Assembly (NCBI GenBank): GCA_913050325.1
Contig: CAJWZP010000007.1
Span: 1 to 59,996 of the forward strand
Source of the DNA: an uncultured bacterium
GTDB taxonomy: Bacteria > Desulfobacterota_D > UBA1144
Reading direction: 5' to 3'
Length of the DNA stretch: 59,996 nucleotides
Below the pieces are notes generated by a model, which had not been told where the DNA came from, did no database searches, and was given only the letters and a program-made list of their open reading frames with translations. How positions within the stretch are numbered: position 1 is the stretch's first letter; every line of letters begins with the position of its first letter. Below, piece by piece: positions 1 to 59,996 of the stretch. The translations under genes and the position numbers were made by a program.

Positions 1-54
<54 letters not shown>

Positions 55-208
55 TTTTATTATTCAAATAAAAAGAATAATCAAAGTAAATTACACTAGG
101 TTTTAAGTTTTGCAAATTTTCTAGTGGCCCTCCCGAATATGATTTTAGTTTTCAATTGATATACTATTATCATATTAAATTTAGAAAGTATTAATTAATA
201 AAGTTTAG

Positions 209-706
209 TTATTTATTATAAAGAACTTCTTTCTTGTCAGCGAAGAAAATGGATTTAGTAATTATATAAATTAATGCAACTAAAGATATCTGCTCAACAA
301 CCATTGAGGAGAGTTTTAAGATAGCAAAATCAGCAGATATAAACCTAACAAGCCAACTAGATAAAATATCTAGCAAGCAGGCGGAAAAAGAGACTACAAT
401 AAGCCAAATCTTAACAACATTTGATAAATTACTGAAGAGCATTAAATGATTTAGGGTCATCAAAATAATACCCATAGCAAAAAGATGGAAGTGTGTCTCT
501 TCTACAATTGACCCATAGCTTTTTGGCTGCCTAAACGTTTCAGGATTACCAAGGTAATAATTAATAATTTCTTGAATAGTGAAGCCAATTTTTGTCATAA
601 ATAAAAAATTTGTAACAATAAGGCCAATAAAGAACACCAATGAAAACAATATAATTAGTTTCAAAGCAAAATTCTTGTTTAAATCTTTTGTAATAAAAAA
701 ACGCAT
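209..706 (-). CDS. Four-helix inner-membrane protein with an HxH motif, likely partner of the FMN-binding protein
   Basis: A 165-residue protein with about four hydrophobic helices and little else. It has no named function that I can assign. The most distinctive part is an EETHFHLF stretch with H72 and H74, followed by H87 in the next helix turn; histidines placed like this in membrane helices often bind haem or metal, which is inference here. It lies 14 bases downstream of the FMN-binding protein gene on the same strand, so the two are probably cotranscribed. A role as the membrane electron carrier that feeds the periplasmic flavoprotein fits the neighbourhood (porin, FTR1, ApbE), but no motif proves it. 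Confidence 0.8.
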   Translation of the reverse strand: MRFFITKDLNKNFALKLIILFSLVFFIGLIVTNFLFMTKIGFTIQEIINYYLGNPETFRQPKSYGSIVEETHFHLFAMGIILMTLNHLMLFSNLSNVVKIWLIVVSFSACLLDILSSWLVRFISADFAILKLSSMVVEQISLVALIYIITKSIFFADKKEVLYNK

Positions 707-720
707 TTAAAAACTTACAC

Positions 721-1242
721 TTAGTTATAAATCAAAGAGTATAAATTAGCAACTCTCTTGATAGCTTTTGTAGTTTCGTTATAAGAGATTGTTGAGTTTG
801 CAACCCTAATGATCTCATTATACTTAGGCATTTGAGCGGGGAGAGTTTTATTGTAAAACTGTTTGAACCAACTGCCTGACATTATGTATTCTTCAGGTTC
901 ATAAAAAGCTATTACTTCGGAGGACTTCATTCTTCCACCGTTATCAAAAACAATGAACAACGTTTGAGTTCTTGTTCTAAGTTTATGGGTGATGACAAAA
1001 GCAGTGAATTTTCTATTAGATCCACTAGCAGCTTCATAATAAGTAAATACTCTACTTTGAAATCTAGATTCAGCTTTCTCAGTTAAATCTTTGACTAATT
1101 TTTTTGTTAAATAAACTTTTTCTTTTTTAATATCTAACCCTGGGAAGTACTTTTCAAGTGCTTGATCTATGGTCATATTGACCTTGGAGTAGGATGGAAA
1201 AGTCAGAATTAAAACTAAAAATAATATGTTGAAAAGTTTCAT
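721..1242 (-). CDS. Periplasmic FMN-binding domain protein (probable ApbE substrate)
   Basis: 173 residues with a signal peptide (about residues 1-19, ending FPSYS). The middle contains VIAFYEPEEYIMSG followed by WFKQF, typical of FMN_bind domains. The C-terminal IIRVANSTIS aligns without gaps with the family flavinylation motif (I..VSGATIS), keeping the acceptor threonine as T151 but with ANS in place of SGA. In this family ApbE attaches FMN covalently to that threonine, and an apbE gene lies 3 kb away in the divergent operon. Likely a periplasmic one-electron carrier. A TATAAT box lies six bases before the ATG with no Shine-Dalgarno, so the mRNA may be leaderless. The divergence of the SGA residues leaves actual flavinylation unproven. 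Confidence 0.78.
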   Translation of the reverse strand: MKLFNILFLVLILTFPSYSKVNMTIDQALEKYFPGLDIKKEKVYLTKKLVKDLTEKAESRFQSRVFTYYEAASGSNRKFTAFVITHKLRTRTQTLFIVFDNGGRMKSSEVIAFYEPEEYIMSGSWFKQFYNKTLPAQMPKYNEIIRVANSTISYNETTKAIKRVANLYSLIYN

Positions 1243-1268
1243 TTTTTTATTATAACTAAATAGTATAC

Positions 1269-1342
1269 GAGTGCCACCTACAAGAGGTTTTTTTCACCGT
1301 TGACCAAGCGGCGGGTTGTCGAGAGAGATGTAGATGGCACTC
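1269..1342 (-). ncRNA. Structured RNA element upstream of the FMN-binding gene
   Basis: Bases 1269-1282 and 1329-1342 form a 14-base-pair outer stem. Inside it, 1295-1299 and 1309-1313 form a 5-pair stem with a 9-base loop. On the minus strand each stem has one G-U wobble where the plus strand would have an A-C mismatch, so the RNA is read from the minus strand. The element is much more GC-rich than its surroundings and has no U-tract after the stem, so it is not an ordinary terminator. It starts just after an 11-base word that is also found at the porin promoter. It matches no RNA family I recognise. Confidence 0.6.
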
Positions 1343-1376
1343 CAACAATACAATATGCGTTTACACGGTCATATTC

Positions 1377-2654
1377 TTAAAATATATATCCGACACCAAT
1401 GTTATACTGAGTATAATCATTATTAGTACCTGGATTTGTATGTCTTAATTGATCAAGTTTTAAAACAATATTAGCTATTGGCTTGATTGATACACCAACA
1501 TTGTAATACTGTAAATCTTGATAATTTCTGTTTGATGTTGCACTTGAATCTGTAGCTTTATGGAAGTTTAAGTTCTCATATCTAAAGAAAGGTGCGACAT
1601 ACCAACTGGCTCCCATCATTGGTCCAATGTCTTTTGCTACTTCCCAGTAGTAACCGACTTGTTTTGTACCAAATTTAGTGTTAGCAGCATCAGTTATATA
1701 TGCATTAAATCTATCAATGTTTGATAATTTATGGTTTGTGTATAGTGCTCTATATTCAAAACCAGCAAGCTCACCCATTAAATAGATTGTTCTCCATTCA
1801 ACTCTTGATTTAGGATCATTCATGTCATAAGAAGAAGCAGTAGAACCAGATGGTTGAATATTACCTCTATAATATGAAGCACCAATAACAGTACTGTTAT
1901 TCATGTTGTACTTGACAGAACCTGTAATCGCAAGTTCGTTTGCAGTTGATGAACTACCTTTACTTCTAAAATTCTTGTTAGTATTACCGTCAGCACCAGT
2001 GCCTGGGTTTTTTAGAGAAGTAATATAATAAGCTTTCCATTCGATTGTCTTATTATCAGTTTCACCAAAAAGACCTACACCATTTTCCCTATTTGTTGTA
2101 GGAAGCATAGTTGTTTCAGTTTGAGGTCTGTAAACCCCATGGAACAATGTAGGCTCATGAAGTTCGTTGATTATACCTGTAGGTAAAAGAAGCAAACCTG
2201 CTCTAAAACCTAAATTACCATTTAAAGCTTTTGGTAAATAATCGATATAAGCGAACTCTAAAAATGATTCATCTGCGTGTTCGATTTCAATCTCAGTGTT
2301 AAGAGACCATTCATCAGTAAATTTATATCCTATATAGAATACTCCACGATATGCATCAGTTTGGTCAGTTTTTTGCTCATTTGCATAAAACTTTCCTACT
2401 AATTCACCATAACCACCGATCGAAAGACCTGCAGATGTGTTATAAACTTTGGAAGCTGCGTCACCAAAACCATATTGTTGGCCTAATGAACCGCCCATTC
2501 CACCTTGTTTAAGTAATTCGACTTCTTCAGTTAATGCATCTAATCTTTCTTCCATAGATTGAGCAGAAGCATCTTTAGCAGTAAATAAACTACCAAATGA
2601 TAAACTGAAAAGCATTACAAAAACTAGTAATAGCTTAAAGTTAGAATTTGTCAT
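1377..2654 (-). CDS. Outer-membrane porin, phosphate-selective porin O/P-like
   Basis: 425 residues. It has a signal peptide ending in DASAQS, then a short coiled coil (SMEERLDALTEEVELLKQ), as in trimeric porins of the OprO/OprP type. The rest is a run of amphipathic beta strands that ends in the aromatic residue F (GVGYIF), as expected for a beta barrel. The start is fixed by a strong ribosome-binding site (AAGGAGG) about 11 bases upstream. Its position in front of the FMN-binding gene and opposite the FTR1 operon suggests that it admits an iron complex or another anion; the substrate is not readable from sequence. Confidence 0.85.
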   Translation of the reverse strand: MTNSNFKLLLVFVMLFSLSFGSLFTAKDASAQSMEERLDALTEEVELLKQGGMGGSLGQQYGFGDAASKVYNTSAGLSIGGYGELVGKFYANEQKTDQTDAYRGVFYIGYKFTDEWSLNTEIEIEHADESFLEFAYIDYLPKALNGNLGFRAGLLLLPTGIINELHEPTLFHGVYRPQTETTMLPTTNRENGVGLFGETDNKTIEWKAYYITSLKNPGTGADGNTNKNFRSKGSSSTANELAITGSVKYNMNNSTVIGASYYRGNIQPSGSTASSYDMNDPKSRVEWRTIYLMGELAGFEYRALYTNHKLSNIDRFNAYITDAANTKFGTKQVGYYWEVAKDIGPMMGASWYVAPFFRYENLNFHKATDSSATSNRNYQDLQYYNVGVSIKPIANIVLKLDQLRHTNPGTNNDYTQYNIGVGYIF

Positions 2655-2682
2655 AATAACCTTAACCTCCTTGTTGATTATA

Positions 2683-2711
2683 ACATTGTGGACTCACAAT
2701 ATCCACAATGT
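2683..2711 (-). promoter_or_regulatory. Perfect 10-base inverted repeat in the porin 5' leader
   Basis: ACATTGTGGA (2683-2692) and TCCACAATGT (2702-2711) are exact reverse complements separated by nine bases. The repeat sits just after the expected porin transcription start and between two divergent operons. It can be an operator for a dimeric regulator (a metal regulator would suit the genes) or a stabilising 5' hairpin in the porin mRNA. Confidence 0.6.
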
Positions 2712-2719
2712 CCAACAAT

Positions 2720-2747
2720 ACTATAATGAAATATTATCTAAAATCAA
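2720..2747 (-). promoter_or_regulatory. Porin promoter
   Basis: On the minus strand TTGATT (2747-2742), a 16-base spacer and TATAGT (2725-2720) make a good sigma-70 promoter. It places transcription start near 2713, immediately before the inverted repeat. The word GTATTGTTGGA that overlaps the -10 box and the start site recurs at about 1341-1351, before the structured RNA. Confidence 0.5.
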
Positions 2748-2816
2748 GAAAAATTTATAAATAATTGACATAATAAAAAAATTGTATAAATTTATGGACA
2801 AGTGAGGTCTATAATT

Positions 2817-3191
2817 ATGAGTAAATTCAAATTTATATATATTATTTCATTATTGTTAATTCCAATTATTCTAACTTTTACCGCATTATCTGCTAAAGCA
2901 GATTTTGATCCAATAAAAAAACAAATTGAAAAATTTCAAGTTATTTTGAAAGAAAACAAGAAAATAGATAAATCCACCCTAAAAGAAAATTTGGAAATCT
3001 TGCTTGAAAAAGCTGCTTTAATTGAAAATGAAGTAGCAAGCACTGACATAAATGCCGACTTAGGCTTATTAATGAATAAGTATGTAACCAATAACAAGAA
3101 AAATGGTGTTAAAAGTTCAGAATTAAGTTATTGGATAAAACACTTGTACGATGACATTCAAATGTTCAAAGACATGGGCATTGAAGGCTAA
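2817..3191 (+). CDS. Small secreted helical protein of the FTR1 operon
   Basis: About 124 residues from the ATG at 2817, which has GAGG nine bases upstream; an in-frame GTG at 2802 is less likely because that ribosome-binding site lies inside it. A signal peptide (to about ALSAKA) is followed by a charged, mostly helical domain with no cysteines and no recognisable motif. It ends two bases before the FTR1 start, so it is the first gene of that operon. Some FTR1 proteins carry an extra N-terminal periplasmic helical domain; this may be a separate version of it, acting as an iron-binding partner. That role is inferred from position only. Confidence 0.75.
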   Translation: MSKFKFIYIISLLLIPIILTFTALSAKADFDPIKKQIEKFQVILKENKKIDKSTLKENLEILLEKAALIENEVASTDINADLGLLMNKYVTNNKKNGVKSSELSYWIKHLYDDIQMFKDMGIEG

Positions 3192-3193
3192 TA

Positions 3194-3976
3194 ATGCTAA
3201 GTACAGCATTCATCTCTTCATTTACAATAATATTTCGTGAAGCATTAGAAGCTGTAATTATCATTGCAGCAGTTTACGCATACCTAAAGAAGATTGATGA
3301 TACTAAGGGCAAGAAAATTATTCATTATGCATGGATTTCATCATTACTAATAGGTGTATTAACATTTCTTGGAGCAAATTATTTATTCACTTTAACTTAT
3401 GCAGACGCAGAAGTTGTCGAAGGTGCAACAAGTATTTTCGCATCTTTAATTTTATTTTACGTTGGTGTTTGGTTCGCGACAAAAGCCGAAAAAAACAAGT
3501 GGAAAGAATACTTGCAATCAAAAGTTGATGCAGCTGTTTCAAAAAAAGATTTATGGGCATTATTCTTTGTAGTATTTTTCGCCGTTTACAGAGAAGTATT
3601 AGAAACAATACTCTTCTATCAAGCGCTTCTTTTTCAATTTGATATCCAAGATATTACATTAGGTTTTGTAGTCGGTATTTTAATAGTTTCTATAGTTTCT
3701 TATATAATTCTTAAAATGTCTCTTATTATTAATTTGAGGGTATATTTTATTTTCACTAGTATATTATTATTTTTCTTATCTTTATCCTTTATGGGTTATG
3801 GAATAACAGAATTGCAAGAAGTTGGAATGATTTCTACTACTATTATCGATATTCCTAATATTACTATTCTTGGCTTATACCCTACTCTAGAAACCTCTCT
3901 TCCACAATTAATAATGATATTAATATTACTAATATCAGCTTATAAAACATTTTTTAAATCAAGCTACGCAAATTGA
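3194..3976 (+). CDS. FTR1-family iron permease
   Basis: 260 residues with about seven membrane helices. Two copies of the family's REXLE iron-coordination motif are present: REALE at residues 15-19 and REVLE at 133-137, each inside a helix. FTR1/EfeU proteins move ferric iron across the inner membrane and usually need an electron-transfer partner. Here the neighbours are ApbE, an FMN-binding protein and a His-rich membrane protein rather than EfeO/EfeB. The stop codon overlaps the apbE start (TTGA), so the two are translationally coupled. Confidence 0.92.
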   Translation: MLSTAFISSFTIIFREALEAVIIIAAVYAYLKKIDDTKGKKIIHYAWISSLLIGVLTFLGANYLFTLTYADAEVVEGATSIFASLILFYVGVWFATKAEKNKWKEYLQSKVDAAVSKKDLWALFFVVFFAVYREVLETILFYQALLFQFDIQDITLGFVVGILIVSIVSYIILKMSLIINLRVYFIFTSILLFFLSLSFMGYGITELQEVGMISTTIIDIPNITILGLYPTLETSLPQLIMILILLISAYKTFFKSSYAN

Positions 3977-4953
3977 AAAAGGTTTATTTTTTAACATTTC
4001 TTACTTTTTTTCTGATACATACAAATGTTTATTCCTACGAATATGAAAGAAGTTTTATTTCATGGGGTACAAATTTTGATATTCGTATTAATTCAGATAT
4101 TCCTGAAAATGATCTTGATGACATTACTCAGAATATATTAGAAATTCTAGAAGACCTAAACAAAAAATTCAATAGTTATGATAAATCATCTGAAATTTCA
4201 AAATTAAATTTGACTAAGAAAAAAGAAGAAAAAATATCAAAAGAACTTTTTGACATAATTAATATTTCAAAAAATTACCATAATAAAACTATGGGTTATT
4301 TTGATATTACGATTGGTGCAATAACTGAACAATTTTCTTTTGAAAAAAATAATGAAAAAACAGAGTTATTAAAAAATAATAAATTTATCAAAAATTGCAC
4401 AGGGTGGGATAAAATTGAACTTAAATTTGAAAATTCTTCAGTTATGAAGAAAAGTGATTGTTTAAAATTTGATTTAGGAGGCTTAGCGGAAGGTTATGCA
4501 ATTAAAAAAATAATTGAGTTTCTTGAGTTTTATAAAATTGAAGATGCAATCATAAATTTTGGGGGTAATATCTCAACCTTATCAAAAAAAAATAAATGGT
4601 TAATTAAAATTCTAGAGCCTAGGGTTGAATATAAAATCTATGATGAAATTGAGTTAAATAATTTATCTATATCTGTGTCCTCAAAATACTCAAAAACTGT
4701 TGTTGATAATGGCATATCTTATTCTCATATATTTAATCCTGTAAAGAAAAAACTTTTAATTAAAAAAAATATATCTGTTTCGGTTATATCAGATGATCCG
4801 GTTTATTGCGATGTTATGTCAACTACTTTGATAACAATGGGTAAAGAAAAAATGCTTAAAACAATAAAACTAAATGATATTAAAGCTATTGTATTAGAGA
4901 GTGCTGAAAATGAAGCATCAGTCATATACGACTTTAGAAAATTAGATCGTTAA
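3973..4953 (+). CDS. apbE: FAD:protein FMN transferase (ApbE)
   Basis: 326 residues with an N-terminal signal or anchor segment. ApbE hallmarks are the DLGGLAEGYAIKKI segment, the INFGGNIS segment, and near the C-terminus a YCDVMSTTL stretch that corresponds to the magnesium-binding D-x-x-ST motif. ApbE moves FMN from FAD to a threonine of periplasmic flavoproteins. The likely client is the FMN-binding protein at 721-1242. The only start that fits is TTG at 3973, overlapping the FTR1 stop by four bases. Confidence 0.92.
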   Translation: MKKVYFLTFLTFFLIHTNVYSYEYERSFISWGTNFDIRINSDIPENDLDDITQNILEILEDLNKKFNSYDKSSEISKLNLTKKKEEKISKELFDIINISKNYHNKTMGYFDITIGAITEQFSFEKNNEKTELLKNNKFIKNCTGWDKIELKFENSSVMKKSDCLKFDLGGLAEGYAIKKIIEFLEFYKIEDAIINFGGNISTLSKKNKWLIKILEPRVEYKIYDEIELNNLSISVSSKYSKTVVDNGISYSHIFNPVKKKLLIKKNISVSVISDDPVYCDVMSTTLITMGKEKMLKTIKLNDIKAIVLESAENEASVIYDFRKLDR

Positions 4954-5026
4954 TCGGGGTGAGAGGGCTCGAACCTCCGACCCCCTGTTCCCAAAACAGG
5001 TGCGCTACCAGCTGCGCTACACCCCG
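4954..5026 (-). tRNA. tRNA-Pro (anticodon TGG)
   Basis: The minus strand reads CGGGGTG...CACCCCG with discriminator A. The anticodon stem CCTGT/ACAGG surrounds loop TTTGGGA, giving TGG. The T arm has GGTTCGAGCCC. No CCA is encoded after the discriminator base. Confidence 0.95.
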
Positions 5027-5072
5027 ATTAAAGAATCAATTATACATATTTAGAGAAAAACAACAATTCTTT

Positions 5073-6716
5073 TTAAATTTCATAAAATTGCTGATTAAAC
5101 TTAAAAATCTTAGAATATTCACTGTCTTTCTGTATTAATTCATCATGTGTACCAGTTTCAATTAATTTACCATTGCTTAAAATTATAATTTTATCATTAT
5201 CCTTTATAAGATTTAATCTATGAGCTATTAGAATTGATGTTTTATCTTTTACTTTGTCTAGATAATCTTTTACATCTTTTTCTAGATCTAAATCTAAATT
5301 GGAGGTTGCTTCATCTAAAATTATTACATGAAAAGGTTTCTCCAAAGTTTGTTTTACATTTCTTATTTGCTTTTCCCCTACAGATCTTAATGCATCAAAG
5401 CTATTTATGTTTTCATCATCAATTACAATATTAAATAATGCGGTGTCTTGCATAATTACTGAAAAATTTTCTCTAATTGAGTTAAAATTATATTTTTCTA
5501 GTTCAATTCCATCAATTAGTATTTCACCTTTTTTTGGTGTATAAAATCCTAGCAGAAGATTCATTATTGTAGTTTTACCGGAACCAGTAGAGCCCAACAT
5601 AAGTATTGAATCTCCCTTATTAATTTTTAAATTAAAATTTTTCAAAACCCAATTCTCTTCACCACCATATGAGAACCAAATATTTTTAAATTCTATGCAT
5701 TGAAAATTTCTAGGGAATTCGATATTACCAAACTTTTCTCTATCAACTTTAGCGATATTGAAAAGATTCTCACTAGCAGCAAGTGCAGACTGTAAAATAT
5801 CATACTTATCAGCTAAATCTAAAATTGGTCTAAAAATCATTCTTAAAAAAAATAATATTGCCAATAATTCTCCAACTGAGAGATTATTAGAGACAATTTC
5901 TCTACCTCCAATCCACACAATAGTAGCGGTTGAAAAAACAGACATAAATTCTATAAATGGACGATAGACAGCAAAAGTATACATTTGCTCCATGTTTGCA
6001 GAAAAATTTTCATTACTCAATGATTTAAATCTATTTAAGTTTTCATCGGACTTATTATATATTTTTAGTAATCTAATACCTCTTATTGATTCATTAATGA
6101 AAGAATTTAGTTTTGATATAGTTAATCTTAACTTGGTGTAAACCCTCCTTAATCTTTTTCTATATAAAAAAGCAAATACAATAATAAAAATTGTTATTAA
6201 AATAATTGAAAAAGTTAAATTGTAATTATATTGGAACATTACATAAATAACACCAACAATAACTAATAAATCCTTAACAAACTGAACAAGCACATTCGTA
6301 TAAAACTCATTTAATGCATTAACATCATTTGTGACCCTAGTTGTAATTCTTCCAACACTTTGTTTATCAAAAAATTGTTGAGGTAAATTTAAAACATGAT
6401 CAAAAACATCATCTCTGATATTTTTCATTATTTTTTGACCAGTGATATTCAGAATATAGCTAAATGTTGAACTAAAAATAAACACGCCAACTATTAGACC
6501 TAAAATTTTGAATGATGAATTTTTTATGTTTTCATATGTTGATTTTGATTCAACTATATTATCAACTACCTCTTTTATATTTATTGGGACTAGTAACTCA
6601 AAAATTGCAACAACTACCATTGCGAAGAAAGCTACGAAAATAAACGCCTTATAAGGTTTCGCAAAACTAAGCAACCAGAACAAAATATTTTTATCAGTAA
6701 ATTGATTTCTATACAT
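5073..6716 (-). CDS. ABC exporter half-transporter, subunit with the degenerate signature motif
   Basis: 547 residues: a six-helix exporter domain (about 1-320) and a nucleotide-binding domain. Walker A GSTGSGKT lies near residue 376, the Q-loop MQDTALF near 420, Walker B VIILDEATSNLD has the catalytic Glu, and the H-loop IAHRL has its His. The signature LSGGQ is replaced by SVGEKQ (about 441). Only some 20 residues separate Q-loop and signature, against about 55 in its partner, so part of the helical subdomain is missing. It overlaps the partner gene by eight bases. The pair resembles MdlA/MdlB-type multidrug or lipid exporters; the substrate is unknown. Confidence 0.9.
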   Translation of the reverse strand: MYRNQFTDKNILFWLLSFAKPYKAFIFVAFFAMVVVAIFELLVPINIKEVVDNIVESKSTYENIKNSSFKILGLIVGVFIFSSTFSYILNITGQKIMKNIRDDVFDHVLNLPQQFFDKQSVGRITTRVTNDVNALNEFYTNVLVQFVKDLLVIVGVIYVMFQYNYNLTFSIILITIFIIVFAFLYRKRLRRVYTKLRLTISKLNSFINESIRGIRLLKIYNKSDENLNRFKSLSNENFSANMEQMYTFAVYRPFIEFMSVFSTATIVWIGGREIVSNNLSVGELLAILFFLRMIFRPILDLADKYDILQSALAASENLFNIAKVDREKFGNIEFPRNFQCIEFKNIWFSYGGEENWVLKNFNLKINKGDSILMLGSTGSGKTTIMNLLLGFYTPKKGEILIDGIELEKYNFNSIRENFSVIMQDTALFNIVIDDENINSFDALRSVGEKQIRNVKQTLEKPFHVIILDEATSNLDLDLEKDVKDYLDKVKDKTSILIAHRLNLIKDNDKIIILSNGKLIETGTHDELIQKDSEYSKIFKFNQQFYEI

Positions 6717-8442
6717 TACTACTACCTGGTAATATTTTTTGAATTGATAATAATTGATTGAATAAATTATTATTTTTTATAAGATCACTAGATTTGCCCA
6801 TCTCAACAATGTTCCCAGAATCTAAAACTATAATTTTATCTAATGAATAAATTGTTGAAATCCTTGATGAAATAATTATTAAAAATTTATCTTTAAATTC
6901 ATTTTTTAAATTTTTTAAAATTTTAAGTTCAGTGTCGACATCCAATGAAGACAGTGTGTCATCAATTATGATAATTTCCGGATTTTGATATAGGGCTCTA
7001 GCGATTGAAACCCTTTGTCGTTGACCGCCTGATAAGGTAACTCCCCTTTCCCCAATAATTTCATCTAATCCATTTTCAAGATTTGATAAATCCTTTGTAA
7101 AACCTGCTAAATCAAGACATTTGAGGATTTTTTTATCATTTGTAAAATTATCAAAAAACGATACATTTTCTCTTAAGCTACCAGAAAAAATAACAGGATT
7201 TTGTGGCACATATAAAATTTTTTCTCTAATTGAATATTTATTTAATCTTGTTATTTCTTTATCATTTATAAAAATATTTTGAGACTCAATGTCTTTTAGT
7301 AAAAGATTCGCAAGAGATGTTTTACCTGATCCAGTTTTACCGGTTATACCAAGTGATTCACCTTTTTTTATTTCGAAACTAATATTATTTAGTATATTTT
7401 TATCCTCAATTTTGAATTTAGCATTCTTAAAATTTACATTAATTATTGAAGTTAAAGATTCAAGGTTTGATTCATCATTTTCTATATCTTGATTCATTAT
7501 AGAATCGACACGACTCAAACAAGCATTTCCTCTTTTTAACCAATCAACTGCTAACCCCATAGCCACAACGGGCCATCCCAGCATGGTTAAATAAACCATT
7601 AGCGAGGAAAATTCTCCTATTGTTATTTTTCCATCAATAACCATTTTGCTTCCAATAAAAATAAACACAAAAATTGACAAGCCAGTAAAAAAAGTAATTA
7701 AAGGTTGATAGCCCGCCCAAATTTTAACTAAACTTAAATTAACTTTTTCATAATCTTTACTCTTAGATTTAAATTGTTTTAATTGGTCATTTTGAACGTT
7801 TAAGGATTTTATAACTCTTATTGAAAAAATTATTTTTCTTGCCTCTTCCGTAAGTTTTGAAAAAGATGATTGAACATTAAGAAATAACTTTTCAATCAAA
7901 TCACCATATTTAACAATTAGTAAACCCATAATGAAGAATGGTATTGAGGCATAAGCAGTAAATATAGGAGATATAAAAAACATAGATATAAATATAAAAA
8001 CTAACAAGACAATGCCGTCATATGCTACTACCACACCAAATCCACAAGCCATTTTAATAGTTTCTATGTCGTTTACACCTCTTGCCATAAAATCTCCAAC
8101 AGTATTTTTTTGGTATGAATCCTGAGATAATTTTTGAACTTTTTCAAAATAAGAATCTCTTAATTTTCTTTCTATTCTTCTGGATGTTCCTAAAAGAAAA
8201 TATCTCCAAACAAACCTAAAAATAGCCATAATTATTCCGCAACCGATTAAATAAAGCGCTGATTCATTCACTAAAGATATTATTTCTGTTTCACTATTTA
8301 ATGTAGATATGCCATCTACAACCTTGCCTATTAATATTGGGACAATTAGTTGCATCATATCTACCATTGTTAATCCTATAATTCCAAAGAATATATTTTT
8401 TTTATGATTTTTTAGCAGTGAATATAATGTTCTTTTTTTCAT
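6709..8442 (-). CDS. ABC exporter half-transporter, partner with canonical signature but degenerate Walker B
   Basis: 577 residues: six-helix exporter domain (about 1-310) and nucleotide-binding domain with Walker A GKTGSGKT (about 364), Q-loop PQNPVIF (about 411) and a perfect signature LSGGQRQR (about 466). Walker B ends IIIIDD, so the catalytic Glu is Asp, and the H-loop His is Ser (SSRIST). These losses complement those in the downstream subunit. In a heterodimer, Walker A/B of the 547-aa subunit would pair with this signature to form one good ATP site, and the other site would be inactive. First gene of the two-gene operon. Confidence 0.92.
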   Translation of the reverse strand: MKKRTLYSLLKNHKKNIFFGIIGLTMVDMMQLIVPILIGKVVDGISTLNSETEIISLVNESALYLIGCGIIMAIFRFVWRYFLLGTSRRIERKLRDSYFEKVQKLSQDSYQKNTVGDFMARGVNDIETIKMACGFGVVVAYDGIVLLVFIFISMFFISPIFTAYASIPFFIMGLLIVKYGDLIEKLFLNVQSSFSKLTEEARKIIFSIRVIKSLNVQNDQLKQFKSKSKDYEKVNLSLVKIWAGYQPLITFFTGLSIFVFIFIGSKMVIDGKITIGEFSSLMVYLTMLGWPVVAMGLAVDWLKRGNACLSRVDSIMNQDIENDESNLESLTSIINVNFKNAKFKIEDKNILNNISFEIKKGESLGITGKTGSGKTSLANLLLKDIESQNIFINDKEITRLNKYSIREKILYVPQNPVIFSGSLRENVSFFDNFTNDKKILKCLDLAGFTKDLSNLENGLDEIIGERGVTLSGGQRQRVSIARALYQNPEIIIIDDTLSSLDVDTELKILKNLKNEFKDKFLIIISSRISTIYSLDKIIVLDSGNIVEMGKSSDLIKNNNLFNQLLSIQKILPGSSNV

Positions 8443-8494
8443 GACTAGTTAAAATAAAATATAAATTAGTATTTTTTCATTATAAATGAAATAA

Positions 8495-8523
8495 TTGACA
8501 AAGAGTCAAATAAGGGTTTAATT
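8495..8523 (+). promoter_or_regulatory. Promoter of the LLM oxidoreductase gene, leaderless type
   Basis: TTGACA (8495-8500), 17-base spacer, TTAATT (8518-8523), then only six bases to the ATG at 8530. This spacing puts the transcription start at the start codon. Confidence 0.55.
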
Positions 8524-8529
8524 AGGGAA

Positions 8530-9414
8530 ATGGAATTAGGTCTAGCATTACCAATTATTGCTAATATAAGCATAAAAGATCAATTGAGAATAGCCATTAA
8601 AGCTGAAGAATTAGGCTTTGCTTCTATTTGGGCAAGTGATCACATAATTATCCCTCAAGAATGGAAAGGTAGGTTCTCCGATATCTTTCCTGATCCGTTT
8701 ATAATTCTTACTGCCATATCACAAAATACGTCTAAAATTACTCTAGGAACTAGCGCTATAATACTCCCTTACAGGAATCCGATTATTGTTGCGAAAATGC
8801 TTTCTACTTTAGATAATGTTTCTGGTGGAAGATTAATATGCACTGTCGCCCCAGGATGGATGAAAGAAGAATTTGATGCACTAGGCATACCTTATGAAGG
8901 AAGAATAGATAAAACCAAAGAATTTATCACAATAATGAAAAAATTATGGAATGATGAGCTTGGCTCTTTTTCAGGTGAATATTATTCTTTTGAAAATGTA
9001 TCTTTTCAGCCTAAGCCAATTCAGGATAAACTAGAAATTTGGATGGGTGGTAATGCAGATGCGGCAATAGAAAGAGCTATTGATTTTGCTGATGGTTGGC
9101 AACCTATTTGGTTCAGCCCTGATGAATTGAAAAATAAAATTAATTATTTAGAAGAATACGCTTCAAAAAAGAACGTTGAAATAAATAATTACAATATTTC
9201 ATTAAGGAATAGAATTCTTTTAACTGATTCCAAAGATAATGGAAATAACCCTAACACAGCTCTAATTGGTGAAAAAAATGAAGTTTTCGAAAAAATATTG
9301 GCTTATAAAAATCTCAAAATAAAAGAAGTCGTACTCGATTTTATTTCACCAAATATTGAAGAGATTTTGGAAACAATGGAAACAGTTGGCAAAGAATTAA
9401 TCCCAGAACTTTAA
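8530..9414 (+). CDS. LLM-class (luciferase-like) flavin oxidoreductase
   Basis: 294 residues, single bacterial-luciferase TIM-barrel domain. The N-terminus MELGLALPI, followed by AEELGFASIWASDHI, is typical, as are LGTSAIILPYRNPI, SGGRLICTVAPGWMKEEF and the WMGGNADAAIERA segment. Such enzymes use reduced FMN or coenzyme F420; sequence alone does not tell which, although its form resembles the F420-dependent TIGR03619 group. No F420 biosynthesis gene is in the window. It is transcribed alone and overlaps the convergent 141-aa gene by four bases. Confidence 0.85.
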   Translation: MELGLALPIIANISIKDQLRIAIKAEELGFASIWASDHIIIPQEWKGRFSDIFPDPFIILTAISQNTSKITLGTSAIILPYRNPIIVAKMLSTLDNVSGGRLICTVAPGWMKEEFDALGIPYEGRIDKTKEFITIMKKLWNDELGSFSGEYYSFENVSFQPKPIQDKLEIWMGGNADAAIERAIDFADGWQPIWFSPDELKNKINYLEEYASKKNVEINNYNISLRNRILLTDSKDNGNNPNTALIGEKNEVFEKILAYKNLKIKEVVLDFISPNIEEILETMETVGKELIPEL

Positions 9415-9836
9415 TTATCTAATCTGTTTAATATACCAGTCCAATATTTATGCCAATATGAATCTTCAACTTGTGCTTTCAATTCTTTTTTTGCATAAAT
9501 TATCGCATCTTCTTTAGTGTCAGTAAATAATTCAAGCTGTTTAGCTGCATTATCAAGCTCGTCTTCAGTAATTTCAATAGAATCTAATACACCGCTTACA
9601 AATTTACCCATTTGTATCAAGGAGTCATTTAATAAAGTTTTATTTTTATCAATTTCATCAGTCAAGGGGTTTGCATCCTTACCTAAGAGATTTTTAGCTT
9701 GAGAAAGTCTAGTAAGATAATCTTCAATAGATTGAACATTTCTAATAGCATTTTGCAGCTCTTTCACTAATGTTGTTAGTTGTCTTGAATCAGACATATT
9801 TTCTTGAATCTCCTTATTTTTTGTTAAATCACCCAT
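9411..9836 (-). CDS. Conserved-looking helical protein of unknown function
   Basis: 141 residues, almost entirely predicted helix with many Glu, Lys, Asn and Gln, no signal peptide and no cysteines. There is a good Shine-Dalgarno (GAGGTG) seven bases before the ATG, and the downstream end overlaps the convergent LLM gene by four bases. It lies nine bases downstream of the DUF1460 gene on the same strand. I recognise no family. A cytosolic coiled-coil or scaffold protein is the most that can be said. Confidence 0.72.
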   Translation of the reverse strand: MGDLTKNKEIQENMSDSRQLTTLVKELQNAIRNVQSIEDYLTRLSQAKNLLGKDANPLTDEIDKNKTLLNDSLIQMGKFVSGVLDSIEITEDELDNAAKQLELFTDTKEDAIIYAKKELKAQVEDSYWHKYWTGILNRLDN

Positions 9837-9845
9837 ATATTCACC

Positions 9846-10601
9846 TCATTCAAAAAAAATTATACCAGGTTTATTTTGTATATATTCTATAAAATCTTCA
9901 TCAACTACTTTCATGTATTTTTTTTTATTTGAAGCATGTCTGAAAGTTGCCTTTCCAAGTTCATTCCAAAAGAGGAACCCTACGTGTGAGACATCTAATC
10001 CTATATCATTTGAAATTATTCCAACAATATAAAAATTATTTTTATTTAAAGAATTAATGATTTTATTAACATAAGGAATACTAGCATATTGAATATCAAT
10101 TTTTTTAAATGGAATTCCATTTAAATATTTTTCATCCTTATTTTTTTTATTTAATATTTTCGACTTTTTAGTATCATATTTTTTCTTTGGAATATAATTA
10201 TTATTTACAATCCATTCTGTAAAAAAATGGTTCCTAGTTTTAAAAGAAACTTCACCATTTTCATATCTTAAATTTTTAACATTATTTTTGAAATCCAAAT
10301 AATTTGAAGATTTTTCTAGTGCCATTACATATTCTATATATGTAAAACAATCTAGACTTTTTAAATCAATTATAAATTTCTCTTCTGTATTTTCCGATCC
10401 AATTAAAACATTCGGAACATAAGGGACATTTAAAAAAAACTTTGAATATTCATAAAGTTTATTATTTCTATCAAGATGAGATGTTTTATTTAAGAGCCTG
10501 TCTATTTCTTTAGAATCAAACGCTTGGACATAAACTGAGAATAATAAAAATAAGATTATAAACCTAAGAAATAATTTTTTTTCTTTTTGAAATTTCATCA
10601 A
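9846..10601 (-). CDS. DUF1460 secreted amidase-like protein
   Basis: 251 residues with a signal peptide (to about SVYVQA). Family features of DUF1460 (N-acetylmuramoyl-L-alanine amidase-like, NlpC/P60 fold): SLDCFTYIEYVMALE with the likely catalytic Cys, then RNHFFTEWIVNN, then DVSHVGFLFW with the His and FRHAS near the end. Such proteins are thought to cut cell-wall peptides or related amide bonds in the periplasm. The start overlaps the end of the CDC48 gene by 38 bases; the start is kept because it is the one that gives a signal peptide. Confidence 0.85.
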   Translation of the reverse strand: MMKFQKEKKLFLRFIILFLLFSVYVQAFDSKEIDRLLNKTSHLDRNNKLYEYSKFFLNVPYVPNVLIGSENTEEKFIIDLKSLDCFTYIEYVMALEKSSNYLDFKNNVKNLRYENGEVSFKTRNHFFTEWIVNNNYIPKKKYDTKKSKILNKKNKDEKYLNGIPFKKIDIQYASIPYVNKIINSLNKNNFYIVGIISNDIGLDVSHVGFLFWNELGKATFRHASNKKKYMKVVDEDFIEYIQNKPGIIFFE

Positions 10602-12606
10602 TAGCTTTATCCACTCCTTTTGAATTTAGCTGCTTACCATTACAAAATTGTATAGCTAAATTTAGCATTGTGTCTAAATCTGCACCATTAAAATTAGAAA
10701 TTTTTTGAATTAAAGATTTAATATTATTAAATACAATTTCTTTATCATTTATTTTAATTTTTAGAATCTCTAGAATTTCATCTTCTGAAGGTAGAGGAGT
10801 TTCTAACAAAAGGTCAAATCTACCAGATCTCAATAAAGACTTATCAATTTTATTAATTTTATTAGTAGCGGCTAAAATAACAACATTGCTTAATTCTGAA
10901 AATCCATCCAGCTCTAATAATAATTGACTCAACATTCTACTTGTTACAGAATCGGTTGATCCATCATTATTTATGGAACAAATTGAATCAATTTCATCAA
11001 AAAATAAAATTGATGGAGATACTTGCCTTGCTTTGTTGAAATAATTTTTAATTAATTGTTCAGACTCACCTAAATATTTAGATAATAACTCTGGACCTTT
11101 TATAGAAATAAAGTTCATGCCACTTGTATTAGCAAGTGCTTTTGCAATCATTGTTTTACCTGATCCTGGAGGTCCGTAAAGCATAATTCCTTTAGGAAGA
11201 ACTGAATCTTCAGAATTATTTATAGGATCTATAATGACTTTTTCAAGGATATCTTTTGTCTCACTTAAACCACCTATTTCTGACCATTTGATTTTTGGAG
11301 TCTCGACAAAGATTTCTCTAATAGCAGAAGGTTGAATACTTGATAAAGCAGTTAAAAAATTTTCTTGGTTTATCTCTATGTCATCAACCTCATCATAATT
11401 AATATCAGAGGTGCCTAGCAATTTTTGAACGGAATTAAGAGCTGCATCTTTACAAACCATCTCAATATCCGCACCAACAAAACCTGATGAAAGAGAAGAT
11501 AAAGCATCCAAATCTACATCTTCAGACAATGGCATACCACGTGTATGAATATCAAATACTTCTTTTCTGCCCTCTAAATTTGGGGGATCTAAGAAAATTT
11601 CCTTATCAAACCTACCTGGTCTTCTTAAAGCAGAGTCTATTGAATTAGGAAGATTGGTTGCTGCTAAAACAATTATCTTTCCTCTATCTTTAAGTCCATC
11701 CATTAAAGCTAATAATTGACCTACAATTCTTTTTTCAACTTCGCCATGAACTCTATCTCTTTTTGGTGCAATTGCGTCAATCTCATCAATAAAAAGAATT
11801 GATGGTTGATTATCTGCTGCTGATTGAAATATTTCTCTAAGCAGAGCTTCACTTTCACCATAAAATTTTCTGACTATTTCAGGCCCATTTACTAATTTAA
11901 AATTTACCCCACATTCATGAGCAATTGCCCTTGCTAGTAAAGTTTTTCCAGTGCCTGGGGGTCCAACTAATAAAATACCTCTCGGAGCGTCTATTCCTAA
12001 TCTATAAAAAATTTCTGGATGTTTTAATGGCAACTCTACTAAATCTTTTATTTTTTTTAGCTGTTTTCCTAATCCACCAATATCATCATAAGATGTTATG
12101 TTTTCCTTATCTTTTCCTTCTGTTCTTTTGATTTCTATTTTAGTCTCATTATTTATGATTGAGGCGCCTGAAGGTACTGTCCCCATAACCTTAAAGGTTT
12201 CTGTTTTACCACCTGGCATTTTTGCAGATATTGAATCACCTGAGGTAACAACGAAACCATCGATTTTATTCAATAACATATGCGAATCATCATTAAATAG
12301 AAGTGATTGAGAATTCGAAGGGGATAAGATAACCTTCCTAGATTTTACATTAGATACTTTTTTTATAGTTATAAATTCATTAATAGACATTTTGATATTT
12401 TGGCGAGTTAATCCATCAATTTTAATATAATTATTTTTAGTATCTGGCGAAGGCATTAATCTTACAGCTGATTTTCTTTTTCCAAAGATTTCTACTACAT
12501 CTAAGGGTTCAATCCCAAGCTCCTGCATTAAAGCAGTCGGAATCCTAGCAAAGCCTTTACCTGAATCTTTAATACTTAAATCTTCGATTTTTAATTTTAT
12601 AGCCAT
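10564..12606 (-). CDS. CDC48/VAT-type double AAA+ ATPase
   Basis: 680 residues. Residues 1-90 form the CDC48 double-psi-barrel N domain (FARIPTALMQELGI). D1 has Walker A GPPGTGKT (about 215), Walker B ILFIDEID and the sensor/arginine-finger segment AATNLPNSIDSALRRPGRFD. D2 has Walker A GPPGSGKT (about 477), LFFDEID and LRSGRFD. Both rings look ATPase-competent. CDC48 proteins unfold or extract proteins; this family is standard in archaea and eukaryotes and scattered in bacteria, so old transfer is likely. No proteasome or ubiquitin-like genes are nearby. Probably cotranscribed with the DUF1460 gene that overlaps its end. Confidence 0.95.
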   Translation of the reverse strand: MAIKLKIEDLSIKDSGKGFARIPTALMQELGIEPLDVVEIFGKRKSAVRLMPSPDTKNNYIKIDGLTRQNIKMSINEFITIKKVSNVKSRKVILSPSNSQSLLFNDDSHMLLNKIDGFVVTSGDSISAKMPGGKTETFKVMGTVPSGASIINNETKIEIKRTEGKDKENITSYDDIGGLGKQLKKIKDLVELPLKHPEIFYRLGIDAPRGILLVGPPGTGKTLLARAIAHECGVNFKLVNGPEIVRKFYGESEALLREIFQSAADNQPSILFIDEIDAIAPKRDRVHGEVEKRIVGQLLALMDGLKDRGKIIVLAATNLPNSIDSALRRPGRFDKEIFLDPPNLEGRKEVFDIHTRGMPLSEDVDLDALSSLSSGFVGADIEMVCKDAALNSVQKLLGTSDINYDEVDDIEINQENFLTALSSIQPSAIREIFVETPKIKWSEIGGLSETKDILEKVIIDPINNSEDSVLPKGIMLYGPPGSGKTMIAKALANTSGMNFISIKGPELLSKYLGESEQLIKNYFNKARQVSPSILFFDEIDSICSINNDGSTDSVTSRMLSQLLLELDGFSELSNVVILAATNKINKIDKSLLRSGRFDLLLETPLPSEDEILEILKIKINDKEIVFNNIKSLIQKISNFNGADLDTMLNLAIQFCNGKQLNSKGVDKAIDEISKRKKIIS

Positions 12607-12698
12607 GTTTCATTAATAGAGTACCGATGGGTTGTAAATCTTCAAGACTTTCTAAATTATATTGACTAAAACATTAAAAAATAAGTTAATCTTTCTAT

Positions 12699-13127
12699 AT
12701 GATAGATAAGATTCAAGAAGACCTTAAAAATGCAATGATAAATAAAAATAAAACAACGGTTAATACTTTAAGAGGTATTTTGGCCACTATAAAGAATCAA
12801 GGTAAAGATTTAACAAATATTGAAATCATAAATATTTTTAAAAAAGAGGTTAAGAAAAGAAAGGAAGCAATCGAACTTTATTCTTCAAATAACAGAAATG
12901 ATTTAAAAGAAATTGAAGAGATGGAATTAAAAGTTCTAAATTCTTATCTACCTGAGCAAGTATCTGAAGATGAGCTAGAAACAAAAATAGTTGATCTAAA
13001 AAATAGTACTTTTAAAGATAAAGAATGTAATTTAGGTGAATTAATAAAAATAAGTATACAAAAGTTCAATGCAGTATCAGATAACGGTACTATAAGTAAA
13101 ATATGTAAAAAGGTTATAGGTGATTAA
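12699..13127 (+). CDS. GatB/YqeY domain protein
   Basis: 142 residues matching the YqeY family: an N-terminal helical part with LRGILATIKN, the KKEVKKRKEAIELY helix, and the YLPEQVSEDELE junction. YqeY is related to the tail domain of GatB and is thought to bind tRNA or charged-tRNA complexes; its exact role is unknown. Its stop codon is followed directly by the PepF start (TAAATG), so it leads an operon YqeY-PepF-RsmD-CoaD-aminotransferase. A TTGACT/GTTAAT promoter ends eight bases before the ATG, consistent with a nearly leaderless mRNA. Confidence 0.9.
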   Translation: MIDKIQEDLKNAMINKNKTTVNTLRGILATIKNQGKDLTNIEIINIFKKEVKKRKEAIELYSSNNRNDLKEIEEMELKVLNSYLPEQVSEDELETKIVDLKNSTFKDKECNLGELIKISIQKFNAVSDNGTISKICKKVIGD

Positions 13128-14903
13128 ATGGAATGGAATTTAAAAGATTTATATGATGGAATAAATTCAAAAAAAATTGATAATGATTTTAAAAAAATAT
13201 CAAAAAAATCAGCTAACTTTTATAAAAAATTTAAAAATAAAATTAATGATAAAATATCCCCAAAAACTTTAACTAAGGCAATAGTAGAATTAGAAAATAT
13301 TTATGAATCTATGGGTAAAATCTCATCTTATTCTTCTTTAAATTTCGCAGCTAATACCAATAATGAAAAGATTTCTCAATTCTATCAATCAACGAGTGAA
13401 AAAATATCCTCAATAAGAAAAGATTTATTATTTTTCTTTATTGATTGGAACAATATAAGTTCAATAAAAGCAAAAAAAATTTTGAATTCAAAAATCATAA
13501 AGAAATATAAAAATTTATTAGAATCAGAAAGGAAGTATAAACCTTATATATTGTCTGAAGCAGAAGAGAAAATATTAGATCAAAAATCTTTAACATCATC
13601 CAGAGCTTTTAATAGATTGTTTGATGAAACATTAAATAATATAGTATTTGATTTTCAAATTTCGAAAAGAAAAAATAAAAAGCTTTCTGAAACTCAAGTT
13701 TTATCATTATTGTATGATAAAAATAGAGATATCAGGAAGAAAGCTGCGGAATCATTAACAAACGGGCTTAATAGTGAAAAAAAATTAATTACATTTATTT
13801 TTAATCAAATTCTTAGTGATTCAAAAATCATTAATGATTTAAGAGGCTATTCTGATCCAATTGATTCTAGGAATTTATCTAATGAAATAAACCCTAAAAC
13901 TGTAAAAGCTCTCATTGATACATGTGATAAAAATAATTCCATTGTTCACAAGTATTACAAACTAAAGGGAAAAATGCTAAGAATAAAAGACTTTAAAGAT
14001 TATGATAGATATGCTCCATTGGGGAGCACGCAAAAAAAATATACTTATAACCAAGCAAAAGATATTGTATTAGAGTCATTTGATAATTTCTCTCCAAAAA
14101 TGTCAAAAGTTGCCAAACTTTTCTTTGACAATAATTGGATTGATTACTCTGTTCGAGATGGCAAAAGAGCAGGTGCCTTTAGTCATTCATGTGTTCCATC
14201 TGTTCATCCATATATTTTAATGAATTTTACTGGAAAAATTAGAGACGTTACCACATTAGCTCATGAACTGGGACATGGGATTCATCAATATCTTTCTAGA
14301 AAAAATGGTTATTTTCAACAAAATACCCCACTTACTACTGCGGAAACTGCTAGCGTATTTGCAGAAATGTTGGTTTTTAACAAACTACTTTCTAATATAA
14401 ATTCACCTAAAGAAAAATTAATTTTAATTTGCTCAAAACTTGAAGATATATTTGCGACTGTTTTCAGACAAATAGTTATGACAAATTTTGAATTATCAAT
14501 TCATCAAAGAAGAAAAGAATCAGGTGAATTATCTTGGGATGAATTTAACTCTTTTTGGGTAAAAGCTAATAAAAAAATGTTTGGGAATTCAATTGAAATA
14601 TCTGAATATTATAAAAATTGGTGGATGTATATCCCTCATTTTATTCATTCTCCATTTTATTGTTATTCATATTCATTCGGAGAACTTCTTGTTCATGGAT
14701 TATTTGCTAAATATGAAAAAGAAGGTTCATCTTTCGTAGATAAATATATGAATCTATTATCATCTGGTAGTACCGAACCACCCGAAAAATTAGTCAAAAA
14801 AGTTGGGCTAAATATTCAAGATCCCGTTTTTTGGGAAGACAGTATGTACCTTATGAAAAATTTATTAAAAAAAGCAGAGGAATTATATAAAATTCAACAT
14901 TAA
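13128..14903 (+). CDS. pepF: Oligoendopeptidase F-type M3 metallopeptidase
   Basis: 591 residues, close to the family's usual 600. The zinc site HELGHGIHQ lies near residue 380, with the distal glutamate in TTAETASVFAEML. The C-terminal YCYSYSFGELL stretch is also characteristic of PepF. It is a cytosolic enzyme that degrades short peptides. No signal peptide. Directly abuts yqeY upstream and rsmD downstream. Confidence 0.94.
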   Translation: MEWNLKDLYDGINSKKIDNDFKKISKKSANFYKKFKNKINDKISPKTLTKAIVELENIYESMGKISSYSSLNFAANTNNEKISQFYQSTSEKISSIRKDLLFFFIDWNNISSIKAKKILNSKIIKKYKNLLESERKYKPYILSEAEEKILDQKSLTSSRAFNRLFDETLNNIVFDFQISKRKNKKLSETQVLSLLYDKNRDIRKKAAESLTNGLNSEKKLITFIFNQILSDSKIINDLRGYSDPIDSRNLSNEINPKTVKALIDTCDKNNSIVHKYYKLKGKMLRIKDFKDYDRYAPLGSTQKKYTYNQAKDIVLESFDNFSPKMSKVAKLFFDNNWIDYSVRDGKRAGAFSHSCVPSVHPYILMNFTGKIRDVTTLAHELGHGIHQYLSRKNGYFQQNTPLTTAETASVFAEMLVFNKLLSNINSPKEKLILICSKLEDIFATVFRQIVMTNFELSIHQRRKESGELSWDEFNSFWVKANKKMFGNSIEISEYYKNWWMYIPHFIHSPFYCYSYSFGELLVHGLFAKYEKEGSSFVDKYMNLLSSGSTEPPEKLVKKVGLNIQDPVFWEDSMYLMKNLLKKAEELYKIQH

Positions 14904-15449
14904 ATGATTAAAATTTCTAATGGAACAAAAAAAGGCTTTAAATTAAAAGTCCCACAAAATGGTCATGTCAGGCCTAAGACATCTAAAATAAGAAAAATGA
15001 TTTTTGATATTATTAAAGATGTAGAAAATTTACAAGTTTTAGATCTTTTTGCAGGATGTGGCTCACTTGGTATTGAAAGTTTAAGTATGGGAGCTAAATT
15101 TGTAACTTTTGTTGATATAAATCAATCTTCAATCAAATTTATTAAAGATAATTTAGAAAAATGCTCGTTTGAAAATAAATCCGAAATGATAAAAAAATCT
15201 TTTTTAGAAGCTGCTAAGATGTTACAAAGAAAAAATAAAAAATATGATCTAGTTTTTATTGATCCTCCATATGAATATTTTGATGAAAAAACTCTTAATG
15301 GTATTATAAGAACTGCATTAAAACTAACTGTAAGTGATGGTATTATAGTATGCGAACACCCTATGGAGGAAAGGGTTAACATTGAAGTTAAAAATTATAG
15401 AGTTAAGAAATATAAAGATAAGTATTTAACATTTTGTGTGAAGATATGA
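14904..15449 (+). CDS. rsmD: 16S rRNA (guanine-966-N2)-methyltransferase RsmD
   Basis: 181 residues. The N-terminal HVRPKTSKIRKMIFDII segment and the SAM-binding motif LDLFAGCGSLGIESLSMGA are typical of RsmD, and FIDPPYEY is the (D/N)PPY catalytic motif for N2 methylation of guanine. Starts at the base after the PepF stop codon. The end overlaps the coaD start as ATGA, the usual rsmD-coaD pairing in bacteria. Confidence 0.94.
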   Translation: MIKISNGTKKGFKLKVPQNGHVRPKTSKIRKMIFDIIKDVENLQVLDLFAGCGSLGIESLSMGAKFVTFVDINQSSIKFIKDNLEKCSFENKSEMIKKSFLEAAKMLQRKNKKYDLVFIDPPYEYFDEKTLNGIIRTALKLTVSDGIIVCEHPMEERVNIEVKNYRVKKYKDKYLTFCVKI

Positions 15450-15931
15450 AAAGATCTGTAATTTATCCTGGAAGTTTTGATCCCTTAACTAATGGTCATA
15501 TTAATATTATTAAGAGAGCCTCAAGTACTTTTGATGAAGTCATTGTCTCAGTTGCAATAAATTCAAATAAATCATCTTTAATGACAGTTGATCAACGTGT
15601 AAAGGCGATTAAAAAGGTATTTGCAAAAAACAAAAAAGTGAAAGTTGATAAATTTGAAGGTCTATTAGTCCAGTATGCAAAATCAAAAAAAGTAAATACT
15701 ATATTAAGAGGTATGAGGACAGTTCAAGATTTTGAATATGAAATGCAAATGGCAACATCAAATAATAAATTAAATTCCAAAATTGAAACAGTTTTTATGG
15801 TAGCTGATGCAAAATTTTCTCATATTAGCTCTTCATTAATCAAGGATATAATCAAATTGGGTGGCAATGCAAAAGAATTTGTACCAGAACCAGTAGAAAA
15901 AGAATTAAAAAAAATTTTAAAGAAAGGATAG
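15446..15931 (+). CDS. coaD: Phosphopantetheine adenylyltransferase
   Basis: 161 residues from the ATG at 15446, whose ATGA overlaps the rsmD stop; an in-frame TTG 12 bases earlier would add residues not found in the family. YPGSFDPLTNGHINII holds the T/HxGH-type nucleotidyl-transfer motif, and the C-terminal FSHISSSLIKDI segment matches the ISS(T/S) motif. It catalyses the penultimate step of coenzyme A synthesis. Confidence 0.95.
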   Translation: MKRSVIYPGSFDPLTNGHINIIKRASSTFDEVIVSVAINSNKSSLMTVDQRVKAIKKVFAKNKKVKVDKFEGLLVQYAKSKKVNTILRGMRTVQDFEYEMQMATSNNKLNSKIETVFMVADAKFSHISSSLIKDIIKLGGNAKEFVPEPVEKELKKILKKG

Positions 15932-15934
15932 AAG

Positions 15935-17131
15935 ATGAAATTATCTAAATTAGCAAAAGAACTTAAACCCTCTGCAACTCTCGTTATAACTGCAAAAGCT
16001 AAAGAAATGAAAGCAGCGGGAATTGACGTTATTGGATTTGGTGCTGGAGAACCTGACTTTGATACACCCGAAAATATCAAAACTTATGCAAAAAGATTTA
16101 TAGATAATGGCTTTACTAAATATACTGCTGCTGGTGGAATAATTGAGCTTAAAGAATCAATAATTAATAGAATTAAAGAAGATTACAATTTAACTTATAA
16201 TACAAAGGAAATTTTTATAGGTTCAGGAGCTAAACACGTCTTGTACAATCTTTTTCAAGCTTTAATAAATAAAAATGATGAAGTTTTAATTCCAGCACCT
16301 TATTGGGTTTCTTATCCAGAACAAGTAAGAATTGCGGGTGGTGTTCCTATAATTTTAAAAACAAATCAAGAAAATAATTTTAAAATTAATAAAAAAATGC
16401 TTGAGAATTCTTTAACAGAAAAAACAAAAATCTTGGTTCTTAATTATCCCTCAAATCCAACTGGTTCTACTTATGATAGAAATGAATTAAATGAAATTGC
16501 ATCATTTGTTGAAAAAAATAATTTGATAGTTATTTCCGATGAAATATACGATAAAATTTTATATGATGGTCATAAACATATATGTTTTCCAGAACTAAAT
16601 GAAAATATAAAAGATAGAACAATTCTAGTAAATGGTGTATCAAAAACTTATTCAATGACTGGATGGCGAATTGGTTATGCTGCTGGAAATAGCGATGTCC
16701 TATCAGCTATGAGTAATTTATCAGGGCAATCAACATCTAATCCTACATCAATATCACAAAAAGCTGCAATTGAAGCTTTCTCAGGAAGCCAGGATGAAGT
16801 ACCAAAAATGGTAAAAGAATTTCAATCGCGAAGAAATTATATTTGTGATGAATTAAATAAAACTTATGGTATTAAATGTATGGTTCCAAATGGTGCGTTT
16901 TATGTTTTTCCTGACATATCAAGTTTTTTTGGTAAAAAATTTAAAGATAAAATAATTTCAAATTCTACAGATTTTACAAATTTTCTTCTAGATGAAGCTA
17001 AGGTAGCAGTTGTGCCAGGAGTTGAATTTGGTTCTGATAATAACATAAGAATTTCTTATGCAACATCTATGGTAGATATAAAAGAGGGTATTCAGAGAAT
17101 TCAAGATATAATAAACCATTATTGGGGATAG
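15935..17131 (+). CDS. Class I pyridoxal-phosphate aminotransferase, aspartate aminotransferase type
   Basis: 398 residues, fold type I. NYPSNPTGSTY, VISDEIYDKILYDG and SKTYSMTGWRIGYAAG (with the Schiff-base lysine) match the Ib-type aspartate aminotransferases often called AspB/AspC in bacteria. It makes aspartate from oxaloacetate and glutamate, and may also use prephenate or aromatic substrates. It has a GGA ribosome-binding site and sits three bases after coaD, closing the operon before tRNA-Ala. Confidence 0.92.
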   Translation: MKLSKLAKELKPSATLVITAKAKEMKAAGIDVIGFGAGEPDFDTPENIKTYAKRFIDNGFTKYTAAGGIIELKESIINRIKEDYNLTYNTKEIFIGSGAKHVLYNLFQALINKNDEVLIPAPYWVSYPEQVRIAGGVPIILKTNQENNFKINKKMLENSLTEKTKILVLNYPSNPTGSTYDRNELNEIASFVEKNNLIVISDEIYDKILYDGHKHICFPELNENIKDRTILVNGVSKTYSMTGWRIGYAAGNSDVLSAMSNLSGQSTSNPTSISQKAAIEAFSGSQDEVPKMVKEFQSRRNYICDELNKTYGIKCMVPNGAFYVFPDISSFFGKKFKDKIISNSTDFTNFLLDEAKVAVVPGVEFGSDNNIRISYATSMVDIKEGIQRIQDIINHYWG

Positions 17132-17134
17132 TTT

Positions 17135-17207
17135 TGGAGCCGAAGGGGATCGAACCCTCGACCTCTTGAATGCCATCCAAGCGCTCTCCCAGCTGAGCTA
17201 CGGCCCC
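17135..17207 (-). tRNA. tRNA-Ala (anticodon GGC)
   Basis: The minus strand begins GGGGCCG and pairs with CGGCTCC plus discriminator A. The anticodon stem CTTGG/TCAAG surrounds a loop carrying GGC. The T arm contains GGTTCGATCC. No CCA is encoded. Confidence 0.95.
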
Positions 17208-17229
17208 TATTTTTTAATGTTAATATAAT

Positions 17230-17258
17230 TTGTTAGAATATAAGATACGAATTAAATT
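17230..17258 (+). promoter_or_regulatory. Promoter of hom, leaderless type
   Basis: TTGTTA (17230-17235), 17-base spacer, TAAATT (17253-17258), six bases, then ATG at 17265. There is no Shine-Dalgarno sequence before the ATG. Confidence 0.5.
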
Positions 17259-17264
17259 TCAATT

Positions 17265-18530
17265 ATGAAAAAAATAAATATTGGATTAATAGGCTTAGGA
17301 ACAATTGGCGAAGGAGTTTACAAGATATTAAATTCCAGAAGATCAGAAATTAAGAAAAGCTATGGCTTAGAATTAAACATTAAAAGTTGTTGTGATATAT
17401 CTCCTAATATTGCAAAAAAATTAAAAATTAAAAAGGAATATTTTACAAATAATTATAATGACATTGTCTTTTCAAAAGATATTGATGTAGTTATTGAATT
17501 GATTGGAGGCCTAAAAATATCAAAGGATATAGCTATAAAAACATTACAAAATAATAAACATTTTATAACTGCTAACAAAGCATTAATTGCTGAAAATGGA
17601 ACGGAATTAAAAAAAATCGCTAAAAAAAATAATGTTAAGATTTTATATGAAGCCAGTGTTGGTGGAGGTATTCCTATCCTCAATTCAATTCAAGATTTTA
17701 TTTCAATTAATAAAATTAAATCATTCTACGGAATATTAAATGGAACTTGTAACTACATCTTGACCCTTATGTCGCAAGGTATAGAATTTAATGATGCTTT
17801 GGAGAAAGCTCAAAAGTCTGGATTTGCAGAAGCAGATCCAACCCTAGATATCAATGGTATGGATACGGCTCATAAAGTTGTAGTACTTGCAAATGAATGT
17901 TTTGGCTACAATGCAAAAATCAAGGATTTGCATATCTCTGGAATTAATAACATATCAAAAATTGACCTTGAAATTGCTAAAAACTTGAATTGTAAAATAA
18001 AACTAATAGGAATAGGTAAAGTTGTAAAAAATTCAATCGATTTAAGAATACATCTCGTAATGATTAATCATTCAAACCCATTAGCTAATGTAGATAATGA
18101 ATTAAATGCAGTTTTAATAGATTCAGAAAACCTAGGTAAAACAATGAAATATGGATTTGGTGCTGGTATGCTTCCCACAGCAACATCTGTAATATCAGAT
18201 ATTGTTAGAATTGGAAATCAGAAAGAACATAATTTTATTGAAAAAAAATATAAAAATCTTAATATATCAAATTTAAATAGAAAATTTTATATCCGTCTTA
18301 ATTTAGAAAATAAAGCAGGAAATTTAGCTAAAATTACATCTAAGTTTGCAAAGTATAAGATAAATATTGAAAAAATATTTCAAAATCCGGAAAATGTAAA
18401 CTCAAAATATGTTCCAGTAATTATAATATCAAAGAAATCTAATTATAAAGTTATAAACAATCTTCTTTCACAATTTGATAAACTTTCAATTACTAATAAA
18501 AAGTCTTTATTAATACCATTCGAGGAATAA
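17265..18530 (+). CDS. hom: Homoserine dehydrogenase
   Basis: 421 residues. The NAD(P)-binding GLIGLGTIGEGVYKIL opens the protein. The catalytic region has GGGIPILNSI and ILNGTCNYILTLM, followed by FAEADPTLDINGMDTAHK. The last 80 or so residues form an ACT regulatory domain, so threonine feedback is likely. The enzyme makes homoserine for threonine and methionine. It stands alone upstream of ntrB by 11 bases. Confidence 0.95.
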   Translation: MKKINIGLIGLGTIGEGVYKILNSRRSEIKKSYGLELNIKSCCDISPNIAKKLKIKKEYFTNNYNDIVFSKDIDVVIELIGGLKISKDIAIKTLQNNKHFITANKALIAENGTELKKIAKKNNVKILYEASVGGGIPILNSIQDFISINKIKSFYGILNGTCNYILTLMSQGIEFNDALEKAQKSGFAEADPTLDINGMDTAHKVVVLANECFGYNAKIKDLHISGINNISKIDLEIAKNLNCKIKLIGIGKVVKNSIDLRIHLVMINHSNPLANVDNELNAVLIDSENLGKTMKYGFGAGMLPTATSVISDIVRIGNQKEHNFIEKKYKNLNISNLNRKFYIRLNLENKAGNLAKITSKFAKYKINIEKIFQNPENVNSKYVPVIIISKKSNYKVINNLLSQFDKLSITNKKSLLIPFEE

Positions 18531-18541
18531 AGTAAAATTTT

Positions 18542-19591
18542 ATGAATAAAATAGAAAATTTACTTCTTGAAAATATCCAACAAGGAATAATCTTACTTAA
18601 TTCAAAGTTGTCTATCATTTATATTAACCAAGAAGCTGAGTCTCTAATAGGATTATCTGAAAATCAATTACGAAAATTGGAAATTAATAAAATATTTAAT
18701 AATGTAATTGCTAATGAAATAACTTTGTGTTGTAAAGAAAAAAAGACTAAGTTATTAAGAGAAATCAATTTTGTTACAAGACTAAAAGTGCCAAAAGATG
18801 TCACTATTTATATAAATCCTATTTTTAGGAATGATAAAGATGAGGTTGATTATCTTCTTATACAATTATTTAATTTAGAAGGTACAAATATTTTAAATCA
18901 AAAATCAAAGCTTGATGATGAAGAAAAAATTATGAGCCAATTATTTCACGGTTTAGCACATGAAATTAAAAATCCATTAGCTAGTATTAAAGGAGCAGCT
19001 CAGATTATCAGGGATGAAGCTGATGAAAAAAGTGATATTTCTGAATGCTCTGAAATTATTGTTAATGAATCTGAAAGGCTATCAAAACTTGTAAATACTT
19101 TTAAATATTTACAACCAAGTAATAAAGATTCATTTGAAAGAGTTAATATCAATGAATCAATTTCTTATTCAATCGATATATGTAATAAAGATATAAAAAA
19201 AAATAAGATACCAATCTTTTTTGAACCTTCACCTGATTTCCCATCTTTTTTAGGAAATAAAGATTTAGCGATAATAGTATTTATTAATATTATTAAAAAT
19301 GCCTATGATTCAATAAAAAATGATGGCGATATTAAAATTATTATAAAATCTGATAAAGGATATAAAATCAATAAGAAAAATTTTGTAATTATTGAAATAA
19401 TAGATTCAGGTGATGGAATAAAAACAGAAAACTTGAAAAATTTATTTAAACCTTTTTTTACTACAAAAAAACAAGGGCAAGGTATAGGGCTATTTGTAAG
19501 TCAGAAAATAATAAATAAATTTGGTGGCTATATTGAAGCTAAGAGTGACAAAAAAAATACAACTTTTAGTATTTTTTTACCTGAATATTAG
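18542..19591 (+). CDS. ntrB: Nitrogen-regulation sensor histidine kinase NtrB (GlnL-like)
   Basis: 349 residues. A PAS domain (about 1-120) precedes the phosphoacceptor helix FHGLAHEIKNPLASIKGAAQ, with the N box (INIIKNAYDSI), G1 box (IDSGDGI) and G2 box (GQGIGLFVSQ) of the catalytic domain. There are no membrane helices, as expected for the cytosolic NtrB family, which senses nitrogen through PII. It is followed 15 bases later by the matching NtrC-type regulator. No PII gene is in the window. Confidence 0.9.
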   Translation: MNKIENLLLENIQQGIILLNSKLSIIYINQEAESLIGLSENQLRKLEINKIFNNVIANEITLCCKEKKTKLLREINFVTRLKVPKDVTIYINPIFRNDKDEVDYLLIQLFNLEGTNILNQKSKLDDEEKIMSQLFHGLAHEIKNPLASIKGAAQIIRDEADEKSDISECSEIIVNESERLSKLVNTFKYLQPSNKDSFERVNINESISYSIDICNKDIKKNKIPIFFEPSPDFPSFLGNKDLAIIVFINIIKNAYDSIKNDGDIKIIIKSDKGYKINKKNFVIIEIIDSGDGIKTENLKNLFKPFFTTKKQGQGIGLFVSQKIINKFGGYIEAKSDKKNTTFSIFLPEY

Positions 19592-19606
19592 AGTGTATAA
19601 TTTTAT

Positions 19607-21040
19607 ATGAATAAAAAAATACTCATTGTTGATGACGAACCAAACATTATTAAAGTTATTGGAATTTTTTTAAAAAAAAATAATTTTAACTTTGACGGTG
19701 CTAGTTCATTAGCTGAAACATATAAATTAATAAAAGAAAATGAATATAGTTTAATATTTCTAGATGTTAATTTGCCTGATGGTAATAGTTTAGATTATTT
19801 AAAAAAAATAAAAAAAATTTCAAAAAATTCCTCGGTAATTGTAATGACAGCCCAAGATACCATGGATAACGCTATTAAATCCATGAAAATGGGTGCTTAT
19901 GACTATATCGATAAACCTATAAATCTTGATGATGACTTAATACTATTAATAAATAGAGCGATAACAAACTACAAAAAAAATATTCAGATTAAGAAATTAG
20001 AGTCTGATTTAGATAAAGTTAAAAAAAATATTAATCAAATAATAGGTAATTCATCTCAAATTCAAAAAATTTTTAAAGAAATAGGAAAAATCTCTAATAG
20101 TGATCATACAATATTAATTAGAGGTGAGTCTGGCACTGGAAAAGAATTAATTGGAAAAGCTATTCATGAAAATAGTGATAATTCGAAAGGTCCATATGTA
20201 CAAGTTAATATTACAGCAATACCCGGAGATCTTTTAGAAAGTGAGCTTTTCGGCTATGAAAAAGGAGCATTTACAGGTGCAGAAAAGAAAAAGACTGGTA
20301 GATTTGAAGAGGCAAACTCTGGAACTATCCTATTAGATGAAATCGGAGATATGTCTTTAGATTTGCAAAGCAAACTCTTAAGAGTTCTTGAAGAAAAAAA
20401 ATTTTATAAGTTAGGGTCACAAAAACCAACGAGCTTCAATGCAAGAATAATAACTTCGACAAATAAAAATCTCGAAAATCTAATAGATAGTAAAAAATTT
20501 AGAGAAGATTTATTTTACAGATTGAATACAATTTCTATTGATTTACCCCCGCTCAGAGAAAGGAAAGAGGATATAGAATTATTAATAGATCACTTTTTGG
20601 AAAAATATCCTGATTCAAATAATTACAATAAAGAGATAGAGCTCGATTTAATTGAATTGATGAAGGAATATGACTGGCCAGGAAATATAAGAGAATTGGA
20701 AAACTGTATAAAAAAAATGGTAATAATGTCTTCTAATTCTTTTTTATCAATCAATGATTTTAAGGAATATCATCCAATAATTTTTTCTAATATAAAAAAA
20801 ATTCAGACCAACTTAAATTATGATGTATTAATTAAATCGATTATTGATGATAAAAGTGACAAAAAAAATAAATATAAATCAATTATTAATCAAGTAGAAA
20901 AAACAATAATTGAATCAACAATCATAAAATTCAAAGGAAACAAAAAGAGAATTTGTGATGATTTAGATATTCACTCAAAAGAGTTTGAAGAAAAACTAAT
21001 TGAGTTAGATATTGATAAAGAATTGATTACAACTGACTAA
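19607..21040 (+). CDS. ntrC: Sigma-54-dependent response regulator NtrC
   Basis: 477 residues in three domains. The receiver (about 1-120) has DDE, the phosphoacceptor Asp in FLDVNLPDG, and a conserved Lys in DYIDKPI. The AAA+ domain has GESGTGKE, the sigma-54-contacting GAFTGA loop and the Walker B LLDEIGDM. A Fis-type helix-turn-helix ends the protein, though it is somewhat diverged. It should activate nitrogen-limitation genes. A TATAAT box lies five bases before the ATG inside the short gap after ntrB, so it may also be transcribed separately. Confidence 0.93.
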   Translation: MNKKILIVDDEPNIIKVIGIFLKKNNFNFDGASSLAETYKLIKENEYSLIFLDVNLPDGNSLDYLKKIKKISKNSSVIVMTAQDTMDNAIKSMKMGAYDYIDKPINLDDDLILLINRAITNYKKNIQIKKLESDLDKVKKNINQIIGNSSQIQKIFKEIGKISNSDHTILIRGESGTGKELIGKAIHENSDNSKGPYVQVNITAIPGDLLESELFGYEKGAFTGAEKKKTGRFEEANSGTILLDEIGDMSLDLQSKLLRVLEEKKFYKLGSQKPTSFNARIITSTNKNLENLIDSKKFREDLFYRLNTISIDLPPLRERKEDIELLIDHFLEKYPDSNNYNKEIELDLIELMKEYDWPGNIRELENCIKKMVIMSSNSFLSINDFKEYHPIIFSNIKKIQTNLNYDVLIKSIIDDKSDKKNKYKSIINQVEKTIIESTIIKFKGNKKRICDDLDIHSKEFEEKLIELDIDKELITTD

Positions 21041-21695
21041 GTTTTTTTAATATCTTTTTTGCCGCTTTATTTTGAGCTTCTTTTTTAGTTTTACCAATAG
21101 CAGTTGTAATTTCTCTATCTTTATCAATCACAGAAATTTTAAAGGTCTTATTGTGTGCGGGTCCATATTCTTCTATAACTTTGTATTTTGGTGGGTAACC
21201 GAAATTTTTTTGAAAATAAATTTGTAAGTCAGATTTAAAATCATCAATCTTAAATCTTTTAAAATCTATATCAAGTAAAGTTTTTTTAATAAATTTTTCA
21301 GATTGAATTATTCCAGAATCGATAAAAATTCCACCAACGATAGCCTCATACAAGCAACATAAATTAGAATCTCTATTACCTCCATTAGTTTTTATTTCTC
21401 CCTTTCCTAATTTCAAAAATCTATCTAGCTTATACTTCTTAACACAATTCGCAACAAATTTTTTACTTACAATCTGATTCTTTATTTTAGATAATTTGCC
21501 TTCAGAGTAGTTTGTAAATTTTACAAATAAATGTTTTGAAACTACAATACTCAATACAGAGTCACCTAAAAACTCTAGCCTCTCATTATCACCTATATCA
21601 TGCTCATTCGCATAGGATTTGTGAGATAAGCATTGTTTTAGAAGACTTTTATCTTTAAATTTATACCCTAAAATTGTTTCTATTCTCATCTTCAA
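21027..21695 (-). CDS. rnc: Ribonuclease III
   Basis: 222 residues. ERLEFLGDSVLSIVVS is the RNase III signature, and CLYEAIVGGIFIDSG is the second catalytic segment. A double-stranded RNA-binding domain fills the last 65 residues (YKVIEEYGPAHNKTF, then KKEAQNKAAKKIL). It cuts structured RNA, including rRNA precursors. It converges on ntrC and overlaps its end by 14 bases. Confidence 0.94.
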   Translation of the reverse strand: MKMRIETILGYKFKDKSLLKQCLSHKSYANEHDIGDNERLEFLGDSVLSIVVSKHLFVKFTNYSEGKLSKIKNQIVSKKFVANCVKKYKLDRFLKLGKGEIKTNGGNRDSNLCCLYEAIVGGIFIDSGIIQSEKFIKKTLLDIDFKRFKIDDFKSDLQIYFQKNFGYPPKYKVIEEYGPAHNKTFKISVIDKDREITTAIGKTKKEAQNKAAKKILKKLSQL

Positions 21696-21789
21696 CGATA
21701 TTATACAGTAGATTTTTTTTAAATTAAAAAGTTGTAAATAATACCCATTGATGTAAATTTATATAGGGCGTCTTCCCGTAGGTTGTATA

Positions 21790-22734
21790 ATGTCAAATCC
21801 ATTTGAAACTCTTAAGTCCGAATTAGATGAATTGGTGGTAGGCCACTCTGAAGTTAAAATGGCCTTATTACTTGGAATTGTTGCAAGAGAACATATATAT
21901 ATTCAAGGACCGCCTGGGACTGCAAAAACTATGCTTTCTGAAATTGTTTCTAAATCCGCAGAGTTGAATTTTTTCTTTTATCAAATGCATAGAGATACTA
22001 GATTGTCCGAATTAGTTGGAGATTTAGTTATTTCACGTGAAGATACTAATGATGGTGAGATTATAAAACAGAATATTATTAAAGGTGGGATTTTGACATC
22101 TGACATATGTCTATTGGATGATATTTCTCGTGCTCCAGGTGAGTCTCTAAATGTTCTTTTAAGAATCTTGAATGAAAGAAAATATGGAGATGATAATATT
22201 CCTCTTTTAACAGCGATTGCAACAAGCAATCCAACAGCTGACGAGTATTACAACGAACCTTTAGATCCTGCAAATTTAGATAGATTTGTCATTCAAGTCA
22301 ATTCAAAAGGGATTTCATACTCAAAACAATGGGAAGATGTTAAAAAGATAATAAGTCTATATTCTACAAAGACTGGTGAAAACGATTTTGTCGCAAAAGT
22401 TGGAAAAAAAGCTTTAGATGATAGTTTTAAAAAACAAGAAAGTGTTGTAATTCCTAAGGATGTACAAGATGGCTTAACATCATTTATAACCTGGCTTGTA
22501 GAAGATCAAAGACTTAATGAAACCAACTCAGTTATATCAGACAGAACCTTTTTGGTTAAATCCTTGAAATTAATTAAAGCTAATGCAGTTATTGAAGGAA
22601 GGGGTCAAGCTGAATTGTCAGACCTAAAAGTCTTAAGATTTTTACTACCATTTAGAGTTCCTGAAGAAATATTAGAGGCTGCTGAACAAAAACTAGAATC
22701 TTTTGAGAACCAAAAAAAAAAGACCAAGAAATAG
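21790..22734 (+). CDS. MoxR-family AAA+ ATPase
   Basis: 314 residues. Walker A GPPGTAKT, the MoxR-type HRDTRLSELVGD segment, Walker B LLDDISRAP and the sensor ATSNP are clear, and a lid domain occupies the C-terminal third. MoxR ATPases act with von Willebrand factor A (VWA) proteins to insert metals or remodel partners; a VWA gene follows at once. The last codons run through ten adenines (22712-22721) that carry an A_AAA_AAG slip site, so some ribosomes may shift frame into the VWA gene. It diverges from rnc. Confidence 0.93.
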   Translation: MSNPFETLKSELDELVVGHSEVKMALLLGIVAREHIYIQGPPGTAKTMLSEIVSKSAELNFFFYQMHRDTRLSELVGDLVISREDTNDGEIIKQNIIKGGILTSDICLLDDISRAPGESLNVLLRILNERKYGDDNIPLLTAIATSNPTADEYYNEPLDPANLDRFVIQVNSKGISYSKQWEDVKKIISLYSTKTGENDFVAKVGKKALDDSFKKQESVVIPKDVQDGLTSFITWLVEDQRLNETNSVISDRTFLVKSLKLIKANAVIEGRGQAELSDLKVLRFLLPFRVPEEILEAAEQKLESFENQKKKTKK

Positions 22735-22750
22735 CAAATGATCAAAAAAA
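22712..22750 (+). promoter_or_regulatory. Probable -1 ribosomal frameshift site joining MoxR to VWA
   Basis: A ten-adenine run (22712-22721) followed by G contains the heptamer A_AAA_AAG in the MoxR frame. A -1 shift enters, at codon GAC (22722-22724), the frame of the VWA gene, which is open from there to 23891. A short hairpin (TGATC, loop of eight A, GATCA) starts about 17 bases after the heptamer. Transcript slippage on the same run would give the same fusion. Confidence 0.5.
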
Positions 22751-22835
22751 AGATCACGGTGAATATGAAAAAGATTCTCCGAACAAACAAGCAGGCGATA
22801 ATCAAGATAAAGACTCTGACATATCCGAAGAGCAA

Positions 22836-23891
22836 ATGAACGATGCAGAAAATTCTTTCATGCAAGCTCTTGAAGAACTTCAAGATAATTTAACTGCTGA
22901 AGATAATTCAAAACCACTCGATTCTAAAGAAAAAATTCCCACAAACCCATCCAATCAAAGTGAGGATGATGGAGAAAGCGATATAGACAACGCACCATTA
23001 TCAGAAAAAGTTTATGCTACAAAATCCAAAAATGCAGGAGATGTAGATTCTTCTAAAATAGGTACTGAAGAAAATAATGAATTGGCACAAAATGTTCAAA
23101 TCGTTATGAAAGTTCTTGAAGGCAATATACAAAGGAGTATTGCTAAAAGAGGACATTATCCCGGTGGACTTCCTAGAAGATATAAAAGAATGAATTCTTT
23201 CTATGAAATTGATGATGTCGATCCAATAGATGCAGCCATATGGTCCAAAAACTTATCACCTCAGCTGCCAAGAGTCCACCAAAGAGAAAAAGAAATGATG
23301 GGAGGAGAAATTGCAATATTGAGAGATATCAGTACCTCTATGATGGGTGTCTATAGTGAGTGGTCTTCATCTGTAGTGAAAGCTGTAATTGAACTAGCCA
23401 GAACAAAAAGAATGAGAGTAGGATATATTGAATTTAATCATAAATCTTATAAAACCATTGTTGAAGAAAAATTTTTTACTAAGGAATATGAAACAATTCT
23501 TCAACAAGCAACAAAAACAGAATGCTCTGGAAACACTAATTATGAAGAGGCTCTGAAAGATGCAATATCAGATTTTAAAGGAAGAGGACTTAGAAACAAA
23601 CATATTTTATTCATTACTGATGGTATACCAACATCTGGAGATACAGAAGTTAAAAGAGAAAGGGAAAGAGCAAAAAAACTAGGAATATGTATTCATTCTA
23701 TTTTCATAGGCTCAAAAAATTTTCCATTTATTTTAAATACCATATCGAAAGAAACCTATGGATCTCAATTTGTAGCCTTTAGAGCAAAAAATGGAAATAT
23801 AAAAATTGAGAAAAAAGAAACAAGCTTACAATTTAAGAAAAAATCCCCAGCCGAAGAAAAAGACACTGAGAATTTACTGGATTTTATTTAA
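22836..23891 (+). CDS. VWA-domain (CoxE/BchD-like) protein
   Basis: 351 residues from the first ATG. An acidic low-complexity region (to about residue 80) leads to a VWA domain with an intact metal-ion-dependent adhesion site: DISTS (about 164), the Thr segment SGNTNYEEAL and FITDG. It partners with the MoxR ATPase upstream, as in RavA-ViaA or the ATPase-VWA parts of metal chelatases. The reading frame is open for 38 further codons upstream with no ATG, GTG or TTG, and the extension is similarly acidic and polar, so translation probably enters by frameshift from MoxR, giving a fusion of about 700 residues. Start at 22836 has only a weak ribosome-binding site. Confidence 0.88.
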   Translation: MNDAENSFMQALEELQDNLTAEDNSKPLDSKEKIPTNPSNQSEDDGESDIDNAPLSEKVYATKSKNAGDVDSSKIGTEENNELAQNVQIVMKVLEGNIQRSIAKRGHYPGGLPRRYKRMNSFYEIDDVDPIDAAIWSKNLSPQLPRVHQREKEMMGGEIAILRDISTSMMGVYSEWSSSVVKAVIELARTKRMRVGYIEFNHKSYKTIVEEKFFTKEYETILQQATKTECSGNTNYEEALKDAISDFKGRGLRNKHILFITDGIPTSGDTEVKRERERAKKLGICIHSIFIGSKNFPFILNTISKETYGSQFVAFRAKNGNIKIEKKETSLQFKKKSPAEEKDTENLLDFI

Positions 23892-25023
23892 GTTTTTCAA
23901 TTATTAAATTATCTCGGTTTATAATTTCATCCGAATATTTAAATCCTAAAATTTTTTCTATTTGTGAAGATTTTTTACCTGATATTTTTTCTAGATCAAT
24001 GGAACTATAAGATATTAAACCTTTTGCAATTAATTTCTTAGTCTTATCACAAAAAATTGCAACTTGCTGACCTTTTTCAAAATTTCCATTAATATTAATA
24101 ATTCCAGATGGTAAAAGGCTTTTTCCTTTTTTTAAAATGGCATTAACTGCACCTGAATCAATAAAGATTTTTCCTGAAGTTTTAAGTCCGAGACCTATCC
24201 ATCTTTTTTTACTTTTAACTGATATTTTTGAAGGAATAATAATTGTGCCAATTTCTTTAAAAGAAAAAATATTATCAATAACTTTGTTAACCATACCGTT
24301 AGCAATTATCGTTGGTATTCCAAATTTTGAAACATTCATTGCAGCATCAACTTTTGAAGTCATTCCACCTGCTGAAATATTTTCTTTGGTGTCAGCCAAT
24401 ACTTTTCTGTCAAACTCTTCACTAGTTATATAATTTAGAAGTTTAGCACTTTTGTTTTTCTTAGGGTTTCCATTATATAATCCATCAATATCTGTTAATA
24501 AAATTAATAAATCTGAATCAATCATAGCGGCTACCTTAGAAGCTAATATATCATTGTCCCCGAACATAATTTCATCTATAGAAACCGTATCGTTCTCATT
24601 GACTATGGGAATTATTTTCATTTTCAAAAGCTCTAATATTGTTGCTCTCGCATTTAGAAATCTTTTACGATCTTGAAAAATATCATTAGTTAATAATAGC
24701 TGTGAAACTTTAGTTTGACTTTTTTTGAAAGCTTCAGAATACATTGTCATTAATTTAATCTGCCCCAAAGAGGATAAAACTTGCTTCTTTATAATATTTG
24801 AATTTTTAATATTTATTTTTAGGGTTTCATTTCCTGCAAGTATAGCACCTGATGTTATTAAAATAACCTCAATATTTTTTTTTCTCAAAACAGAAATTGA
24901 ATTAACAAGGTTTGAAATTATTTTTCTACTTATTTTATCCTTTCCATTCGATAAGGCTTTCGAACCAATTTTTATAACTACTCTTCTGATTTTATCTATA
25001 TATGTTTTTCTAACATGTTTCAT
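23884..25023 (-). CDS. proB: Glutamate 5-kinase
   Basis: 379 residues. An amino-acid-kinase domain (KIGSKALSNG near the start, then ITSGAI, IVNENDTVSIDE and FGDNDILA) is followed by a C-terminal PUA domain. It makes gamma-glutamyl phosphate, the first step of proline synthesis. AGGA stands five bases before the ATG. It converges on the VWA gene with an eight-base overlap. Confidence 0.94.
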   Translation of the reverse strand: MKHVRKTYIDKIRRVVIKIGSKALSNGKDKISRKIISNLVNSISVLRKKNIEVILITSGAILAGNETLKINIKNSNIIKKQVLSSLGQIKLMTMYSEAFKKSQTKVSQLLLTNDIFQDRKRFLNARATILELLKMKIIPIVNENDTVSIDEIMFGDNDILASKVAAMIDSDLLILLTDIDGLYNGNPKKNKSAKLLNYITSEEFDRKVLADTKENISAGGMTSKVDAAMNVSKFGIPTIIANGMVNKVIDNIFSFKEIGTIIIPSKISVKSKKRWIGLGLKTSGKIFIDSGAVNAILKKGKSLLPSGIININGNFEKGQQVAIFCDKTKKLIAKGLISYSSIDLEKISGKKSSQIEKILGFKYSDEIINRDNLIIEKLK

Positions 25024-25033
25024 ATTATTCCTA

Positions 25034-25060
25034 TTGACATAAAAAATATAGAAGTATAAT
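25034..25060 (+). promoter_or_regulatory. Promoter of tRNA-Gly
   Basis: A consensus TTGACA (25034-25039) and TATAAT (25055-25060) with a 15-base spacer. The start site would be near 25067, nine bases before the tRNA. Confidence 0.6.
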
Positions 25061-25075
25061 TAATGAATGTCTAGT

Positions 25076-25149
25076 GCGGGAATAGCTCAGTTGGCTAGAG
25101 CATCTGCTTGCCAAGCAGAAGGTCGCGGGTTCGAGTCCCGTTTCCCGCT
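25076..25149 (+). tRNA. tRNA-Gly (anticodon GCC)
   Basis: GCGGGAA pairs with TTCCCGC, discriminator T. The anticodon stem TCTGC/GCAGA holds loop TTGCCAA, anticodon GCC. The T arm contains GGTTCGAGTCC. No CCA is encoded. Confidence 0.96.
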
Positions 25150-25151
25150 CA

Positions 25152-25757
25152 TTAATAAATAGTTACAAAGTCGCTTGTTTTTTCTATATTTTCAATCCAT
25201 TTTAATATATTTTTATAATTTTTTAATTCTATTTCACCTTCATAAGATAACTTTATATAGGGGTACATAGAAATATCTGCAATAGAATAGTTGGTTAAAA
25301 AAAAGTTTTTATTAACTAAATGTTTATCAATTAATTCTAATGCTTTATGACCTTCTTTCTGTAATAGTGCAAGTTCAGAGAGATTTTGCTTATCTGATGG
25401 AAAGAATTTTTTAATTGCTCTAGCTTTAGCTAGAAAAGGGTCAACAGAGGTTTTATTATACAATAACCATGAGAAAAGCTCTGCTCTTTCCTTCAGAGCT
25501 TTTGGTATAAAATTTGATGGGTACTTTTCTGCAAGATAAATTAAAATTGCATTTGACTCGTTAATAACAAAGCCTTCATCATCAAGGACAGGTATTTTCA
25601 TAGCAGGATTAATTTCTTTAAAAAACTTTTCTCTATTTTGACCTTTGAAGACATCTATTATAATTGAATTAAATTTAATATTTAATTGATTTAATAATAA
25701 ACGAACTTTATAACAATTTCCTGATAAGGGGTGATCATATAAATCAATCTTTTTCAT
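25152..25757 (-). CDS. Glutathione S-transferase family protein
   Basis: 201 residues with a thioredoxin-fold N-terminal domain (LYDHPLSGNCYKVRLLL, then the cis-proline KIPVLDDE and the glutathione-binding ESNAILIYLA) and an all-helical C-terminal domain. The family conjugates or reduces with glutathione; substrate unknown. It overlaps the thioesterase gene by 14 bases, and that gene overlaps gyrA, so all three form one transcript. Confidence 0.88.
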   Translation of the reverse strand: MKKIDLYDHPLSGNCYKVRLLLNQLNIKFNSIIIDVFKGQNREKFFKEINPAMKIPVLDDEGFVINESNAILIYLAEKYPSNFIPKALKERAELFSWLLYNKTSVDPFLAKARAIKKFFPSDKQNLSELALLQKEGHKALELIDKHLVNKNFFLTNYSIADISMYPYIKLSYEGEIELKNYKNILKWIENIEKTSDFVTIY

Positions 25758-26244
25758 TTTTTATCTTTATAAACTCCTTTAAAAATTCATCTCCAAAGTA
25801 TTTTTTTAAATATATATCATTTACAAGTCTATAGTCTACATCCGCTTTAGTTAAAGTTTTATCTTTTTCTCTTAATTCAACTTTAACATTAACATTATTT
25901 TTTTGCATAATTATGTTTATAGCTATTGCTCGAATTTTTTTATTAACATCCATTTTATTTAAATACTGAATATTCATTTTGGTTGTAAAGCCAATTGATT
26001 TATATTTATTAAACATGGCCCAAAATGCCACCTCATCTAAAATAGCAGCTTGTATTCCACCATGAACTATATCAGGAAACCCAGAATAATTTTTACCTAG
26101 GATTAAATCGGCATAACAATTATTATTATTTTGGATAATCTCCAATTTTAAGCCAATTTTATTATTTTTTGAACACACAAAGCAATTATGATCAGTATAT
26201 TTCTCAAAAAGGTTTCTTAATTTATTAGCAGAACTAGTTTCCAT
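25744..26244 (-). CDS. Hotdog-fold thioesterase, PaaI/4HBT type
   Basis: 166 residues. [22 protein letters not shown] is the hot-dog helix with the HGG motif and catalytic acidic residue, and YLNKMDVN begins the following strands. An N-terminal [16 protein letters not shown] segment is common in this subgroup. It likely hydrolyses an acyl-CoA; the acyl group is unknown. Overlaps gyrA by 11 bases. Confidence 0.87.
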
Positions 26245-28663
26245 CTTCTTCTGTTAATTTCGCAGCAGTAACAACTCTTATATCTTCATTAAGTCTCATC
26301 AACCTTACTCCTTGAGTTGCTCTACCAATAATTGATATATCAGATGCTTTAAGCCTGTTTGCCTTTCCTATGGAAGAAAGAAGGACAATATCAGTTTCAT
26401 CATTTACCTGAAAAGCATTAACAATTTTTCCAGTTTTTTCAGTAATTTTTAATGTAGCAACCCCTTTTCCTCCACGAGCGGTTAGTCTATATTTCTCAAA
26501 TTCAGTTCTTTTACCAAACCCATTTTCAGTAATTGTTAAAACTTGTGATGATAAATCTTTTACTACTTCTGAGCTTACAACATAATCATTCAGCTTAAGA
26601 CTTATACCTTTTACTCCCATACTATTTCTTCCAACAGCTCTTACGTCTTTTTCATTGAATCTTATAGCTTGACCATTTCTTGTAGTTATTAATATCTGAT
26701 CAGAACCAGAGCTAGTTGTAACTGATATTAATTCATCATTATTTTTTAAATTTATTGCAATAATTCCATTTGATCTAGGCCTAGAATATTCTTCCAATTT
26801 AGTTTTTTTAATTATTCCACTTTTTGTTGTCATTATTAAAAATTTATCTTGCTCAAAATCTTGTAACGATATACATGATGCTACTTTTTCACTTTCGGAT
26901 AAATCTAATACGTTCCTTAAAGCTCTTCCTCGAGCAGTTAAGCTTGATTCAGGTAATTCATGAACTTTTCTCCAAAAGCATTTTCCAGAGCTAGTGAAAA
27001 ACATTACATAATCATGAGTTGAGGCTTGAAATACATTTTCGGCAAAATCATCATTTTTAGAAGTTGCTCCTGTTTTACCAACTCCGCCTCTCTTTTGACT
27101 TTTATAGGAGGTTTTTGGAGTTCTCTTTATAAAACCTTCATGAGTTAGGGTTACTACCATATCTTCTTTTGTGATTAGATCCTCAACAGACATTCCACCT
27201 AAGTCTCTATCATCAATTTCTGTTCTTCTGCCATCAGAATAAGTGGAAATTAATTCTTTAAGCTCATTAATCATTATTTTATTTATTTCATTATCATCAG
27301 ATAAAATTTTCTCAATTTCCTTGATTCTCTTTATCAAATCACTTCTTTCATCTAGAATTTTTTTCTGTTCTAATCCCGTTAGCCTTTGTAATCTCATATC
27401 TAATATTGCATTTGCCTGAATAATAGATATTTTTAATTTTTTTATAAGAGCCTCTCTGGCATCAGCAGGTTCTTTCGAACTTCTAATAATTTTTATAGTT
27501 AAATCCAGTTTGTCCAGTGCAGCTTTGAATCCTTCAAGAATATGGAGTCTATCATTTGCTTTAGATAGCTCAAATAAAAATCTTTTAGTAATAATTTCAA
27601 ATCTATGATCTATAAAACATTGGTTAATATCTTTTAGTCCTAATAGTTTAGGTTTATTTTTATCAATAGCTAATAAAATAATTCCAAAAGTTGTACTTAA
27701 AGAGGTTAAAGAAAAAATATTATTTAAAATTACATTTGGATCCTCATTTCTTTTTGGGTCGATTACTATTCTCATTCCATCTCTGTTAGATTCATCTCTA
27801 ATGTCTGAAATTCCTTTAATCTTTTCATCTTTTACTAGATCTGCTATTTTTTCTATTAACTTACTTTTATTTACTTGGTAAGGTATTTCAGTAATAACAA
27901 TCGAATTTGTTTCAGTTTCTACAAATGCCTTTCCTCTAATTTTAATAATTCCTCTTCCGGTTGTATAAACTTGTTTCAAAATTTCTTTAGATCCATGAAT
28001 AATTCCACCGGTTGGAAAGTCTGGTGCCGGGATAATCTTTATTAGCTCATCAATAGAAATTTTAGGATTTTTAATTTGTGCAATAACGCCTTCAGCTAAT
28101 TCTTTAAAATTATGTGGTGGTATATTTGTTGACATACCTACTGCTATACCTGATGCTCCGTTCAATAATAAATTAGGTATTTTTGAAGGGAGTACCCTCG
28201 GCTCTTTTGATGAACCATCATAATTCTCAACAAAATCTACAGTATCTTTATCAATATCCTCTAATATTTCTGAGGTAACTTTTGCAAGTTTAACTTCTGT
28301 ATAACGCATAGCTGCCGCTGGATCGCCATCAATTGAACCAAAATTTCCTTGTCCATCAACCAGGGGGTATCTAAGAGAAAAATCCTGTGCCATCCTCACT
28401 AAAGCTTCATAAAGTGCAGTATCACCATGAGGATGAAATTTACCCATAACATCACCCACAACTCTAGCTGATTTCTTATAGGATTTATTAGATTCTAAAC
28501 CTAAATCCTTCATACCATATAGAATCCTTCTATGGACAGGCTTTAAACCATCTCTGACATCTGGGAGTGCTCTACCTATTATGACACTTAAAGAATAGCT
28601 CAAATAAGAGTCTTTTAACTCATCATAAATTTCAGTGGATTTAATATTTTTATCGATTGTGAT
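26234..28663 (-). CDS. gyrA: DNA gyrase subunit A, with a probable non-AUG (ATC) start
   Basis: About 809 residues. The catalytic tyrosine is in [11 protein letters not shown] and the C-terminal half is the beta-pinwheel that wraps DNA. The GyrA box is QKRGGVG, diverged from QRRGGKG. At the quinolone sites (E. coli 83 and 87) the residues are Thr and Glu. The first canonical start, TTG at 28603, would remove YDELKDSY, which aligns with the conserved N-terminal arm just before [10 protein letters not shown]. In frame upstream only ATC or ATT codons can start. GGAG at 28677-28674 lies ten bases before ATC at 28663, which is preferred. Gene callers will place the start at 28603. Confidence 0.9.
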
Positions 28664-28694
28664 AGTGAAAATTCTCCAAGATAAAGATACGAAT

Positions 28695-28700
28695 ATTATA
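28695..28700 (-). promoter_or_regulatory. -10 box of gyrA
   Basis: TATAAT on the minus strand (28700-28695) stands about 18 bases before the GGAG ribosome-binding site of gyrA. No strong -35 box is visible. A short frame ATG at 28704 overlaps this box and stops just inside the gyrA leader. Confidence 0.45.
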
Positions 28701-28724
28701 CATTTTTAATACTAAAATAGAAGT

Positions 28725-29735
28725 CTAAATATCCGAAATTATGCCTTTTTTTATTATATTAGTTACTAATTTTTTAGCACTTAATTTTTTGTACAATACT
28801 CCATAAACTGAATCAAGGATTGGGGACTTAAATTTAAATTTTTTAGCTAATTTTATAAATGCCTTTACAGTAAAATATCCTTCTGCAATTGAATTTGAAG
28901 ATTTTAAAACCGAAGAAATATTCATGCCCTTCCCTATCATAAAACCTAAATTTCTATTTCTACTTTGTATTCCATAACATGTCAGCATTAGATCTCCAAC
29001 TCCTGAAAGTCCTAAAAAAGTTGAATCTTTTGCTCCTAATATCTTTGCAAATTGTCTAACTTCAGAAAGTCCTCTAGTTATAAAAGCAGCTTTTGTACTT
29101 TCACTTTGTCCAACTCCATCAATCAAACCTGCACCTATAGCTATAACATTTTTTAATGCACCAGAAACTTCCACTCCTATTATATCGTTTGATCTATATA
29201 CTTTTAAATTAGAATTATCAAAAAGAGTAGCAGCTTTATCAAGAATTGAATTTTTTTTAGATGAAAGTGTCACAGCTGTCGGAAGACCGCTTGCTACATC
29301 TTTAGCAAAACTTGGACCTGAGAGTGTTACATATTTTTTTCCAACTCCGGGAAGTAGTTCCTCGAAAACTTGGCTTATAAATTTTAGTGATTTTATTTCT
29401 ATACCTTTTGAAGCATTAATAACTATTGAATTTTTAGGAATATCCTTTTTTATTTTATTTAATATTGGTCTAAGATATTGTGTAGGAATTGCAAAGATAT
29501 AAATCTCTGAATTAAAAAGTTTTTTATTTTTTATATCATTGATTGCATATAAATTTTTAGACAATTTATTGCCAGGTAAAAAAATCTTATTCTCTTGAAT
29601 TTTATTTATTGAATCACAGACTGAAGCCTCTTTCCCCCAAATGTAAACATCTTTGGAATTATGTGCAATTATATTTGAAAGCGAGGTTCCCCAACTACCT
29701 GCACCAAAAACTGTTATATTATTATTTGCTTTCAT
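28725..29735 (-). CDS. gpsA: Glycerol-3-phosphate dehydrogenase [NAD(P)+]
   Basis: 336 residues. The nucleotide-binding GAGSWGTSLSNIIA opens it; VTLSGPSFAKDVASGLPTAVT and the EVSGALKNVIAIGAGLIDG segment (with the catalytic lysine) follow, as does GLSGVGDLMLTC. It makes sn-glycerol-3-phosphate for phospholipid synthesis. There is no ribosome-binding site, and TATAAT/TATTAT boxes lie 6-11 bases before the ATG. Confidence 0.95.
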   Translation of the reverse strand: MKANNNITVFGAGSWGTSLSNIIAHNSKDVYIWGKEASVCDSINKIQENKIFLPGNKLSKNLYAINDIKNKKLFNSEIYIFAIPTQYLRPILNKIKKDIPKNSIVINASKGIEIKSLKFISQVFEELLPGVGKKYVTLSGPSFAKDVASGLPTAVTLSSKKNSILDKAATLFDNSNLKVYRSNDIIGVEVSGALKNVIAIGAGLIDGVGQSESTKAAFITRGLSEVRQFAKILGAKDSTFLGLSGVGDLMLTCYGIQSRNRNLGFMIGKGMNISSVLKSSNSIAEGYFTVKAFIKLAKKFKFKSPILDSVYGVLYKKLSAKKLVTNIIKKGIISDI

Positions 29736-29772
29736 AAAGTTATAATATTATATTTACTTTCATGGAGTTACA

Positions 29773-29952
29773 ATGTTAAGAAGAGATTATTTTGGTTCAG
29801 CTTTAATATGTACATTATTATTCAGTTTAATGGGGATTGGAATTTATAAAGCTTCACACCTTGAACTTGGTCTTTATATCAAATTAGTAGCTACATTTGT
29901 TGGCATTGCTTTATTTGTTGGCTTATTAACTAGTCTAATAGGTAGAAAATAA
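29773..29952 (+). CDS. 59-residue membrane protein, unknown function
   Basis: A short gene with a clear ribosome-binding site: GGAG, five bases, ATG. It encodes two hydrophobic helices (SALICTLLFSLMGIGIY and LVATFVGIALFVGLLTSLIG) joined by a short polar loop, with basic residues at both ends (MLRRDYF and GRK). It reads opposite to its neighbours and ends at the base before the stop of the convergent B12-subunit gene, so it fills the gap exactly. No family recognised. Confidence 0.75.
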   Translation: MLRRDYFGSALICTLLFSLMGIGIYKASHLELGLYIKLVATFVGIALFVGLLTSLIGRK

Positions 29953-30348
29953 TTATTTTTCTACATTTTCATTTATCCAATCTATCATTTCAGTAGTAGT
30001 AGTACCTGGGCCAAAGATTGCTTTAACTCCACAATCTTTTAATCCTTCAATATCTTCTTCAGGAATAATTCCTCCACCAAAAACAATTACATCATCTAGT
30101 CCTTTAGAATTTAAATTACTTATAATTTCAGGAAATAAAAAATTATGTGCACCTGACAATAAACTAACACCAATTGCATCAACGTCTTCCTGTAAAGCTG
30201 CTTCAGCAATCATTTCTGGAGTTTGATGAAGCCCTGTATAGATAACCTCAAATCCAGCATCTCTCAAAGCTCTTGTGATGATTTTAGCTCCTCTATCATG
30301 ACCATCAAGGCCGGCTTTAGCAATTAATATTCTTATCTTATCAGACAT
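29953..30348 (-). CDS. Methylmalonyl-CoA mutase small subunit (B12-binding)
   Basis: 131 residues, a complete cobalamin-binding domain on its own. [10 protein letters not shown] is the D-x-H-x-x-G motif whose His ligates cobalt, followed by GVSLLSGAH and [11 protein letters not shown] that line the nucleotide tail site. In this organism the mutase is therefore split into a catalytic subunit, not in the window, and this subunit. MeaB (54969) and the epimerase (57353) belong to the same pathway, which links propionyl-CoA to succinyl-CoA. Confidence 0.92.
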
Positions 30349-30364
30349 AATTGATTAATTTATA

Positions 30365-30712
30365 TTATTCATTGAGAAAATACAATTTTCTCTCGAATAT
30401 ATCCTTAAGTTTAGAGTCAACGGTAAAATTATAAAAAACTTTCTCATTTGAACCCAAGGGGCCAGAAATTATATCAATAATTGAAACGGATTTAGCCTCT
30501 ATAACTTGATTTAAATTATTTTTTAAAACATATCTTAGAGATAATTTTTTGATATTTTCATTAGAAGTATTTTTGTAATAACCATTATATTGAACTTGAC
30601 CATTAGGATTAATAGTTTCGAATATAATCGAATTGGGATTCTGGATTGCGTAGACATTAAATGTTAATAAAAATATTAAAAAAAATCTAATTATCATTTT
30701 TTTTAGAATCAT
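30365..30712 (-). CDS. Secreted FxLYD-like protein
   Basis: 115 residues with a signal peptide (to about NVYA). The rest looks like one immunoglobulin-like beta domain: a polar YNGYYKNTSNENIKKLSLRYVL section resembles the 'strengthened contact between residues N and conserved hydrophobics' pattern of FxLYD/DUF3426-like domains. Function unknown. It overlaps the preceding membrane-protein gene by 26 bases and belongs to the XRE operon. Confidence 0.7.
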   Translation of the reverse strand: MILKKMIIRFFLIFLLTFNVYAIQNPNSIIFETINPNGQVQYNGYYKNTSNENIKKLSLRYVLKNNLNQVIEAKSVSIIDIISGPLGSNEKVFYNFTVDSKLKDIFERKLYFLNE

Positions 30713-31382
30713 TATTATGGTCCTCTAATATTTGATTAATTATTTTTTGCATGATTTTTATAGAGCCTAAAGAACTTTCTTTAATATATGAGATATCATC
30801 AACCTGAGGTCTCTTTTTCTTGGTCCACAAATAAAAGAGGAACGCTTGATTGTTTAAGATCAAAAAGAGTAATAAATAGAAGACCGCATTTGTTGATAAA
30901 GTTCTGAGAATCAATGGAATATTATCAATTTCAACCCTTACAACACCTAAAAAAAATTTATCCAAGTCATAAAAAGGCCTTATAGCAACATATTTATTAT
31001 TAAAAAAAAATTTTATATTCTGATTAATTTCATTTTGTGTATCTTTTTGATAATCTGAGTTTACCCCTGCATTTACATTTCCTGAATCAATATCTTCTTT
31101 AAAATAAATTGAAATTATATCAGGCTTAGTAATAGCAAATGCTGAAGATAATTCATCTATGCCAATACTAGAATCCAAATAATTAATAAAATTATTTGGA
31201 TTATTATCTTTATTTGAAAAAAATATTCCAGCTTGATTTGCAACTAATTCGGTAAATTGCTTTGATTGTTTTTTTAAAGATTCTCTTTCTAAATTAAAAT
31301 TAAAAATAAAAATAGTTGAAATAAAAGAAAGTATTAATATTTCTATCACAAGAATAATGATGAATCTTTTAAAGTAATACAT
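30687..31382 (-). CDS. Two-helix membrane protein with a periplasmic sensor-like domain
   Basis: 231 residues. Helix 1 (about 8-28), an extracytoplasmic domain of about 130 residues and helix 2 (about 168-186) give the layout of a sensor kinase input module, but the cytosolic tail of about 45 residues has no kinase, HAMP, GGDEF or methyl-accepting part. The first codon shares a base with the XRE stop (TAATG), so it is coupled to the regulator. A role as membrane partner of the regulator is inference. Confidence 0.75.
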   Translation of the reverse strand: MYYFKRFIIILVIEILILSFISTIFIFNFNLERESLKKQSKQFTELVANQAGIFFSNKDNNPNNFINYLDSSIGIDELSSAFAITKPDIISIYFKEDIDSGNVNAGVNSDYQKDTQNEINQNIKFFFNNKYVAIRPFYDLDKFFLGVVRVEIDNIPLILRTLSTNAVFYLLLFLILNNQAFLFYLWTKKKRPQVDDISYIKESSLGSIKIMQKIINQILEDHNNDSKKNDN

Positions 31383-31807
31383 TATGCACTTTTTGATAAT
31401 TCATAAACTTTATTTAGAACTTGTTTAGAGACTCTTTTGTCAGATTTTAGAAGCATATAAATCATTCCAACAAAGTCTTTTTTGACTTCAGAATTTAAAT
31501 TTCTAAAAAGATCTAATAATAACTTCTCAGAATTAGTAATTGGCTCATCTAAAGAGGTGATAATTTGTTCTTTATTCAAAAATCTTAATAGTTTTTGATC
31601 TTTTGCATTAGACCAAACTTCATTTAAAGGTAAGTCTAAAAACTTAGCTATTTCATCACATTTAATTTTTGATGGAGCATCAACTTTACCAGTTTCAAGT
31701 TGATGAATATAAACTGTTGAAACTTTCAATCCTAAAGCTAAGCCTTCTTGAGTTATGCCTTTAGATTTTCTTATTTTTTTTAAATATTTTCCGAAAGTGT
31801 TAATCAT
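31382..31807 (-). CDS. XRE-family helix-turn-helix regulator
   Basis: 141 residues from the ATG at 31807. An N-terminal HTH_3 domain is clear: LKKIRKSKGITQEGLALGLKVSTVYIHQLETGKVDAP includes the turn and the recognition helix. The C-terminal part is helical with no known domain. An ATG 21 bases upstream (31828) is in frame but lies inside the promoter, whose -10 box TACAAT ends six bases before the chosen ATG. First gene of the operon that continues into the two envelope proteins. Confidence 0.88.
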   Translation of the reverse strand: MINTFGKYLKKIRKSKGITQEGLALGLKVSTVYIHQLETGKVDAPSKIKCDEIAKFLDLPLNEVWSNAKDQKLLRFLNKEQIITSLDEPITNSEKLLLDLFRNLNSEVKKDFVGMIYMLLKSDKRVSKQVLNKVYELSKSA

Positions 31808-31813
31808 CTTGTT

Positions 31814-31842
31814 ATTGTACAGAGTCATAAACTATTTTGCAA
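31814..31842 (-). promoter_or_regulatory. Promoter of the XRE operon, leaderless type
   Basis: On the minus strand TTGCAA, a 17-base spacer and TACAAT are followed by six bases and the ATG at 31807. The box order and spacing match those before hom, miaB, dapF and the EVE gene. Confidence 0.5.
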
Positions 31843-31850
31843 TTTTGAAG

Positions 31851-31923
<73 letters not shown>

Positions 31924-31969
31924 AAATCAAGATTCGAAAAGTTTATATAATTAAAATTATTAATCAAGG

Positions 31970-32002
31970 AAACTTGCGGAGCCATAAAGACTCCACAAGT
32001 TT
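31970..32002 (-). terminator. Terminator of the second porin gene
   Basis: A 12-base-pair hairpin (31970-31981 with 31991-32002, nine-base loop) lies just after the porin stop. On the minus strand its one odd pair is a G-U wobble, on the plus strand an A-C mismatch, and TTT follows the minus-strand stem. Confidence 0.6.
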
Positions 32003-32010
32003 AAAATAGA

Positions 32011-33084
32011 TTAGAACATTACAATATATTGTAATGATGCAGTTTTTTGAGATTTGTTTTCAACTGTTGAACTATCACCTGCTTGGAAAGCTTTGAAGTT
32101 AGCAAAGTCCATTCTAAATTCAGCTCTTAGAATACCTCCACCCATTTCCATTTGAGGTGTAATAGTGAAACTTCTTAATTTTCCATCATCTGATGAATTA
32201 ACAAAAGATGAATCTAAATCGTCAAAACCAAGTTTTGTGTCTCCTTTATCCTCAAAATATTCGTATCTTGCTGTAACAGAAGAATTATCGGTAATACCCT
32301 TCGTTAAATAAATAGCATACCCATACCACTTACCATCAAGTGCATCTGATTTGGTTTCCTTACCATACACACCATTAATTGTTACATCAAACGGTCCCAC
32401 AGTATTTCCATATACAAATGTATAGGTTTGCTGGATTGTATTTGCATCAGTTCCATCATTTCCATAATTCATAGCAAGAAACAAACTGCCTTCACCAACA
32501 GTGAAACCAGCTGCAGCTTCGAGTATTTTTTGCTGATCGGAACCTTCATCATATATAACATCAGATCCATTACTGACTCCAATATAAACCTCATCAGCTA
32601 ACATTGGTGGAACAAACATTGCTCTGATCCCTGTATTTTGGAAATTAATTGAATAACCAAATAAGAAACTTCTGGTAATGTTTGGATTGTCTCCAGGATT
32701 TATAACTTCATTACCTAACATTGTATCCATGTGGCCAATCATAACCGTAAACTGTCCAACTGGTAATATCCCATACGCTTGATGAAGAAAGAACTCTTCA
32801 TCCCCGGTACCTAAATCACTTGCCATTGAACCAAATAAAGCATCAATAACAAAGAAATCATTAGCAACTCCTAGTTGTGCACTTGGTGTAAAAGTAGATT
32901 CATCATCACTAAAAGTATAAAAATTATTAGCGTTGTCTCCTCCATTATCACCAAAATTATATGTACCTTGAGTAACAACATATCCAGAAAAGGTTAACGG
33001 TATTGCCGATTCGGATGCATTAATCTTCTCAAAAGGAATTGCTAAAAATAATAAAAAAATAGCAATTTTAGTCAAATTACGCAT
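32011..33084 (-). CDS. Outer-membrane beta-barrel protein, putative porin
   Basis: 357 residues from the ATG at 33084. An in-frame ATG 15 bases upstream is rejected because GGAGG, the ribosome-binding site for 33084, lies inside it. The signal peptide runs to about INASES. The remainder alternates short polar/hydrophobic strands and ends in F (YIVMF), the usual outer-membrane insertion signal. It resembles the BBP2/OmpL-like beta-barrel group. It follows an MFS transporter gene, so the two may import the same solute. Confidence 0.8.
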   Translation of the reverse strand: MRNLTKIAIFLLFLAIPFEKINASESAIPLTFSGYVVTQGTYNFGDNGGDNANNFYTFSDDESTFTPSAQLGVANDFFVIDALFGSMASDLGTGDEEFFLHQAYGILPVGQFTVMIGHMDTMLGNEVINPGDNPNITRSFLFGYSINFQNTGIRAMFVPPMLADEVYIGVSNGSDVIYDEGSDQQKILEAAAGFTVGEGSLFLAMNYGNDGTDANTIQQTYTFVYGNTVGPFDVTINGVYGKETKSDALDGKWYGYAIYLTKGITDNSSVTARYEYFEDKGDTKLGFDDLDSSFVNSSDDGKLRSFTITPQMEMGGGILRAEFRMDFANFKAFQAGDSSTVENKSQKTASLQYIVMF

Positions 33085-33109
33085 AAATATAACCTCCATA
33101 TTTATTTAT

Positions 33110-33138
33110 ATATAATATAAAGGCAAATTGTGTACCAA
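33110..33138 (-). promoter_or_regulatory. Promoter of the second porin gene
   Basis: TTGGTA (33138-33133) and TTATAT (33115-33110) on the minus strand with a 17-base spacer, inside the 80-base gap after the MFS gene. The leader is about 20 bases and carries a GGAGG site. Confidence 0.4.
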
Positions 33139-33164
33139 TTAATAAAATATTTGGATAAATAGAT

Positions 33165-34508
33165 TTAATCTAGATCTTTCCCTTTTGTTTCGGGAAGAGA
33201 CAACAAAACAAAGAAAGCTAGTATGGCAAAAATTGAAGCAGTCATAAGCGCCCTACCATTACCAATTATATCACCATTAAATAAGAAAGTTACAGAACTG
33301 ACAGCTACGAAAGCGAACAATGGTGGAGCAATAGCTGACGCACCTCTACCTACATTATAACTAAACCCTTGTGCAGTACCTCTCGCACGGGTTGGAAAGA
33401 TCTCGGCAAAAATTGCACCGAATCCTGAATAAAAACCTGTAGCAAAAAATCCTAATAATGGAGCAATTATAAGCACAAGTGCATCTAAAGAAATAAATCC
33501 CAAAAATTGCTGAATACTTACAATATTTCCGAATACAGGAACTAAAAGAGCAACTATCAAAAGATAGGAACCAAAAGTCGTTTTTCTTCCTATTCTATCA
33601 CTTATTAAACCGAAAGATATACAACCAAGAATTGCACCAATATTTAACGGTATGGTAAATCCAAAACCCTTAACGATACCTAGACCAGCTCCGCCTTCAG
33701 ATATTGGGCTTGCGAGATAATTTGGAACAAAATAGCTTAATCCCCAATATGAAATCATACAGAAGCTTGTCAAAAGAGTTGCTTTGATAAGCATTGGTCT
33801 AATATCGTTTGAATTAAAAATTTCTAAAAAAGTAAATTCTTGTTTTGTTTTTGTTCTTTCCTCTGCAGATTTTTTCCATATTTCTGGTTCTTCACAAACT
33901 CTTCTAATGTAAAAAACTAAAAAAGCAGGAACTACACCTAAGAAAAATAAAACTCTCCAGCTTTCAATCGGAAAGTCAGTATTCACAAATGGAATCATGT
34001 TTAAATTGAATGTTGATATTGGAAGAACAAAAGTAGCAAGAATTGCGGCAAAAATAAATCCAAAACCCCACCCACTTTGCACCATACCAACCACTTTACC
34101 TCTATGTTGTTTAGGCCAGCTTTCTGCAACAAGGATTTCTCCAGATGCCCATTCTCCACCCATCCCTAAACCTAATAAAAACCTGCATACAACAAAAAAC
34201 CAAATATCTGGTGCAAATGCGGAAAGCATTGTAAATAAAGAATAAATGAGTATAGAATAAGTTAAAGCTTTAACCCTTCCAACATAATCCGATATAATTC
34301 CAAAAACAATTCCTCCTAAAGCAGATGAAGCAAGGGTTATACTAAAAAGTAATGCTGCTTGAGTTCCAGATATATCAAATGTTTGCGCAATAAACTTAAA
34401 AGCAAAGACATATAATAATAGGTCCATAGCATCTAAAGTCCAACCAAAGAAAGCTGCTATAAATGTTTTCCATTGCTTTGAATTGATATCACTAGTCCAC
34501 TGAAGCAT
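33165..34508 (-). CDS. MFS transporter, sugar/aromatic-acid symporter type
   Basis: 447 residues with 12 predicted membrane helices. The start (WKTFIAAFFGWTLDAMDLLLYVFAF) carries the D-x-x-D stretch of the AAHS/sialate symporter group. The loop 2-3 motif GIISDYVGRVKAL and the helix 4 motif RFLLGLGMGGEWASG are typical MFS signatures, as is the second copy SDRIGRKTTFG. It imports a small organic acid or sugar by proton symport. The substrate cannot be read. Confidence 0.88.
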   Translation of the reverse strand: MLQWTSDINSKQWKTFIAAFFGWTLDAMDLLLYVFAFKFIAQTFDISGTQAALLFSITLASSALGGIVFGIISDYVGRVKALTYSILIYSLFTMLSAFAPDIWFFVVCRFLLGLGMGGEWASGEILVAESWPKQHRGKVVGMVQSGWGFGFIFAAILATFVLPISTFNLNMIPFVNTDFPIESWRVLFFLGVVPAFLVFYIRRVCEEPEIWKKSAEERTKTKQEFTFLEIFNSNDIRPMLIKATLLTSFCMISYWGLSYFVPNYLASPISEGGAGLGIVKGFGFTIPLNIGAILGCISFGLISDRIGRKTTFGSYLLIVALLVPVFGNIVSIQQFLGFISLDALVLIIAPLLGFFATGFYSGFGAIFAEIFPTRARGTAQGFSYNVGRGASAIAPPLFAFVAVSSVTFLFNGDIIGNGRALMTASIFAILAFFVLLSLPETKGKDLD

Positions 34509-34552
34509 TTAAGAATGGTACTAAAATTACCAAAATTAGTCAATTTAAATTA

Positions 34553-34580
34553 TTGAATTAAATCAAAAGGTTGTTAAAAT
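34553..34580 (+). promoter_or_regulatory. Promoter of miaB, leaderless type
   Basis: TTGAAT (34553-34558), 16-base spacer, TAAAAT (34575-34580), seven bases, then ATG at 34588. No Shine-Dalgarno. Confidence 0.5.
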
Positions 34581-34587
34581 TTGAAAA

Positions 34588-35892
34588 ATGAAAAAACAAT
34601 CAGTATTTATTGAAACATATGGATGTCAAATGAATGAATATGATTCCGATAGAATTATAAATGCACTTCAAGCTGAGCCCGTAGATAGTCCTAACACTGC
34701 AGATGTAATAATAATAAACACATGTGCAATTAGAGAGAAAGCTGATCATAAAGCAGTGAGTGCGGTTGGAAGGTATAATAAATTAAAAAAAAATAATCCT
34801 AATTTAATCATTGGAATGTCTGGTTGTGTTGCACAACTTTATGGAAAAAAACTATTGAAAGATATGCCTTATCTTGATTTTGTGATGGGTCCTAGAGGAA
34901 TTCCAAAAATTCCAAAAATAATTGATGATATAAGAAGCGAACATAAACAAAGGCCCCTTGAAACATCAATGGATGTCCAAGATATTTTTGATGTTACTCC
35001 ATATCATAAAAAAGGGAAAATATCTGGTTTTGTTTCTATACAACAAGGTTGCAATAAAAAGTGTGCATATTGTATTGTTCCAACAACAAGGGGAAGTGAG
35101 ATAAATAGACCACTTGATGAAATAATTTTTGAATCTCAAGAATTAGTCAAACAAGGAGCAAAAGAATTAACCTATATTGGCCAAACTGTTAATTCATGGA
35201 AACACAGTAAGATGAGATTCAATAATCTTTTAGATCATCTTCAAGAAATTAATGGTCTCGAAAGAATCAGATTCACAACATCTTTTCCCAAAGATATTTC
35301 AGATAAAATGATATCTTCTATGAAAAATAATAATAAAGTATGCAGACAGCTTCATCTTCCTGTGCAATCTGGTTCAAACAGAGTTTTAAGAGAAATGCGA
35401 AGAACTTACAGTATCGAATGGTATAAAGACCGAATTCAAAAACTTAAAGATGCAATTCCAGACTTAGCTCTATCTACAGATATTATAGTTGGGTTTGGTT
35501 CTGAAAAAGAGGATGATTTCGAATCAACAATGAATTTAATCAGAGAGATTGAATTTGATACAGTTTATTCCTTTAAATATTCGGTAAGACCTGGTACCCC
35601 GGGAGAAAATATGGAATCTCATGTCCCTGATGAAATTGCTAGTGAATGGTTGAGTGTTCTACAAGCCGAACAAAAGGAAATTACACTAAAGAAAAACATT
35701 GAAAAAATTGGTAGTAATTTTAATGTTTTACTTGAAGGTTTTAGTAAACAAAATAATAAAGATTTATTTGGTAGAACTACACATAATAAAGTCGTTAATG
35801 TAAAAAATGTTGATCAATCTTTTATTGGTAAAACTGTTAGAGTCAAAATTACTAATGCAATGCAAAATTCCTTAGTTGGTGAAATAATCTGA
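34588..35892 (+). CDS. miaB: tRNA methylthiotransferase MiaB
   Basis: 434 residues. The N-terminal UPF0004 domain begins ETYGCQMNEYDSDRI, the radical-SAM core has QQGCNKKCAYCIVP (C-x3-C-x2-C), and the TRAM domain is at the end. It adds a methylthio group to i6A37 of tRNAs. Its TGA overlaps the CTG start of trmFO as CTGA. Confidence 0.95.
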   Translation: MKKQSVFIETYGCQMNEYDSDRIINALQAEPVDSPNTADVIIINTCAIREKADHKAVSAVGRYNKLKKNNPNLIIGMSGCVAQLYGKKLLKDMPYLDFVMGPRGIPKIPKIIDDIRSEHKQRPLETSMDVQDIFDVTPYHKKGKISGFVSIQQGCNKKCAYCIVPTTRGSEINRPLDEIIFESQELVKQGAKELTYIGQTVNSWKHSKMRFNNLLDHLQEINGLERIRFTTSFPKDISDKMISSMKNNNKVCRQLHLPVQSGSNRVLREMRRTYSIEWYKDRIQKLKDAIPDLALSTDIIVGFGSEKEDDFESTMNLIREIEFDTVYSFKYSVRPGTPGENMESHVPDEIASEWLSVLQAEQKEITLKKNIEKIGSNFNVLLEGFSKQNNKDLFGRTTHNKVVNVKNVDQSFIGKTVRVKITNAMQNSLVGEII

Positions 35893-37202
35893 AACCAAAT
35901 AATTTTAAAGGTGTAACGATAATTGGTGCTGGACTTGCGGGATGTGAAGCAGCTTTTCAAATTTCATCAAGAAATATCCCTGTCAGAATATTTGAAATGA
36001 AACCTAAGAAATATTCTCCAGCTCATAAATCTAATAAAATGGCAGAACTAGTATGCAGTAACTCTCTAAAATCTGATTCGCCAGAAAAAGCTGCGGGAAT
36101 ATTAAAAAATGAAATGAAAGAATTGGGATCTTTGATATTAGAGGCCGCTTATGAATCAAAAGTATCTGCAGGTGGAGCTCTTGCAGTTGATAGAGAGAAA
36201 TTTTCAGAATATATAACGAACAAAATTAAAAATAATAAATTAATTGAAATATGTAATGATGAAGTTACTGAACTACCATGGAGTACTAAAAATCAAATAA
36301 TAGTAGTAGCTACGGGTCCACTGACTTCTGATAGCCTAAGCAAAAATATTGAAGAAAAAGTTGGTAAGAGGTCTTTAGCATTTTATGATTCAATCTCACC
36401 AATAATTTTATATGAGTCTATAGATAAAGATCAATCTTTCAGAGCATCAAGATATGAAGATGGTCCAGGAGATTACATAAATTGCCCAATGAATAAAGAT
36501 GAATACGAAAACTTTATAGGCGAATTAATAAAATCTGAAAAAATAAATTTTCACGATTTTGAAAAAGTTCAATATTTTGAAGGTTGTCTCCCAATCGAAG
36601 TAATGGCATCCAGAGGAATTGACACTTTAAGATTTGGACCTATGAAACCAGTTGGTTTAATTGATCCAAAAACGAACAAACGTCCATACGCCGTAATCCA
36701 ATTAAGAAAAGAAAATCAAACTGAATCGATGTGGAACATTGTAGGATTTCAAACGAAAATGAAAATTCAAGAACAAAAAAGAGTTTTCAGCATGATACCT
36801 GCATTAAAAAACGCTGAATTTTTAAGGTTTGGAAGTATTCATAAAAATACTTATTTAAGTTCACCTGACATTTTAAATAAATTTCTACAATTTAGAAAAA
36901 ACAAAAATATTTTTTTTGCCGGACAGATTACCGGAGTTGAGGGATATACCGAATCAGCTGCAATGGGAATAATAGCAGGAATAAATGCTTCTAGATTACA
37001 TGCTGGTATAAACTTGATTGATTTTCCAAAAAATACGGCACTGGGAACTTTATTAAATTATATTTCAATCAATGATAAAACTAATTTTCAACCCATGAAT
37101 ATTAATTTAGGTTTGTTCAATATTGAAAAACCTAAAAAAAATATTCATAAAATAATAGAAGATTCAAAATCAGAAATTTCAAAGATAATAAATCTCATTT
37201 GA
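35889..37202 (+). CDS. trmFO: tRNA (uracil-5-)-methyltransferase TrmFO, CTG start
   Basis: 437 residues, the usual family length, when begun at CTG (35889). The first ATG at 35997 would delete VTIIGAGLAGCEAAFQIS, the FAD-binding GxGxxG fold that TrmFO cannot lack. The frame opens only at 35880-35882 (TGA), and no ATG, GTG or TTG lies between. CTG overlaps the miaB stop as CTGA, the same four-base coupling that ATGA gives elsewhere. AELVCSNSLKSD is the family's signature after the FAD fold, and CPMNKDEYENF and FAGQITGVEGYTESAAMG follow. TrmFO makes ribothymidine 54 using folate and FAD. Confidence 0.9.
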   Translation: MKPNNFKGVTIIGAGLAGCEAAFQISSRNIPVRIFEMKPKKYSPAHKSNKMAELVCSNSLKSDSPEKAAGILKNEMKELGSLILEAAYESKVSAGGALAVDREKFSEYITNKIKNNKLIEICNDEVTELPWSTKNQIIVVATGPLTSDSLSKNIEEKVGKRSLAFYDSISPIILYESIDKDQSFRASRYEDGPGDYINCPMNKDEYENFIGELIKSEKINFHDFEKVQYFEGCLPIEVMASRGIDTLRFGPMKPVGLIDPKTNKRPYAVIQLRKENQTESMWNIVGFQTKMKIQEQKRVFSMIPALKNAEFLRFGSIHKNTYLSSPDILNKFLQFRKNKNIFFAGQITGVEGYTESAAMGIIAGINASRLHAGINLIDFPKNTALGTLLNYISINDKTNFQPMNINLGLFNIEKPKKNIHKIIEDSKSEISKIINLI

Positions 37203-37240
37203 TAGAAGATGAGATTCTTTAATGTTATTATTAAATCTCA

Positions 37241-38086
37241 ATGAACTTTCAAAATATTATTTTAAAACTTCAAGAATTTTGGGCTAATAAAGGTTGTGTG
37301 ATAATGCAGCCATATGACATAGAAAAAGGTGCGGGAACCTTTCATCCTGCTACTTTCTTAAGATGTTTGGGAAAAACAAAATGGTCTACTGCTTATGTTG
37401 AGCCATGTAGAAGACCTACAGATGGAAGATACGGCGAAAATCCAAACAGACTTCAGCATTATTATCAATTTCAAGTAATTATTAAACCTTCTATAGATAA
37501 AATTCAAGATTACTATCTAGAGAGCCTTGAATATTTAGGAATTAATACTAAAAAACATGATATTAGATTTGTTGAAGATGATTGGGAATCTCCAACATTA
37601 GGTGCATGGGGATTGGGATGGGAAGTATGGCTTGATGGAATGGAGATTACTCAATTTACTTATTTTCAACAGGCAGGTGGTTTTGAACTTGATCCAATAA
37701 CAGTTGAAATTACATATGGGACTGAGAGAATTGCAATGTATCTTCAAAATGTTTCTAGTGTATTTGATTTAAAATGGTCTGATAGTGTTACTTATAAAGA
37801 GATTCATCATAGAACCGAATATGAATTTTCAAAATATAATTTCGAAATAGCAAATATTGATATGCTTAAAGAAACTTTTAATTTATCAAAAAAAGAATGT
37901 ATCAATTTAATAAATGAGAAATTACCTCTTCCAGCATATGATTATTGTTTAAAATGCTCACATTTATTTAATTTATTAGACGCTAGAGGAAGCATAAGTG
38001 TTACTGAAAGAGCCAGATATATTCTAGAAATTAGAGAATTGGCTAAAGAATCAGCAATCTTATATATGAAGCAATATGAAAAATAA
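37241..38086 (+). CDS. glyQ: Glycine-tRNA ligase alpha subunit
   Basis: 281 residues, typical of GlyQ. Signature segments are [28 protein letters not shown] and [19 protein letters not shown], then FQVIIKP and [18 protein letters not shown]. It supplies the catalytic core of the alpha2beta2 synthetase. It overlaps glyS by 11 bases. Confidence 0.96.
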
Positions 38087-40154
38087 TAAATTAGAATTTT
38101 TTATTGAAATTTATGTTGAAGAAATTCCAGCTCGTTTTGTTAACGAATTATCTACTAGTCTAAAAATAAATTTTGAAACTGAATTAAAAAATAATGAAAT
38201 ACCTTATGAAAAAATATTTAATTTTGGAACTCCTAGAAGGTTAACCATATTAATTACTGGATTGGATACAAAGACATCTGATAAAAAAATTGAACTTTGG
38301 GGACCTCCTGCAAATATTTCAATTGATGAGCATGGTAAATATTTGAAACCCGGAATTTCATTCATCAATAAGAATAGTCTAAATAAAAAAAATATAGCTA
38401 TAAAAGAAAAGAACGGATCAAGCTTCATTTATGGAACAAAGGTTCAAAAGGGTCAACTAAATGAAAAAAGTTTAAAAAAAATATCTGAAATATCTATACA
38501 GAAAATTAAAAATAAAAAGTTCATGAAATGGGCAAATAAAAGCTTTTCTTTTGTGCGACCTATTTCTAATATCTATGCAAACTTTAATAAAAAATTTATT
38601 AAAATAGATATAAAGGATTTAGATTCAAAAAATATTATATGTGGGCACAGATTTTCTGGAAAATTTAAAAAAAATATCAAAAGTTTTAAAGAATATGAAA
38701 GTTTTTTAAACTCATCAGGGGTCATATTAGATTTCAACAAAAGAAAAGAATTGATTCAAAAAGAGATATTAAAATATGAAAAAAAATATAATTTTTTTGT
38801 TAATCCTGATAAATCATTATTAGATGAAGTTGCAAATTTAACCGAATTTCCTAAAGTTCTTTTAGGAAATTTTAATAAGGATTTTTTAAAAATACCTAAA
38901 GAAGTTATTAATTCCATTATGAAAAATCATCAAAAATATTTTTCAATTTTTAAATCAAAAACTATGAAAAAATTATTACCAAATTTTATTTATATTGCAG
39001 GATCATCTTACATAGATAAAAAAATTGTCACAGCTGGAAATGAGAAGGTTCTCGCGGCAAGACTAAATGATGGAAAGTTTTTCTATGAAGATGATAAAAA
39101 TACTAGTTTGATAAAAATTAGAGATAAAATCAATGACATTACATTCATACAAGGTATTGGAAGCTACGGTGCTAAATCCAATCGAATACAAGAAGTTGCA
39201 ATATATTTAAATAAATATTTAGAAATGAATATTGATATTAATCAAATTAAAATTGCATCTAACTTATGTAAAGCTGATTTAGCGTCAAGCATGGTTTATG
39301 AATTTCCTGAGTTACAGGGAACTATGGGAAAATATTATTATGAAAATATTAATAAAGATGTTTCTATTGCTTTAAAAGATCATTATCTACCTAAAACACG
39401 AAATGATGAGTTACCCTCAACAAATTTATCAATAATAATTAGCATTGCAGACAAATTGGATACAATTTGCAGTGCTTTTTATCTAAACCTAATTCCTACT
39501 GGAAGCTCAGACCCTTATGGACTTAGGAGGTGTTGTATAGGTATAATAAGAATAGTAGAGAGTCTTGATAAAAATTTAGATTTAAATGAAATCTTAAAAT
39601 ATACATTCTTAAATGTTGGTAAGGATGTGAAAGAATACAAAAATGAGGAGTCTTTTGACAAGATTGTATCTTTCTTCAATGAGAGAATAAAAAACTATTT
39701 TCTAGAAGATAGATTCAATGTAAATATTTTGAATTCAATTTTATCAGATAACAACAGTTTAAATGTATATAGTATTAAAAATAAAGCTATATCAATATCT
39801 TCATTGGCTAAATCAAAAGATTTAGATGAAGCGGCAGAAATCTTTAAGAGATTAAAAAATATAACCAAAAATAATAATGATTCAGATATTGATCAAAATA
39901 AATTTATAAACAATTACGAGAAAGATCTTTATAAAGAGATAGTAAGAATAGATAATTTTTACACTGATAATCCTAACCTAACAGATTCTAAAGAATGTTT
40001 AATTGAAATTATCAAATCATCATCTGTTTTGTCAAACTTTTTTGAGCACGTAATGGTAATGGACAATGATTCAATTATTAGAAAAAATAGATTAAATCTA
40101 TTAACAAGATTTAGAAAATTAATATCAAGATTTGCAAACCTGACTGAATTATAA
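38076..40154 (+). CDS. glyS: Glycine-tRNA ligase beta subunit
   Basis: 692 residues, the usual length. [12 protein letters not shown] is the family N-terminus; [16 protein letters not shown] and [19 protein letters not shown] follow, and the HD-like [21 protein letters not shown] and C-terminal helical anticodon domain are present. It binds and positions tRNA-Gly. Its stop is 17 bases before ppdK. Confidence 0.95.
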
Positions 40155-40171
40155 TTTGGAGGGACATAATA

Positions 40172-42907
40172 ATGGGCGCGAAAAAAAATAATAATTTTGT
40201 TTATTTTTTTGGAAATAAAAAAGCTGATGGCAAAGGTTCCATGAAAGAAGTTCTAGGTGGTAAAGGTGCAGGTCTTGCCGAAATGACTGAAATCGGTATT
40301 AATGTGCCACCTGGTTTTACAATCTCTACTGCTGTGTGTGGAATCTTTTATGAAAATAAAAAATCAATTCCAGCAGAAATTATTGATGAAATTACAAAAA
40401 ATATAATCAAGTTAGAAAGTTCAACCAAAAAAGGATTTGGAGATTCGAAAAACCCCCTACTTGTATCTGTTCGCTCTGGAGCAATGTTTTCCATGCCCGG
40501 AATGATGGATACAATTTTAAATTTAGGTTTAAACGATAAAACTGTTCAAGGTATAATTAAAAAAACCAATAATCCAAGGTTCGCATGGGACTCATACAGA
40601 AGGTTTATTCAAATGTTTTCTGATGTAGTTTTAAAGGTTAATAAAGACATCTTTGAAGACAAATTAGAGAGTATTAAAAAGAAAAAGAATGTTAAACATG
40701 ATGTCGACTTAGATGAGAATGCTCTTAAATCATTGGTTCAAGAATATAAAAAAATTGTTAAAAACAAGACAGGTAAAAATTTTCCACAAAATCCATCAGA
40801 TCAATTATTTAAAGCCATAAATGCTGTTTTTTTATCATGGAACAACCAAAGAGCTATATTTTATAGAAAACAATATGATATTCCTTCAGAAATTGGAACT
40901 GCTGTAAATGTTCAATCTATGGTTTTTGGTAATATGGGTGATGATTGTGGAACCGGTGTTGGGTTTACAAGAGATCCACTTTCCGGAGAAAAAGAATTAT
41001 TTGCAGAATATCTTTTAAATGCTCAAGGAGAAGATGTTGTAGCAGGAATTAGAACTCCAAAAAATATAAAAACTATGCAAAGAGAATTGAGAAAAGTTCA
41101 CTCTCAAATTGAAAATACTGCAAAAATTTTAGAGAAACATTTCAGAGACATGCAAGATTTCGAATTCACGATAGAAAATGAAAAACTATACTTATTGCAA
41201 ACTAGATCTGGTAAAAGATCAGGTATAGCAGCAGCAAAAATTGCATGTGATATGGTTAAAGAAACCTTAATAAGCAAAGATGAAGCTGTTTTAAGAGTAG
41301 AGCCCGAACATCTTGAGCAATTTCTATTTCCTATTTTTAATCCAGACGATAAAAAGAAATTTGAAATACTTACCAAAGGTTTAGCTGCTTCACCTGGTGC
41401 AGCATCAGGCAAAGTTGCCCTGGATGCTCAAACAGCGGTTGAATTAAGTAAAAAAGGGGAACGAGTTATTCTAGTAACAAAAGAAACCAGTCCTGACGAT
41501 ATACATGGAATGGCCGCAGCTGCAGGCGTATTAACTGCAAGAGGTGGAAGAACCAGCCATGCTGCTGTTGTTGGGAGACAAATGGGAAAAGTATGTGTTG
41601 TGGGAGCAGAAGAAATTAAAGTAAATATTAAAGAAAGAAACTTCACAGTTTTTGATAAAATTGTTAATGAAGGAGATTATATTTCTATTGACGGTTTTGA
41701 AGGAAAAGTATTTCCAGGAGATATCCCTGTTGTTGCATCTGAAGTAATACAAGTAATGCAAGGAAATATGAAAGAAATTTCTTCAGAGAGATATAAAATA
41801 TTTTCTACCATATTAAAATGGGCTGACTCGTTTAGAAAACTTAATATTAGAACTAATGCGGATGTTCCTGCTGATGCTGCTACAGCAATTAAATTTGGTG
41901 CTGAAGGAATCGGATTGTGCAGAACAGAGCATATGTTTTTTGCGGAAGACAGAATAAAAATTATGCAAGAAATGATTTTGTCAAAAAATTCTAGTGAAAG
42001 AATAGTACATTTAGATAAATTAAAAAAAATGCAAAAAGAGGATTTTATAGGTTTGTTTACCTCAATGGAAGGTTTTCCTTGTACAATCAGACTGCTCGAT
42101 CCACCACTTCATGAATTTCTTCCAAATAGAGAAGATTTAATGTTAGAAATTAAAGAACTTCAAATAAAAGAAGATAATGCAATTCTTTTAAAAGAAAAAA
42201 TTGAGTTATTGGAGAGAGTTGAAGAATTACATGAATTCAATCCAATGTTAGGTCTCAGAGGTTGTAGGCTAGGTATTACAATGCCAGAAATAACAAAAAT
42301 GCAAGTTCAGGCAATATTTGAGGCAGCTATTGAAGTAGAAAAGAAAAAAATAAAAGTTTTGCCAGAAATCATGATTCCTTTGGTTGGGATGGTTACAGAG
42401 TTTAAATATCAAAAAGACATAGTTGATGAGATTGCAAAAAAAATCGTGGGTAAGAAAAAAATTAATTACTTAGTTGGAACAATGATTGAAGTTCCGCGAG
42501 CCGCTGCAGTAGCAGACAAAATTGCTAAAGAAGCTGAGTTTTTCTCTTTTGGAACAAATGACTTAACACAAACAGTTTTTGCTTATTCACGAGATGATGC
42601 TGCAAAATTCATAAATAAATATTTAGAAACAAAAGTGAATATAGATGGAAAAGATATTGAGATTTTAGAAAAAGATCCGTTCACAAGTATTGATAGAGAT
42701 GGTGTTGGAGAATTTATGAAGTTGGGTTTATCTAAAGGAAGAAGTTCAAGAAAAAACCTTAAAATTGGAATTTGTGGCGAACATGGTGGTGATCCATCTT
42801 CAATAGAGTTCTGCCACAATATTGGATTAAATTATGTAAGCTGTTCACCATTCAGGGTTCCCATCGCTAGACTTGCAGCTGCGAGAGTAGCTCTAAAAAA
42901 CAAATAA
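40172..42907 (+). CDS. ppdK: Pyruvate, phosphate dikinase
   Basis: 911 residues, the full three-domain enzyme. The N-terminal ATP-grasp domain has GGKGAGLAEMTEIG and SVRSGA. The central phosphohistidine domain has GGRTSHAAVVGRQ with the phosphorylated His. The C-terminal PEP/pyruvate barrel has GTNDLTQ and GICGEHGGDP. It interconverts pyruvate and PEP using ATP and phosphate, so it can drive gluconeogenesis or glycolysis. GGAGGG lies 10 bases before the ATG. Confidence 0.97.
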   Translation: MGAKKNNNFVYFFGNKKADGKGSMKEVLGGKGAGLAEMTEIGINVPPGFTISTAVCGIFYENKKSIPAEIIDEITKNIIKLESSTKKGFGDSKNPLLVSVRSGAMFSMPGMMDTILNLGLNDKTVQGIIKKTNNPRFAWDSYRRFIQMFSDVVLKVNKDIFEDKLESIKKKKNVKHDVDLDENALKSLVQEYKKIVKNKTGKNFPQNPSDQLFKAINAVFLSWNNQRAIFYRKQYDIPSEIGTAVNVQSMVFGNMGDDCGTGVGFTRDPLSGEKELFAEYLLNAQGEDVVAGIRTPKNIKTMQRELRKVHSQIENTAKILEKHFRDMQDFEFTIENEKLYLLQTRSGKRSGIAAAKIACDMVKETLISKDEAVLRVEPEHLEQFLFPIFNPDDKKKFEILTKGLAASPGAASGKVALDAQTAVELSKKGERVILVTKETSPDDIHGMAAAAGVLTARGGRTSHAAVVGRQMGKVCVVGAEEIKVNIKERNFTVFDKIVNEGDYISIDGFEGKVFPGDIPVVASEVIQVMQGNMKEISSERYKIFSTILKWADSFRKLNIRTNADVPADAATAIKFGAEGIGLCRTEHMFFAEDRIKIMQEMILSKNSSERIVHLDKLKKMQKEDFIGLFTSMEGFPCTIRLLDPPLHEFLPNREDLMLEIKELQIKEDNAILLKEKIELLERVEELHEFNPMLGLRGCRLGITMPEITKMQVQAIFEAAIEVEKKKIKVLPEIMIPLVGMVTEFKYQKDIVDEIAKKIVGKKKINYLVGTMIEVPRAAAVADKIAKEAEFFSFGTNDLTQTVFAYSRDDAAKFINKYLETKVNIDGKDIEILEKDPFTSIDRDGVGEFMKLGLSKGRSSRKNLKIGICGEHGGDPSSIEFCHNIGLNYVSCSPFRVPIARLAAARVALKNK

Positions 42908-42914
42908 AAAAATA

Positions 42915-44471
42915 CTAATTCGCAGTGGCTGAAGTCCTAACCTCCCTGACAACTGTTATTTTTACATTTCCTGGATAAGAAACTTCTTCTTCAATTTTTT
43001 TTGCAATATCATGCGATAATATTGTTGCCTCATCATCATTGACTTTATCACTCTCAACCATAACACGAACCTCCCTTCCTGCTTGAATTGCAAAACACTT
43101 ATCGACCCCATTGAAAGAGGAAGCAATTTCTTCTAGTTCTTTAACTCTTTTTACATATGATTCATATGACTCTTTTCTTGCACCTGGTCTAGCTGCAGAT
43201 ATAGCATCAGAAGCCTGAACTAATAAGCAATAAAGACTATCTGGATTATCAGTATGCGATAATTCAACAGCGTCAATAACCTCCTTAGGTTCATTGAACT
43301 TTTTCACTAAGTCTCCACCTATATCAACATGGTTTCCTTCAATGTCATGGTCAACAGCTTTACCGATATCATGAAGTAAGCCAGCTCTCTTTGCTAATTT
43401 TGGATCAAGTCCAACTTCAGCCGCTAAAACACCGCAAATCTGAGCTACTTCCATAGAATGATCAAGAATATTTTGAGAATATGAAGTTCTATATCTCATT
43501 CTACCTACAAGTTGAATTAAATCAGGATGCATATTACTTAAACCAAGTTCTAAAACGGATTCTTCACCTAATTTATAAATTTCTTTATCTAAATTTTCTT
43601 CTATTTCATCTACAATTTCTTCAATTCTGCCAGGATGAACTCTACCATCATCCAACAGTCTTTTAATAGCTCTAGATGCAATTTCCCTTCTTAATGGATT
43701 GTGCGATGAAACTGTTACTATCCCAGGAGTATCATCAATAATAATATCCACACCAGTTTTTAATTCTATGGTTCTAATATTTCTACCTTCTTTTCCAATA
43801 ATTCTTCCTTTCATATCATCACTTGGTAAATTTACAACTGACGCAGTTTTTTCAGAAGTATAGGAGGCAGCATATTTTTGAATTGCTAGGGCAATAATAT
43901 TTTTTGCCTTTCCTTCAGCATCATTATTCATATTTTTTTCAAGCTCTTTAATTTTTCTTGCTGAAATTATTTTAGCTTCATTTTCTACGGTCTTTACTAA
44001 TTCATTTTTAGCTTCATCTCTAGATAAACCTGCAATTGCCTCAATCTTTGATTTAGCATTTTCAAGTATTTCTTCTAACTCTGACTCCCTTGATCTATAT
44101 TTATTAACAATATCTTCACAAGATTTTTCTCTCATTTCTAATTGAGCCTCTTTTCTCGTGAGTTCTATTGACTGAGTTTCGAATTCTTTCTCTTTATCTA
44201 GCATAGATGCTTTCTTATCATCTAATTCCTTTTCTAACTTATTTAATTCGGCTTTAATTTTTTTAGTATGAGTATCTTTAAAAGATTTAACTTTTTTCTC
44301 AGTATCTTTTAATAATTTATTAGCCTTTTGTTTAGCATTTAATATTAAATTTTCTGCATTTTTTTCCTTTATATTAAATCCTTTAATTAATTTTTTATAA
44401 TTTAAAAACCATACTCCAATTGCACCAATTGCAAAACTTCCTAAGTAAAAAAATATTTCAATTATATCCAT
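42915..44471 (-). CDS. rny: Ribonuclease Y
   Basis: 518 residues from the ATG at 44471, chosen because AGGAG lies seven bases upstream and it puts the membrane helix at the N-terminus (MDIIEIFFYLGSFAIGAIGVWF). A long coiled coil (about 35-200), a KH domain (IIGKEGRNIRTIE) and an HD domain (HDIGKAVDHDIEGNH) follow in the RNase Y order. It starts mRNA decay from the membrane. The longer in-frame start at 44507 would lie inside the upstream 5-FCL gene. Confidence 0.96.
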   Translation of the reverse strand: MDIIEIFFYLGSFAIGAIGVWFLNYKKLIKGFNIKEKNAENLILNAKQKANKLLKDTEKKVKSFKDTHTKKIKAELNKLEKELDDKKASMLDKEKEFETQSIELTRKEAQLEMREKSCEDIVNKYRSRESELEEILENAKSKIEAIAGLSRDEAKNELVKTVENEAKIISARKIKELEKNMNNDAEGKAKNIIALAIQKYAASYTSEKTASVVNLPSDDMKGRIIGKEGRNIRTIELKTGVDIIIDDTPGIVTVSSHNPLRREIASRAIKRLLDDGRVHPGRIEEIVDEIEENLDKEIYKLGEESVLELGLSNMHPDLIQLVGRMRYRTSYSQNILDHSMEVAQICGVLAAEVGLDPKLAKRAGLLHDIGKAVDHDIEGNHVDIGGDLVKKFNEPKEVIDAVELSHTDNPDSLYCLLVQASDAISAARPGARKESYESYVKRVKELEEIASSFNGVDKCFAIQAGREVRVMVESDKVNDDEATILSHDIAKKIEEEVSYPGNVKITVVREVRTSATAN

Positions 44472-45051
44472 TATAATTCTCCTCTGTTTCTGTAAAAACA
44501 TTACCAATTTTTATGTCATGTATTTGTGCAAATGAGAAAGAGGAAATATTTTTTCTAGGTAACATAGTTACTAATTTATCTGATGATATATTTTTTAGAG
44601 CTTTATCATAAAAACCTTTTCCATATCCTAATCTATAATAATTCTTATCAAGACCAAGACATGGAACTAGAAAATAATCTATCTCTTCCAATTTGCATTT
44701 TAAATTACTTGTAGGTTCAAAGATATTAAAGGTTCCTTTGATAAGTTCTTGTTTGTCTCTAACAAGATCAAAAGACATATTATCTTTTAATATTTTGGGA
44801 AAATAGACATTAACCTTCCTATCTATCAAATAATTGAAAATTTTAATAGTATCTATCTCAAATTTAGTAGCAGAATAAATTACAACACTATTAAGTTGAT
44901 GGCATTTTTCAAAAAATTTTATACACTTCTTTTGAATAAAGAGTTTTTTTTCATCTTTAATAAAATTAAAATCTGATAAAATTTTCTTTCTGACTATGCT
45001 TTTTTTATCAAATCTTTGATAAAATACATTTAATCCTTTCAAAATTCTCAT
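44458..45051 (-). CDS. 5-formyltetrahydrofolate cyclo-ligase
   Basis: 197 residues. The substrate loop LVPCLGLDKNYYRLGYGKGFYD is the 5-FCL signature, and IYSATKFEIDT is the early strand. It turns 5-formyl-THF into 5,10-methenyl-THF. It overlaps zapA by 44 bases and rny by 14. In many proteobacteria 6S RNA lies between zapA and this gene; here there is no room for it. Confidence 0.9.
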   Translation of the reverse strand: MRILKGLNVFYQRFDKKSIVRKKILSDFNFIKDEKKLFIQKKCIKFFEKCHQLNSVVIYSATKFEIDTIKIFNYLIDRKVNVYFPKILKDNMSFDLVRDKQELIKGTFNIFEPTSNLKCKLEEIDYFLVPCLGLDKNYYRLGYGKGFYDKALKNISSDKLVTMLPRKNISSFSFAQIHDIKIGNVFTETEENYNGYN

Positions 45052-45259
45052 CCCTCTCTTTAGTCAAGGATAGAACTTTATGAACAGTTTTAATTAAAAG
45101 TAAGGAAGCAATTTCTATTTGTGAAATATTTAAATTATTGATATTTAGTTTTTTAAATTCATTATTAATGTGTTCTTCAATCTGATTAAATGTTTTTTCG
45201 TCACAATCAGTTTTTAATTCTAATTTTTGATTAATAAACTCTAAATTAATCTCTCTCAC
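45008..45259 (-). CDS. zapA: Cell division protein ZapA
   Basis: 83 residues. The N-terminal strand-loop-strand (INLEFINQKLELKTDCDEK) followed by helices with HINNEFKKL matches ZapA, which bundles FtsZ filaments at the division ring. Placement between a coiled-coil ZapB-like protein and 5-FCL supports it. Start codon shares a base with the preceding gene's stop. Confidence 0.78.
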   Translation of the reverse strand: MREINLEFINQKLELKTDCDEKTFNQIEEHINNEFKKLNINNLNISQIEIASLLLIKTVHKVLSLTKERDENFERIKCILSKI

Positions 45260-45468
45260 TAAATATCTATATCTTTAACAACCTTATCTAATTCTTCAAG
45301 AACAGATTTTAACTCAGTCTTGTAAAATTCATTCTTCTCTTTTAATACTTGGATGTTGTCTTCATAATCTTTAATTTTAATCTCCAAGCTGTTCAATTTA
45401 TATTTTAGTTCTTTATTAACTTTTAATGTATCCTCAACTTTATTATCAAGGATATCAATGATATCCAT
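45259..45468 (-). CDS. ZapB-like coiled-coil protein
   Basis: 69 residues that form one continuous coiled coil (heptads from KVNKELKYKLNSL to LEELDKVVKDID), without cysteine or membrane segments. ZapB is a similar short coiled coil that binds ZapA, and this gene is immediately upstream of zapA with a one-base overlap. Sequence similarity is too low to be sure; the neighbour is the main support. Confidence 0.68.
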   Translation of the reverse strand: MDIIDILDNKVEDTLKVNKELKYKLNSLEIKIKDYEDNIQVLKEKNEFYKTELKSVLEELDKVVKDIDI

Positions 45469-45510
45469 GATATAATTCTATCGGATAGTATTTAGTTATC
45501 AAGTGAACTT

Positions 45511-46575
45511 ATGATTGATAAAAAAATTATTAATGAATTGGAAGAGGCAGAAAAAGAGCTAGAAAATATTGATAATCAGCTTTCAACTGGAAAACTCGAT
45601 TCAAATAAAATCAAGGATTTATCTAAAAAAAGAAATAAAATATCCGATTTAGTCGCACTTTTTAAGGAATATAAAAGTATTTTGCTAGAAATTTCTGATA
45701 ACAATGAGATGCTTGCAGATAAAGACTTAAGAGATTTAGCTAATGATGAAAACGATAAACTTAATAAACAACTATCTTCAGTTGTAGAAAAAATCAAAGA
45801 AGAAACAAAACCTAAAGATCCGTTAGATTCGAAAGATGTAATATTAGAAATCAGAGCAGGTGCCGGTGGTGATGAAGCCGCACTTTTTGCTTCAGATTTA
45901 CTAAGAATGTATTTAAGATGTGCAGAAAGGAAAGGATGGCAAACCGAAATTATTAATAAAAATGATATTGGATTAGGTGGAATTAAAGAAGGGATTGTTT
46001 CAATTACAGGGAAAAATATATATGCATACATGAAATTTGAAAGTGGAGTTCATAGAGTTCAAAGAGTACCAGAAACAGAAACAAGCGGGCGAGTTCATAC
46101 TTCAACAGCTACTGTGGCTATTTTAGCGGAAGCCGATGATGTTGAAGTTGAGATAAATGAAAAGGATTTAAGAATAGATACGTATAGAGCTTCTGGAGCA
46201 GGAGGACAACATGTAAATAAAACAGACTCAGCTGTAAGAATTACACACATACCATCAGGGATAGTAGTTCAAAATCAGGATGAAAAATCACAAAATAAAA
46301 ATAAACAAAAAGCAATGAAGGTTTTAAGAGCTAAAATATTAAAGATTGAACAAGATAAAATGTTTGAGAATATGTCACAAACACGAAAATCTCTAGTCGG
46401 CGGTGGAGATAGAAGTGAAAAAATAAGAACTTATAATTTCCCACAAGGTAGAGTTAGTGATCATCGAATTAATCTAACTCTACATAAAATTGATGACATT
46501 CTTGATGGAAATTTAGATGAATTAAATAATAATTTATCTAAAAATTATAATGAGGAAGAATCAAAAGTTAATTAA
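45511..46575 (+). CDS. prfA: Peptide chain release factor 1
   Basis: 354 residues. [22 protein letters not shown] carries the GGQ motif that triggers peptide release, and the upstream part contains the anticodon-mimic PET sequence ([13 protein letters not shown]), typical of RF1 for UAA and UAG. It diverges from zapB and is followed two bases later by the CcsA/HemX-like gene. Confidence 0.95.
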
Positions 46576-46577
46576 AA

Positions 46578-47354
46578 ATGTTTATTATTTCTACACTTTT
46601 TTTAATATCATTTATTGTTAGTGTTTTATATCTAATTAGTGGAAAAATAACAATATCTAAAATCTCTAGATTTTTTTTAAAGATTGCTTTAATTGGTCAA
46701 ACCTATTTAATATTAAATGGAAAAATATTGTTAGAATCAAAGACATTTGAAATGAATCTATTTGTTTGTTCATGGATAGTTGGAATTTTTAGCATTTTAA
46801 TAATGAGACCTTTTTTTAAATCACTTTACACTCTTTTCATATCACCAGCCTGCTTTTTACTATCTGTTCCACTGATTTTTATTTCTGATTTAAATGTTGA
46901 GGTATTTTCAAATAAAATTCTAATTTTTCATGTAATGACAAATCTAATATCACACACATTAATTTTAATAGGATCAATAGTATCAATTTTATATATTTAT
47001 CAACATAAAAATATAAAAGAAAAAATAATTAATAAAATAGATAAGCTTCCCAGCCTATCTACGTTAGAAAAAATAATTTTCCTTATTATATGTATTTCAT
47101 TTCCTATAATGACTTTAGGTTTTTCATTGGGATTTATCTTATCTAAAGAACAAATTGGTACGTATTGGTTTGGAACTGTATCCGCAATATCAGTTATATC
47201 TTGGATGATTTTTTTTATTGTAATTCAAATAAAAGCTTTCTTTGGGTTTAGTGGTTTAAAAATTTCTTATTATTGTATAGTTGGTCTTATTTCAATAATT
47301 TTTGGTTATATTGCAATGTACTATCTTGAATTACCATCACACACTTTTTTATAA
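46578..47354 (+). CDS. CcsA/HemX-like cytochrome c assembly membrane protein
   Basis: 258 residues with eight predicted membrane helices. FHVMTNLISHTLILIGSIVSILYIY and the LSTLEKIIFLIICISFPIMTLGF segment resemble the HemX/YpjD branch of the cytochrome c assembly family, in which histidines in the helices handle haem. The full WWD motif of CcmC/CcsA is not present, so function as a haem exporter for c-type cytochromes is uncertain. Confidence 0.75.
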   Translation: MFIISTLFLISFIVSVLYLISGKITISKISRFFLKIALIGQTYLILNGKILLESKTFEMNLFVCSWIVGIFSILIMRPFFKSLYTLFISPACFLLSVPLIFISDLNVEVFSNKILIFHVMTNLISHTLILIGSIVSILYIYQHKNIKEKIINKIDKLPSLSTLEKIIFLIICISFPIMTLGFSLGFILSKEQIGTYWFGTVSAISVISWMIFFIVIQIKAFFGFSGLKISYYCIVGLISIIFGYIAMYYLELPSHTFL

Positions 47355-47359
47355 ATATT

Positions 47360-47393
47360 AATATTGGAGCGGCCAAATGACCGCTCAAATATT
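47360..47393. terminator. Bidirectional terminator between convergent genes
   Basis: GAGCGG (47367-47372) and CCGCTC (47381-47386) pair around an eight-base loop, flanked by AATATT on the left and AAATATT on the right that extend the stem. It lies between the CcsA-like gene and the convergent SDR gene. Confidence 0.65.
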
Positions 47394-47395
47394 AT

Positions 47396-48157
47396 TTAAA
47401 GCATATTATGTCCACCATTTAAACTAATGTTTGAACCTGTAATCCATGATCCAGCAGTTGAACACAAATACATAACAGCTAATGCTACTTCATCAGCATA
47501 TCCGAATCTACCTAATGGAATTTCATCCTTTATGCCTGCTAACAAATCTGCAGGAACACTGTGAAGCATATCAGTTTCAACAAAACCAGGAGATACAGTA
47601 TTAACTCTAATATTATCCTTAGCAAGCTCTCTTGCTAAACTTTTTGTAAATCCATACATACCACTTTTTGTAGCAGCATAGTTTGATTGTCCAATATTTC
47701 CAGTTTCTCCAATAATTGATGAAATAGAAACAATTGAACCAAAACCATTATCTCTCATATGAGGGACACATGCTTTTGACATATTGAATAAAGCACCAAG
47801 GTTAGTATCTATAACCTCTTGCCATTCTTCCTGAGACATTCTACTAAAAGTTATATCTCTGTTGATACCAGCATTATTGACTAAAAAATCAATCTTGCCA
47901 AATTTTGAAATAGCTTCTTCACCTAAAGCTAAACACGCTTCAAAGTCTTTAACATCTGCTTGAACAACTATCGCTTCAGCTCCAAGACCTTCAATTTCTT
48001 CAGCTGTTATTTCAGCTGCTTGCTTATTGCTAACGTAATTTAAAACAAGTTTTGCTCCGGCTTCTGCAAATGCTAAAGCACATTGTTTACCAATACCTCT
48101 AGAGCTACCAGTAACAACAGCAACTTTATCTTTTACGTCATATAACATTTCTAACAT
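47396..48157 (-). CDS. FabG/PhaB-like short-chain dehydrogenase
   Basis: 253 residues. TGSSRGIGK is the NADP-binding motif, NNAG follows, and the catalytic triad sits in SISSIIG and YAATKSGM. Sequence form matches 3-oxoacyl-ACP reductases and acetoacetyl-CoA reductases; the substrate cannot be decided. No other fatty-acid or PHB genes are adjacent. A strong GGGAGGAG site lies before the ATG. Confidence 0.88.
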   Translation of the reverse strand: MLEMLYDVKDKVAVVTGSSRGIGKQCALAFAEAGAKLVLNYVSNKQAAEITAEEIEGLGAEAIVVQADVKDFEACLALGEEAISKFGKIDFLVNNAGINRDITFSRMSQEEWQEVIDTNLGALFNMSKACVPHMRDNGFGSIVSISSIIGETGNIGQSNYAATKSGMYGFTKSLARELAKDNIRVNTVSPGFVETDMLHSVPADLLAGIKDEIPLGRFGYADEVALAVMYLCSTAGSWITGSNISLNGGHNML

Positions 48158-48225
48158 TTCGACTCCTCCCTGAATCAGATTGATTAATTTTATACAAAAA
48201 AAGATTAATTATCCAGATTAATGTG

Positions 48226-48254
48226 TTTACCTAGTGTAAAAACGTCAATATAAT
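48226..48254 (+). promoter_or_regulatory. Promoter of the dapF-like operon, leaderless type
   Basis: TTTACC (48226-48231), 17-base spacer, TATAAT (48249-48254), six bases, ATG at 48261. No Shine-Dalgarno. Confidence 0.55.
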
Positions 48255-48260
48255 AAATAT

Positions 48261-49106
48261 ATGATAAATTTTGTAAAATCACATGGTCTAGGAAACGATT
48301 ATATAGTTATTGATGGAAAAGAGGTTAATTATTCACTGAAAAAGAGAGAAATCATAAGATTATGCAATAGAAACTATGGAATTGGATCAGATGGTATCCT
48401 AATGTTATGCAAAAGTAAAAATGCGGATTTTGGGTTAAAAATATATAATCCTGATGGTAGTCAAGCAGAAAAAAGTGGAAATGGCTTGAGAATTTTCTCA
48501 GCTTTTTTATTTGATCACAAATATGTTAAAAATAAAAAAATAATTTCTATTGAAACAAAAGGTGGGCTAGTAAAAAGCAAATTTATAAAAAAAAATAAAA
48601 ACAAATCCTTTTTCAATGTAGAAATGGGGAATGCTATTTTTTTAAATAATAAAATCCCAGTAAAAATAAAAGATAAAAATAATTCATGTTTAAATAAAGA
48701 AATAAATTTAAAAAATAAGAAATTTATTTTCAATGCTGTCAGTGTTGGTAATCCTCATTGTGTAATTTTTTTAAATAAAATATCAAAAGATTTAGCAAAA
48801 GAGTATGGCCCATTAATTGAAACTCATAGATTCTTTCCAAATAAAATCAATGTTCAATTTGTAAAAATAATAAATAAGTCTACTGTAAATATTGAAATTT
48901 GGGAAAGGGGTGCAGGGTATACTTTAGCTTCTGGTAGTAGTTCTTGTGGAGTAGTGTCTGTTGGATATAAACTTGGTTTACTAAATAGTAACGTTAAAGT
49001 TCAAATGCCAGGTGGAAATCTAAATATTTCAATTGATAATAATTTTAAATTAAAAATGGAAGGTCCAGTAGAAGAAATATGTTCAGGGAAAATACACATA
49101 GATTAA
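48261..49106 (+). CDS. DapF-family protein lacking both catalytic cysteines
   Basis: 281 residues aligned with diaminopimelate epimerase over its whole length: FVKSHGLGNDYIVID, NPDGSQAEKSGNGLR, VGNPHCVIF and WERGAGYTLASGSSSC. The two catalytic cysteines of DapF sit in CGNG and ACGSG; here they are Ser72 (SGNG) and Ser224 (ASGS). The other fold residues and Cys229 remain. The protein may be an epimerase of a serine type, or a relative with another substrate. It ends two bases before mqnX, so the two share a transcript. Confidence 0.85.
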   Translation: MINFVKSHGLGNDYIVIDGKEVNYSLKKREIIRLCNRNYGIGSDGILMLCKSKNADFGLKIYNPDGSQAEKSGNGLRIFSAFLFDHKYVKNKKIISIETKGGLVKSKFIKKNKNKSFFNVEMGNAIFLNNKIPVKIKDKNNSCLNKEINLKNKKFIFNAVSVGNPHCVIFLNKISKDLAKEYGPLIETHRFFPNKINVQFVKIINKSTVNIEIWERGAGYTLASGSSSCGVVSVGYKLGLLNSNVKVQMPGGNLNISIDNNFKLKMEGPVEEICSGKIHID

Positions 49107-49107
49107 A

Positions 49108-50337
49108 ATGTATAAAATTATTGATTGTAAATTTTTGTATTGTCCCAAAAATGGATTATTAGAAAATCAATCTTTAATAATTAAAAATAATAATATCTTT
49201 GATTTTGGTCCATTGGAAAAATTCAAAAAATTAAAATATAAGAGAATAGATCTTAAAAATAGTTTGATAATGCCTGGTTTCGTAAATGCTCATATACATC
49301 TTGAATTAAACTGGGTAAATAAAAAATTAAAAAAATTTAATAATTTTCCTGGTTGGCTTGAGCAAATAATATATCTGAAGAAAATGATGTTAGAAAAAAA
49401 TTTAATTTTAAAATCGGTAAAGGACAGTATTAAATGTTCCTTTCAGAGTGGTGTCACAACTGTCGGACAAATAAGTTCATATAAAGGAATTGATATTCCA
49501 ATAATAAAAAAAAGTAATATTAGATGTGGATATTTTTTTGAAATAGCAAATTCAAATATAAATAACTTCCAAAATGATTTAAAAAAAATTAATAGTATTT
49601 TAAAAGAAAATGAACTAATAAATCTTATGATTTTTCCACATTCAATATATTCACTTAATACTTCATCATGGGAAAAAATAAAAAAAAATGCAAAAAAATT
49701 CAATATTCATATAGGAACTCATCTTTCAGAAAGTTATGATGAAATAAAATTTATTCAAAATAAAAAAAATAGATTTGATAGTAAGATTTTTAAATTAATT
49801 TCTACGCAGCCAAATGTAAAAAGAAAAAATAATATTACCCCCCTAGGATATCTAAAAAATTTAAAAATTTTAGCTAATAAACCTACCCTAGTTCACATGA
49901 ATAATATAAATAATAACGATAAAAAAATTATTATGAATAAAAATCTTCCAATAACTATTTGTCCAAGGAGTAACATTTTTTTAAAAGAAAAAATGCCTGA
50001 TTTAAAATTTTATTTAGAGTATAAAAATACAGCCTTAGGTACGGATGGTCTATCAAGTAATAAAGATTTGGATTTTCTAAATGAAATAAAATTTTTATAT
50101 AAAGAATGCAAAAAATTGAAAATTTCAAATCTTGAGGAAAAGATATTAAATATTGCTACACTAGGTGGTGCAAAAAATTTAAAACTAGATGATAAAATTG
50201 GAACATTAGAAAAAAATAAATTCGCCGATATAATAGGATTTAAAATAGAGAATAAGAATCCACTAAAAACAATCTTTAAACATGGTAGAAAAAACTTAAA
50301 ATTTCTCATGATTAATGGAAAAATTAAGATGTTGTGA
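49108..50337 (+). CDS. mqnX: Aminodeoxyfutalosine deaminase (amidohydrolase)
   Basis: 409 residues of the MtaD/SsnA/TrzN amidohydrolase superfamily. Zinc ligands are H62 and H64 (NAHIHLE), the GTHLSES helix, and the Asp in LGTDGLSSN. In genomes that use the futalosine route this family deaminates aminodeoxyfutalosine to futalosine. MqnD and MqnA lie directly on the other side, which favours that over 5-methylthioadenosine deaminase. Its end overlaps the convergent mqnD by 14 bases. Confidence 0.85.
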   Translation: MYKIIDCKFLYCPKNGLLENQSLIIKNNNIFDFGPLEKFKKLKYKRIDLKNSLIMPGFVNAHIHLELNWVNKKLKKFNNFPGWLEQIIYLKKMMLEKNLILKSVKDSIKCSFQSGVTTVGQISSYKGIDIPIIKKSNIRCGYFFEIANSNINNFQNDLKKINSILKENELINLMIFPHSIYSLNTSSWEKIKKNAKKFNIHIGTHLSESYDEIKFIQNKKNRFDSKIFKLISTQPNVKRKNNITPLGYLKNLKILANKPTLVHMNNINNNDKKIIMNKNLPITICPRSNIFLKEKMPDLKFYLEYKNTALGTDGLSSNKDLDFLNEIKFLYKECKKLKISNLEEKILNIATLGGAKNLKLDDKIGTLEKNKFADIIGFKIENKNPLKTIFKHGRKNLKFLMINGKIKML

Positions 50338-51163
50338 TAATGTCTAATTTGGGCTCAAAATCAATTAAACCTTTCTCTAAAGCTCTATTGTAAAAAAATT
50401 TTAGTCCATTTATTCCTCTAGTATTAATATCTAATGTATCAGAATTTACATACATTAATACAAACTCCTTTGCAATTTCTCTAGATACACCTCTTCCAAA
50501 TTTCATAGAATAATCTAATGCTTCATCAATATTAGTTAGTGCATATTTAATACTCGATTTAATCATCTGAGAAATTTCAAGTTGGTCTTCAAGTTCAAGA
50601 TCTCTTCTTACAACATTTAAACCTAATGGCATAGGAAATTTACAATCATCATTCCATAATTTTGGAATATCCAAAATAATCTTTAGACCAAGATCATCAT
50701 AAGTAATTTGACCTTCATGAATAATTAATCCTGCATCAATATCACCATCTTCTAATGCAGGAATAACACTATCAAAATCTAACTCGATAAATTCCGCATC
50801 GTTACAATATAATTTCAATAGTAAAAAAGCTGACGTCAATTTACCTGGAATACCAATTTTTGTAGAAGATGTTATATCTATTTTTTCTTTTGAAACAACT
50901 ATCGGCCCATAGTTATCTCCCATTGATGCTCCGCAGTCCATTATCCTGTAATCTTTTTGAATTTTAAGATAAGCATTTGCCGAAACTGCGGTAGTATCGA
51001 GCTCTTTATTTATAGCCATTTTATTTAAAGACTGAATATCTTTTATTATATGTTTAAATTCAAATTTTTTTGATGTGATAATATTTTGGGTTATGGCATA
51101 AAACATAAAAGCGTCATCTGCATCAGGACTATGGCCTAGTGAAATAATTTTTTTTAAACTCAT
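50324..51163 (-). CDS. mqnD: 1,4-dihydroxy-6-naphthoate synthase
   Basis: 279 residues. SLGHSPDADDAFMFYAI is the MqnD N-terminal signature. VSANAYLKI, then SGASMGDNYGPIVV-like text (CGASMGDNYGPIVV) and DAGLIIHEGQITY follow, as in periplasmic-binding-protein-like folds. It releases the naphthoate unit of menaquinone from cyclic dehypoxanthine futalosine. 56 bases separate it from mqnA. Confidence 0.93.
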   Translation of the reverse strand: MSLKKIISLGHSPDADDAFMFYAITQNIITSKKFEFKHIIKDIQSLNKMAINKELDTTAVSANAYLKIQKDYRIMDCGASMGDNYGPIVVSKEKIDITSSTKIGIPGKLTSAFLLLKLYCNDAEFIELDFDSVIPALEDGDIDAGLIIHEGQITYDDLGLKIILDIPKLWNDDCKFPMPLGLNVVRRDLELEDQLEISQMIKSSIKYALTNIDEALDYSMKFGRGVSREIAKEFVLMYVNSDTLDINTRGINGLKFFYNRALEKGLIDFEPKLDIITTS

Positions 51164-51219
51164 TAAATTACAAATTTATAACCTTTTTTTAAAATAATAT
51201 TATAATATGATTAGTAAAG

Positions 51220-52011
51220 TTAACCGTTAAAAACATTTCTTTCAATTTCAATAATATTTCTTGCTAGTTTCATATATAAATCTATGCCTTCTTTATGTTT
51301 TTTAGAAAATTCATAAACTATTCTTTCACTTAAGTATTTCTCTATTATTTTTTTTTCAAGGTTAATAAGCTTATTTTCATAAATATTTTCAACTATATTA
51401 TTAATATTTTTAATTCCATCATTATATGAATTTTCTAAATTTTTTATCAAAATACTATTTGGCTTTTCAATATAATTATAGGATGCAAAAGTAAAAGGTA
51501 AATTAGTTTCATTAAACCAAATTTCACCTAAATCATAGATTTTTAAACCTATTGGAGAAGCATAAGTAATTTCTAAACCTAAGTCACCTATAACAACATA
51601 GCCAGAGTTATTTTCGATTTTAATATTTTTAGATGGCGAGAAAGTCTTCAGGTTAGGAGCTAAATCTAAAAATTCATTAAAAATAATTCTAGTAAGAAGA
51701 TTTGAACTTTTTGATCTAGTATCTAAATAAAGATTTTCAATATTCTTAAGTTCAGTATTGGAAATTAGAATAACACTATCAACTTTACCAATCGAACTAA
51801 TACATTTATTTTCTAGTGAATAAATTGAACTATTTTCAATATGATCGGCAATTGGTAGTAAACTTAGGTTAACTTTTTCTTTTTTTAAAAGGTTTAATAA
51901 ATTTGATGGAACAGAATAAAGAAGTTTTAAAGAACTCGAATCTATTGCATAATTTAGTGGATGACAATTAATAAAAGGTACTGTTCCCAAAATTTTTTTC
52001 ATTTTAATCAT
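51220..52011 (-). CDS. mqnA: Chorismate dehydratase
   Basis: About 263 residues, MqnA fold. GTVPFINCHPLNYAID is the family start, and SNLLTRIIFNEF and YVVIGDLGLEI follow. MqnA turns chorismate into 3-[(1-carboxyvinyl)oxy]benzoate, the first step of the futalosine pathway. The start is uncertain between an ATG at 52011 (overlapping the dGTPase stop) and another ATG nine bases on; a TTG stands just before the first. Confidence 0.92.
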   Translation of the reverse strand: MIKMKKILGTVPFINCHPLNYAIDSSSLKLLYSVPSNLLNLLKKEKVNLSLLPIADHIENSSIYSLENKCISSIGKVDSVILISNTELKNIENLYLDTRSKSSNLLTRIIFNEFLDLAPNLKTFSPSKNIKIENNSGYVVIGDLGLEITYASPIGLKIYDLGEIWFNETNLPFTFASYNYIEKPNSILIKNLENSYNDGIKNINNIVENIYENKLINLEKKIIEKYLSERIVYEFSKKHKEGIDLYMKLARNIIEIERNVFNG

Positions 52012-53044
52012 CAAAGCTCTTTAATGACCATTTTTTAGGCATATAAAGAGTCTTGTGAATCTCCATTGCAAACTCGTCTGTCATACCCGCTATAAAATCT
52101 AATACATTTAGCGAATGTTCGTAATTCTTAATAGAATAAAATTCACCCAGTTTTTTTGGATTTTCTATAAAAAACTTATACAAATCAGTCAATATTCCTT
52201 TTGCTTTATCAAAATTATGTTTTAATTTTTTATGAAAATAAACTTTTTGAAATAAAAAATCTCTCATACGATTTAAATTCTTCTCCATAGTATTAGATAT
52301 AACTACTTTTTTATAATTATTTTTAATTGTTTCATTAATTGTATCCGTAACTACCTTTGAAATTCTTTCAGAGTGTGAAGTACCAAAAAATTTCAATAAT
52401 TTTAATGGGACATCACTTTCTTTTATCAGGGATGCCCTTAGTGCATCATCAAGATCATGAGTAAAGTATGCAAAAATATCTGATAACCTAACCACTTGTC
52501 CCTCCAGAGTAGCTATTTTAATTCTTGAATTTATTATTGGCCCTCTACCTTTTGAATGCTTTGAGATACCATCTTTCACTTCAAATGTTAGATTTAAGCC
52601 CGATCCATTATTTTCTAAAAATTCAACAATTCGTAAACTATGCATATAATGCTTAAAACCACCTTTATGAATGTCATTAAGTGCTTGTTCTCCTGCATGA
52701 CCAAATGGGGTATGTCCTAAATCATGACCTAATGATATTGCTTCGGTTAAATCTTCATTTAACGATAATGATCTTGATATTGTTCTCGCAATTTGAGAAA
52801 CTTCTAATACATGAGTTAGCCTGGTTCTAAAATGATCACCGTATGGAGCAAGAAACACTTGAGTTTTATCCTTAAGTCTTCTAAAAGATTTTGAATGAAT
52901 TATTCTGTCTCTATCTCTTTGAAAATCCGTTCGAAGTAAACATTTTTTTTCTCTTTTAACCCTTCCCTTTGAATTTGAACTCAAAGATGCAAATTCACAT
53001 AAAATTTGTTTTTCTTTTGTTTCAATTTTTTCACGAATATTCAT
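52004..53044 (-). CDS. Deoxyguanosine triphosphate triphosphohydrolase-like protein
   Basis: 346 residues from the ATG at 53044, which has AGGA eight bases upstream and begins one base after the hisF stop. A longer start at 53068 would lie inside hisF. The HD metal motif is SLGHDLGHTPFGHAGE, with the distal Asp in FTHDLDDALRAS. Such enzymes cut dNTPs to nucleosides and tripolyphosphate. The substrate range is unknown. Confidence 0.9.
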   Translation of the reverse strand: MNIREKIETKEKQILCEFASLSSNSKGRVKREKKCLLRTDFQRDRDRIIHSKSFRRLKDKTQVFLAPYGDHFRTRLTHVLEVSQIARTISRSLSLNEDLTEAISLGHDLGHTPFGHAGEQALNDIHKGGFKHYMHSLRIVEFLENNGSGLNLTFEVKDGISKHSKGRGPIINSRIKIATLEGQVVRLSDIFAYFTHDLDDALRASLIKESDVPLKLLKFFGTSHSERISKVVTDTINETIKNNYKKVVISNTMEKNLNRMRDFLFQKVYFHKKLKHNFDKAKGILTDLYKFFIENPKKLGEFYSIKNYEHSLNVLDFIAGMTDEFAMEIHKTLYMPKKWSLKSFDD

Positions 53045-53045
53045 A

Positions 53046-53804
53046 CTATGTCCTAACTGAAATGCCACAGTCTAATAGGTAATCTTTTACTTCTTTAATT
53101 GTATACTTTCCAAAATGAAATATTGATGCACATAGGGCGGCGTCTGCTTTACCTTGATTAAAAACATCTCTAATATGGCTTAATTCTCCTGCACCTCCAG
53201 ATGCAATAATAGGTATTTTAATCCAATTATTTAAAATCTTTAAAATCTCAATATCATATCCTTTTTTTGTTCCATCTTTATCCATTGAGGTTAACAATAT
53301 TTCTCCTGCACCATATGATTCCATCTTTTTGATCCAATCAATTGCATCAAGCCCAGTTGGAGTTCTCCCTCCATGTGTATAAACTTCCCAACTGTCAAAA
53401 CTAACCTTCTTAATATCAATTGCTACTACAGTACATTGAGACCCAAATTTTCTTGCTGATTTTTTTACAAGATCAGGATTATTTACCGCAGCAGTATTTA
53501 TTGAAACTTTATCTGCACCTGCTAAAAGCAAACTTCTTATATCGTCAATCTTTCTTATACCACCACCAACTGTTAAAGGAACAAAAACATTATCAGCTGC
53601 TTTTTCTATTGTATTAATTATTGTTGACCTATTCTCATTCGAGGCAGTAATATCTAAAAATGTAATCTCATCAGCACCTTGAAGACTGTATGATTTAGCA
53701 ACCTCAACAGGATCGCCCGCATCAGTAAGATTTTTAAAATTTATTCCTTTTACAACTCTTCCTTTGTCTAAATCAAGACAAGGTATAATTCTTTTAGCTA
53801 GCAT
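53046..53804 (-). CDS. hisF: Imidazole glycerol phosphate synthase subunit HisF
   Basis: 252 residues, TIM barrel. [19 protein letters not shown] is the family start with the catalytic Asp, [10 protein letters not shown] and KVSINTAAV bind phosphate, and [13 protein letters not shown] holds the second catalytic Asp. It makes imidazole glycerol phosphate and AICAR. Overlaps hisA by 11 bases; hisH is not in the window. Confidence 0.96.
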
Positions 53805-54522
53805 CTTGGTAAATTAGTATACATTTTTTTAAATTTAATTTTTCTTCGTAAAGAGATTTGCCAAGAATGACACCAAATATTTTTTCATTTTCCATATTTT
53901 TAATAATTTTTAAATCGTCCTCACTTCTCACCCCACCAGAAACTACTAAAGGAATCGAAGAATATTTCAAATACTCATTAACTAGATCAATATTAAATCC
54001 TTCTAATGTTCCATCTCTATCAACTGAAGTTAATATAATTAGACTTAATTCTTTAGGTAGTTTGGCTAATGCATCTTTGAGTGTAACTTGCATTTTTTGA
54101 TTCCACCCTTGAATTGCTACTTTTCCTTCTTTTATATCTAAACCAACTGAAATATTATGAGGATATTTTTTCAATGCTTCTTTTAAAAAGTTAGGGTCTT
54201 TAAAAGCAGATGTTCCTAAAATCACTCTTTTAATTCCTAATTTTAAATATGAATCAATAGTTTCAATATTTCTGATTCCACCACCAATTTGTAAATCACA
54301 TTTAACACTTGAAGATATATCTTTAATGACATCATAATTACTACTTTTCCCATCTAAAGCTCCATCTAAATCAACTAAGTGTATTAGAGATGCACCATAA
54401 GACTCCCATTTTAGTGCAATATCTTTTGGACTGTCAGAATATATCTTTTTTTTGTTAAAATCACCTTTGTATAATCTGACGCATTTTTTATCTTTTATAT
54501 CAATTGCTGGAATTAAAATCAT
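53794..54522 (-). CDS. hisA: Phosphoribosylformimino-AICAR-phosphate isomerase HisA
   Basis: 242 residues. [20 protein letters not shown] is the HisA start with the catalytic Asp, LQIGGGIRN and VILGTSAF are phosphate sites, and [11 protein letters not shown] follows. It does the Amadori step of histidine synthesis. First gene of the hisA-hisF-dGTPase-mqnA-mqnD transcript, a mix of pathways. Confidence 0.96.
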
Positions 54523-54532
54523 TATCTATCAT

Positions 54533-54561
54533 TTTACAAAAATAAATTAATAAATTAAATT
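54533..54561 (+). promoter_or_regulatory. Promoter of the EVE gene, leaderless type
   Basis: TTTACA (54533-54538), 17-base spacer, TAAATT (54556-54561), seven bases, ATG at 54569. No Shine-Dalgarno. It lies in the divergent gap with hisA. Confidence 0.5.
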
Positions 54562-54568
54562 AAAATTT

Positions 54569-54979
54569 ATGAAGTATTGGTTAGTCAAATCAGAACCCTA
54601 CAAATATTCTTGGCAAATGATGGTAAAAGATAAGACTACATATTGGGATGGAGTCAGAAACTATCAAGCTAGAAACAACCTAAAATCTATGAAAAAAGGT
54701 GATAAAGTCCTTTTTTATCATAGTAATGAAGGAAAAGAAATCGTTGGCTTAACAAAAGTTGTTAAAGAATTTTATCAAGATCCAACAACTGATGATGACA
54801 AATGGGTAGTTGTTGATTTAAAAGCTGTCAAAACATTAAAAAGAGCTATTTCTTTAAAAGAAATAAAAAGTGATAATAAACTTAAGGATATTTCATTAAT
54901 AAAGCAATCAAGATTATCAGTGATGGAAATTAAAAAAGAACATTTTGAATATATAATAGATAAATCAGATGAAACATGA
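54569..54979 (+). CDS. EVE-domain protein
   Basis: 136 residues, one EVE (PUA-like) domain: YWLVKSEPYKYSW at the start, YWDGVRNYQARNNLKSMKKGDKVLFYHS in the middle. EVE domains of the YTH/PUA group bind modified bases in RNA or DNA; the ligand here is unknown. It overlaps meaB by 11 bases, so it leads the operon EVE-MeaB-RNase G. Confidence 0.92.
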   Translation: MKYWLVKSEPYKYSWQMMVKDKTTYWDGVRNYQARNNLKSMKKGDKVLFYHSNEGKEIVGLTKVVKEFYQDPTTDDDKWVVVDLKAVKTLKRAISLKEIKSDNKLKDISLIKQSRLSVMEIKKEHFEYIIDKSDET

Positions 54980-55925
54980 TGAAAAGAAATTAATATCGGG
55001 TATCAATAGTGGTTCAAGAGTATCTCTATCAAGACTAATAAGCTTGGTAGAAAGTGATAAGTCAGCAATTTTTAGAATTTCTGACTCCTTAAAGAGAAAG
55101 GATAATGATACTTACGTAGTTGGTATCACAGGTCCTCCTGGAGCAGGAAAAAGTACTTTAACAAACAGACTAATTCAAAATTTGAGAAAAAATAATAAAT
55201 CTGTTGCTGTTTTAGCTGTTGATCCAAGTAGTCCATTTACAGGTGGAGCAGTTTTAGGTGATAGAATTAGAATGCAAGAGCACGCTTTAGATGATGGAGT
55301 TTTTATTCGTAGTATTGGCAGTCGTGGTGATCTTGGAGGTTTATCAAGTGCCACATCAGCAATAATAAAATTATTTGATACATTTGGAATTGATGTAATT
55401 TTAATTGAAACTGTTGGTGTTGGACAAACAGAATTAGATATTATTAAAATTTCTGATTGTGTACTAGTAACTCTGGTTCCTGAAGCCGGTGATGGAGTTC
55501 AAGCAATGAAAGCAGGTTTGATGGAAATTGGAGATATTTTTATAGTAAATAAGGCAGATAGAGGAGGAGCTGAAAAGTTAGCTCGCGAAGTCGATTATAT
55601 GATCTCTTTAAAACATAGTGAAAATAATTGGTCTACTAAAGTTATTTTAGCGGAAGCAGAAAATGATGTTGGAACCAAAGAAATAATTAGCGAGATTGAA
55701 AAATTTAAAAATTTTGAAATACAGAGGGACTTACTTGATAAAAAAAGAGTAAAAAGAAAGTTATCTGAAGTAGAAACATTAATATTCCAAAAAATGAAGT
55801 TCGAACTAGAAAATATTAAGGATAATAAAAAAGTTAAAAATATTATGTTAGATGTTGAAACATCAAAAATTGAACCAGAAAAAGCTGTTAATATGATTTT
55901 TAAACTTTTTAAAGAAAGTTTATAA
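54969..55925 (+). CDS. meaB: Methylmalonyl-CoA mutase-associated GTPase MeaB
   Basis: 318 residues, G3E-family GTPase: Walker A GPPGAGKST, switch and SRGDLGGLSSATS, and ETVGVGQTE with NKAD as the guanine motif. MeaB protects and loads the B12 of methylmalonyl-CoA mutase. The mutase B12 subunit is at 29953 and the epimerase at 57353, so pathway genes are scattered over 28 kb. Confidence 0.94.
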   Translation: MKHDEKKLISGINSGSRVSLSRLISLVESDKSAIFRISDSLKRKDNDTYVVGITGPPGAGKSTLTNRLIQNLRKNNKSVAVLAVDPSSPFTGGAVLGDRIRMQEHALDDGVFIRSIGSRGDLGGLSSATSAIIKLFDTFGIDVILIETVGVGQTELDIIKISDCVLVTLVPEAGDGVQAMKAGLMEIGDIFIVNKADRGGAEKLAREVDYMISLKHSENNWSTKVILAEAENDVGTKEIISEIEKFKNFEIQRDLLDKKRVKRKLSEVETLIFQKMKFELENIKDNKKVKNIMLDVETSKIEPEKAVNMIFKLFKESL

Positions 55926-55926
55926 A

Positions 55927-57318
55927 TTGAGAAAAATATTAATTAGTAAAGTTCTTGATCAAATAAAAATTGCAATAATTGATAATAATCAGTTAAGACA
56001 TTTTTTTGTCGAATATGAAGAGGTTCAACAGACTATAAGAGGAAATATATACAAAGCAAAAAAAGATAAAAATGCAAGAGGAATGGATGCCTCATTCATT
56101 GATATAGGTCTGGGTAGATCAGCTTTTTTATCACAATATATTCCTTTCAAAGAGGAAATGACTGACAATAAATCTAATTATAAAATCTCTGATAAAGATG
56201 AGTTACTAGTTCAAGCTGTTAGCGACTACGATCCAAGAAAAGCTCCAAAAGTTTCAGATTTCATTGCTTTACCATCAAAATACTGTGTAATTGTTAGTAA
56301 GCCAAAATTTTTTGGTATCTCAAAAAGAATAGATAATGATAAAGAAAGAAAGAGATTTAATTCTTTAAAAAAATTATCCAATAAAGATTGTGGAATTATT
56401 TTAAGAACTTCCTCAATGAATAAAAAAATTAAAGAAATAAAAAATGATATAACAGAAACCAAAAAAAAATGGAGAAAAATTTTAAGTGATTTCAAAAAAA
56501 ATCCAGATCCTGGAATACTACATAAAGAAAATAGCACTTTAGATAATATTATTAGAGAATATATAAATAAAGATAAAATTATTATTGAAACAGACTCAAG
56601 ATATGTTTATAACAAATTAAAGAAAAATCCAGATAAAAACATTCAAATTAAATTAATTATAAAAAATAAAGAAATTTTTAAACAGAATCAAATAACTGAT
56701 GAAATTGATCAAATTTCAAATAAAAAAGTAAAGTTAAAAAATGGATCTTTCTTGTTAATTGAAGAAAAAGAAGGGCTAACTGTAATTGATATTAATTCTG
56801 GAAATAGTTTGAATAATAAAAAGGAGACAATTTTTAATGTAAACAAATTAGCTGCTGAAGAAATTTCAAGACAAATAGTTTTAAGAAATCTCCATGGCTT
56901 AATTTTAATTGATTTTATAGATTTAAAAAAACCTAAAGAAAAAAATAGTATATATAAGACTTTGTCGAACAATATGAAAATTGATAAATCAAAACACACG
57001 ATTTTACCGATGTCTAAATTTGGAATTATTGAAATGACGAGACAAAAAAGAGGTTCTAAGATATCTAATGTTCTTAATGAAACATGTGATATCTGTAGTG
57101 GTAATGGTTTAATTTTAAAGAAAGATACAATATGTTATGAAATAATTGAAAAAATAATCAAGGAAAACAAGAAAAGAAAATTTAAAATATTATTAAATTC
57201 AAATCTTTATATTAATATGAAAAACATATTAAAAAATCATCAAAATGCAAAAGAAATAAAAAAGGTTGAGATAAAACTTATAGAGGATAATGATATAAAT
57301 TTATATAAAATTATTTGA
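55927..57318 (+). CDS. Ribonuclease E/G family protein (RNase G-like), TTG start
   Basis: 463 residues, close to RNase G (about 490). The S1 domain (RGNIYKAKKDKNARGMDASFIDIGLGRSAFL), the DNase-like metal site (LTVIDINSGN) and the zinc-link CDICSGNG are present. There is no long C-terminal scaffold, so it is RNase G-like. It starts at TTG (55927), one base after the meaB stop. It processes rRNA and mRNA ends; this cell also has RNase Y. Confidence 0.9.
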   Translation: MRKILISKVLDQIKIAIIDNNQLRHFFVEYEEVQQTIRGNIYKAKKDKNARGMDASFIDIGLGRSAFLSQYIPFKEEMTDNKSNYKISDKDELLVQAVSDYDPRKAPKVSDFIALPSKYCVIVSKPKFFGISKRIDNDKERKRFNSLKKLSNKDCGIILRTSSMNKKIKEIKNDITETKKKWRKILSDFKKNPDPGILHKENSTLDNIIREYINKDKIIIETDSRYVYNKLKKNPDKNIQIKLIIKNKEIFKQNQITDEIDQISNKKVKLKNGSFLLIEEKEGLTVIDINSGNSLNNKKETIFNVNKLAAEEISRQIVLRNLHGLILIDFIDLKKPKEKNSIYKTLSNNMKIDKSKHTILPMSKFGIIEMTRQKRGSKISNVLNETCDICSGNGLILKKDTICYEIIEKIIKENKKRKFKILLNSNLYINMKNILKNHQNAKEIKKVEIKLIEDNDINLYKII

Positions 57319-57352
57319 TGAAATAATTTTATTTTTTATAATATTCTATGTT

Positions 57353-57784
57353 ATGAAAAATGAAATATTGAAAGTTGGGGATTTGTATCATATTGGAATT
57401 GCTGTACAAGATTCTGAAAAGACCGCTAAATTATATACTGAAACAATGGGTCTTAGAATTGAACATGATGAAGTTGTCATGGATCAAGGTGTAAGAGCTA
57501 TTATGCTAGTTCCACAAAAATCTAAATCGGCTGCAATTGAATTACTTGAACCTGTTATTCCAGAGTCTCCAATTACTAAATATATTGAGAAAAAAGGTGA
57601 AGGTATGCACCATATATGTTATTTAGTTGATGATATAAAAATAGGCATTTCACACCTTAAAAATATGGGAATTGAAATGATAGATAATGAACCTAGAGTA
57701 GGATTAAACAACACTCTTGTAGCTTTTGCGCATCCAAAAAGTATGAACAGTGTTTTAATTGAATTGGCACAAAAAATAACTTAA
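57353..57784 (+). CDS. mce: Methylmalonyl-CoA epimerase
   Basis: 143 residues of the glyoxalase/VOC fold. YHIGIAVQDSEKTAKLYTETMGL, AIELLEP, and GEGMHHICYLVDDI carry the metal-binding His and Glu residues. It interconverts the (S) and (R) forms of methylmalonyl-CoA. TATAAT ends ten bases before the ATG, so the leader is very short. Confidence 0.93.
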   Translation: MKNEILKVGDLYHIGIAVQDSEKTAKLYTETMGLRIEHDEVVMDQGVRAIMLVPQKSKSAAIELLEPVIPESPITKYIEKKGEGMHHICYLVDDIKIGISHLKNMGIEMIDNEPRVGLNNTLVAFAHPKSMNSVLIELAQKIT

Positions 57785-57963
57785 CTATCTTTTGATTGAT
57801 TTTCTTCAGAATCGTCTTTTTTGTCATCATCTTTGACAGCTTTTTTAAATCCTGAAATTCCTTTACCTAGTGCAGAGCCAATGTCTCCAAGCTTACTAGG
57901 ACCAAATATTAATAAAACAATTACTAATATTATTATTAACTCTTGTACTCCTAATCCAAACAT
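57781..57963 (-). CDS. tatA: Twin-arginine translocase subunit TatA
   Basis: 60 residues: one membrane helix (VQELIIILVIVLLIF), the FGPSKLGDIGSALGKGISGFKKAVKDD amphipathic helix, and an acidic tail. TatA forms the pore for folded Tat proteins. GAGG stands seven bases before the ATG. It overlaps the end of the epimerase by four bases; no tatC lies nearby. Confidence 0.93.
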   Translation of the reverse strand: MFGLGVQELIIILVIVLLIFGPSKLGDIGSALGKGISGFKKAVKDDDKKDDSEENQSKDS

Positions 57964-58051
57964 AGAAACCTCATTAATAAGAAGCTAACTTAATCAATCT
58001 GATGTGTCAATTGATGCTTTAATAAGATTTTATTTAAAATATAATATTTTT

Positions 58052-59209
58052 ATGTCTATTCTGATTTACACCCATGAATACCCCCCTTTCAAGGGAGGTA
58101 TAGCTACATCAACAGAAAAAATTGCAAAAATTTTATCAATTAAGCATCAAGTTTATGTATGTTGTCCTACTCATGGAATCTCAAACATTAAGGATCTTGA
58201 ATTAAAGAATTTAATAATAATAAGAAAAAACTTTTTGGGTGGTAAAAATTTTAAGAAAATTCCATTGAGTCAATATATTCAAGGTCTAAATTTTTTAAAA
58301 AAAACAGTAAAGGAAATTAATCCTGAATATATTTTTTATTTAGGTGAAGAAGCAGAAATTGTAGGTGGATTATTAAATAATAAAAAAATTAAACAAATTG
58401 TTAGAATTGCTGGTTCTGGCATTACATCAGTTTTAGAAAATAATAATATATTCTCTATAGTTAAAAAAAAATATATGTATAGAGTTTATAAAAACTCATC
58501 TCAATTAATTGCAGTAAGTAAAAATACAAGAGAACTAATGTTAAAAAGTAATTATTTTGATAATCCTAATAAAATTAAATTAATTTACAATGGAATTGAT
58601 AAAGAGTTTATTGAAAAAAAAGTTAATCAAAACATAAGACATCAGCTTGGTTACTCGGATAAAGACTTTATATTAATAACAGTATCAAGAATACTACCTA
58701 GAAAGGGGCAAGATAATGTCATCAAGGCACTATCAAAAATTCCAAATAAAGATATAAAATATATTTGTATAGGATCTGGAAAATATTTTGATAACTTTAT
58801 GAAATTAGTAAAAAAATATAATTTAGAGGATAGAGTTTTCTTTTTAGGCGAGATGGATAGAGCCAATATACATAAATTTTATGACTGTTCCGATATAAGC
58901 ATACTTTGTAATCGAACATGGAATAAAAAAATTGAAGGTCTGCCAAACGTAGGATTAGAGGCAATGGGAAGAAGTAAAGGATTAATTGGATCAAAAGGAA
59001 CTGGTACTGAGGAACTGATAAAAGATAAAGTAAATGGTCTGATAGTGAATGGTGAAAATGTAGATGATATAAAAGATAAAATTTTGTATGCTTATAATAA
59101 TAAAAAGTTAGTTAAAGAAATGGGAACAAACGCTTTAAAACTTGTTAAAGAAAACTTTTCAGACGAGCAAATGAAAAAAAAATATTTGGATCTTTTTAAT
59201 GAAAGTTAA
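58052..59209 (+). CDS. GT4-family glycosyltransferase
   Basis: 385 residues from the ATG at 58052, which has TATAAT six bases upstream; an in-frame GTG at 58004 would add a non-homologous stretch before SILIYTHEYPPFKGGIATS. The fold is GT-B: a nucleotide-sugar site near VSRILPRKGQDNVIKAL and the Glu-x7-Glu stretch EGLPNVGLEAMGRSKG. It transfers a sugar from a nucleotide donor onto a lipid or polysaccharide. The substrate is unknown. Confidence 0.88.
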   Translation: MSILIYTHEYPPFKGGIATSTEKIAKILSIKHQVYVCCPTHGISNIKDLELKNLIIIRKNFLGGKNFKKIPLSQYIQGLNFLKKTVKEINPEYIFYLGEEAEIVGGLLNNKKIKQIVRIAGSGITSVLENNNIFSIVKKKYMYRVYKNSSQLIAVSKNTRELMLKSNYFDNPNKIKLIYNGIDKEFIEKKVNQNIRHQLGYSDKDFILITVSRILPRKGQDNVIKALSKIPNKDIKYICIGSGKYFDNFMKLVKKYNLEDRVFFLGEMDRANIHKFYDCSDISILCNRTWNKKIEGLPNVGLEAMGRSKGLIGSKGTGTEELIKDKVNGLIVNGENVDDIKDKILYAYNNKKLVKEMGTNALKLVKENFSDEQMKKKYLDLFNES

Positions 59210-59807
59210 AATTTGTGGAATTACAAATTTATTAGATGCAAAGAATTGTGAAATGCTAGGTGTCGATATGATTGGATTTATTTTTTATAAAAAAAGCCCC
59301 AGATATATCAATTTAGACTCTTCATTAAAAATTATTTCTAAATTAAATAATAAAATTAAAAAAGTAGGAGTTTTTGTTGATGAAGATATAGAAGTCATAA
59401 ATAATATGTCGAATATTTTAAAACTTAACTACATACAACTTCATGGTGATGAGGATAATGAATATATTAAAAAAATTAAAACTCCTACAATAAAAGCATT
59501 AAATGGTAATGATATTAATCTAGATTCTAAAATTAAAGAATTTTCAAAACCAGAATTTATTTTATTGGACAATATCAATAAAGATTCAAAGGGAGGATCA
59601 GGAGAAAAATTTGATTGGAAAAATATTTTAAATCTTGATAATAAAGAAAAATTAATATTATCAGGGGGACTAAATGAGAAAAATATAATAAATGCAATGA
59701 AGACAGGAATTAAATTTTTTGATTTTTGTTCTGCTACTGAAAAAAAACCAGGTATTAAAGATTCTAAAAAGGTTAAAACTATTGTAAAATTAATACGCGA
59801 TGCCTAA
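59199..59807 (+). CDS. trpF: Phosphoribosylanthranilate isomerase
   Basis: 202 residues, TIM barrel: KICGITNLLDAKN holds the catalytic Cys, GFIFYKKSPRYI and VGVFVDED follow, and LQLHGDED-like text (IQLHGDED) is the second site. It isomerises PRA in tryptophan synthesis. It overlaps both the glycosyltransferase (11 bases) and trpB (8 bases). Confidence 0.95.
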   Translation: MKVKICGITNLLDAKNCEMLGVDMIGFIFYKKSPRYINLDSSLKIISKLNNKIKKVGVFVDEDIEVINNMSNILKLNYIQLHGDEDNEYIKKIKTPTIKALNGNDINLDSKIKEFSKPEFILLDNINKDSKGGSGEKFDWKNILNLDNKEKLILSGGLNEKNIINAMKTGIKFFDFCSATEKKPGIKDSKKVKTIVKLIRDA

Positions 59808-59996
59808 AAATAAAATAAATTTTAAATCCTTTCCAGATAAAAATGGAAGGTTTGGAGAATTTGGTGGGAAGTTTGTTTCTGAAACTTTAATGCCCGCGTT
59901 AGAAGAACTAGAAAAAAATTATAATAAAATTAAAAATGAAAAAAAGTTTCTTAAAGAACTGAGAAGCCTATTAAAAGATTTTGTTGGCAGGCCGAC
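59800..59996 (+). CDS. trpB: Tryptophan synthase beta chain, N-terminal part only
   Basis: 65 codons before the window ends. FPDKNGRFGEFGGKFVSETLMPALEELE is the conserved TrpB start, and FVGRPT ends the window just before the PLP-lysine region. ATG at 59800 overlaps the end of trpF, as in a trpFB operon. Joins indole and serine to tryptophan together with TrpA. Confidence 0.93.
   Translation, partial: MPKNKINFKSFPDKNGRFGEFGGKFVSETLMPALEELEKNYNKIKNEKKFLKELRSLLKDFVGRP

Follow-up and report, generated by a model that had tools for sequence, protein, structure and literature searches.

A conserved porin, flavoprotein and four-helix membrane protein module with a probable role in iron acquisition in the class that includes Candidatus Dadabacteria

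Two divergent gene sets in an uncultured bacterium bring an FTR1 iron permease together with a porin, an FMN-binding protein and the flavin transferase ApbE, raising the question of whether they form a flavin-based iron system and whether FTR1 is at its centre. An earlier note on this DNA had proposed that electrons pass through a His-rich membrane protein (here TM4) to the flavoprotein, which converts iron for FTR1, with the porin admitting it. The window, the 59,996-nucleotide stretch analysed here, makes up the whole of contig C7 in a genome (G000) of 1.0 Mb and 93% completeness. Its class has named members including Candidatus Dadabacteria, plus marine MAGs. The search covered 61 genomes, 58 of them of the class, with the window's own among them; the window's family is designated f1.

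Six genes around a shared promoter region

All six ORFs are present in the divergent arrangement that the earlier note had described (Table 1), and its claim of a common control region is correct, as both promoters lie within 2655–2816, with a copy of one 25-bp palindrome after each. This palindromic operator had been missed, as had a structured RNA between the porin and FMN genes. The rightward genes are tightly packed, with a 2-bp gap between SEC and FTR1 and a 4-bp overlap between FTR1 and ApbE. For SEC, the ATG at 2817 is a likelier start than the GTG at 2802.

Table 1. Features of the divergent locus (positions in the window)
Feature	Position	Strand	Basis or remark
TM4 (HFH protein), 165 aa, four-helix membrane protein	209–706	−	ORF
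Secreted FMN_bind/RnfG-like flavoprotein, 173 aa, predicted flavinylation site T151	721–1242	−	ORF and orthologues
Structured RNA element between porin and FMN genes	1262–1346	−	Folding, z −3.4
Outer-membrane porin, 425 aa, coiled-coil N-terminus, YGE motif	1377–2654	−	First gene of leftward operon
Operator 1, ATTGTGGACTCACAATATCCACAAT	2685–2709	none	Perfect 10-bp inverted repeat
Porin promoter TTGATT/TATAGT	2747–2720	−	Operator 1 just downstream
Promoter-like TTGACA-16-TAAATT of rightward operon	2765–2792	+	Sequence
Operator 2, TTTATGGACAAGTGAGGTCTATAAT	2791–2815	none	Overlaps −10 and ribosome-binding region of rightward operon
SEC, small secreted helical protein	2817–3191 (alternative start 2802)	+	ORF
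FTR1 iron permease, 260 aa, REALE and REVLE motifs	3194–3976	+	Pfam
ApbE FAD:protein FMN transferase	3973–4953	+	Pfam; 4-bp overlap with FTR1

The assignments of FTR1 (PF03239, E 1.6e-28, 100.3 bits, cut-off 25.3) and ApbE (PF02424, E 1.1e-53) are certain. FTR1 has two REXXE motifs and scores 100.5 bits against the NCBIfam EfeU equivalog, below the cut-off of 255, which on sequence grounds places it in the FTR1 superfamily and not in the EfeU equivalog. SEC has no family match and no significant fold match, and is found only in the window's family; its derivation as a split-off N-terminal domain of cytochrome c–FTR1 fusions reaches an hhalign probability of 36% and is unproven. For the porin, no Pfam domain exceeds the cut-off, and its relatives give weak beta-barrel matches only. 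The RNA element between the porin and FMN genes is composed of a 14-bp stem around a conserved inner hairpin region, and in related genera this position also holds a long stem, whose sequence differs. Rfam returned tRNAs and one chance match for this element, nothing else.

Although Pfam FMN_bind does not match the 173-aa protein itself, the protein is FMN_bind/RnfG-like as judged through its orthologues, which match PF04205 (E 2.1e-8 to 4e-5; 35.1, 28.5 and 24.6 bits; cut-off 22). The family profile matches RnfG of an Rnf complex (9eri_G, E 5e-4); in the alignment, the acceptor Thr of the two proteins lies in a common ITG(A/S)TI context. Residue T151 is invariant across 20 orthologues, in which the acceptor motif reads GATI in most and GSTI or NSTI in the window's family. 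The window's own motif is NST as against GAT or GST, and we count this, together with the missing Pfam match, against the explanation favoured below. ApbE is encoded in 40 of the 41 genomes that have the FMN protein. Consistent with the earlier proposal, the protein is thus RnfG-like, has a conserved acceptor and is coupled to ApbE, and it is predicted to be flavinylated at T151.

TM4 carries an EE-x-HFH motif, with residues E69, E70, H72, H74 and a further histidine, H87, invariant or nearly so. The structure model consists of four long helices and one short helix, and by the positive-inside rule EE-x-HFH lies towards the outer end of helix 2. TM4 has no match in Pfam, NCBIfam or the PDB, and its relatives likewise match no family in Pfam or NCBIfam. 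A known fold or heme site was sought with Foldseek, and none of the 175 matches has E below 0.6. TM4 has no recognisable redox site, which also counts against the favoured explanation. A scan of one genome for each of 84,980 species, using strict patterns, found TM4 only among class relatives; because the patterns are strict, distant relatives may exist.

Distribution and gene order among relatives

The FMN protein and TM4 occur together in 40 of the 58 class genomes; one genome has only the former, one only the latter, and 16 have neither. In gene maps of 40 loci and of 29 named loci, the order porin–FMN–TM4 is fixed in essentially every class locus examined, the exception being divergent g18 genomes of f5, in which ApbE lies between FMN and TM4. 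ApbE adjoins the block in f1, f2 and most of f5 and f6, and lies elsewhere in f4.

FTR1 adjoins the block only in f1, in the window, g2 and g5, and in f2. In most of the class FTR1 is a cytochrome c–FTR1 fusion of about 640–800 aa, and in f4 and f5 it is located on another contig than the block. G011 and G012 have all six genes on one strand in the order ApbE, porin, FMN, TM4, SEC, FTR1. All four congeners of the window, as well as G010, are without FTR1 and keep SEC, ApbE, porin, FMN and TM4; G010 is without ZIP as well. G006 has FTR1 alone, without the module, and G007 has remnants of the gene set. A search of 19 genomes found no FeoB.

The association between the FMN protein and FTR1 is not significant (p=0.067). 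The expectation that the six genes travel together therefore stands for porin, FMN protein, TM4 and ApbE, and within the family for SEC, but fails for FTR1. Its absence from four congeners, together with the non-significant association, indicates that the module is not there to feed FTR1 alone. FTR1 is an optional accessory of the module.

A palindromic operator and its probable regulator

The 25-bp palindrome at both divergent promoters has the form ATTATGGA-N9-TCCATAAT. A position weight matrix built from 23 sites at porin, SEC and FTR1 promoters gives leave-one-out scores of 16–31 bits. In 592 kb of related loci it yields 35 matches at ≥17 bits, many of them the training set, of which 33 lie outside called ORFs and 2 inside; shuffled DNA yields 0 at this threshold. 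Outside the training set, sites are present at the ZIP promoter in G000, G001, G002 and G003, always 34–36 bp before the start, at FTR1 of G008, G011 and G012, at FTR1 of f3 (18.5 bits) and at an unlinked FTR1 fusion in G038 (19.2 bits). Scanning the window's own genome with up to two mismatches gives eight places, three of which are the porin, SEC and ZIP promoters. The rest lie in coding DNA (clpP, atpG and others) and were judged to be chance matches.

In three congeners the site also stands before a FutA-type operon with permease and ATPase and before flavodoxin (20–25 bits); these two sites were located in congeners only, which counts against the explanation favoured below. FutA is identified by its best PDB match, the iron transport protein 2pt1 (1e-91), and flavodoxin by NCBIfam FldA over the cut-off; FutA-type transporters and flavodoxin are classic iron-limitation genes. 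Further sites are found at a CDGSH protein gene in G011 and G012 and at a c-type cytochrome gene in f2 genomes. In f4 and f5 the palindrome is missing from most porin and FTR1 promoters, which have Fur-box-like sites instead (TTGATAATGATTATCAA and variants, mostly ≤80 bp from the porin start). The involvement of iron that the earlier note had proposed is supported by the operator shared with ZIP and, in congeners, with FutA and flavodoxin, and by the Fur-box-like sites at porin and FTR1 elsewhere. In particular, the same targets carry one or the other of two different iron-type operators, which makes it very likely that the module is under iron-starvation control.

The most likely reader of the palindrome in the window's lineage is the IscR-like Rrf2 protein encoded in the suf operon. 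A search of 16 genomes found a single strong Rrf2 protein in each, except in G038, which has two, and in G045, which has two partial ones at contig ends. The gene usually heads the suf genes, and the protein has the CX6CX5C triad of Fe–S-sensing Rrf2 proteins. In f2, f5 and f6 the palindrome is also present at the promoter of the Rrf2 gene itself (13–22 bits), and none was found there in f1 or f3. Precedent is provided by Rhodobacter IscR, the first gene of an isc-suf operon, which runs an iron regulon (PMC4618611); the IscR and RirA regulons resemble the present case in that an Rrf2 regulator heads the suf operon and a palindrome precedes iron-uptake genes, but here the operator sequence differs and the regulator is a candidate. 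A Fur-family protein may instead read the palindrome, since G006, from which Fur is missing, also has no palindrome at FTR1 and ZIP; Fur is present in f1 but divergent. DtxR was considered as well, and none was found in nine family genomes searched. With either Rrf2 or Fur, the targets stay under iron-type control.

Proposed mechanism and relation to known systems

We favour, with moderate confidence in the statement as a whole, a flavin-based periplasmic redox module for iron acquisition that is induced by iron starvation. The observed basis is gene content, the conserved block, the acceptor Thr, co-occurrence with ApbE and operators common with iron genes. The core would be the porin, the FMN-binding protein and TM4, with ApbE maturing the flavoprotein. 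At low iron, an iron-sensing repressor (Rrf2 here, Fur in related families) would leave the palindromes, and both operons would be expressed. Ferric complexes would enter through the porin, TM4 would take electrons from the quinone pool and hand them to the FMN attached covalently to the secreted protein, and the flavoprotein would reduce or loosen Fe(III) in the periplasm. Import across the inner membrane would then use the strain's own importers, FTR1 and ZIP in the window's genome and ZIP as well as FutABC in its congeners. From this basis we infer the electron path, the substrate, the identity of the regulator and flavinylation, and we lean neither for nor against the full ferric-reduction mechanism. 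ZIP proteins can carry Zn or Mn, which counts against this explanation, as do the loss of FTR1 from G010 and all four congeners while the module persists there and the converse case of G006, whose FTR1 stands without module or operator. A flavin carrier would also spare iron otherwise spent on heme, which fits the flavodoxin in the same regulon, and Meheust et al. make the same general iron-saving point on flavin carriers (PMC8238504).

The same parts could serve an iron-sparing swap, in which a low-iron flavin carrier replaces a cytochrome or Fe–S periplasmic carrier, as flavodoxin replaces ferredoxin, and the porin imports its substrate. The operator at flavodoxin in three congeners and at the c-type cytochrome gene in f2, and the survival of the module without FTR1 in congeners, are what such a swap would leave, but the module forms an operon-like run with FTR1 in G011 and G012 and, in f2 and the window, shares a divergent promoter region with it, two further genes under the operator, ZIP and FutA, encode metal importers, and a carrier exchange needs no dedicated porin; we consider it unlikely. 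We give still less weight to a reading of TM4 as a metal-binding or transport subunit, in which EE-x-HFH binds Fe(II), TM4 is the importer or iron donor and the FMN protein is the reductase. Such a role would suit the near-invariance of E69, E70, H72, H74 and H87 and the presence of the module in G010 without FTR1 or ZIP, but TM4 is just 165 aa, and bears no similarity to known metal transporters, and most genomes have iron importers in any case. An obligate FTR1 machine of all six genes, as the earlier note had it, draws on how the genes are grouped in the window, g2, g5 and f2; it is largely refuted by the non-significant statistical association and by the four FTR1-less congeners that keep the other five genes, and we regard it as very improbable.

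As the earlier note held, the cluster differs from EfeUOB. Both have an FTR1-family permease with REXXE motifs next to a small secreted helical protein, but the window's cluster has a flavoprotein and ApbE, and a scan of the six genes and the following three found neither EfeO (M75/cupredoxin) nor EfeB (DyP peroxidase). The note knew of no description of this exact set, and our literature search likewise found no publication on it; the linkage of flavin to FTR1 is not new, because FMN_bind genes have already been described in P19/FTR1 clusters (PMC8238504). In the bifidobacterial bfeUO/sifABCDE cluster, SifE has an FMN-binding domain, iron limitation induces the cluster, and mutants are chelator-sensitive (PMC5449479). 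These clusters share with the window an FTR1 permease and a secreted FMN-binding protein in an iron-assimilation context. The window's set, in contrast, is Gram-negative, includes a porin together with a new four-helix membrane protein, treats FTR1 as optional, and is without P19 (no PF10634 match beside FTR1 in the cluster), a BfeO-like protein or ABC permease genes.

The PepSY-like and MsrQ-like flavinylation-associated ferric reductase clusters (Meheust et al. 2021) likewise combine ApbE, a flavinylation substrate, a membrane protein and a link to an iron transporter (VIT1, TonB receptor), but the outer-membrane partner here is a porin instead of a TonB receptor, ZIP or FTR1 replaces VIT1, and by Pfam and NCBIfam TM4 belongs to none of the PepSY, MsrQ, NapH and DsbD-like transmembrane classes. 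RnfG and NqrC share the FMN_bind fold and the Thr acceptor in a GATI-type motif with the FMN protein, which in the window is stand-alone, secreted and without Rnf or Nqr neighbours. With P19, EfeO and EfeB absent and the porin and new membrane family constant, the set is a variant of flavinylation-linked iron assimilation and not a new category. It is possible, but for now tentative, that it constitutes a new flavin-only, iron-free route of ferric reduction and uptake with a dedicated outer-membrane porin and with TM4 as a quinol:flavoprotein reductase, class-wide and including Dadabacteria, and that an IscR-like regulator took over its control from Fur in the lineage to which the streamlined ocean members belong.

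Growth is iron-limited over much of the ocean, and to our knowledge it is poorly known how small streamlined marine bacteria acquire the metal. The occurrence of two iron-type operators marking the same targets in related families provides a strong route to function without culture, and TM4 is a new membrane-protein family and a candidate for electron transfer. Since the operators group the module with iron-starvation genes, this small ocean bacterium probably reduces and takes up scarce iron by means of flavin and not of iron-containing enzymes. The module, a conserved and uncharacterised flavoprotein–porin set under probable iron-starvation control, is thus a concrete candidate iron pathway.

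RNA element between the porin and FMN-protein genes

A structured RNA separates the porin gene from the gene for the FMN protein. The element comprises a stem of 13–16 bp, the pairing of which is kept across genera despite sequence change (z −2.7 to −5.4), and an inner part, enclosed by the stem, that is more conserved. In other families, terminator-like hairpins occupy the same position. The presence of structured RNA or terminator-like hairpins after the porin gene suggests that more porin is produced than FMN protein or four-helix membrane protein TM4. At the far end of the module, the apbE stop codon is directly abutted by a tRNA-Pro gene, and the ABC exporter pair beyond is syntenic in congeners.

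Features and their positions
Feature	Position	Strand or context
Structured RNA	window 1262-1346	minus; between porin and FMN genes
tRNA-Pro gene	window 4953-5027	opposite to apbE
Two tandem ABC exporter half-transporters	window 5073-8442	after tRNA-Pro gene
CDGSH iron-sulfur protein genes	L226:2715-2951; L230:1-219	genus g2
Palindrome, c-type cytochrome gene	L165:6880; L166:4551	family f2
Palindrome, porin	L097:9734	family f4

The palindrome in relatives

The operator palindrome lies 61 bp upstream of CDGSH genes in two g2 genomes, and, with a score of 22 bits, upstream of a c-type cytochrome gene adjoining the suf/Rrf2 region in f2 genomes. In the f4 genome carrying locus L097, the porin start is preceded, at a distance of ~700 bp, by a Fur-like box as well as a strong palindrome (24 bits), an arrangement that hints at both an intermediate regulatory state and a long leader.

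Module decay

At locus L101 (genome G019), a porin fragment beside FTR1 is all that remains of the module. At L065 (G007:C12), TM4 is reduced to a remnant (ORF of 88 aa), ApbE is in fragments with an in-frame TGA, and the porin and FMN genes are gone; module loss is in progress in genus g4.
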